Source: Vicingaceae bacterium
GTDB taxonomy: Bacteria > Bacteroidota > Bacteroidia > Flavobacteriales_E > Vicingaceae
Length of the DNA: 34,356 nt
Assembly (NCBI GenBank): GCA_018402765.1
Contig: JAGYIE010000005.1
Location: 81,082 to 115,437 of the forward strand
Reading direction: 5' to 3'
Made by a program: the position numbers and the translations under genes. This document shows positions 1-34,356 of the stretch, in pieces. The notes under the pieces are model-generated. The model did no database searches and was not told where the DNA came from. It saw only the letters and a list, made by a program, of their open reading frames with translations. Numbering within the stretch: position 1 is the first letter of the stretch; each line of letters opens with the position of its first letter.

Positions 1-82
1 GTGCTAAAAATTAACGTAGTTATCAACATTGAGTAGATGAAAAACTGTCTTAAATAAGCCCTAGATAACAAGGTAATATAAC

Positions 83-90
83 TATTTTTG
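83..90 (+). promoter_or_regulatory. Possible -7 promoter element (TATTTTTG) before the amidase operon
   Basis: The octamer TATTTTTG fits the Bacteroidota -7 consensus TAnnTTTG and lies 69 bases before the first ATG of the amidase. I see no TTG at the expected -33 distance, so this is a half-match in AT-rich DNA. The first 159 bases hold nothing else I can support; a divergent gene may start left of the window. Confidence 0.3.
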
Positions 91-159
91 TTGATAGACT
101 AATGCTCTGTAATGAGGCGTCAAAGCTAATTAAATTAAATCAATTTCAGATTTTATCCG

Positions 160-1317
160 ATGAATTCAAAACGACTTTTAATCTTAGTAAGTATACTTCT
201 TTTTAATTTTCAGCTTTCAATTGCTCAAGATTCTGATGATAACTTTTTCGGAGGAATCAAAACAGTAGTCATTGATGCGGGTCATGGAGGAAAGGATGTT
301 GGCTGTTTGGGCTCTGTTGGGCGGGAAAAGGACGTTGCACTATCGATCTCTTTAAAATTGGGAGACTATCTTAAAGAAACATTTCCAAATCTAAACGTAA
401 TTTATACAAGAAAAACAGACGTTTTTATTGAACTAAATGAAAGGGCTAAAATAGCCAATAGGAATAAAGCAGATTTATTTATTTGCATTCATGCAAATGC
501 AGGAAGTTCTTCAGCTTTTGGTACAGAGACCTACGTGATGGGTAACGCTAAGTCAGAAACAAACTTGAAGGCCGCTCAACGTGAGAATGCTTCCATTCTT
601 TTGGAAGAAAATTATGAAGCTAAATATGATAATTTTGATCCAAATTCTGCAGAATCATACATTGCTTTAACCTTGATGCAGAGTGCCTTTCAAGAACAAA
701 GTATCGCTTTTGCCGACAAAGTACAACGTCAGTTTAGAGAGCGAGTTGGAAGAAAGGATAGAGGTGTAAAGCAGGCCCCTTTTCTGGTATTACACCAAAC
801 TACAATGCCTTCAGTTCTTATAGAAACGGGATTCTTAACCAATATTTCTGAAGAAAAGTTTTTAACCTCTGATGTAGGCCAAGATTATCTTGCTTCAGCT
901 ATTTATAGAGCCTTTAAAGAATACAATACGGAGATTGAAAATAGAGCTAAATTGCTTTATGGAGCTGACAAGGTTTCGCAATCTAGAGAAAAGGAAACTC
1001 AACACTCAAAAAAAGATCATCAAAAAAGTACACTTAAACCAACAGTTTCAAATGAAGATGTTACTTTTATGGTCCAATTAGCAACCTCGTCAAAATTGGT
1101 AGAAACCAAACCTGAAAATTTTAAACGATTGGAAGGTGTAACATATTATGAGGCTGGAGGTTTATATAGATATACATACGGAAACGTGGATTCATGGGAT
1201 AGAGCTTATGAATTGCAAAAAGAGGCAGTAGATAAAGGATACAATGACGCATTTATTATTGCGTTTCATAAAGGCAAACGAGTTTCAGTAAATGAAGCTT
1301 TAAAGCTTTTAAAATAA
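160..1317 (+). CDS. N-acetylmuramoyl-L-alanine amidase (Amidase_3 family), secreted
   Basis: This is a zinc-dependent amidase that cleaves the amide bond between N-acetylmuramic acid and the stem peptide of peptidoglycan, outside the inner membrane. Residues 1-22 form a signal peptide ending in Ala-Gln. The catalytic domain spans about 34-250. The motif VIDAGHGG gives His42, REKDVAL gives Glu56, CIHANAG gives His111 and LIETGF gives Glu222, matching the metal ligands and catalytic Glu of AmiA/B/C-type enzymes. A charged linker (about 265-300) leads to a C-terminal domain (about 303-385) that resembles a SPOR-like peptidoglycan-binding module; that part is inference. The gene leads a run of four plus-strand genes, and the MCE gene starts 5 bases after its stop. 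Amidase next to MCE is a layout I know from Bacteroidota. Confidence 0.93.
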   Translation: MNSKRLLILVSILLFNFQLSIAQDSDDNFFGGIKTVVIDAGHGGKDVGCLGSVGREKDVALSISLKLGDYLKETFPNLNVIYTRKTDVFIELNERAKIANRNKADLFICIHANAGSSSAFGTETYVMGNAKSETNLKAAQRENASILLEENYEAKYDNFDPNSAESYIALTLMQSAFQEQSIAFADKVQRQFRERVGRKDRGVKQAPFLVLHQTTMPSVLIETGFLTNISEEKFLTSDVGQDYLASAIYRAFKEYNTEIENRAKLLYGADKVSQSREKETQHSKKDHQKSTLKPTVSNEDVTFMVQLATSSKLVETKPENFKRLEGVTYYEAGGLYRYTYGNVDSWDRAYELQKEAVDKGYNDAFIIAFHKGKRVSVNEALKLLK

Positions 1318-1322
1318 GTAAG

Positions 1323-2324
1323 ATGAAAATTACTAAAGAAGTTAAATTAGGGTTTATTGTTATTTTAGCAATAGGTTTATTTATTTGGGGAGCTAGTTTC
1401 TTAAAAGGTAAGGATATCTTTTCTAAAGATGTCTATTTTTATGGAGTCTACCCTCGAGTCGAAGGATTAGGCGTTTCAAACCCGGTAATTATAAATGGAT
1501 TTAAAGTAGGTCGGGTGAATAAAATCTATTTTCATCCTAATATGAATGGAGACTTAGTTGTTCAGTTTTCTGTAGATGCGAATAAATTTGCTATTCCTAT
1601 AGACACCAGAGCAAGAATTGCTAGTGCGGATATTTTGGGTTCTAAATCTATTGACCTAGTTATTGGGTCATCCATGACGTATGCTAAGTCTGGAGATACA
1701 TTACAATCTGATGTAGAGGCTTCTTTAACAGATGAAGTAAATCAACAAATTTTGCCGTTGAAACGAAAAGCGGAAGATTTAATTCAAACCGTTGATTCTG
1801 CAATTATGGTCGTTAGTGCTATTTTTAATCAAGAAGCAAGGAATGACTTAAGCTCAAGTTTTGGAAGTATTAAAAGATCTTTAGAGACTTTCGAAATGAC
1901 AGCAAAACGAATTGATGCCATGATTGCAGAAGAAAAAGATAAGTTTAGTGCCATCTTTTCAAATGTAGAATCAATTTCTACCAATCTAAAGAACAACAAT
2001 GAAAACTTAACTATTGCCATAGAGAATATTAATCAGATTTCAGATTCATTAGCAAATTCAAATCTGAAAGAAACTATAAATAATGCAGCAGTTGCCATGG
2101 AGTCCGCTGCTAAAGTGCTAAAACAAATTGAAAGTGGAGAGGGGACTGTTGGGGCTTTGCTCAATAACGACACCCTATACACTAATTTAGAAGCTGCATC
2201 TAAGGACTTAGATAAATTATTCTTGGACTTAAGGTTGAATCCTGAAAGGTATGTTCATTTCTCAATTTTTGGCAGAAAGAACAAGGGAAATAAAAAGATA
2301 AAAGCACAGATAAGCAATAAGTAA
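1323..2324 (+). CDS. MCE (MlaD-like) lipid-binding protein anchored in the inner membrane
   Basis: The protein is predicted to be the substrate-binding part of an MCE-type lipid transport system between the inner and outer membranes. One N-terminal transmembrane helix (about 10-27) is followed by a single MCE domain (about 38-115), with the typical pattern of a gated pore loop and a segment running V.INGFKVGRV to ADILGSKSIDLVIG. The remaining two thirds (about 135-320) are Asn-, Ser- and Glu-rich, probably helical or coiled coil, as in many MlaD/PqiB relatives. The 333-residue length suits Bacteroidota MCE proteins. No MlaE permease or MlaF ATPase lies in the window, so the rest of the transporter must be elsewhere. 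It is probably co-transcribed with the amidase upstream and the Fe-S genes downstream. Confidence 0.9.
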   Translation: MKITKEVKLGFIVILAIGLFIWGASFLKGKDIFSKDVYFYGVYPRVEGLGVSNPVIINGFKVGRVNKIYFHPNMNGDLVVQFSVDANKFAIPIDTRARIASADILGSKSIDLVIGSSMTYAKSGDTLQSDVEASLTDEVNQQILPLKRKAEDLIQTVDSAIMVVSAIFNQEARNDLSSSFGSIKRSLETFEMTAKRIDAMIAEEKDKFSAIFSNVESISTNLKNNNENLTIAIENINQISDSLANSNLKETINNAAVAMESAAKVLKQIESGEGTVGALLNNDTLYTNLEAASKDLDKLFLDLRLNPERYVHFSIFGRKNKGNKKIKAQISNK

Positions 2325-2342
2325 ACTACTTGATTTAATCGT

Positions 2343-3668
2343 ATGGATACAGCAAATATTATTTTTATTCTTATAGCAATTGGGGCAATTGCTTTATTCG
2401 CTAAGAATTTAAAAACTATTAATAGAAATATTAATCTGGGAAAAGATGTAGATATTTCTGATAACAAGTCAGAGCGTTGGAAAAAGATGTTAATGATTGC
2501 AATCGGCCAATCGAAAATGGTTAAAAAACCAATTTCTGGGTTCTTGCACATTATTGTTTACGTTGGTTTCATCATAATCAATATTGAAGTTCTTGAGATT
2601 TTAACGGATGGGATTTTTGGAACACACCGATTTTTTGCAAGCTTTTTAGGTCCTCTTTATGATGTACTTATATTTTCATTTGAGTGGTTAGCTTTCCTTG
2701 TTCTAGTTGCTTGTGTTATCTTCCTTATCCGAAGAAACATGCTTTCAATTAGACGATTTGGTTTAAAAGAAATGATGGGATGGCCAAAAACTGATGCAAA
2801 CATCATTTTAGTTGTTGAGGTCTTGTTGATGGGTGCATTTCTTACAATGAATGCTTCAGATTATTTATTGCAAGGACTAAATGCAAATCATTATATAGTT
2901 GCAGGTTCTTACCCAATTAGCGCAAATCTGATAGCACCCCTAATGGATGGGATGTCTATCTCTAGTTTAGTAGCTATTGAGCGTGCAACTTGGTGGTTTC
3001 ACATTATTGGAATTTTTGCTTTCTTGAATTATTTGCCTTATTCTAAGCATTTTCACATTATGTTAGCTTTTCCAAACGTATTTTATTCTAAACTTAATCC
3101 TAAAGGACAGTTTACTAATATGGAATCTGTGAAGAAAGAAGTAGAAATGATGTTTGATCCTGCTGCTGATCCTTATGCTGCGCCTGCAGAGCCTGTAGGT
3201 GAACCTGAGCGATTTGGAGTTAAAGATGTTACAGATTTATCTTGGAAAAGCCTTATGGACGCTTATTCTTGTACTGAATGTGGAAGATGCTCTGAGCAAT
3301 GTCCTGCAAATATTACAGGTAAGCTACTTTCTCCGCGTAAGATCATGATGGATACGCGTGACCGCTTAGAGGAAGTTGGTAAGAATATAGATAAGCATGG
3401 CAAAGATTATTCTGATGGAAAGTCATTGTTAGGTGATTATATCTCTGAAGAAGAACTTTGGGCTTGCACAACATGTAATGCTTGTGTGGAAGCTTGTCCT
3501 GTAAGTATAGATCCGCTTTCGATTATTGTTGAGATGAGAAGATCTTTAATTATGGAAGATTCTAAGGCGCCAAGTGAATTGACTGGTATGCTTAGTAATA
3601 TTGAAAATAATGGAGCTCCTTGGCAGTTTGCAACAGCAGACCGTTTAAATTGGAGAGATGAAAAATAA
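2343..3668 (+). CDS. Membrane-bound (Fe-S) protein with two 4Fe-4S clusters, HdrDE/GlpC-like electron transfer
   Basis: The N-terminal 250 residues contain about five hydrophobic helices (near 4-22, 63-85, 100-122, 150-170 and 215-235) resembling a NarI/HdrE-type membrane domain. The C-terminal part carries two ferredoxin-like motifs, CTECGRCSEQCP from about residue 310 and CTTCNACVEACP from about 375, each able to bind a 4Fe-4S cluster. With the next gene it probably forms an electron-transfer complex at the inner membrane, passing electrons between quinones and an unknown soluble partner. Heterodisulfide reductase, glycolate oxidase and glycerol-3-phosphate dehydrogenase complexes use the same modules. 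The true substrate is unknown to me. It starts with ATG 18 bases after the MCE stop, and the CCG-domain gene follows after 33 bases. Confidence 0.88.
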   Translation: MDTANIIFILIAIGAIALFAKNLKTINRNINLGKDVDISDNKSERWKKMLMIAIGQSKMVKKPISGFLHIIVYVGFIIINIEVLEILTDGIFGTHRFFASFLGPLYDVLIFSFEWLAFLVLVACVIFLIRRNMLSIRRFGLKEMMGWPKTDANIILVVEVLLMGAFLTMNASDYLLQGLNANHYIVAGSYPISANLIAPLMDGMSISSLVAIERATWWFHIIGIFAFLNYLPYSKHFHIMLAFPNVFYSKLNPKGQFTNMESVKKEVEMMFDPAADPYAAPAEPVGEPERFGVKDVTDLSWKSLMDAYSCTECGRCSEQCPANITGKLLSPRKIMMDTRDRLEEVGKNIDKHGKDYSDGKSLLGDYISEEELWACTTCNACVEACPVSIDPLSIIVEMRRSLIMEDSKAPSELTGMLSNIENNGAPWQFATADRLNWRDEK

Positions 3669-3701
3669 TAGAAATTACTAGAAGATAAATAGAGTATAAA
3701 G

Positions 3702-4496
3702 ATGAGCGAGCAATCGATGAATGTAAATACAATGGCTGAAATGATGGCCAAAGGTGAGACTGCAGACGTATTATTTTGGGTAGGATGTGCAGGAAGTTTT
3801 GATGATAGAGCCAAAAAAATTACTCGTGCTTTTGTTAAAATATTGAATCATGTTGGTGTAAACTTTGCTGTATTAGGGACTGAGGAAAGTTGTACGGGAG
3901 ATCCTGCAAAAAGAGCAGGAAATGAATTTTTGTTTCAAATGCAAGCAATGGGAAATATCCAAGTGCTGAATGCTTATGAGGTAAAAAAGATTGTGACCAC
4001 TTGTCCGCATTGTTTTAATACTTTAAAAAATGAATATCCTTCTTTGGGAGGTGATTATAATGTGATGCACCACTCTCAATTTTTACAAGAGTTAATAAAT
4101 GACGGAAGGCTTACCATAGAAGGAGGAGCCTTTAAAGGAAAGAAAATAACTTTTCATGATCCGTGTTATCTAGGAAGAGCAAATGATGTTTACGAAGCTC
4201 CAAGGAGCCTAATTGAAAAATTGGATGCAGAGTTAGTAGAAATGAAAAGATGCAAAAGTAAAGGGTTGTGCTGTGGTGCCGGTGGTGCTCAAATGTTTAA
4301 AGAAGCAGAGCCTGGTAACAAAGAAATTAATGTTGAAAGAACAGAAGAAGCATTGGAAACGAAGAGTGATATTGTCGCTGTAGGTTGCCCATTCTGCATG
4401 ACGATGATGACTGACGGTGTTAAGAATAAGAATAAAGAAGAAGATGTGCTTGTATATGATTTATCAGAATTGATAGCTCAAGCGAATGACTTATAA
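3702..4496 (+). CDS. CCG-domain (Fe-S)-binding protein, HdrD/GlpC/LutA-like
   Basis: This soluble protein has two cysteine-rich CCG domains. The first (about 22-110) has WVGCAGS, ESCTGDPA and CPHCFNTL. The second (about 145-250) has HDPCYLGR, CCGAGGAQM and GCPFCMTM. CCG domains bind the unusual (non-cubane) iron-sulfur clusters or catalytic thiols of HdrB/HdrD and relatives, including the LutA/GlpC group. In HdrD and GlpC the ferredoxin and CCG parts sit in one chain; here they are split between this gene and its upstream neighbour, which argues that the two act as one complex. It is the last gene before a strong terminator at 4521. The physiological electron donor and acceptor cannot be read from the sequence. 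Confidence 0.9.
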   Translation: MSEQSMNVNTMAEMMAKGETADVLFWVGCAGSFDDRAKKITRAFVKILNHVGVNFAVLGTEESCTGDPAKRAGNEFLFQMQAMGNIQVLNAYEVKKIVTTCPHCFNTLKNEYPSLGGDYNVMHHSQFLQELINDGRLTIEGGAFKGKKITFHDPCYLGRANDVYEAPRSLIEKLDAELVEMKRCKSKGLCCGAGGAQMFKEAEPGNKEINVERTEEALETKSDIVAVGCPFCMTMMTDGVKNKNKEEDVLVYDLSELIAQANDL

Positions 4497-4520
4497 AACA
4501 TACATTAGAATTAGTGGTAT

Positions 4521-4558
4521 AAAAAAGGGAATTCAATGATTTGAATTCCCTTTTTTTT
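4521..4558. terminator. Strong bidirectional rho-independent terminator
   Basis: A perfect inverted repeat (4521-4536 against 4541-4556, loop TGAT) has A-run and T-run flanks on both sides, so it can end transcription of the Fe-S operon on the plus strand and of the kelch gene on the minus strand. Confidence 0.92.
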
Positions 4559-4572
4559 GTGCCGAATAGAAA

Positions 4573-5772
4573 CTATCGGTTTATTATTAATTTCTTAGTA
4601 GAGCTAAATCCATTTGTTAAAACTTGAATAAGATAGGTGCCTTCAGCTAATGCAGAACAGTCTATTTGCGAATCCTTTCTGTTCAGATTTTTTCTCATCA
4701 TTATTTCACCTGTAATCGAATAAATAGTATAAATAGCTTGTGTTTCGTTCTCTAAATTTAAAGTAAAATTATTCTTAGCAGGACTTGGAAAAATAGTCCA
4801 ATTCACTTCACTTATTTTTTGATTTTTTGTGGAAGTAATTAGTGGTTTAAATGACCAAACTGAATTTAAGCTAGCAGATGAAGAATCAAATCCACCCACT
4901 AGATATCCAATATTACCAATAGTAAAGTATGCAGATGATGATCTTCTAGCGCCTGAGAAGCTTGGCATTGGGGTCCATGTATCTTGATTTGGATTGTATG
5001 CATAATAATCATTTAAAACATTCCCTGTAACCAATTGATGTCCGCCACCAACTATTATATCTTCTCCAACATTTATAGACGCAGCATTCAATCTAGGTTG
5101 TCCTGGGAAACTAGTTTTTTGAGACCAAGTATTTGTGTTCGGATTATACGCCCAAAGAGCACCATGCATTGAGCTACCAGTATGGCCATGTGTGATGTAT
5201 AGTAAACTGTCAGTACCAAAAAAGGAGGCTCCTGAAGTAGCACCTAATGGTATATTTGCTTGTCTAGTCCATGTGTCTGTATTTGGATCATACTCCCACA
5301 TTTGGTTAGAATATGGAGTGCTGCTGTTTAATGTACCACCGACTACATAGCCTTTACCATTTAGGCTAACTCCTTTAGCTCCTCTAGTACCATAGCCTGG
5401 ATAATTAGCTCTTATAACCCAACCATCAACGGATGGAACATATTCTGCAAAATCGAAATAGGTAGTTGTTCCATCATAGCCTCCACCTGCATACACTCTA
5501 TTTCCAATAGAAAAGGAAAAACCGTTATTTCTTCCTGCTCCTGGAAAACTGGATTTGGCTGTCTATGAATTTAGAATTGGATCATATTCATAAAGGGTAT
5601 TGGAATTTGAAGCTGTTGAACTTCTCCCAAAAACAATATAGCCTTTGTTTCCTGAACTCATTCCTGTAACTACAGATTTCGCTGTTGGAATATTTGTTCT
5701 TTGTACCCAAACTTGAGCATACATGCTTGCAGAAAAGCAAATACTAACAAACGTTAATATATATGGTTTCAT
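4573..5772 (-). pseudogene. Kelch-repeat T9SS cargo protein, interrupted by an in-frame TAG at a conserved Trp codon
   Basis: Read from ATG at 5772, the frame encodes a signal peptide (about 1-19, ending in Ala-Gln), kelch-type repeats of the form YDPN..TW..... followed by GGG or VGG, and a T9SS type A sorting tail (about the last 75 residues, with TIFPSPAKNN and a basic end). The frame is broken by TAG at 5563-5565, after residue 69 (YDPILNS). Reading through it gives TAKSSFPGAGRNNGF, in phase with the rest. The other repeats read TDTWTRQ, TNTWSQK and QDTWTPM, so the stop replaces the conserved Trp: one G-to-A change in TGG. Without that stop it is a 399-residue protein. GTG at 5496 is not a likely real start, since it lies inside a repeat and lacks the signal peptide. 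TAG is a true stop elsewhere here (surE, Smr gene). A sequencing error is possible. Confidence 0.82.
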
Positions 5773-5837
5773 AATTCTTTATGATTAATTAGTAAGAGGT
5801 TTTGTTATTTCAATAAATCGCAAAATATGAAATTTCG

Positions 5838-6329
5838 TCAAAGTTGTCTAGGAAAAATATATTGAGATAAAATTGCACTATTAAAGCTAACTTCTTTCCA
5901 TGAGTCAATATCAAAATCTAATACACCAACTCCTGAAGTGGGTAAGTGTCCTATCGAATCCCCTGAATAGTAATCAATAAGAAAGGTTTGAGTTGGATTA
6001 TGGCCAAAAATTAGTACTGTGGAATTACAATCATTAATTTGTTCAATGAATGATCGCATAAAAGAAGGAGATGCATCATAAAGCGCCGCATCTCCTTTAA
6101 TATTCTTTTTATCAAATTTTAATATCTCACAAAATAATTTAGCTGTTGATATTGCTCTATCTGCAGTGCTTGAGTAAACTAAATCTATTTTCGGAATAGT
6201 TTCCTTTAAAGAATTTGCTACTAATTCGGCATCGCTTATTCCCCGCTCATCAAGCTTTCTGATGAAATCAGATCGTCCTGATATTCCCACTTGAGCCTTT
6301 GCATGCCGAATTAAAACCAGCCGCTTCAT
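5838..6329 (-). CDS. sixA: Phosphohistidine phosphatase SixA-like (histidine phosphatase superfamily)
   Basis: A 163-residue member of the histidine phosphatase (phosphoglycerate mutase-like) superfamily. The catalytic motif LIRHAKA puts the phospho-accepting His at residue 9, next to Arg8. YSSTADRAISTA supplies the conserved Arg of the phosphate pocket, and LIFGHNPT contains the second His at about residue 110. SixA of Escherichia coli removes phosphate from phosphohistidine proteins. In Bacteroidota the substrate is not established, so the name gives the family and not a proven activity. ATG at 6329 lies 3 bases after the stop of the TerB-like gene, so the two are probably one transcript. 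Confidence 0.88.
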   Translation of the reverse strand: MKRLVLIRHAKAQVGISGRSDFIRKLDERGISDAELVANSLKETIPKIDLVYSSTADRAISTAKLFCEILKFDKKNIKGDAALYDASPSFMRSFIEQINDCNSTVLIFGHNPTQTFLIDYYSGDSIGHLPTSGVGVLDFDIDSWKEVSFNSAILSQYIFPRQL

Positions 6330-6332
6330 TTG

Positions 6333-6800
6333 TTATTCTCCAATCTTTGGGTTAAAACTTTCCTTTTCAATCTTATTCATAAATATAGGTAGTAAAAAAT
6401 ACTCAAGTACAGATGAATTAGATGCAAAAATATGCTTGGCAAAACTTTTTAAACTTGCTGTCAATTCTTTAGCGTATACCTGATTTAGCTTTGGTAAAAC
6501 TTGGTTTAACTCAACTAATTTGGCTTCCAAATATGCTTCTTTTTCTCTTTGACCTTCAGGTAATTTAGCTAACTCTTCTTCAAATGCTTCAACAAAAAAG
6601 GATTCCGCTTTAACATAAAAATTGTGTAAAATTTCTGGTGAAGTGTAGGTTCTCATATGTGAGAGTTTAATGGACTCTGCTTTTTCATCTTTACTTACTT
6701 CGCCATCATCAGAAATTGCAGCTAGAAGTGCAACTATTGCAGGTGATTTTAGTAAAATAATTCTATCTTCTTCGTTTAATTGCTCAATTTCTGTTGGCAT
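6333..6800 (-). CDS. TerB-like acidic helical protein of unknown function
   Basis: A 155-residue cytosolic protein with no signal peptide or membrane segment. Residues about 20-45 (VALLAAISDDGEVSKDEK) resemble the acidic metal-binding segment of TerB-like domains (pattern A..aDGe....E), and the rest is predicted to be all-helical and charged. I assign TerB-like fold only by this pattern; no precise function can be given. It precedes sixA by 3 bases, and its promoter region is shared with the divergent arfB. Confidence 0.72.
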   Translation of the reverse strand: MPTEIEQLNEEDRIILLKSPAIVALLAAISDDGEVSKDEKAESIKLSHMRTYTSPEILHNFYVKAESFFVEAFEEELAKLPEGQREKEAYLEAKLVELNQVLPKLNQVYAKELTASLKSFAKHIFASNSSVLEYFLLPIFMNKIEKESFNPKIGE

Positions 6801-6826
6801 TCTATTTTTTTTAAAGGTTATTCACG

Positions 6827-6834
6827 CAAATATA
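6827..6834 (-). promoter_or_regulatory. Possible -7 element (TATATTTG) for the TerB-like gene and sixA
   Basis: On the minus strand the octamer TATATTTG fits TAnnTTTG and lies 27 bases before the ATG at 6800. No clear -33 TTG is seen. Confidence 0.35.
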
Positions 6835-6837
6835 ATT

Positions 6838-6845
6838 TAGTTTTG
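6838..6845 (+). promoter_or_regulatory. Possible -7 element (TAGTTTTG) for arfB
   Basis: TAGTTTTG fits the Bacteroidota -7 consensus and ends 31 bases before the arfB start. It lies almost back to back with the minus-strand element at 6827-6834, so the two genes would have abutting divergent promoters. No -33 TTG at the usual distance. Confidence 0.4.
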
Positions 6846-6876
6846 TTAGAAATTTATAGGAACTATTATAAAGATT

Positions 6877-7281
6877 ATGGCAAAGTATTCCTTTGAGTTG
6901 AATAATGAGCTTGTATTTAAGACGAGCAGAAGTGGAGGTAAAGGCGGCCAAAACGTAAATAAAACAGAGACAAAAGTTCAGTTACTATTTATAGTAGACG
7001 CTTCTACCGTTTTAACTGCTTATGAAAAACAGCTTATTCAACTGCGGCTTGCTAATCGAATTAATCAACAAGGCGCTCTTCAGCTAAGTTCAAGTGAAAC
7101 AAGAAGTCAATTGGCTAACAAAGATGTTGTAATCAACTTATTTTATGAGTTAGTTAATGCAGCGTTATTTGTCAAGAAAAAACGCAAAATTAGTAAGCCC
7201 TCAAAAGCGGCAATAAGAAAACGAATTGAGGCCAAAAAACGTCAAGCTAAGAAGAAAGAAAATCGAAAGAAAAACTTTTAA
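6877..7281 (+). CDS. arfB: Peptidyl-tRNA hydrolase ArfB (YaeJ-type ribosome rescue factor)
   Basis: A 134-residue release-factor-like protein that hydrolyses peptidyl-tRNA on ribosomes stalled at mRNA ends. The GGQ catalytic loop sits at residues 23-25 in SGGKGGQNVNKTETKVQL, the usual N-terminal position for ArfB. The last 35 residues are very rich in Lys and Arg, matching the basic tail that enters the empty mRNA channel of stalled ribosomes. There is no codon-recognition domain, which separates it from RF1/RF2. It ends tail to tail with the pseudouridine synthase gene, sharing the four bases TTAA at 7278-7281. Confidence 0.95.
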   Translation: MAKYSFELNNELVFKTSRSGGKGGQNVNKTETKVQLLFIVDASTVLTAYEKQLIQLRLANRINQQGALQLSSSETRSQLANKDVVINLFYELVNAALFVKKKRKISKPSKAAIRKRIEAKKRQAKKKENRKKNF

Positions 7282-7955
7282 CTGCAAGCATTCCAGATTA
7301 CTTCATTCGGTGTAGGAGCTATAATTTCTATTATCTCTTTAGTTACAGGATGTGTGAAGTTTATTTTTCTGGCATGCAAGTGAATAGATGCATCATGATT
7401 TGTGCGATCAAATCCATATTTTACATCACCTTTAATCGGACTGCCGATAGTGGACAGTTGCACTCTAATCTGATGGTGTCTTCCAGTAAAAGGAGTAACC
7501 TCTAATAGAAAGTAGCGGTCTAACTTTTTAATTACTTCATACTTAAGCGTAGATTCTTTGCTATCCTTGTATTCGTGCGCATAAGCATAAGACTTATTCT
7601 TTTGTCTATTTCTTAACAAGTGATGGGTAATGGTTTCTATTTGTTTAGGCGGCTGATTTTTGACTACTGCCCAATAGGTTTTTTGCACTTCTTTATCTTG
7701 AAATTGGGCATTCATTCGAGCTAGAGCTTTACTAGTTTTTGCAAAGAGCACAATACCGCTTACAGGTCTGTCTATTCGGTGAATAGTACCAACAAAAGCA
7801 TCTCCTGGCTTATTGTATTTTTCTTTTAAATGAGCGGCTACTATTTCATTGAGCGGCTCATCACCTGTTTTATCTCCTTGAACGATATCTCCTGAAATTT
7901 TATTGATTGCAATAAGGTGATTGTCCTCGAATAGAATTTCTAATTTTCTTGACAT
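7278..7955 (-). CDS. RNA pseudouridine synthase, RluA family without S4 domain
   Basis: The enzyme isomerises uridine to pseudouridine in rRNA or tRNA. The family signature HRIDRPVSG contains the catalytic Asp62, and the later motifs KTYWAVV, LLEVTPFTGRHHQIRVQL and IHLHARKI are typical of the RluA group. At 225 residues it lacks an N-terminal S4 domain, so it is closer to RluA/TruC-like short forms than to RluD. The target base cannot be decided from sequence. It follows panB by only 2 bases and is probably co-transcribed with it. Confidence 0.92.
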   Translation of the reverse strand: MSRKLEILFEDNHLIAINKISGDIVQGDKTGDEPLNEIVAAHLKEKYNKPGDAFVGTIHRIDRPVSGIVLFAKTSKALARMNAQFQDKEVQKTYWAVVKNQPPKQIETITHHLLRNRQKNKSYAYAHEYKDSKESTLKYEVIKKLDRYFLLEVTPFTGRHHQIRVQLSTIGSPIKGDVKYGFDRTNHDASIHLHARKINFTHPVTKEIIEIIAPTPNEVIWNACS

Positions 7956-7957
7956 AT

Positions 7958-8779
7958 TTAATATTGCTCTTTTTCATTTGGAAAATCTTTCGATTTCACA
8001 TCTTTTATATAATTCATTACTGAGCTTTCTATTTGCTCGTAAAGATTATTGTATCTTCTTATGAATCTAGGATTAAACTCGTTAGTGATTCCAAGTAAGT
8101 CATGAATAACCAACACTTGGCCATCTACACCATTTCCGGCTCCAATTCCTATTATCGGTATAACCACAGATTCAGCTACTTGCTTAGCCAAGTGCGCAGG
8201 AATTTTTTCTAATACAATGCTAAAACATCCTGCTTCTTCCAACAATTTGGCATCAGCTAAAAGTTTTTGAGCTTCTTCTTGCTCTTTAGCTCTAACCACA
8301 TAGGTACCAAATTTATATATCGATTGGGGCGTAAGTCCCAAATGTCCCATAACAGGAATTCCTGCTGACAAAATTCGTTGAATCGATTCTAAAATTTCGC
8401 TGCCACCTTCCATTTTTACTGCATGAGCACCCGACTCTTTCATTATTCGGATGGCTGAGGACAAGGCCTCTTTTGAGTTTCCTTGATATGTTCCGAAAGG
8501 TAAATCAATTACAACTAAACAATGTTCTATTGCTCTTACTACAGAAGAGGCGTGATAAATCATCTGGTCTAAGGTTATTGGTAATGTTGTTTCATGACCC
8601 GCCATAACATTTGATGCAGAATCACCTACCAATATAATGTCAATGCCTGCCTGGTCTACTATTTTTGCCATGGAGTAGTCGTACGCAGTTAACATAGAGA
8701 TTTTCTCTCCCTTAGTTTTCATTTCTTGAAGGGTATGCGTAGTGATCCTTTTTGAATTTTTTGATTTAGCTGTAGACAT
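7958..8779 (-). CDS. panB: 3-methyl-2-oxobutanoate hydroxymethyltransferase
   Basis: PanB transfers a hydroxymethyl group from 5,10-methylenetetrahydrofolate to 2-oxoisovalerate, giving ketopantoate for pantothenate and coenzyme A synthesis. The 273-residue length is normal. Family motifs are visible in order: [19 protein letters not shown] near residue 30, [20 protein letters not shown] near 50-70 (metal-binding Asp), AVKMEGG near 113-120, [10 protein letters not shown] near 144, and [20 protein letters not shown] near 209-228. It stands alone as a pantothenate gene here; panC and panD are not in the window. The pseudouridine synthase gene begins 2 bases downstream. Confidence 0.97.
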
Positions 8780-8814
8780 AGTTTAGATTTAGTGTGTCTA
8801 ATATCTTGAAAAAA

Positions 8815-8830
8815 CAAAACTACAAATCTA
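8815..8830 (-). promoter_or_regulatory. Possible -7 elements for panB (minus strand)
   Basis: Two adjacent minus-strand octamers, TAGTTTTG (8815-8822) and TAGATTTG (8823-8830), both fit TAnnTTTG 35-45 bases before the panB ATG. Neither has a clear -33 TTG. Confidence 0.35.
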
Positions 8831-8865
8831 TTTCGTGAATATTTTAAATTGGTAATTTAGCGGTT

Positions 8866-9930
8866 ATGAAAAAATGGAATCTAGGAATTATAGGACTTAT
8901 AATAGTATTGTTTTCGAGTTGTGAAACGGATGTAGACTTGATCCAATCATATGAGCCAAATTCATTTATTTTTGGGTTATTAGATCAACATGCAGATACT
9001 CAATTTGTAAGAGTAAATAAAGCATTTTTAGGTACGCTGAGTATTGAAGAAATGGCTGCTATAGGTGATTCGATAAATTACAATCCTGGTGATTTACAAG
9101 TAGAAATTAATTTAAAATCTTATTTTAATCTACAAGGCAGAATTATAGCAGACAGAGATACCACTATCGTTCTAGAGGAGTTACAAAGGTCAAAACAAAC
9201 AGGATTCTTTAATAATGATGACTACACGGTATTTTATGCAACTACGCCATTTCCACAAGAAGAGAATAATGTAAATGTTGATTATGAATTAAAAGTTACT
9301 AACCTACGAACAGGCAAAATCATTTCAGGTAAAACTCAATTGGTGAAAGATGCACGATTATCTAGGCCAAACTCAAATTCAAGTTTAGTTTCTTTTACCA
9401 AATTGACAAATGAGGGTTATGTTTTACTTCCTTCTTTTCAGGTGGAATGGATTTCAACTGTAAATGCAGTAAAACACGAAGTGTATATGCGATTTTTTTA
9501 TGACGAGATTACACTAAGTACAAATGATACAGTAACAAATAATTCATTTGATTACTTTGTAGGTACCACTGAGAATTCAGGGGGAAATCCAGGTATTAAA
9601 ATGTTTACTAGTTTTTCTCCAATAAACTTTTACAGAGCAATTGGTCAGAAATTAGAGACAAAAACAGGAATACAACGAATAAGACCGCGCGTACAGATTT
9701 ATATGATTATGGCTAATCAAGACTTTTCTTTATACGTTGACGCTTCAGAACCATCAAACGATATAAATCAGAATAAACCAACTTATTCTAACCTATCAAA
9801 TGGATTAGGAATATTTGGGGCTAGAAATAATAGTTTCGTAACTATTAGGGACTTGCAATTTAATCAAGGAAGCTTAGAATTATTGATAAGTCTTGAGTCT
9901 ACACGTGATCTAAGCTTTAAACAGGTTTAA
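8866..9930 (+). CDS. Outer-surface or periplasmic lipoprotein, DUF4249-like
   Basis: A 354-residue protein with a lipoprotein signal: a hydrophobic stretch GLIIVLFSSC places the lipidated Cys at residue 19, followed by Glu-Thr-Asp. Thereafter it is mostly predicted beta strand, with an early segment (FIFGLLDQHADTQFVRVNKA, about 35-54) that resembles the start of Bacteroidota DUF4249-type lipoproteins. That family assignment is tentative. No enzymatic motif is seen. It is divergent from panB and lies upstream of dnaK, but dnaK has its own promoter region, so they are probably separate units. Confidence 0.78.
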   Translation: MKKWNLGIIGLIIVLFSSCETDVDLIQSYEPNSFIFGLLDQHADTQFVRVNKAFLGTLSIEEMAAIGDSINYNPGDLQVEINLKSYFNLQGRIIADRDTTIVLEELQRSKQTGFFNNDDYTVFYATTPFPQEENNVNVDYELKVTNLRTGKIISGKTQLVKDARLSRPNSNSSLVSFTKLTNEGYVLLPSFQVEWISTVNAVKHEVYMRFFYDEITLSTNDTVTNNSFDYFVGTTENSGGNPGIKMFTSFSPINFYRAIGQKLETKTGIQRIRPRVQIYMIMANQDFSLYVDASEPSNDINQNKPTYSNLSNGLGIFGARNNSFVTIRDLQFNQGSLELLISLESTRDLSFKQV

Positions 9931-9932
9931 TA

Positions 9933-9967
9933 GCTGACGTTTTGTCACGCCTTTGTCAGCCTTTTTT
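9933..9967 (+). promoter_or_regulatory. GTCA-containing inverted repeats: possible activator site or terminator
   Basis: GCTGAC (9933-9938) pairs with GTCAGC (9955-9960), and a tighter TGAC-N5-GTCA repeat sits inside (9935-9947). The outer repeat is followed by six T bases (9962-9967), so it could end the lipoprotein transcript as a weak hairpin. Alternatively, the GTCA half-sites, which recur at 9989-9992 and 10007-10010, may be binding sites for an activator acting on the sigma54-type promoter about 90 bases downstream. Sequence alone does not decide between them. Confidence 0.45.
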
Positions 9968-10022
9968 ACACAAAAATTTATCTATCGTGTCATTTTTTCA
10001 ATAAATGTCATGCAAACCCTAA

Positions 10023-10038
10023 TGGCATAGTCATTGCC
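10023..10038 (+). promoter_or_regulatory. Sigma54-type -24/-12 promoter before dnaK
   Basis: TGGCATAGTCATTGCC matches the RpoN consensus TGGCAcgnnnnTTGCw, with GG at 10024-10025 and GC at 10036-10037, the exact spacing that sigma54 requires. The predicted transcript start is about 12 bases further, near 10049, leaving a leader of about 43 bases before dnaK. No TAnnTTTG element was found in this gap. Confidence 0.6.
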
Positions 10039-10091
10039 AAAGGTGTAATGTAATAAAATGAATTGTTGAACAACTGAATAAATAATAAATT

Positions 10092-11984
10092 ATGAGTAAG
10101 ATTATTGGAATTGACTTAGGAACTACCAACTCATGTGTATCTGTAATGGAGGGTAATGAGCCTGTAGTAATTCCTAACAGCGAAGGTAAAAGAACTACAC
10201 CTTCAATTGTTGCTTTTATTGAAGGCGGCGAGAGAAAAGTAGGAGATCCTGCAAAAAGACAAGCGATCACTAACCCAACAAAAACTATAGCATCTATCAA
10301 GAGATTTATGGGTAACAAATTCAGCGAAATTGAAAAAGAAGTTGGAAGAGTTCCTTACAAAGTAGTTAAAGGCGATAACGATACTGCTAGAGTTGAGATA
10401 GACGATAGAAAGTATACTCCTCAAGAAATTTCTGCAATGATTCTTCAAAAAATGAAGAAAACTGCTGAAGATTATTTAGGAACTACTGTTTCTGAAGCAG
10501 TAATTACTGTTCCTGCTTACTTCAATGATGCACAGCGTCAAGCAACAAAAGAAGCTGGTGAAATTGCAGGATTAAAGGTAAGAAGAATCATTAACGAGCC
10601 AACTGCAGCAGCTTTAGCTTATGGAATGGATAAGAAAAGTGAAGATGTGAATATCGCTGTTTTTGACTGTGGTGGTGGTACACATGACGTTTCTATCTTA
10701 GAATTAGGTGATGGAGTATTTGAAGTGAAATCTACCGATGGTGATACTCACTTAGGTGGGGACGATTTTGACCAAGTATTAATCGACTGGTTAGCGGAAG
10801 AATTTAAAAATGATGAGGACATTGATTTAAGAAAAGATCCAATGGCTCTTCAACGTTTGAAAGAAGCTGCTGAGAAAGCAAAAATTGAATTATCTAGCTC
10901 TTCTTCTACAGAAATTAATTTACCATATGTTACAGCAACAGCTTCAGGACCAAAGCACTTAGTTAGAGCATTGTCAAAAGCAAAATTTGAGCAACTAGCT
11001 GACGAGTTAATCAAAAGAACCATAGAGCCATGTAGAACTGCTTTAAAGGCAGCTGGAATGACCGTAAACGATATTGATGAAGTTATCTTAGTAGGTGGAT
11101 CTACCAGAATACCTGCAATTCAAGAAGCGGTAAAAGCATTCTTCGGTAAAGAGCCTTCAAAAGGAGTGAATCCTGACGAAGTAGTAGCAATTGGTGCTGC
11201 TATCCAAGGTGGAGTATTGACAGGTGAAGTTAAAGATGTATTGTTATTAGATGTAACACCTTTATCTTTAGGTATTGAGACAATGGGTGGTGTAATGACT
11301 AAACTAATTGAAGCAAATACGACAATTCCAACCAAAAAGTCAGAAACGTTCTCTACTGCTTCAGACAATCAGCCTTCGGTGGAGATTCACGTATTACAAG
11401 GTGAGCGTCCGATGGCATCAGGAAACAAAACAATTGGTCGTTTTCACTTAGATGGTATTCCTCCTGCACAAAGAGGTATTCCTCAAATTGAAGTAACATT
11501 TGATATTGATGCTAATGGAATTCTAAATGTGTCTGCTAAAGATAAAGCAACTAACAAAGAGCAAAGTATCCGTATCGAAGCGTCTTCAGGTTTAAGTGAA
11601 GAAGATATTGCAAAAATGAAGCGTGATGCGGAAGAAAATGCAGAATCTGACAAAGCAGCTAAAGAAAAAGTAGACAAACTGAATCAAGCAGATTCATTGA
11701 TTTTCCAAACAGAAAAGCAATTGAAAGAGTTTGGTGACAAATTGCCTGCTGATAAGAAAGAGCCAATCGAAGCAGCTTTAGCTGAATTGAAGACAGCTTA
11801 TGAAGGTCAAGATTTAGCAGCGATAGAGCCAGCAATGGAAAAATTAAACACCATTTTCCAAGAAGCAGCTCAAACGATGTATCAGAATACTGAAGGAGCT
11901 GCGCCACAAGATGGAGCACCACAAGACTCAACTGATGAAGTTACTGATGTTGACTTTGAAGAAGTAACAGAGGATAAGAAGTAA
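10092..11984 (+). CDS. dnaK: Molecular chaperone DnaK (Hsp70)
   Basis: DnaK binds exposed hydrophobic segments of client proteins in an ATP-driven cycle with DnaJ and GrpE. The 630-residue length is normal. The ATPase domain (1 to about 385) shows [14 protein letters not shown] at the N-terminus, [20 protein letters not shown] near 137-156, [11 protein letters not shown] near 167, and [11 protein letters not shown] near 337. The substrate-binding beta domain follows (about 390-505), then the helical lid, and a C-terminal tail ending [12 protein letters not shown]. The phosphate-2 loop reads [11 protein letters not shown], with Cys193 and His198 where E. coli has Leu and Phe. The gene stands alone between a sigma54-type promoter and its own terminator; dnaJ and grpE are not next to it. 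Confidence 0.98.
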
Positions 11985-12006
11985 TCTTCTTTTAATCCAA
12001 TCTAAC

Positions 12007-12039
12007 GCCCACACTAAATTTTTAGTGTGGGCTTTTTTT
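12007..12039 (+). terminator. Rho-independent terminator of dnaK
   Basis: A 12-base inverted repeat (12007-12018 with 12021-12032) is followed by seven T bases, 23 bases after the dnaK stop. Confidence 0.93.
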
Positions 12040-12068
12040 GTGAATGAACTTATCCCGTTTATATCCGT

Positions 12069-12076
12069 TAAATTTG
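12069..12076 (+). promoter_or_regulatory. Possible -7 element (TAAATTTG) for the lycopene cyclase gene
   Basis: TAAATTTG fits TAnnTTTG and ends 23 bases before the TTG start at 12100. The nearest upstream TTTG belongs to the terminator tail and is too distant for a normal -33. Confidence 0.4.
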
Positions 12077-12099
12077 TTTTATCATTTAACTGATAGTTT

Positions 12100-13275
12100 T
12101 TGGATAGGACTACGATATACGATTTTGCTATTATTGGTTTTGGTGCTTCTGGTGCGCATTTAGCATTAGCCATGCTTAATGATCCTTTCTTTAAGGATAA
12201 ATCGATTATAATCGTTGATGAGGATATTCATAATAAAATAGACAAAAAATGGAGCTTTTGGTCTACAGATGAGGTTATTTCCTTTCCATTTTTGCAAAAG
12301 TGGAAGAAAACCAACTTCATTTCTAAGACGGTTGATCTTCAATTAGATTTAAAACCTTACATCTATTATACAGTTGATGCCAATGATTTTAAAGCCTATT
12401 GCTTAGAAAAGGTGCAACTGCATAAACAGATCTCGGTGTTGGAAGGTAAAGTATTAGAAGCTAATGAGCAGGATGAGGTTGTGGAATTGATCACTCCTCA
12501 GGGAAATGTTAAGGCTGCACAGGTTTTCGATAGTAGAATAGCAGAATCTTTCAGTCAGTATACCACAGGAATAAAATTATTACAGCATTTTAAAGGAGTA
12601 ATTATAGAAACGGAGCAGCCAACTTTTGATGCTTCCACCTTTACCATGATGGATTATCGAAAGCCGCACTGCGATTCTTGCAGTTTTATGTATGTTTTGC
12701 CATTTTCATCTCAAAGAGCATTGTTTGAGTTTACGTTCTTTAATCATTCAGTAGCAGATGAAAAAGTGTATGACCAAGCAATTACTGAGTATTTAAATGA
12801 GCATTACCCAAATTGCACTTATACTGTTGTAGAAACAGAGCAGGGAGTCATTCCAATGACGGATTATGCTTTTCATAAGGATAGCACCAATCGGATTACT
12901 AAAATAGGAACAGCAGGAGGTTGGGTGAAACCATCTACTGGGTATTCTTTTCATAATTCGCAAAAATATGCGAAGGAAATGGTTCGTCGCATTAAATCAG
13001 TGGAGCGTTTAAATAGAAGGATGGGAAAAGTAAAAGGCAGCATTTATGATACTGTATTTCTTGAAGTATTGAATCATAAGAATGAGTGGGGACCTACCTT
13101 GTTTTCTCAGATGTATTCTCGAAACAGCATTCGCACTATGTTTCGCTTTTTAGATGAGGAAACCAATTTTTTAGAAGAATTAAAGATAATGCTTTCTTTT
13201 TCTCCAATGCCCTTTTATAAGGCGATTTTACGTCTCATTGTGCGCTATATTTTTTGCCACCCAAAATCCCGTTGA
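12100..13275 (+). CDS. crtY: Lycopene beta-cyclase (CrtY/LCYb family)
   Basis: The enzyme closes the ends of lycopene into beta-ionone rings, giving beta-carotene. A dinucleotide-binding motif (FAIIGFGASGAHLALAM) lies at the N-terminus, followed by family landmarks KKWSFWS near 46-52, MDYRKPHCDSCSFMYVLPFS near 184-203, GVIPMTDYAF near 250, and GTAGGWVKPSTGYSFHNS near 269-286. Length 391 is usual. The start must be TTG at 12100: an in-frame TAG lies just upstream and no ATG occurs before the Rossmann motif. No other carotenoid gene is in the window. Its last 48 bases overlap the convergent flavoprotein gene. Confidence 0.92.
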   Translation: MDRTTIYDFAIIGFGASGAHLALAMLNDPFFKDKSIIIVDEDIHNKIDKKWSFWSTDEVISFPFLQKWKKTNFISKTVDLQLDLKPYIYYTVDANDFKAYCLEKVQLHKQISVLEGKVLEANEQDEVVELITPQGNVKAAQVFDSRIAESFSQYTTGIKLLQHFKGVIIETEQPTFDASTFTMMDYRKPHCDSCSFMYVLPFSSQRALFEFTFFNHSVADEKVYDQAITEYLNEHYPNCTYTVVETEQGVIPMTDYAFHKDSTNRITKIGTAGGWVKPSTGYSFHNSQKYAKEMVRRIKSVERLNRRMGKVKGSIYDTVFLEVLNHKNEWGPTLFSQMYSRNSIRTMFRFLDEETNFLEELKIMLSFSPMPFYKAILRLIVRYIFCHPKSR

Positions 13276-14397
13276 AAAACAACCTTGTAACAGAAAACCT
13301 CCTGTTGGGGCATCCCAATCAATCATTTCTCCTGCGCAAAATATAGTGGGGAAAGCCTTTAAACTGTAATTGTCATTTAAGCTTTCAAAATCAACTCCAC
13401 CTACGGTAGAGATGGCTTCATCAATCGGCCTTAATCCTTCAATGCGAATTTGTAATGCTTTTACTTTTTGTATTCCAACCGAATGATCTACATATTCTGC
13501 TTTGGTGGTGAACTGCTTTAAAATAGCATTTTTCTGCGGACTTAACTGCAACTTATCCTTATAATTACTACTTTCTCCTAACCGGTTTTTTAGTTCTTCT
13601 ACTGAATTATGTGGTTTTAAGTCAAGTTCTATCTCGGCACTTCCATTTTTATTCAGTTCATTTCTAATTAGAGATACAAGCGGATAAATAATATTTCCTT
13701 CTAATCCATACTTGGTAATGGTGGCTTCCCCTTTTAGTTGAATATTTTGATACGTTATCGCTATATTTTTTAATGGTTTTCCTTCATGAGCACTTAAAAA
13801 GTTAGTATCCCAGTTTACAGAGATCCCGCAATTTGAAGGCTGAAATGGCTTTGTTGATATTCCTTTTTTTGTCAATAAATGGATCCAATTACCGTCACTT
13901 CCTGTTTTTTTCCATGAAGCTCCACCCATCGCCAAAACAATGTAGTCAGCATTAATCTCTTCTCCATTGGTAAAAGACACCTGATTATTTTTAAAATCAA
14001 TTAACTCATAACCGGTTTTTATGATCACACCTTTTTCCAATAAATTATATTCTATTCTCCTAAGCACAGATACTGGTTTTATGCCTTCTTCTGGAAATAC
14101 TCTTCCGCTAGAGCCTTCATAAGTTGGAATGTATAGTTGGGCTAACCACATCCTAAAGTGCTTGTTAGAAAATGTTTCTAATGGACTTCTTAGTTTATCT
14201 TTGGGAAAGTAGGTATTGATTAATGCTTCTCTTTTAATTGAATTTGTTAAGTTAAACCCACCTTTTCCTGCAACTAAAAACTTTCTCCCAATAGTTTTTT
14301 CTTTCTCATAAATCGTAACTTCAAACTTGTCACTTAAAAAATATGCTGCAATTAAAGCAGTAGGGCCTCCGCCGATAATAGCTATTGACTTTTTCAC
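13228..14397 (-). CDS. FAD-dependent oxidoreductase, HI0933/BaiN-like (TIGR03862-type)
   Basis: A 389-residue flavoprotein of the HI0933-like group. The FAD-binding Rossmann motif is IAIIGGGPTALIAAYFL at residues 5-21. KFLVAGKGGFNLTNS (about 44-58) is characteristic of this family, and the C-terminal FAD-contact region CAGEMIDWDAPTGGFLLQG is present. The reaction carried out by most members is unknown; BaiN acts on bile acid intermediates, and that function should not be assumed here. The 3' end overlaps crtY by 48 bases, tail to tail. A minus-strand octamer TATGTTTG at 14402-14409, only 4 bases before the ATG, would give an almost leaderless transcript. Confidence 0.9.
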   Translation of the reverse strand: MKKSIAIIGGGPTALIAAYFLSDKFEVTIYEKEKTIGRKFLVAGKGGFNLTNSIKREALINTYFPKDKLRSPLETFSNKHFRMWLAQLYIPTYEGSSGRVFPEEGIKPVSVLRRIEYNLLEKGVIIKTGYELIDFKNNQVSFTNGEEINADYIVLAMGGASWKKTGSDGNWIHLLTKKGISTKPFQPSNCGISVNWDTNFLSAHEGKPLKNIAITYQNIQLKGEATITKYGLEGNIIYPLVSLIRNELNKNGSAEIELDLKPHNSVEELKNRLGESSNYKDKLQLSPQKNAILKQFTTKAEYVDHSVGIQKVKALQIRIEGLRPIDEAISTVGGVDFESLNDNYSLKAFPTIFCAGEMIDWDAPTGGFLLQGCFSTGFWVAKNIAHNET

Positions 14398-14461
14398 TAT
14401 GCAAACATAGAAAAAGCCGTTAGTAGTTTGAAGAATATGGGTTCCTTTTATTTTTTGTACT

Positions 14462-14469
14462 TAGTTTTG
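14462..14469 (+). promoter_or_regulatory. Possible -7 element (TAGTTTTG) for the surE operon
   Basis: TAGTTTTG fits TAnnTTTG, 21 bases before the surE ATG. No -33 TTG at normal distance. Confidence 0.4.
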
Positions 14470-14490
14470 TGAAGCACTAAAAGATAAATT

Positions 14491-15270
14491 ATGACTAAAC
14501 AGCAACCACTAATTTTAATTACAAATGATGATGGAATTACTGCACCTGGAATACAGCATTTGATTTCGATAGCAAAATCAATTAGTGGTGAAATTTATGT
14601 TGTAGCTCCAGATAAGCCTCAGAGTGGAATGGGGCATGCAATAACAATGAATGCTATGCTAAGAATTCATTCGTTTCCAATGGATGGAGTGACCGCATTT
14701 AGTTGCACAGGAACACCTGTTGATTGTGTAAAATTGGCGATTGCTAAAGTAGTTCCACGAACTCCTGATTTAATTTTATCTGGAGTGAACCATGGATCAA
14801 ATTCTTCTATTAATGTGATTTACAGTGGCACTATGTCGGCTGCTGTAGAAGGTGCAATAGAAGGTATTCCATCAATCGGCTTTTCATTGTGCGATCATAG
14901 TATTGATGCTGATTTTGAGCCATCTGGGGAATTTATCAAGCGCATTATTGAGTTTGTTTTGAGTCATCCCATGGAAAAGAATACGTGTTGGAATGTTAAC
15001 TTTCCTTCTATTGCAAAGGAGTTGATTAAAGGAATAAAAGTATGTAGACAAGCACGTGCAGTTTGGGAAGAGGAATTTCAAGAAAGAAATGATCCTTCTG
15101 GAAAGCCTTACTACTGGCTTACAGGTAAATTTGTAAATCACGAACCTGAACAAGAAGATACCGATGAATGGGCCTTAAAAAATGGATATATTAGTCTTGT
15201 TCCTGTTCAATATGACGTAACAGCTCATCACCTAATTGATCAGTTAAAAGATTTAGAAAATGCTAAATAG
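14491..15270 (+). CDS. surE: 5'/3'-nucleotidase SurE
   Basis: SurE is a metal-dependent phosphatase acting on nucleoside 5'- and 3'-monophosphates, linked to stationary-phase survival in other bacteria. The family hallmark LITNDDGITAPGIQ begins at residue 9 and supplies metal ligands Asp13 and Asp14. AVEGAIEGIPSIGFSL and the metal-binding segment SGVNHGSNSS are also present, as is the early PDKPQSGMGHAIT loop. The 259-residue length is normal. The stop is TAG at 15268-15270, which shows TAG is read as stop in this genome. The next gene starts inside surE (overlap 11 bases). Confidence 0.96.
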   Translation: MTKQQPLILITNDDGITAPGIQHLISIAKSISGEIYVVAPDKPQSGMGHAITMNAMLRIHSFPMDGVTAFSCTGTPVDCVKLAIAKVVPRTPDLILSGVNHGSNSSINVIYSGTMSAAVEGAIEGIPSIGFSLCDHSIDADFEPSGEFIKRIIEFVLSHPMEKNTCWNVNFPSIAKELIKGIKVCRQARAVWEEEFQERNDPSGKPYYWLTGKFVNHEPEQEDTDEWALKNGYISLVPVQYDVTAHHLIDQLKDLENAK

Positions 15271-15562
15271 AATAGATCGTATAAGTAGTGGAATTATTTT
15301 AGGAATTGTTTTACCAATGATATTTTTAGCTATTTTTTATCTTTCAACTTATTCCTACCTAACGGTACCTTCTTTTTTGAGAAAGATGGCATTTATGGAA
15401 ATTATTGTTAAGATCTTAAGCCTTTGTGCTATATCAAATATGGGCTTATTTTTCCTGTTTTATTATTTTCAAAAGGATAAAGCCGCAAGAGGCGTTTTAC
15501 TTTCTACTTTTATTTATGCTTTTGGTGTAGTGGTATACAAATTATTTAACGGAACATTGTAA
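15260..15562 (+). CDS. Small membrane protein of unknown function, three predicted helices
   Basis: A 100-residue protein with hydrophobic segments near 10-30, 48-70 and 78-96 and a basic N-terminus. I do not recognise a family. It overlaps surE by 11 bases, and its TAA shares a base with the lpxB ATG, so translation of all three genes is probably coupled. The position between surE and lpxB suggests an envelope role, but that is inference. Confidence 0.8.
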   Translation: MLNRIDRISSGIILGIVLPMIFLAIFYLSTYSYLTVPSFLRKMAFMEIIVKILSLCAISNMGLFFLFYYFQKDKAARGVLLSTFIYAFGVVVYKLFNGTL

Positions 15563-16680
15563 TGAAGTACTACATTATAGCAGGCGAAGCTTCAGGAGAT
15601 TTACATGGATCGAACCTGATAAAGCAGTTAAAAATTAAGGATCCCAATGCAGAATTTAGATGTTGGGGAGGTGATCTGATGCAAGCTCAGGGTGCTAAGG
15701 TTGTGAAGCATTACCGCGATTTAGCTTTTATGGGGTTTATTGAAGTGGTAATGAATTTAAAAACAATTTTAACGAACATAAAAGTTTGTAAAGCCGATAT
15801 TGAAGTATATCAACCTGACGCAATCATTTTAATAGATTATCCTGGTTTTAATTTACGTATCGCTGAGTTTGCAAATAAATTGGGAATAAAAGTGTTTTAT
15901 TACATTTCTCCTCAAATTTGGGCGTGGAAGCAAAACAGAGTTCATAAGATTAAAAAGGTAGTGGATAAAATGTTTGTGATCTTGCCTTTTGAAAAGGAAT
16001 TTTACAAAAAGTTTGATGTAAATGTCGACTTTGTAGGTCATCCGTTAATTGATGCGATAGCTGCAGAACGCAAAGTTCAACCATCATTTGATGAGTTTAT
16101 TGCTAACAATGAATTACAAGCTAAGCCAATAATAGCTTTGTTGCCCGGAAGTAGAAAACAAGAAATTTCTGCAATGCTGCCCATAATGCTTAGTGTAATA
16201 AATCACTTTCAAAACTATCAGTTTGTAATTGCAGGTGCTCCATCACAGGATAAAGCGCTGTATGAACCTTATTTAAAGGAGAATAACACACATGTACTGT
16301 TTGGTAAAACGTATGATTTGTTACAGCAATCAGAAGCTGCTCTTGTAACTTCAGGAACAGCAACTCTAGAAACTGCATTATTCAAAGTGCCAGAGGTAGT
16401 TTGTTATAAAGCAAGTTCTATTTCTTACCTAATTGCAAAACAATTGATTAAGGTTAAGTATATTTCATTAGTTAACCTAATTATGGATCGAGAGGTAGTA
16501 AAAGAATTGATTCAAAGTGAATTGAACACTCAACTGTTGAAAGAAGAGTTAAGCAAGGTATTGAAAGGAGGTGAAAAGAGAATTAAATTGCAAGCTGATT
16601 ATGATGAGCTCATAATTCGTTTAGGAGGAGTTGGAGCCTCTGAAAAAACAGCTCAATTAATTACTGAAACACTGAACTAA
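15562..16680 (+). CDS. lpxB: Lipid-A-disaccharide synthase
   Basis: LpxB joins UDP-2,3-diacylglucosamine and lipid X to form the lipid A disaccharide at the inner face of the inner membrane. Motifs are complete: IIAGEASGDLHG at residues 3-14, LAFMGFIEVV near 53, YYISPQIWAWKQNRV near 113-127, FVGHPLID near 156, LLPGSRKQEI near 193, and TSGTATLETAL in the nucleotide-binding region. Length 372 is normal. It overlaps the small membrane gene by one base, and the SpoIID-domain gene starts directly after its stop with no gap. Confidence 0.97.
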   Translation: MKYYIIAGEASGDLHGSNLIKQLKIKDPNAEFRCWGGDLMQAQGAKVVKHYRDLAFMGFIEVVMNLKTILTNIKVCKADIEVYQPDAIILIDYPGFNLRIAEFANKLGIKVFYYISPQIWAWKQNRVHKIKKVVDKMFVILPFEKEFYKKFDVNVDFVGHPLIDAIAAERKVQPSFDEFIANNELQAKPIIALLPGSRKQEISAMLPIMLSVINHFQNYQFVIAGAPSQDKALYEPYLKENNTHVLFGKTYDLLQQSEAALVTSGTATLETALFKVPEVVCYKASSISYLIAKQLIKVKYISLVNLIMDREVVKELIQSELNTQLLKEELSKVLKGGEKRIKLQADYDELIIRLGGVGASEKTAQLITETLN

Positions 16681-17823
16681 TTGAAATCGTTATCTCTTTT
16701 TTTATTTCTACTATTACAAGTTTTATGGGTAAAGGCAGAGCTCATTAATATTGGCATTTTTGCTGATTATTCAATACAGGAATTCAAATTTAATGCTCGT
16801 GCTGGAGCATATACTATTTTTACTGAAAAAGGTAGATTAAAAGAAATAACGCCTGAACATATCATCACAGTAAGTTATGTAGATACACAGATTGAAATTA
16901 CTGATTCAGGTAAAAAATTGGGTTCATTTAGTAAAGTCAGCTTTATTGGAACAGGATGGTATAACCACTTTAAGATTTCTTTAAAATCTCCAATTCAGAA
17001 AGAAAGTAGATATGATGACAACCTTAAAATTCAATTAACAAATAAAGGTCTTCAGCTAATTAATAATATAGATTTAGATAATTATATTGCAGGTGTAGTT
17101 GAAGCTGAGGTTGGCAGAAAACCGGTAGAGGAATACCATAAGCTACAAGCTATAATTTGTAGAACCTATGCTTTGGCAAATCTAAAAAAACATTTTGCAG
17201 ACGGTTATAACCTATGCGATCGAGTGCATTGTCAAGCGTATCATGGTAAAACATTTTATGATCAAATTTCTAAGGCTAGTCAAAGCACACGTGGTATGGT
17301 TATAGTAGATAGTGACATCAATCTAATAACTGCGGCTTTTCATAGCAATTGTGGAGGAGAAACTGTAAAATCTGGAAATGTATGGAGTAAGAATCTTTAT
17401 TATTTAGATGAGGTAATCGATACGTTTTGTATTAAAACTTCAAATGCCAATTGGGAAAAAACAATTCCAAAAGAGAAGTGGGTTAATTATGTTGTTGCCA
17501 AAGCTCCTAAAGTTCAAAAAGGAGATCTTAAAAAGGACTTTTATCCTGAGCGACGCCACTTAAAATATATGGATGAAGGTGGAATTCCCGTTGAGGACAT
17601 TAGATATGATTGGAAGTTACGATCAACTTATTTTTCAGTTATAAACAATGGGGACAATGTTCTACTAAAAGGTCGTGGTTATGGCCATGGAGTTGGCCTT
17701 TGTCAACAAGGTGCTATGGAAATGGCTCGATTAGGATTCTCGTATTCTGACATACTTCACAAGTACTACAAAGGTGTTCACTTAATAAATCTTTCTGCTT
17801 TAGAATTTTTTAGAGAAGATTAA
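16681..17823 (+). CDS. SpoIID/LytB-domain protein, secreted (probable peptidoglycan lytic or amidase-enhancer type)
   Basis: A 380-residue protein with an N-terminal signal (SLFLFLLLQVLWVKA) and a SpoIID domain over about 120-370. Visible landmarks are LDNYIAGVVEAEVG, AIICRTYALANLKKH, CQAYHG, AAFHSNCGGET and, near the end, GRGYGHGVGLCQQGAMEMA. SpoIID of Bacillus is a lytic transglycosylase acting on peptidoglycan lacking stem peptides; LytB enhances an amidase. Which role applies in Bacteroidota is unknown. The only plausible start is TTG at 16681, which abuts the lpxB TAA; no ATG occurs before the signal peptide. Two Cys-containing segments (CDRVHCQ, and NCGG) may form disulfides. Confidence 0.88.
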   Translation: MKSLSLFLFLLLQVLWVKAELINIGIFADYSIQEFKFNARAGAYTIFTEKGRLKEITPEHIITVSYVDTQIEITDSGKKLGSFSKVSFIGTGWYNHFKISLKSPIQKESRYDDNLKIQLTNKGLQLINNIDLDNYIAGVVEAEVGRKPVEEYHKLQAIICRTYALANLKKHFADGYNLCDRVHCQAYHGKTFYDQISKASQSTRGMVIVDSDINLITAAFHSNCGGETVKSGNVWSKNLYYLDEVIDTFCIKTSNANWEKTIPKEKWVNYVVAKAPKVQKGDLKKDFYPERRHLKYMDEGGIPVEDIRYDWKLRSTYFSVINNGDNVLLKGRGYGHGVGLCQQGAMEMARLGFSYSDILHKYYKGVHLINLSALEFFRED

Positions 17824-17834
17824 ATAATTATATT

Positions 17835-17859
17835 TAGCTATCAAACAATTAGATAGCTA
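17835..17859 (+). promoter_or_regulatory. Perfect 8-base inverted repeat ending on the comEC start codon
   Basis: TAGCTATC (17835-17842) is followed by a 9-base loop and its exact complement GATAGCTA (17852-17859), whose last base is the A of the comEC ATG. There is no T-run after it, so it is not a classical terminator. A hairpin here could cover the translation start region. Confidence 0.4.
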
Positions 17860-19925
17860 TGTTTAGGTGGAGCCAAATTCCTTTAATTCGATTAATATTC
17901 CCTTTTATTATTGGGATTCTCTTACAACCTAAGTCGTCAGTTGACAGCAATACTTTTCTTATTGTTTTTTCTTTTTTAGCCGTATTTTCATTAATAACTA
18001 TTCGCTTTAAGCTAAGATATCAATTTAGATGGGCGCTCGGAATTCTTTATTATTTCACTGTCTTTATTGGAGGCCTAACTGCCGCTTCATACTACAGTAA
18101 CCCAAAACAGATTATCAATAGCAATAATGAAAACTGCTATTTTGCTCAAGTTGTAGATCATCCTGAAGAGAAAGAGAAAACGTATAAGCTATCTCTTAGG
18201 TTGTATTCAAATAGTGAAGATATTAAAGCAGTTGATATTATAGCATATGCTGCTAAGGATAGTATAATTGAAAAGTTGTCAGTTGGTGATTATATTCTTT
18301 TTAATGGAAAATTATCACAAATAGAAGGTAAAAGAAATCCTGCAACATTTGATTATGCCAACTATTTAGCCAACAAGAATATTATTTATCAATCCTATCT
18401 ATCAACTGGAAGTTGGAAGAAAGTATCACTTCCACTTGGTTTTACTCCTTTAATTTGGGCAAAAAAATTACAACGAGCCATTCGGGGACTGTTTAATAAA
18501 TACTTATTAAGCGATAGCACAAAGGCTATTCTTTTTGCACTTGTTCTTGGAGATAAAACAGAGCTAGATGGTGATTTGAATTCTTCTTTTGCAGTCGCAG
18601 GAGCAATGCACATTTTAGCTGTTTCAGGACTTCATGTTGGAATTATTTACAAAGTATTGGAATCGCTGCTGATTTTATTATTCTCAGGTAGATCAAAACG
18701 ATTTATTCGTGCTGTTCTATTAATTAGTGCTTTGTGGTTATATGCATTTGTTACTGGGTTATCTCCTTCTGTGCTTAGAGCAGTGTTAATGTTTAGTTTT
18801 ATCATCGCTGCTAAGGCCAGAGAAAACAGTCCTAATTTCTACAATACACTTGCAGCATCTGCATTTATTATATTAATAGTTGAACCAAATTATATTTATC
18901 ATGTTGGATTTCAGTTGTCTTATTCAGCGGTAATCGCTATAGTTTCAATTTTTCCATTGATCTATCCTTTTTTTGTTACAAAAAATAGGATTGCAAACTC
19001 GGTGATTAGTTTGGCTATTGTTTCAATTGCAGCTCAAATTGGAACTGCCCCTTTTTCAATTTATTATTTTCATCAGTTTCCCTCATATTTTATAATTACC
19101 AATTTGATTGCAATACCTGCAGCATTTCTGCTTCTTTCAGGAGGATTATTATTGATTCCATTTCATTTTATATCCTTTGATTTATCTAAATTTATAGGAT
19201 TGCTAATAGATTGGATAGGAGAAATGTTAAGCAACTTAATTACGTGGATTAGTCACCTTCCTATGGCGAGTTTAAATAAGCTTTGGATAGATCAAGCACA
19301 ATTGGTTATGTTCTATCTTTTTTTAAGTGTTACGGTTTATACGTTCACGAATTTATGGAAAAGAGGTATTTTGTTATCGTTATCCCTTATAGCAATTATT
19401 TTGATCCAATTTGTTGTAGTAGAAATAAATCAAGAACAACAAGAATTCGTTATTCTATATTCAACTAAAGGGGCTAATGTTATCGGATTAGTAAAAGGTA
19501 ATGAAGCATACATATACTCAGATAATGACAGTATACAACACACTAAAGAGTGGAGCTTCCAAGTACAGCCATCTTTAGATAGTTTGAAATTAAAAAATGT
19601 CTCATTTAAAGCAGGTGATTTTGATTGGGTTCAAATAAATACTTTAGCTAAAAACAAACTCATTAATTCTACTTTCAAAAAGATCTATATTCGAAATAAT
19701 CAGTTTTTCGATGAGTTTATGGCTCGACATGAGGAAATCTCTATCGTTGAAAATAATTCCACTATTCCAAGTTTAAATGTTGATGAAAGATTGAGATTTA
19801 TTTCTTCAGCCAATAGTTGGAAGCAAATCAAAGAAATAAGTGAAGATACAAGTAAACATAGTATTCATAAACTTTATCTATCTCATGCTATTATCACGAA
19901 TACGCCCCTGCAAGTAAATCCTTAA
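17859..19925 (+). CDS. comEC: ComEC/Rec2-family DNA uptake channel protein
   Basis: ComEC forms the inner-membrane channel that carries single-stranded DNA into the cell during natural transformation. The N-terminal part holds three membrane helices (about 7-24, 28-48, 55-77) and an OB-like soluble segment (DUF4131, about 85-185). The competence membrane domain covers about 205-520, with the landmark AGAMHILAVSGLHVG near 247-261 and FVTGLSPSVLRAVLM near 293-307. The last 160 residues (about 530-688) carry no HxHxDH metal-binding motif, so the C-terminal metallo-beta-lactamase domain seen in many ComEC proteins is missing or too degenerate to see. At 688 residues it resembles other short Bacteroidota ComEC proteins. 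Confidence 0.92.
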   Translation: MFRWSQIPLIRLIFPFIIGILLQPKSSVDSNTFLIVFSFLAVFSLITIRFKLRYQFRWALGILYYFTVFIGGLTAASYYSNPKQIINSNNENCYFAQVVDHPEEKEKTYKLSLRLYSNSEDIKAVDIIAYAAKDSIIEKLSVGDYILFNGKLSQIEGKRNPATFDYANYLANKNIIYQSYLSTGSWKKVSLPLGFTPLIWAKKLQRAIRGLFNKYLLSDSTKAILFALVLGDKTELDGDLNSSFAVAGAMHILAVSGLHVGIIYKVLESLLILLFSGRSKRFIRAVLLISALWLYAFVTGLSPSVLRAVLMFSFIIAAKARENSPNFYNTLAASAFIILIVEPNYIYHVGFQLSYSAVIAIVSIFPLIYPFFVTKNRIANSVISLAIVSIAAQIGTAPFSIYYFHQFPSYFIITNLIAIPAAFLLLSGGLLLIPFHFISFDLSKFIGLLIDWIGEMLSNLITWISHLPMASLNKLWIDQAQLVMFYLFLSVTVYTFTNLWKRGILLSLSLIAIILIQFVVVEINQEQQEFVILYSTKGANVIGLVKGNEAYIYSDNDSIQHTKEWSFQVQPSLDSLKLKNVSFKAGDFDWVQINTLAKNKLINSTFKKIYIRNNQFFDEFMARHEEISIVENNSTIPSLNVDERLRFISSANSWKQIKEISEDTSKHSIHKLYLSHAIITNTPLQVNP

Positions 19926-20000
19926 ATTAAACTCTTTCGTAAATAAATTGTTAATTTAGGGACGCTTTATAGTAAGCAAATCATATTTATAACTTAAAGA

Positions 20001-23000
20001 ATGAATATTAAATCTTTACTAATAGTTGCATTGTTATCATTTACAACAGCATCATTTTCAAATGTAATTACCGGAAAATATGCCAATACTGTTATAAAAG
20101 GAGCAAGTGAAATTAGGTATACAGAACAATCTACTGCACCTTCTTTTATACTTTTTAAAGTTGGCGAACAGCCTAATGCAAGTGGCTTTAATCAACTTAT
20201 GAGTGGAGTATTTAAAAATAGTCCTGAGACTTCTTTTAGATTATTGAAATCGCTTTCTGATGAGTTAGGTTTCACTCACTCGACATACCAACAATACTTT
20301 AAGGAAATAAAGGTAGAGCACGCAACTTATGTGGTTCATGAGAAAAACGGTCTAATCGAATCAATAAGTGGTTTTGGCTTAATGTTAGAAGACTTTTCTA
20401 CAGGGTTTTCTATAAGTGAAAAACAATCGCTAACTACAGTTTTGAATCAAATTGGAGCTAAATCTTATAAATGGGAAATAGTAGAAGAGGAGCAGCAATT
20501 AAAATTAATGACAGATGATGTTAACGCATCTTATTATCCAAAAGGTGAGCGTGTAATCTTAGCGTATAACGCAGCGTATGAAAAACAAGATTATAGGATA
20601 GCATGGAAATTTAATGTATACGCTCATGAGCCAATGTCTAGAGCTGAGTATTATATCGATGCAAATTCAGAAGAGATTATATTTATAAACAGCCAGATTC
20701 ATACAGGTAATGTAACCGGAACTGCAATTACAGCCTACAGTGGAAGTCAAACCATTACAACAGACAGTGTTTCAACAAATTTATACCATCTTAGGAATAC
20801 AGAAAGAGGAAATGGAATTATTACCTTAGATTGTAATACTGGTACAAGTTATGGCGCTGCTGTAAATTTTGCAGACACAGATAATATTTGGAACAATATA
20901 AACGCAGATAAAGATGAGTATGCTACTGATGCTCACTGGGGTGCAGAAAAAACTTGGGATTATTTCTGGAATGTTCACAATAGAAATAGTATAGATGGAA
21001 ACGGTTTTGCTTTGTATTCTTACGTTCACTATGATCAAAACTATGCAAATGCGTTCTGGGATGGACAAAGAATGACTTATGGAGATGGAAGTCCATCATC
21101 TGTTTTAAATTCGCCTTTAACAGCATTAGACATTGCCGGTCACGAGATTGCTCACGGTTTAACTTCCAATACAGCAAATCTTATTTATCAAAGAGAGTCA
21201 GGAGCTTTAAACGAATCATTCTCAGATATATTTGGAACTTCTGTAGAGTTTTATGCTCGACCAAACAACGCAGATTGGTTAATAGGCGACGACTTGGGAA
21301 ACGCTATTAGAAGTATGGTGAACCCAAATGCATTCGGAGATCCTGATACCTATGGAGGTAACTCTTGGAGAAATCCAAATTGTGGTGCACCGACTCAAGC
21401 CAATGATTATTGCGGAGTCCATTCAAATAGTGGCGTACAAAATTATTGGTTTTATCTTTTGACAGAAGGCGGTTCAGGGACTAACGATATATCAAACGCT
21501 TTCTCTGTAAATGGTTTAGGTATAGATACTGCAAGTAAAATCGCCTTTAGAACCTTAACGGTCTATTTATCTCAAAATTCAACATTTGCTGATGCGAGAT
21601 TTTATTCTATACGCTCAGCTGTAGACTTATACGGGGCTTGTTCTCCTCAAGTAGAATCAGTAACAAATGCTTGGTATGCTGTAGGAGTAGGTAATTCTTA
21701 TCAGCCCGGTGTTTCAGCAGATTTTGCGTCAACAGATACATCATCTTGTATAGCTCCATTTAGAGTACGTTTTCAAAATAATAGCAATAATGGTGTAAAT
21801 TATACTTGGGATTTCGGTGATGGAACCAGCAGTTCGCTAAATAACCCAACAAAATGGTACACATTAAATGGAAATTACGACGTATCACTTATAGCAGATG
21901 GCGGTGCTTGTGGAATAGATACGTTAGTTAAGACAGCATACATATCAGTAGATACTGCTAATTTATGTAACACTGTATTGGCAAATGGTATCAATACAAC
22001 TCAAACTTCTTGTGCAGGTAAATTATTCGACAGCGGTGGTTCTAGTAGCAATTATGAAGATAACACCAATGCTACAATAACAATTGCACCTCAAGGAGCC
22101 GCTTCAGTAAGATTGGATTTTGTTAGTTTTGATGTAGAGGCAGGTCAAGGAAATTCTTGTAATTATGATTATATGCAAATTTTTGATGGCCCTTCAGTTA
22201 ATGATCCCTCCCTAGGTATTTTTTGTAACAATAACATACCAACTTCTATTATATCCACCAAAAGTGCGATAACGATTCGATTTATATCAGATGTCAATAC
22301 AACAGGAACTGGATTTGAAATAGATTGGTCGTGTATTTTGCCAACAACAGCGCCTTCAACTAATTTCTATGTAAGCACTGACACTTCTTGTTCAGGAATA
22401 GTTCAGTTTTTCGATTACTCTTCAAATGGACCTTCTTCATGGGTTTGGGATTTTGGTGATGGAACAACATCGACTTTACAAAACCCGAATAAAGTATACA
22501 CTTCAAATGGAAATTACACTATAAAGTTAGTAACATCTAATTCATTTGGTGCAGATTCATTGATTCAAAATAACCTTGTTTCTGTCAGAAGACCAAGAGT
22601 TACGTCATTTAGCGGAGATACAGCTTGTCCAAACAGTCCAGCAATATTGACCATTAATGGATCAGGAAATATCAACTGGTATGATGCTGCTTCAGGTGGT
22701 AATTTGATAGGTACAGGAAATCCATTCAATGCACCACTGGTTCCTAACACGGTAACTTATTATGCTGAAGCATTTGATAAAAGTGGGTCTGTTGCAGGCG
22801 GCGCTATTGATAATACTATCGGCGGAGGTGGGAATTTTAGTGGTGACCAACATTTAATATTCTCTGCATTAAAGCCCTTCAATTTAAAGTCTGTTGAAGT
22901 TTATGCATCAACTTCTGGTAACAGAACTATTGAGCTCAGAAATAGTAATGGGACAGTTTTACAAAGTAAAGTAATAAATATTCCTACGGGTAACCAGCGT

Positions 23001-23537
23001 ATTAATTTAGATTTTGACATTCCTGTTGGATCAGATTATCAATTAGGTGTAGCTATAGGATCATCTCCCAATTTATATAGAAATAACTCAGGGGTTCAAT
23101 ATCCTTACAATAATGGAATTGTCAATATAACAAGAAGTAGTGCTCAATCAGTGCCATTAAATTTTTATTATTTCTTTTATGATTGGGAAGTTCAAGAAGT
23201 ATGTAAATTCTCTCGAATTCCGGTTACAGCAGTTTATGACCCTAATTGCACAGCGACGTTTATTGAAGAGAACAGGCAATCACTTTCAATCACTTTGGTG
23301 CCGAATCCAACTAGAAGTAACGTAGCAATTCAGTTGGGATTAATGCGCGCGATGAATAGCTCTTTAATCATAACCGACATAAATGGTCAGGTTGTTAAAC
23401 AAATAACCACGGGTTTTCTTCCAATAGGAAACTCAACCTTTAATGTAAATTTAGATGGAATATCTCAAGGCATTTACTTTGTTAATTTTAGAAGTGAAAC
23501 GATGAATAAGGTTACTAAATTAGTAGTAATGGATTAA
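20001..23537 (+). CDS. Large secreted M4 (thermolysin-like) metalloprotease with PKD, CUB and T9SS sorting domains
   Basis: A 1178-residue exported zinc protease. In order: signal peptide (1 to about 20); FTP/PepSY-type propeptide (about 45-230); M4 catalytic domain (about 240-570) with zinc motif HEIAH at 381-385, third ligand Glu405 in GALNESFSDIFG, and catalytic His474 in GVHSNSGVQNY; PKD domain (about 573-650, WDFGDGTSS); CUB domain (about 672-780); second PKD domain (about 790-865, WDFGDGTTS); Ig-like domain (about 865-930, with SPAILTINGSG); an unassigned beta-rich stretch (about 940-1075); and a T9SS type A tail (about 1095-1178, LVPNPTRSN to KLVVMD). All catalytic residues are present, so it should be active. 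It likely digests external protein for nutrition. A terminator follows at 23562. Confidence 0.95.
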   Translation: MNIKSLLIVALLSFTTASFSNVITGKYANTVIKGASEIRYTEQSTAPSFILFKVGEQPNASGFNQLMSGVFKNSPETSFRLLKSLSDELGFTHSTYQQYFKEIKVEHATYVVHEKNGLIESISGFGLMLEDFSTGFSISEKQSLTTVLNQIGAKSYKWEIVEEEQQLKLMTDDVNASYYPKGERVILAYNAAYEKQDYRIAWKFNVYAHEPMSRAEYYIDANSEEIIFINSQIHTGNVTGTAITAYSGSQTITTDSVSTNLYHLRNTERGNGIITLDCNTGTSYGAAVNFADTDNIWNNINADKDEYATDAHWGAEKTWDYFWNVHNRNSIDGNGFALYSYVHYDQNYANAFWDGQRMTYGDGSPSSVLNSPLTALDIAGHEIAHGLTSNTANLIYQRESGALNESFSDIFGTSVEFYARPNNADWLIGDDLGNAIRSMVNPNAFGDPDTYGGNSWRNPNCGAPTQANDYCGVHSNSGVQNYWFYLLTEGGSGTNDISNAFSVNGLGIDTASKIAFRTLTVYLSQNSTFADARFYSIRSAVDLYGACSPQVESVTNAWYAVGVGNSYQPGVSADFASTDTSSCIAPFRVRFQNNSNNGVNYTWDFGDGTSSSLNNPTKWYTLNGNYDVSLIADGGACGIDTLVKTAYISVDTANLCNTVLANGINTTQTSCAGKLFDSGGSSSNYEDNTNATITIAPQGAASVRLDFVSFDVEAGQGNSCNYDYMQIFDGPSVNDPSLGIFCNNNIPTSIISTKSAITIRFISDVNTTGTGFEIDWSCILPTTAPSTNFYVSTDTSCSGIVQFFDYSSNGPSSWVWDFGDGTTSTLQNPNKVYTSNGNYTIKLVTSNSFGADSLIQNNLVSVRRPRVTSFSGDTACPNSPAILTINGSGNINWYDAASGGNLIGTGNPFNAPLVPNTVTYYAEAFDKSGSVAGGAIDNTIGGGGNFSGDQHLIFSALKPFNLKSVEVYASTSGNRTIELRNSNGTVLQSKVINIPTGNQRINLDFDIPVGSDYQLGVAIGSSPNLYRNNSGVQYPYNNGIVNITRSSAQSVPLNFYYFFYDWEVQEVCKFSRIPVTAVYDPNCTATFIEENRQSLSITLVPNPTRSNVAIQLGLMRAMNSSLIITDINGQVVKQITTGFLPIGNSTFNVNLDGISQGIYFVNFRSETMNKVTKLVVMD

Positions 23538-23561
23538 CAAATTAGCTAAATGGAATACTAT

Positions 23562-23597
23562 AACGCCTCATATTTATATGGGGCGTTTTGTTTTCTA
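23562..23597 (+). terminator. Rho-independent terminator of the M4 protease gene
   Basis: AACGCCTCAT (23562-23571) pairs with ATGGGGCGTT (23578-23587), with one G-U pair and a 6-base loop, followed by a T-rich tail. Confidence 0.85.
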
Positions 23598-23652
23598 CTC
23601 GTTATTTTGGCCCTGTATAGGGAAGAAGTATCTTTTAACTTAAATTTACGGT

Positions 23653-24009
23653 GTGAACAAAATTGATACAAAAAAATACAATTGGATGGTTTTGGCAACT
23701 TCAGAGGAGCGGCATTTACTTGATGATTTACTAGAAGGCAAAATTATCAGGAGATTTGTCGACGATCAATGGATTTGTGTGACAAAACATGAAGAAGTGT
23801 TGTATTCTTTTAAAGATAAATGTCCGCATGCAGGGGCTAGCTTTTTTAAGGGAAGCTGCGAGCAGGGCAAGGTTGTCTGTCCTTTGCATCGTTTTGGCTT
23901 TGATTTAAAAACGGGGCGAGGACATGGTCTATATTTAGAAAGCTATCCTATTCTTATGCACGAAAATCAGTATTTAATAGGTTTTGAGAAAAATTTCTTT
24001 GGATTTTGA
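23653..24009 (+). CDS. Small Rieske [2Fe-2S] protein, NirD-like
   Basis: A 118-residue soluble protein consisting of a single Rieske domain. The cluster ligands are in CPHAGASFFKG (about residue 57) and CPLHRFGFD (about 76), giving the C-x-H...C-x2-H pattern. Such stand-alone Rieske proteins, related to the small subunit of nitrite reductase, transfer electrons, but no partner oxygenase or reductase lies nearby. The start is GTG at 23653; the first in-frame ATG at codon 12 is an alternative that would keep the whole Rieske core. Its TGA overlaps the TTG start of the next gene. Confidence 0.88.
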   Translation: MNKIDTKKYNWMVLATSEERHLLDDLLEGKIIRRFVDDQWICVTKHEEVLYSFKDKCPHAGASFFKGSCEQGKVVCPLHRFGFDLKTGRGHGLYLESYPILMHENQYLIGFEKNFFGF

Positions 24010-24905
24010 AGATAAAAGGTTACATAGTTTTACTACTTGTATTCAACTGTTTTAGTGCAATCAGTCAAGATTCTTTATTGGTCAATAAAAAGCGATTAAA
24101 AACAGTAATTATTACAGAGTCTGTTCTTTACGCAGGGACTATGGGGCTTTTAGCTACTCAATGGTATAGTAAAGAAGATCGAACAGGCTTCCATACATTT
24201 AATGATAACAAGCAGTGGCTTCAAATGGATAAAGTTGGGCATGTTTTTTCTGCATATCAAACTGGCCGTCTCGGTATAGATGTTTTAAAATGGGCAAAAC
24301 TAAGTGATGATAAAGCGGCCATATTCGGTGGAAGCCTTGGATTTCTATTTTTAAGTGGAGTAGAGGTTTTGGATGGATTTTCTGAAGAGTGGGGATTTTC
24401 ATGGGGAGATTTCGGGGCTAACACCATCGGGGCAGGTTTTGCTATTTCTCAAGAATTATTATTTGGTAGACAAATAGGATTAGTTAAATTCTCCTATCAT
24501 CCTACTGACTTTAGAGCTTATAGACCAACTGTTCTTGGAAAAACTGAGCAAGCAGGAATATTAAAGGATTATAATGGACAAACGTACTGGCTGACGTTAA
24601 ACTTAAAAGATATCACAGGGTCGAAATTAATTCCTCAATGGTTGAGTATTAGTGGTGGCTACAGTGCAACAGGATTGTTTGGAGGGGGAGTAAATCCGTC
24701 AGAGAATAGTGCAGGTGTAAGTATACCAAATGTCAACCGCTATAGACAATATTATATTTCGTTAGATATTGATTTAGAACGAATACCGACAAAATCAACG
24801 TTTTTAAAAACTACGTTAAAAGCACTCAATTTTATAAAAGTACCTTTACCTACAGTTCGTTTTCAAGATGGGAAATCTCCTAAATTTTATCCTTTCTATT
24901 TTTAG
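24006..24905 (+). CDS. DUF2279-like envelope protein (YfiM-like), secreted
   Basis: A 299-residue protein with an N-terminal signal (GYIVLLLVFNCFSAISQ). The core segment LQMDKVGHVFSAYQTGRLG (about 76-94) and EEWGFSWGDFGANTIGAGF are the conserved features I associate with DUF2279, a family of predicted periplasmic proteins of unknown function found in Bacteroidota and Proteobacteria. The rest ends in a beta-rich C-terminal region. The start is TTG at 24006, overlapping the Rieske TGA by four bases, so translational coupling is likely. The stop interlocks with that of the convergent NUDIX gene (24902-24905). No biochemical role can be given. Confidence 0.8.
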   Translation: MKIKGYIVLLLVFNCFSAISQDSLLVNKKRLKTVIITESVLYAGTMGLLATQWYSKEDRTGFHTFNDNKQWLQMDKVGHVFSAYQTGRLGIDVLKWAKLSDDKAAIFGGSLGFLFLSGVEVLDGFSEEWGFSWGDFGANTIGAGFAISQELLFGRQIGLVKFSYHPTDFRAYRPTVLGKTEQAGILKDYNGQTYWLTLNLKDITGSKLIPQWLSISGGYSATGLFGGGVNPSENSAGVSIPNVNRYRQYYISLDIDLERIPTKSTFLKTTLKALNFIKVPLPTVRFQDGKSPKFYPFYF

Positions 24906-25465
24906 ATAGCGCCTTGATCGATTAAAATTTTTGTCTTCAATACTCCTGCAACTGTTAAACTGTCAGTCATATCACCATTCATCACCGATTTATAAAGCTG
25001 TTCAAATGGCAGTTTTTTTATTAGCAGCTCTTCATCAATATCAGGAGCCGACTCTTGAAAAGTTAAACCTTTAGCAATATAAATAAGACCAAATTCATCG
25101 CTTACAGAATTGCTGAGGTGCATTTGTTGAATCAATGTATATTCTTTTGCAACAATACCTGCTTCTTCTGCCAGCTCCCTTTGTGCCGATAAAATCGGGT
25201 CTACTCCAATCTTTCCACCACCTTCTATTATTTCCCAACTGTAAGAATTTAAAGGAAATCTATGCTGTCCAACTATCCATGTATTGTATTCTTCATCAAG
25301 TGGAATAATTCCAATAGCTAGATTTTTAAAATGAATTTCACCATAAATCCCATCTATTCCTCCTGGATTAATTACCTTATGTTCGGTAATATTAATCCAA
25401 GGATTATCATATTTTTCTACTGAAGATTTTATTTTCCAAGAACCTCTCTCTTTCATCATATTCAT
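24902..25465 (-). CDS. NUDIX hydrolase, ADP-ribose pyrophosphatase-like
   Basis: A 187-residue NUDIX protein. The domain covers about 35-175. The box reads EGGGKIGVDPILSAQRELAE followed by EAGI: the core REL.EE.G is intact, giving the metal-binding glutamates, while the first conserved Glu of G-x5-E is Val here. The upstream strand (VGQHRFPLNSYSWEIIEGGG) resembles ADP-ribose pyrophosphatases. The substrate is probably a nucleotide sugar such as ADP-ribose, but this is family-level inference. It is divergent from the Smr-domain gene and convergent with the DUF2279-like gene. Confidence 0.88.
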   Translation of the reverse strand: MNMMKERGSWKIKSSVEKYDNPWINITEHKVINPGGIDGIYGEIHFKNLAIGIIPLDEEYNTWIVGQHRFPLNSYSWEIIEGGGKIGVDPILSAQRELAEEAGIVAKEYTLIQQMHLSNSVSDEFGLIYIAKGLTFQESAPDIDEELLIKKLPFEQLYKSVMNGDMTDSLTVAGVLKTKILIDQGAI

Positions 25466-25478
25466 AAATTGAAATCAA

Positions 25479-25486
25479 TATTTTTG
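25479..25486 (+). promoter_or_regulatory. Possible -7 element (TATTTTTG) for the Smr-domain gene
   Basis: TATTTTTG fits TAnnTTTG, 21 bases before the ATG at 25508. No -33 TTG at normal spacing. Confidence 0.38.
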
Positions 25487-25507
25487 AACCTAGAATCTAA
25501 ATAGATT

Positions 25508-26068
25508 ATGGTATTTAAAGTTGGAGATAAAGTTAGGCTATTGAATGAAGTTGGTGAAGGAATAATAACTGAAATTATTTCTGCAGCTGAAATTATTGTT
25601 CAAACAGATTTTGGAATGGATTTTCCTTATCATGAGAATGATTTGTTGAAAATAAATGATGACAATTCAATTACATTTAAAAAGCGAGAACCTTTAGAAG
25701 AGAAACCAACTTCTAGAACTAAGAGAGAATTTATTGATTCTTTGCCTATCACTCCATCTAAAAGTCCTGAAAAAGGAGTTTATGAAATCGATTTGCATAT
25801 TGAAGAGTTAGTTGCAGAGCCAGGAATATTAACGCCTACTGAAATGCTCCAAATTCAAATTTTACATTTTAGAGAATGTTTAAATGAGGCAATTGCCTTT
25901 AAGATTTCTAAATTGGTTGCAATCCATGGGGTAGGAGAGGGAATCCTAAAAAAAGAAATACGAACAATAATGCGAGACAATTACCCCTTCATTGACTTCC
26001 AAGACGGAAACACGCGAAAATATGGTTTTGGGGCAACAGAAATAACGATACGCAATCTACATAAATAG
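25508..26068 (+). CDS. Smr-domain protein (DUF2027/MutS2-like C-terminal domain)
   Basis: A 186-residue protein. The N-terminal 60 residues form a small beta-rich domain (FKVGDKVRLLNEVGEGIITE and PYHENDLLKI), like the KOW/SH3-like start of Bacteroidota Smr proteins. A charged linker leads to an Smr domain (about 96-186) with DLHIEEL at the start, LVAIHGVGEGILKKEIR near 137-153, and the glycine-rich GNTRKYGFGATEI near the end. Smr domains are nucleic-acid binding and some are endonucleases; in ribosome rescue the Smr protein SmrB cuts mRNA between collided ribosomes. Which role applies here is not known. Its TAG stop lies 12 bases before the rnpB transcript. Confidence 0.9.
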   Translation: MVFKVGDKVRLLNEVGEGIITEIISAAEIIVQTDFGMDFPYHENDLLKINDDNSITFKKREPLEEKPTSRTKREFIDSLPITPSKSPEKGVYEIDLHIEELVAEPGILTPTEMLQIQILHFRECLNEAIAFKISKLVAIHGVGEGILKKEIRTIMRDNYPFIDFQDGNTRKYGFGATEITIRNLHK

Positions 26069-26070
26069 TG

Positions 26071-26078
26071 TAGTTTTG
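26071..26078 (+). promoter_or_regulatory. -7 element (TAGTTTTG) for rnpB
   Basis: TAGTTTTG fits TAnnTTTG exactly and lies 3 bases from the predicted 5' end of RNase P RNA, just after the Smr stop codon. A TTG at the usual -33 position is not apparent; the nearest TTTG (26027-26030) is too far. Confidence 0.55.
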
Positions 26079-26080
26079 CA

Positions 26081-26424
26081 GAGCAAACCGCTCTATCGCT
26101 CTTTTAGCAATAGAAGGGAGGAAAGTCCGGGCAACACAGAGCGCCGTGCCTCAGAGAATCTGAGGGCATGCTTCAGGAATGAAGTATGACAGAAAGTGCA
26201 ACAGAAAGTATACCGCTCGCCTTTGGCGCAGTAAGGGTGAAACGGGGAGGTAAGAGCTCACCAGTAGTATCAGTAATGGTATTAGCTAGGTAAACCTTAC
26301 GGGTTGAAAAGTCAAATATACCGAGGCTTGAGGGTTGCTCGCCTGATCTCGGAGGGTAGACCGATTAGATAAATGATAGAGAAACTATTTCGGTAGTTAC
26401 AGAACCCGGCTTATAGGTTTGTAT
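26081..26424 (+). ncRNA. rnpB: RNase P RNA (bacterial class A)
   Basis: RnpB is the catalytic RNA that trims the 5' ends of tRNA precursors. The sequence holds all hallmark blocks in order: GGAGGAAAGTCCGGGC near 26115-26130, ACAGAAA repeats near 26190-26210, AGGGTGAAACGGGGAGGTAA near 26234-26253, GGTAAACC near 26290, GGTAGACCGATTAGATAAAT near 26355-26374, and ACAGAACCCGGCTTATAG near 26399-26416. CAAACC (26084-26089) pairs with GGTTTG (26416-26421) to close the P1 helix, which sets the ends to within a few bases. The length of about 340 bases is normal. A strong terminator follows. Confidence 0.96.
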
Positions 26425-26430
26425 TTATTA

Positions 26431-26470
26431 AAAAGCCCTTTTCGCTTCTGCGAAAAGGGCTTCTTTTTTC
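26431..26470. terminator. Bidirectional rho-independent terminator between rnpB and the giant adhesin gene
   Basis: An 11-base perfect inverted repeat (26435-26445 with 26450-26460, loop TTCT) has a T-rich tail on the plus strand and a T-run on the minus strand, so it can end both rnpB and the adhesin gene. Confidence 0.93.
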
Positions 26471-26485
26471 AATTGTTATTGATAA

Positions 26486-29400
26486 TTACTCAATTATCAG
26501 TTTCTCAATCCTTACACCATTATTATTAATTAATCTCACGAAGTATAAACCTCTTCCAACATTTAAGTTGATGTCTTTACTTAATGAACCATTAATAATT
26601 AGATTTTCGTAATAAACAACTTGACCATTAATGTTTACCACTTCTAATGTAGAATTAGGAGCAGTTACATTTTGGATTTGCAGTTTAAACTGACCATCGT
26701 TTGGATTCGGGAAGAATGAGATGATCGCATTGTTTTTAGCAACTTCATTAATTCCTACACAAATAGTTACTGTAACATTTACTGTATCAGTATTTGTACA
26801 ACCATTCGCATCCATTACTGTAACAATGTATTGAGAAATGGTATTATTTGGTGTAATCATTTGTGTGGTATCACCTGTATTCCACATATATGAAGTAAAT
26901 ACACCTGCATCTAACATAAAGCCTGCAGTATCGCAAACTATTGTATCGGGTCCAAGGTCGACAGAAGGAGTAAATACTACATCTGTATATCTCATTGGGA
27001 AGATTTGATATCCGCTAGTGTAAGGGATAGAATTGTCAAACTGTCCACCAATACCATTTACAGAACAAAGTTGATCACCTACATTGAAAGTCAAGCTATC
27101 CAATACATCAGTATCAGCATCGACTCTCATCACAAAGTTATTTGTTCCATCTGTCAAAGCTATGTTTTTAGATGAACCACTAGGTACATTTGTTACCGTT
27201 AGGTTTTCCATTCTTATTAAAGCGGACTCTGTAGACTCATCTAAAGTAGTCACCAATACATAAGGAGGAAGAGAAGCACCGGTAGAAATAATCATAATAG
27301 AATCTACTCTTATTTGAGTTAATCCATTAAATTGATCTACAAAACCTCTAACCATAATTGAGTCTCCTTCGTTAACCACGTAGTTACTTACATCTACAAA
27401 ATTGAAGATATTGATGCCTTCTGGAGTAGATGAAGACTGATCAATGATGGTAAATGAAATACCATTGTTACCGTCTAAATCAACACCTGCGACTGTTCCT
27501 GAAGTAAAACAAGTTACGTTTAATGAATCGGCCACTCCTAAAGTATCTTCTTTGTTAATCAATCCAATTGCATAATATGGAGGTTGTGCTATTGGAGGAA
27601 CTCTATTGTAGATGTTAACATTGTCGAAAGCAAATCCTTCATTGTTTACTGAACCATCAGACGCCATAACGAATCTTAACTGCACTGAAGGTAAACCACC
27701 CATACCTGTTAAGTAATGTTTGGCCGTAATCCATCCTTGACTTCCTGCGGTTCCGTCACCTGTCCATGAAGCTCCCGAACCCGTATTATCAAAAGCAGAT
27801 CGAGAAGTGTCATTGTACCAGTTTACAGTATCATTTAGTGCGCCTAGATTCAACCAAGTTGCACCTTGATCTGAAGAAACTTGCAATACTGCACCATCCC
27901 ATTGATTTTCAATATCATACCAAATATCCATTTCTAAATATGGATCAGCTACATTACTAAAATCTAAACATGGACTATTTACAAATGAAAACTCGTTGTT
28001 ATTGTACGCTCCTGTTAGGTTGGTTACCCATGCTTGAGTACCGTTAGATGCAGTATCAATAACCGAACCTGCAGGAACTCCATGAGCCCAAGAAGAATTA
28101 GTTCCGCCTGCTATCCAACTACCATTAGAAGTTTCAAAACTTTCAGTGTATGGGAAAGATACAATATTTAAAGAGCTGATGATATTGGTTGATACAATGT
28201 CATTTGTAGTATCATAATCATTTGCTAATAATGTATAAGCATCTATAGTATATGAACCTGCAGTTGATAGGTTTGTTGCAGTAGTAAATATATAATTTGC
28301 AGATGCTCCTGGAGCAATACTTCCTGTAAATGTTTCAGGTGTAATAGCAACTCCATTTACAGAATACCCAACTTGGAAGTTACTTTGAGCGGCAGCTCCA
28401 ACATTAGAAATAGTCATTTCTACGGAACTTGTTGCACTTAAACCACAACCACTTGTAGGGCTAACAATAGCTGTAGCAGCTAAGTTATTAGCAGGGGCTT
28501 CTTTAATGGAAACATCATCAATAGCTTGGTCTCCTAGCCACATTGATATTGTATTACCTGCACTTGAAGCTCTAAATCTAACTTTCACATCACCTGAATT
28601 GTATGTATAATTAGAAAGGTCATATCCAAAAGACATCCATCCATTCGTATTCTGCTGAATTGAATCAATGATCACAAAGTTTGTGCTGTCAAATGCTTCT
28701 ACATACAATTTGTTAATTGGTGAATAACCTATACCACACATTGCGAAGTAAAATTCTAAATATGGATTAGTTAGCGTAGAAACGTTTACTACAGGCATTT
28801 CTAATACTACGTCAACAACACCTGTTCCTGAGAAATCTAAAGCTGCAAAGCTTCCTGAGTTTCCGGTGTGATCAGTTGGTACAAATGAACAGCCAGTGGT
28901 ATTCCATGAAAATCCAGGAGCACCAAATACCCAAGGTCCGTCTTGTACTGCGCTTTGTGACCAGCAATCAGGTGTGGTATTTCCATCAAATGTTTGAGTA
29001 TATGGAGCGGTGTAAGCAGAGGGACAACCTACATCTATTGTATAATCTTCATAAGACCCCCATGATCCTGTATAACATGGAGTCGGAGGGCCAACGTCCG
29101 TGCCTCCAATTCTCATTCTGTATTGTCCAAAAGGAATATTAGAAGGAACTGTCCAAGATGCTGTTAATGTAGTCGGATTTGTTGCTAAAGAGACTCCTGA
29201 ATACACATTTTCTAAGGTATCGTCAAAATCTAAATCGTTATTCCAATCAACCCATATTTCGGTTACATAGGTATAACCTGTTGCATAGGTAATGTCAATA
29301 TTAACAGTTGAGCCTTGACCAACAGCACCAATTATTGCGCTATAGTCACCATAGTTACCCGGCTCTGCACCTGTAGTATTATTAACAGTATCAAATGCAA

Positions 29401-32400
29401 CATTGACAATCCCGTTTCCATCAACCGATGAAGGAGCAGGAATACAATATCCTGTATAAAATGATGATTGAACTGATGAAGTTGTGTCGCCTACAGAACA
29501 AATAGCTCTTACATACCAATCATAGGTTGTATTCGCAGTTAATCCTGTGATGCTTGCAGTATTTGTAGTCACGATTACTGAGGTTCCTGTACCTGGACTA
29601 AATCCTGCTGTATCATACTCAACTTCCCAAGTTGCAGAAGGGTTAATGTCAACCCAGTTTAAATCTACGGATGTAGGTGTTAAGTTAGCAATTGAAGGAG
29701 CGGAAGGCTGGAAACAACTAGGAGGTAAGCTTAAACTAACATCATCAACAGCTAAATCTCCTGTAAATGAAGAACCCCTTGTACCAACAAATTTTATTTT
29801 TGCAAGTTTTCCTTGTAATCCTGAAATAACATGTGCGTTTAATTTCCAAGCATCGCTTTGATTTGGTTGTTGTTGTCCAATTAAAGAACCTAATGGGATT
29901 AGTGTACCATTGGTATCAATAAAGACTTCTAAGGATCCTGTTGTAGCGCCATACATGTGATACCAATATTCAAGGTAAACAGTTGTATCATTATTTCCAA
30001 TTAGAATACTTGGTGAAACCAATGTATCCGAATTCCCAATAGAGCCTCCAGACGTCTCTAAGAAAACAAATGTTCCTCCTGCTCCAATCGTATGGTCTGC
30101 AGTTGGTCCTGTACTTGGAGAAGGGGTAGATGATCCTGACTGAAAACGTGGATTAGATGTAGCTGTTCTTGACCAACCGTTTGCACTAATTGTAGTGCTA
30201 GTTCCAAAAGTCTGAAAATCTTCGATATATGGAAATGCTTCAGGAGCTACAAATTCTATCGCACCTATATCTGGTGTTGACGTGCTTCTTGTATTTCCAA
30301 AAATATCCGATGTCAAACCTGGTATTGGAGTTCCTTTATTGTCTAAAGAATCTGATAAAGGAGTTAAATCACCATTAACTGCGTCAATAAACATTGGATC
30401 ATCACTAAATGAATTAATATTCAATGTTGCATTTCCTGCTTTGAATGCTGCAAGATCAGTATATACAGGTGTTCCAAACTTTGCTAAGTTAGTTCCACTT
30501 GTATAGTAAATGTTGTAATCCAAAACTATGGGGTTTGCATCAAGACTGTAAAATGCGTAATCCCCACCTGAACTAGAAAAAATATTATTTCTGATGTCTA
30601 AGTTGGCATCATCATTCATGTATAATCCGTAGTCGGCTGCTGAAGTTGTGTTATGATAAATATTTACTTCCTCTACATCATCTAAATAAAGGCCATCATC
30701 ACCACCAATAAATATGTTATTGGCAATTAGTGATTTTGAAGTTACAGGATTATCAAAATTATAATCATTTGCTTCCAAACCATTGTCACCGCCTTCAAAT
30801 CGGTTACCTGTGATAATAAAGTTTTCCAAGTCAGAAGAATACATTCCATCACTAAATGAGCTGGTAAGACCATCTACGAAATTGTCTGTGATAGCCACAT
30901 CGTTATAACCTGTTATGTACAGACCATTATCGTCAGCGTTTAATATTACGTTGTTGTGTACTACTAAATGTTGACTTCTAGCACTAGCGGTAAAGCTACC
31001 ATAAACGGATATACCTCTTTCTCCACCTGTTACAAAATTGTTTGAAATTGTTAAACTGTCCACGTCTGCCGTAGAGTTATCACTGGTTTCAGAGTTTGAA
31101 ATCATTATACCCGCGACATCAGAACTTGTTCCAATTGGCATCGTTACAATATTATGATCTATGGTAATATTATTTGCCCCGTTCCAGATATGAATACCCC
31201 ACTTGTCAAAACCTGTACCTGCAAGAACTTCAATGGTTAAATTTCTTATCGTAAGAAATGTTGTACCATCTATATTTATAGTTGATGCCCTAACAGATTG
31301 ATCATGAGAAATTATCGTATTTGATGCTACTCCTCCATCTATAGTTATAGTGTTTGTTGCACTAACCCCAGGTATTATTCCAAATGATACTTGATCATTG
31401 TAAGTTCCAGGTGCTATGTTTACGGTAACCGGACCACTTACTCCAACATTTGAAGCAAGATTTGCGAAGTCAGATAAGCTTAAAAAGTTTGTGCCTCCTG
31501 ATGCAATAGCAGAATCAATAGTGTAGGTTCCACTCATTGGAAGTCCCACAAAGAAGTTATTTACATTACTCCAATCACTAGAATCACCAACAGCGCAAAT
31601 ACTTCTTACATACCAATCGTAAGATGCGTAGGTTGAAAGACCTGACAAAGTGAATGGATTTGTAACACTTGTAGATACTCGAGTACCTGTTCCTAATGTA
31701 AACCCTGCGATACCATACTCAAATTCCCAAGCGGTAGCAGCACCATTTTCTGTCCATCCTAAAGTAGCTGAAGTATTGGTAATGTTTGTTGCAGCAAGTG
31801 CTGATGGTTTAGGACATGATACGCAAGTAGTAACTTCTACTAGATCAATAGCCATATCTCCCGTAAAACTGGATCCTCTTGTGCTTTTGAATTCTAAATA
31901 AATTTGTTGACCAACATAAACATCTAAATTAACACCTACATTAATAAATGGATCTGTATCTGAAGTTTGGATTTGTCCACTACTCGTAAATACATTTGTA
32001 AAAGGACCTGTTGCAGATGTGCTAACTCCAACTTCAAGTGAGCCAATTGTAGCACCGTAGGCATGATACCAAAAAGAGAGCTCTGCACTTGAGGTACCTG
32101 ATGATAAGTCAATTAATGGTGATATGGCTGAAGTTGTGGCACCTAGGGTGCCTGAAGAGGTTTCAACATATAAATAATTTGAACCACTATGTGCAGAACT
32201 TGGACCTGTGCCAAAAGAACCGGTTCCATTTGCATCATAAACCCATCCATAAGTAAAGGTTGAAGTGCCTACACTTCCCGTCCATCCGCCTACAGTTTCA
32301 AAGTCGTCTGAAAATACAATCTGAGGACCACCTGTAATACAATTTACACCTTGTGCAGTTTGAATCAATGTACTAAAACTTGCAGGAGTTGACCATGGAC

Positions 32401-33151
32401 TAGTATCACCTACTGCACAAATACTTCTTACTGTCCAATCGTATGCTGAGTTGCTCATTAATCCCGACAATACTGCTGATTGGCTTGATGCCAGCATTTT
32501 AGTGCCTGAACCAACTGTATAACCTGAAGGGCCAAATTCATATTGCCAAGCAGTCGATGTTCCTGACTCTACCCAACCTATTGTAGCTGAGTCGGCTGTA
32601 ATATTTGAAGATGTTAAAGCCAAAGGCTCAGGACAATTTGGTAGTGCACTGTAATAAGCTATCACTTCCCAAGTACTGTCAACTACAAAATTATAAGTTG
32701 TATTGCAACCCGAACCTCCCCATGTTCTACCTAGTTCTAGTTGAATTAAAACGGTATCCGTTGCTCCATTTGCAAACGTAAGCCCCGTTCTTGTATAACT
32801 AAATGTTCCACCTGAAAATCCTGACCCACTGAATAGAGTTCCTTCTGCGGATGCTGTAGAAGTCGAAGATAATCTAGAACGCTGCTCAGACATGTAAGCT
32901 CCTGATATGGCAGTAACATCATAGCTTGTAGAAATACTATCTATTCTATTTCCTGACGGAATAATAAGTGATAGCGTTCCCGGGCAACTGGAGCTACCCG
33001 CCGATGAAGTAAAAGAATAATCTGAATCAATAGTTCCTAATTGATAGGTGGCACAGATAGCACCCGGAGGGCATTGTGCTTTAGAATTGTTGATATTAGC
33101 TAAAAGCCCCACAAATGCGGCGATAGCATACAAAAAGGTATTTCTTCTCAT
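26486..33151 (-). CDS. Giant multidomain T9SS-exported adhesin-like protein
   Basis: A 2221-residue exported protein. In order (approximate residues): signal peptide 1-26; beta-rich head 27-170; fibronectin III-like domain 172-262; cleaved-adhesin/MAM-like jelly roll (choice-of-anchor J type) 270-440; second FN3 445-535; right-handed parallel beta-helix 580-885 with repeated N-asn-x-hydrophobic turns; second jelly roll 966-1140; third FN3 1145-1230; GEVED-type domain 1240-1377 (WVDWNNDLDFDD); third jelly roll 1380-1550; CARDB-like strand domain 1550-1660; fourth jelly roll 1660-1850; OB-fold-like or DUF5689-like region 1855-2060; Ig-like SVDLGPD domain 2064-2135; and a T9SS type A tail from 2144 (FFPNPNDG) to the end. 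No catalytic motif is seen. A well-spaced promoter lies upstream at 33230-33260. A second copy lies upstream. Confidence 0.93.
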   Translation of the reverse strand: MRRNTFLYAIAAFVGLLANINNSKAQCPPGAICATYQLGTIDSDYSFTSSAGSSSCPGTLSLIIPSGNRIDSISTSYDVTAISGAYMSEQRSRLSSTSTASAEGTLFSGSGFSGGTFSYTRTGLTFANGATDTVLIQLELGRTWGGSGCNTTYNFVVDSTWEVIAYYSALPNCPEPLALTSSNITADSATIGWVESGTSTAWQYEFGPSGYTVGSGTKMLASSQSAVLSGLMSNSAYDWTVRSICAVGDTSPWSTPASFSTLIQTAQGVNCITGGPQIVFSDDFETVGGWTGSVGTSTFTYGWVYDANGTGSFGTGPSSAHSGSNYLYVETSSGTLGATTSAISPLIDLSSGTSSAELSFWYHAYGATIGSLEVGVSTSATGPFTNVFTSSGQIQTSDTDPFINVGVNLDVYVGQQIYLEFKSTRGSSFTGDMAIDLVEVTTCVSCPKPSALAATNITNTSATLGWTENGAATAWEFEYGIAGFTLGTGTRVSTSVTNPFTLSGLSTYASYDWYVRSICAVGDSSDWSNVNNFFVGLPMSGTYTIDSAIASGGTNFLSLSDFANLASNVGVSGPVTVNIAPGTYNDQVSFGIIPGVSATNTITIDGGVASNTIISHDQSVRASTINIDGTTFLTIRNLTIEVLAGTGFDKWGIHIWNGANNITIDHNIVTMPIGTSSDVAGIMISNSETSDNSTADVDSLTISNNFVTGGERGISVYGSFTASARSQHLVVHNNVILNADDNGLYITGYNDVAITDNFVDGLTSSFSDGMYSSDLENFIITGNRFEGGDNGLEANDYNFDNPVTSKSLIANNIFIGGDDGLYLDDVEEVNIYHNTTSAADYGLYMNDDANLDIRNNIFSSSGGDYAFYSLDANPIVLDYNIYYTSGTNLAKFGTPVYTDLAAFKAGNATLNINSFSDDPMFIDAVNGDLTPLSDSLDNKGTPIPGLTSDIFGNTRSTSTPDIGAIEFVAPEAFPYIEDFQTFGTSTTISANGWSRTATSNPRFQSGSSTPSPSTGPTADHTIGAGGTFVFLETSGGSIGNSDTLVSPSILIGNNDTTVYLEYWYHMYGATTGSLEVFIDTNGTLIPLGSLIGQQQPNQSDAWKLNAHVISGLQGKLAKIKFVGTRGSSFTGDLAVDDVSLSLPPSCFQPSAPSIANLTPTSVDLNWVDINPSATWEVEYDTAGFSPGTGTSVIVTTNTASITGLTANTTYDWYVRAICSVGDTTSSVQSSFYTGYCIPAPSSVDGNGIVNVAFDTVNNTTGAEPGNYGDYSAIIGAVGQGSTVNIDITYATGYTYVTEIWVDWNNDLDFDDTLENVYSGVSLATNPTTLTASWTVPSNIPFGQYRMRIGGTDVGPPTPCYTGSWGSYEDYTIDVGCPSAYTAPYTQTFDGNTTPDCWSQSAVQDGPWVFGAPGFSWNTTGCSFVPTDHTGNSGSFAALDFSGTGVVDVVLEMPVVNVSTLTNPYLEFYFAMCGIGYSPINKLYVEAFDSTNFVIIDSIQQNTNGWMSFGYDLSNYTYNSGDVKVRFRASSAGNTISMWLGDQAIDDVSIKEAPANNLAATAIVSPTSGCGLSATSSVEMTISNVGAAAQSNFQVGYSVNGVAITPETFTGSIAPGASANYIFTTATNLSTAGSYTIDAYTLLANDYDTTNDIVSTNIISSLNIVSFPYTESFETSNGSWIAGGTNSSWAHGVPAGSVIDTASNGTQAWVTNLTGAYNNNEFSFVNSPCLDFSNVADPYLEMDIWYDIENQWDGAVLQVSSDQGATWLNLGALNDTVNWYNDTSRSAFDNTGSGASWTGDGTAGSQGWITAKHYLTGMGGLPSVQLRFVMASDGSVNNEGFAFDNVNIYNRVPPIAQPPYYAIGLINKEDTLGVADSLNVTCFTSGTVAGVDLDGNNGISFTIIDQSSSTPEGINIFNFVDVSNYVVNEGDSIMVRGFVDQFNGLTQIRVDSIMIISTGASLPPYVLVTTLDESTESALIRMENLTVTNVPSGSSKNIALTDGTNNFVMRVDADTDVLDSLTFNVGDQLCSVNGIGGQFDNSIPYTSGYQIFPMRYTDVVFTPSVDLGPDTIVCDTAGFMLDAGVFTSYMWNTGDTTQMITPNNTISQYIVTVMDANGCTNTDTVNVTVTICVGINEVAKNNAIISFFPNPNDGQFKLQIQNVTAPNSTLEVVNINGQVVYYENLIINGSLSKDINLNVGRGLYFVRLINNNGVRIEKLIIE
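26492..27472. repeat. Long direct repeat, copy A (3' part of the giant adhesin gene)
   Basis: This stretch matches 33376-34356 at a fixed offset of 6884 bases. The first 525 bases (26492-27016) are identical to 33376-33900 when compared by eye; about 16 substitutions, clustered in a few spots, fall in the remaining 456 bases. The match runs to the window edge, so its full length is unknown. Confidence 0.95.
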
Positions 33152-33229
33152 AAGGCAAATAATTGATTATAAATTAATTAATTACCTCTCTAGAAATTGT
33201 AGTAGGATCTTCCGGGGAAAGAAGAAGTT

Positions 33230-33260
33230 CAAATCTATATTAATTCATTGGATTCTCAAA
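33230..33260 (-). promoter_or_regulatory. Bacteroidota-type promoter of the giant adhesin gene
   Basis: On the minus strand a TTTG -33 element (33257-33260) and a TAGATTTG -7 element (33230-33237) are separated by 19 bases, the spacing expected for the Bacteroidota housekeeping sigma factor. The predicted start near 33224 leaves a leader of about 70 bases. This is the best-formed promoter in the window. Confidence 0.6.
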
Positions 33261-33319
33261 GGAATTAATATAAAATTGTTAATAACTTTTACAAATAATT
33301 AAAAATTTGTAAAAATAAG

Positions 33320-33349
33320 AAAGGCCCGTTTCTAATGAAACGAGCCTTT
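33320..33349 (-). terminator. Rho-independent terminator of the second adhesin copy
   Basis: A 13-base inverted repeat with one mismatch (33320-33332 with 33337-33349, loop TAAT) is followed on the minus strand by a T-rich stretch, 20 bases after the stop at 33370. It separates the two tandem copies. Confidence 0.85.
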
Positions 33350-33369
33350 AAAAGTTTTAAGCTTATTGC

Positions 33370-34356
33370 TTATTTAATTATCAGTTTCTCAATCCTTACA
33401 CCATTATTATTAATTAATCTCACGAAGTATAAACCTCTTCCAACATTTAAGTTGATGTCTTTACTTAATGAACCATTAATAATTAGATTTTCGTAATAAA
33501 CAACTTGACCATTAATGTTTACCACTTCTAATGTAGAATTAGGAGCAGTTACATTTTGGATTTGCAGTTTAAACTGACCATCGTTTGGATTCGGGAAGAA
33601 TGAGATGATCGCATTGTTTTTAGCAACTTCATTAATTCCTACACAAATAGTTACTGTAACATTTACTGTATCAGTATTTGTACAACCATTCGCATCCATT
33701 ACTGTAACAATGTATTGAGAAATGGTATTATTTGGTGTAATCATTTGTGTGGTATCACCTGTATTCCACATATATGAAGTAAATACACCTGCATCTAACA
33801 TAAAGCCTGCAGTATCGCAAACTATTGTATCGGGTCCAAGGTCGACAGAAGGAGTAAATACTACATCTGTATATCTCATTGGGAAGATTTGATATCCGCT
33901 GGTATATGGGTTAGAGTTGTCAAACTGTCCACCAATACCATTTACAGAACAAAGTTGATTACCTACATTGAAAGTCAAGCTATCCAATACATCAGTATCA
34001 GCATCGACTCTCATCACAAAGTTATTTGTTCCATCTGTCAAACCTATGTTTTTAGATGAACCACTAGGTACATTTGTTACCGTCAGGTTCTCCATTCTTA
34101 TTAAAGCGGACTCTGTAGACTCATCTAAAGTAGTCACTAATGCATGGGCCGGAAGAGAAGCACCGGTAGAAATAATCATAATAGAATCTACTCTTATTTG
34201 AGTTAATCCATTAAATTGATCTACAAAACCTCTTACCATAATTGAGTCTCCTTCGTTAACCACGTAGTTACTTACATCTACAAAATTGAAGATATTGATG
34301 CCTTCTGGAGTAGATGAAGACTGATCAATGATGGTAAATGAAATACCATTGTTACC
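33370..34356 (-). CDS. Second giant T9SS adhesin gene, 3' part only (runs off the window)
   Basis: The 329 codons from the window edge to the TAA at 33370-33372 are open and correspond to residues of the neighbouring 2221-residue protein from about 1893 to its end. The visible part holds the OB-fold-like or DUF5689-like region, the SVDLGPD Ig-like domain and the T9SS type A sorting tail ending EKLIIK, where the neighbour ends EKLIIE. The frame continues past 34263, so a start there is not real. The protein differs at a few residues, such as PAHALVTTLD in place of PPYVLVTTLD. Whether the N-terminal domains match the neighbour cannot be seen. Confidence 0.93.
   Translation of the reverse strand, partial: GNNGISFTIIDQSSSTPEGINIFNFVDVSNYVVNEGDSIMVRGFVDQFNGLTQIRVDSIMIISTGASLPAHALVTTLDESTESALIRMENLTVTNVPSGSSKNIGLTDGTNNFVMRVDADTDVLDSLTFNVGNQLCSVNGIGGQFDNSNPYTSGYQIFPMRYTDVVFTPSVDLGPDTIVCDTAGFMLDAGVFTSYMWNTGDTTQMITPNNTISQYIVTVMDANGCTNTDTVNVTVTICVGINEVAKNNAIISFFPNPNDGQFKLQIQNVTAPNSTLEVVNINGQVVYYENLIINGSLSKDINLNVGRGLYFVRLINNNGVRIEKLIIK
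33376..34356. repeat. Long direct repeat, copy B (3' part of the second adhesin gene)
   Basis: Partner of copy A at 26492-27472. Identity begins one codon inside the stop and is complete for 525 bases; the first difference is at 33901. The repeat is truncated by the window edge. Confidence 0.95.

Follow-up and report, generated by a model that had tools for sequence, protein, structure and literature searches.

Introduction

The textbook heat-shock routes of other phyla are HrcA/CIRCE and sigma32, and the gap before the dnaK gene of a Vicingaceae bacterium (genome of 3.1 Mb in 16 contigs) raises the question of whether this gene is driven by sigma54 (RpoN) and an activator, as a preliminary description of the locus had claimed, and which protein would act as that activator. 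The window analyzed here is the whole stretch of 34,356 bases that carries dnaK, and it was compared with related genomes and with the open-licence literature. In the literature searched, the induction of Bacteroidota chaperones without HrcA is little described, no naming of a chaperone activator or of a TGNCA site in this phylum was found, and the word rpoN is absent from the main text of three Bacteroides thetaiotaomicron transcriptome papers (PMC7366714, PMC10994844, PMC12596196).

Sigma54-type chaperone promoters are already known in the phylum from Flavobacterium psychrophilum, in which starts bearing a sigma54 motif were mapped in 2021 at groES-groEL, lon, dnaK, grpE-dnaJ, htpG, clpB and skp (PMC9723704), with groES-groEL, lon, dnaK, grpE-dnaJ and htpG forming one co-expression cluster (PMC9723704). 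The arrangement that the preliminary description could not confirm as described had thus been reported, with a mapped dnaK start (PMC9723704). According to the sections of that paper drawn on here, the promoter that was mutated is that of a gliding operon and not that of dnaK, three proteins with the sigma54 interaction domain (PF00158) are encoded, and the authors leave the activators open (PMC9723704). These promoters, called SM4, share with those described below the -24/-12 motif, the chaperone targets and the number of three PF00158 proteins; they differ in belonging to another genus, and an upstream box is not described in section 15 of PMC9723704. A matrix study of 2025 found predicted sigma54 control of GroEL, GroES, IbpA, GrpE, DnaJ and DnaK to be enriched in Bacteroidota and Planctomycetota (PMC12316311), the same target class, its regulons resting on matrix prediction in the part of the paper concerned; there, the statement on sigma54-dependence of grpE/groES cites reference 80, a Blattabacterium paper, which looks misplaced. 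Set against the text of the F. psychrophilum report, three features are new, namely the relaxed -12 box with its TTGA, the distances of the upstream boxes and the candidate activator, and the sigma54 answer, so far given for one Flavobacterium, is extended here to 31 genera for dnaK.

A sigma54-type element in the gap before dnaK

The gap and its promoter features are the following (coordinates of the window):

9931-10091: gap of 161 bases between the preceding gene and dnaK
10023-10037, + strand: putative sigma54-type -24/-12 promoter of dnaK, TGGCATAGTCATTGC, conserved in 38/40 dnaK upstream sequences
10049, + strand: predicted transcription start, 12 bases past the -12 C, from the usual sigma54 geometry
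10092-11984, + strand: dnaK, 630 aa, with full-length matches of 69-96% identity in 39/40 other genomes

Both dinucleotides that had been claimed at exact -24/-12 spacing are present in TGGCATAGTCATTGC, GG at 10024-10025 and GC, the textbook form at -12, at 10036-10037, and transcription from sigma54 promoters usually starts 12 bases after the -12 C. The spacer had been given as N8; the real spacing is TGGC-N7-TTGC, one base shorter, and a search for TGGC-N8-TTGC with at most one mismatch returned 22 matches against 20.8 expected, the dnaK site not being among them. The corrected pattern has a single occurrence on both strands of the 34,356 bases, and the bare GG-N10-GC occurs 53 and 43 times on the two strands, so that the window alone is insufficient and the question of chance is settled by conservation across genomes.

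Other kinds of regulatory element were also searched for. As had been stated, no TAnnTTTG lies on the + strand of 9931-10091, the nearest stretch having two mismatches, and a sigmaA promoter in the gap is ruled out on this basis. The reported lack of a CIRCE element or sigma32 box was borne out as well, the best CIRCE-like stretch in the gap having 9 mismatches and the best sigma32-like one 5 against the consensus strings used, with sigma32 scored at one fixed spacer. An Rfam scan of 9000-12500 gave no match near the gathering score, and a sigma70-type scan gave 3 matches against 2.4 in shuffles.

Conservation across relatives

Sequences upstream of dnaK were taken from the Vicingaceae genome and 39 relatives (40 sequences, 31 genera); a 41st genome (G003, 66% complete) was left out, being without a full dnaK. 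Conservation of the motif before dnaK in relatives had been proposed as a check; the pattern TGG[CT][AG]-N7-TG is found in 38 of the 40, against a mean of 1.24 and a maximum of 4 in 100 shuffles, a comparison that overstates significance because the genomes are kin. A chance match as the source of the element is ruled out by this difference, and the -24/-12-type element before dnaK is confirmed as a real observation at the level of sequence. The two upstream sequences without it belong to a fragmented genome with a dnaK flank unlike the others (L014) and to the genome with the most distant dnaK of the set, at 69% identity (L041). The gap between TGG[CT][AG] and [AT]TG peaks at 6 bases for dnaK, htpG and grpE (38, 20 and 30 occurrences); the runner-up counts are 4 for htpG and 6 for grpE, and dnaK has a second peak at 13 bases (14 occurrences), its remaining gaps being found 0 to 5 times each.

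Comparable elements before further chaperone genes

Elements of this type also stand before groESL, grpE-dnaJ, htpG and clpB, which points to a chaperone regulon of the lineage. In the Vicingaceae genome they read:

dnaK: TGGCATAGTCATTGCC
groES: TGGCATAAAATATGAC
grpE: TGGCAAAAAAGTTGAC
htpG: TGGTACATGCTTTGAA
clpB: TGGAGACTCATTTGAT

A search for the motif before groES, clpB and hsp20 of related genomes had also been proposed. Of the 40 pieces, 16 contained groES, the Vicingaceae genome included, and TGG[CT][AG]-N7-TG is present in 15 of these (shuffle mean 0.49, maximum 3). Among titled genome records, the same pattern is found before groES in 23/44 (shuffle mean 1.07, maximum 4) and, with the -12 box cut to its G, in 44/44 (shuffle mean 0.71, maximum 4), a figure that is partly fitted, as the looser pattern was devised after viewing the misses. 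At clpB, for which 20 genomes were sampled, TGG-N8-TTG is found in 18 (shuffle mean 0.51, maximum 4), mainly as TGGA-N7-TTGA. For hsp20, 18/30 upstream sequences of relatives match (shuffle mean 2.5, maximum 7), with starts unlocated and no preferred box offset, so that these matches are given no weight, and an HSP20 gene is absent from the Vicingaceae genome.

The pattern TGG[CT][AG]-N7-TG precedes grpE in 27/28 sequences (shuffle mean 2.23, maximum 6), L114 being the sole miss, in a sample of 27 out of 30 loci plus the Vicingaceae locus from which L116, L117 and L122 were dropped for want of a start motif. It precedes htpG in 19/22 (shuffle mean 0.67, maximum 4), the sample being 22 of 30 loci after eight were dropped for the same reason. 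In a control set of clpC, whose identity was judged from three proteins, the element is found in 1/30 upstream sequences.

Searched genome-wide, the motif TGGCAYANNNNTTGM shows no enrichment (3 matches versus 5 for the reversed control), its three matches lying at dnaK, inside a large frame and about 425 bases before a frame. The form TGGCA-N7-TGAC occurs 9 times in the Vicingaceae genome versus 13 for the reversed control; two of these sites lie just before groES and grpE, and the other seven are inside frames. The grpE site falls in an in-frame extension of the grpE frame, which was taken as non-coding.

Upstream TGNCA boxes and their spacing

The GTCA half-sites that had been described upstream of the promoter are all present, namely TGAC-N5-GTCA at 9935-9947 and GTCA at 9955, 9989 and 10007, and further GTCA occur at 9944 and 10030, the latter within the promoter. 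They belong to the following boxes, to which no strand is assigned and whose offsets are counted upstream from the TGG of the promoter:

9935-9947: distal inverted repeat TGAC-N5-GTCA, candidate activator site, starting 88 bases upstream of TGGCA
9954-9958: TGTCA box at offset 69
9988-9999: proximal box TGTCATTTTTTC, starting 35 bases upstream of TGGCA
10006-10010: TGTCA box at offset 17, an offset found 5 times over 38 dnaK and 16 times over 19 htpG promoters

Counted from the predicted start, the distal repeat spans -114 to -102. Its general form TGNC-N5-GNCA is present in 29/38 dnaK upstream sequences within the segment from 125 to 51 bases before the promoter (shuffle mean 0.36, maximum 3), at offsets of 86-91 in 18 occurrences and of 76-79 in 8, about one turn apart. 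Enhancers usually sit at about the distance of this repeat; the proximal boxes center near -45, which is unusually close.

Closer to the promoter, TGNCA lies at offset 35 (21 occurrences) or 36 (9) over the 38 dnaK promoters and at 35 (8) or 36 (3) over 18 clpB promoters, at 25 over 27 grpE promoters (19), and at 17 (16) or 25 (6) over the 19 htpG promoters. The pair 25/17 arises because these are the two halves of TGNCA-N3-TGNCA, and offsets 25 and 35 differ by 10 bases, one helical turn, a step that suggests a protein bound to one fixed face of the helix. No common TGNCA offset was found before groES of the relatives, the top count being 2/15 and, in titled records, 7/23 at offset 17; in the Vicingaceae genome the groES box has offset 36. 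By their sequence and position, the TGNCA boxes are read as putative activator-type sites before a sigma54-type promoter.

A candidate activator encoded with groESL

Three proteins of the Vicingaceae genome match the sigma54 interaction domain (PF00158) strongly, five weaker matches being other AAA+ proteins by score. One of the three has a receiver and a helix-turn-helix (HTH), and the other two are:

L055:4384-5640: groESL-linked enhancer-binding protein, 418 residues, PF00158 E = 4.4e-65
L053:4110-5276 (contig G000:C10): enhancer-binding protein with receiver and AAA+, without HTH, about 4 kb from grpE-dnaJ

A candidate for the AAA+ activator that the preliminary description had proposed to look for is thus encoded beside groESL, in a form without a receiver: Sigma54_activat comes first, followed by the AAA lid and a C-terminal Fis HTH (HTH_8 at 373-413), with about 115 residues between lid and HTH. 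Its GAFTGA-type loop reads GSFTGA in 11/11 aligned sequences and GAFTGA in the Bacteroides fragilis locus L231, the HTH is well conserved in the 11 aligned sequences, and the fold prediction, with a mean pLDDT of 50, was set aside. PspF is also without a receiver, and the GTCA-N3-TGAC core of NorR sites resembles TGNCA-N3-TGNCA. Proteins of the PspF/NorR type share the AAA+ plus HTH architecture and the upstream sites with the candidate, which differs from them in the stretch between lid and HTH and in its predicted targets, the chaperone genes; NorR needs three enhancer sites in the account given in PMC2941729.

The gene order is miaB, activator, lptE, a TPR gene, secG, groES and groEL, the names miaB, lptE, secG and groES having been assigned from motifs or sequence. 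Matches to the activator at E <= 1e-60 are found in 40/41 genomes and in 38/38 near-complete ones, two of the best matches spanning only part of the query. In 44 of 80 titled loci, some of them partial, the activator is followed on its own strand by groES at a distance of 2.9-5.3 kb, as found with a pattern that misses divergent genes such as that of L205, and groEL lies downstream in 43 of the 68 titled loci that have 5.5 kb of downstream sequence. In L231 the activator, lptE, TPR gene and secG are together, and groES is not within the downstream piece. A pair of sigma54 regulator and lptE is placed under an SM5 promoter in F. psychrophilum, the passage concerned making no link to chaperones (PMC9723704). 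A hairpin follows secG in L055 and several relatives and holds TGTCA-N3-TGTCA in several genomes; the farther palindromes before groES overlap this hairpin and were for that reason left uncounted. Judged by its sequence, the hairpin could double as a groES activator site.

At the head of the activator operon, TGNCA-N3-TGNCA stands before miaB in 21/21 genomes of the set and in 44/45 titled loci (pooled 65/66, versus a shuffle mean of 0.26 and maximum of 3). In 17/21 a TAnnTTTG follows 22-33 bases further on, which places the palindrome over the -33 region; in L055 the promoter reads TTTG-N20-TAATTTTG, and TGCCATTTTGTCA overlaps its -33 region. This position suggests autorepression. Nevertheless, of 35 titled loci in which no miaB was found upstream, most of them with Bacteroidales or Bacteroidetes in the title, only 1 has the palindrome at 300 bases or less from the activator gene, which argues against simple autoregulation; the palindrome may serve miaB, or only certain lineages may have the feedback.

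The groESL-linked protein is considered the likeliest activator, and on balance it probably binds the TGNCA boxes. The main rival explanation accepts the sigma54-type promoter and assigns the boxes to another regulator, with another enhancer-binding protein activating transcription. Two further enhancer-binding proteins do exist, one of them near grpE-dnaJ, and the single palindrome among the 35 loci without miaB indicates that the site before miaB is not simply tied to the activator gene. The protein near grpE-dnaJ is, however, without an HTH, whereas the groESL-linked one is found in nearly all genomes, has a well conserved HTH and is clustered with groESL; a different regulator is therefore regarded as possible, if rather doubtful. 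In at least six relatives, second-rank matches to the activator also lie at a distance of 5-11 kb from grpE.

The -12 box, RpoN and the remaining alternatives

Of the 38 dnaK promoters, 29 have A after the conserved -12 G, 4 have T, 3 have C and 2 have G. The -12 C is present in 5/27 grpE, 1/19 htpG and 12/44 groES (titled records) elements, A is the commonest base in other gene sets too, and the element common to dnaK, htpG and grpE is TGG[C/T]A-N6-TTGA. An rpoN gene, whose presence had been named as a check on the sigma54 claim, is found in the Vicingaceae genome; its product can be aligned over almost its whole length to sigma54 chains of solved structure, and the RpoN box is retained as ARRTVAKYRE. 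Comparing the presence or absence of rpoN with the motif gave no contrast, since 294/296 genomes of a phylum sample carry the gene. The element is read as a putative sigma54 promoter with a relaxed -12 box (TTGA), and this is not taken to prove that RpoN itself has changed.

The same letters could be taken for a TGNCA-N7-TGNCA operator of a dimeric regulator acting on another promoter. The sites of the window and of L003 do read TGGCA-N7-TGCCA, a perfect dyad, that of Vicingaceae groES reads TGGCATAAAATATGACA, and the bases after TTG at dnaK are mostly A (29/38) and then C (31/38), as in a TGNC half-site. Starts at the same genes in F. psychrophilum nevertheless bear the -24/-12 motif, as mapped in PMC9723704; the + strand of the dnaK gap offers no TAnnTTTG; the second base after TTG is C in only 8/27 grpE and 5/19 htpG elements; and clpB, mostly TGGA-N7-TTGA, has no dyad. 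On the grpE, htpG and clpB sequences the dyad was rejected in place of -24/-12, and such an operator is improbable. Control of dnaK by HrcA/CIRCE or sigma32, with a coincidental sigma54 match, has in its favor that these are the textbook routes to the same target genes elsewhere, and was rejected as extremely improbable in view of HrcA being found in 0/41 genomes, of neither box being present in the gap (9 and 5 mismatches at best) and of the conserved -24/-12 element. For sigma32, it also counts against this explanation that the sigma factors listed for F. psychrophilum comprise sigmaA, a single sigma54 and seven of the ECF type, with no others (PMC9723704).

Proposed control of the chaperone regulon

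The claimed control of dnaK by sigma54 and an activator is supported, at the sequence level, by rpoN, the conserved promoter and the boxes. The gap before dnaK very probably contains an RpoN-dependent promoter with activator boxes, and the chaperone regulon of the lineage would be under the groESL-linked activator, the sigma54 route standing in for HrcA/CIRCE, which is absent, and probably for sigma32. RpoN-bearing RNA polymerase would form closed complexes at the -24/-12 elements of the chaperone promoters, and these would be opened by an AAA+ enhancer-binding protein once it occupies TGNCA-N3-TGNCA sites. At dnaK, the distal inverted repeat and the phased proximal TGNCA box would serve this activator, most likely the 418-residue receiver-less protein from the groESL cluster, and the signal may be heat or free chaperone.

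A wider proposal, put forward tentatively and at somewhat less than even confidence, is that the receiver-less protein is the master heat-shock activator, widely kept in Bacteroidota, inhibited by chaperone and self-dampening where miaB heads the operon. It would act from helically phased TGNCA-N3-TGNCA sites before the relaxed (TTGA) promoters of dnaK, groESL, grpE-dnaJ, htpG and clpB; free chaperone would hold it off; and, in lineages in which miaB heads the operon, it would dampen its own expression through the TGNCA-N3-TGNCA lying over the -33 element. If true, sigma54 would serve the heat-shock response with the rank of a housekeeping factor, and the nearly universal presence of rpoN in the phylum sample would be accounted for. 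The box geometry, one gene and one DNA site provide directly testable leads.

Other features noticed

Two adjoining large Hsp70-like open frames of 847 and 818 aa lie at G000:C10:14003-17761 in the Vicingaceae genome, with 34% and 30% identity to the Vicingaceae DnaK. Toward the end of the window, on the - strand, are found:

26486-33151, - strand: surface-type protein of 2221 residues
33370-34263, - strand, at the window end: frame of 297 aa, by eye almost identical to the C-terminal part of the 2221-residue protein

These two frames have the appearance of a tandem duplication that is truncated where the window stops.
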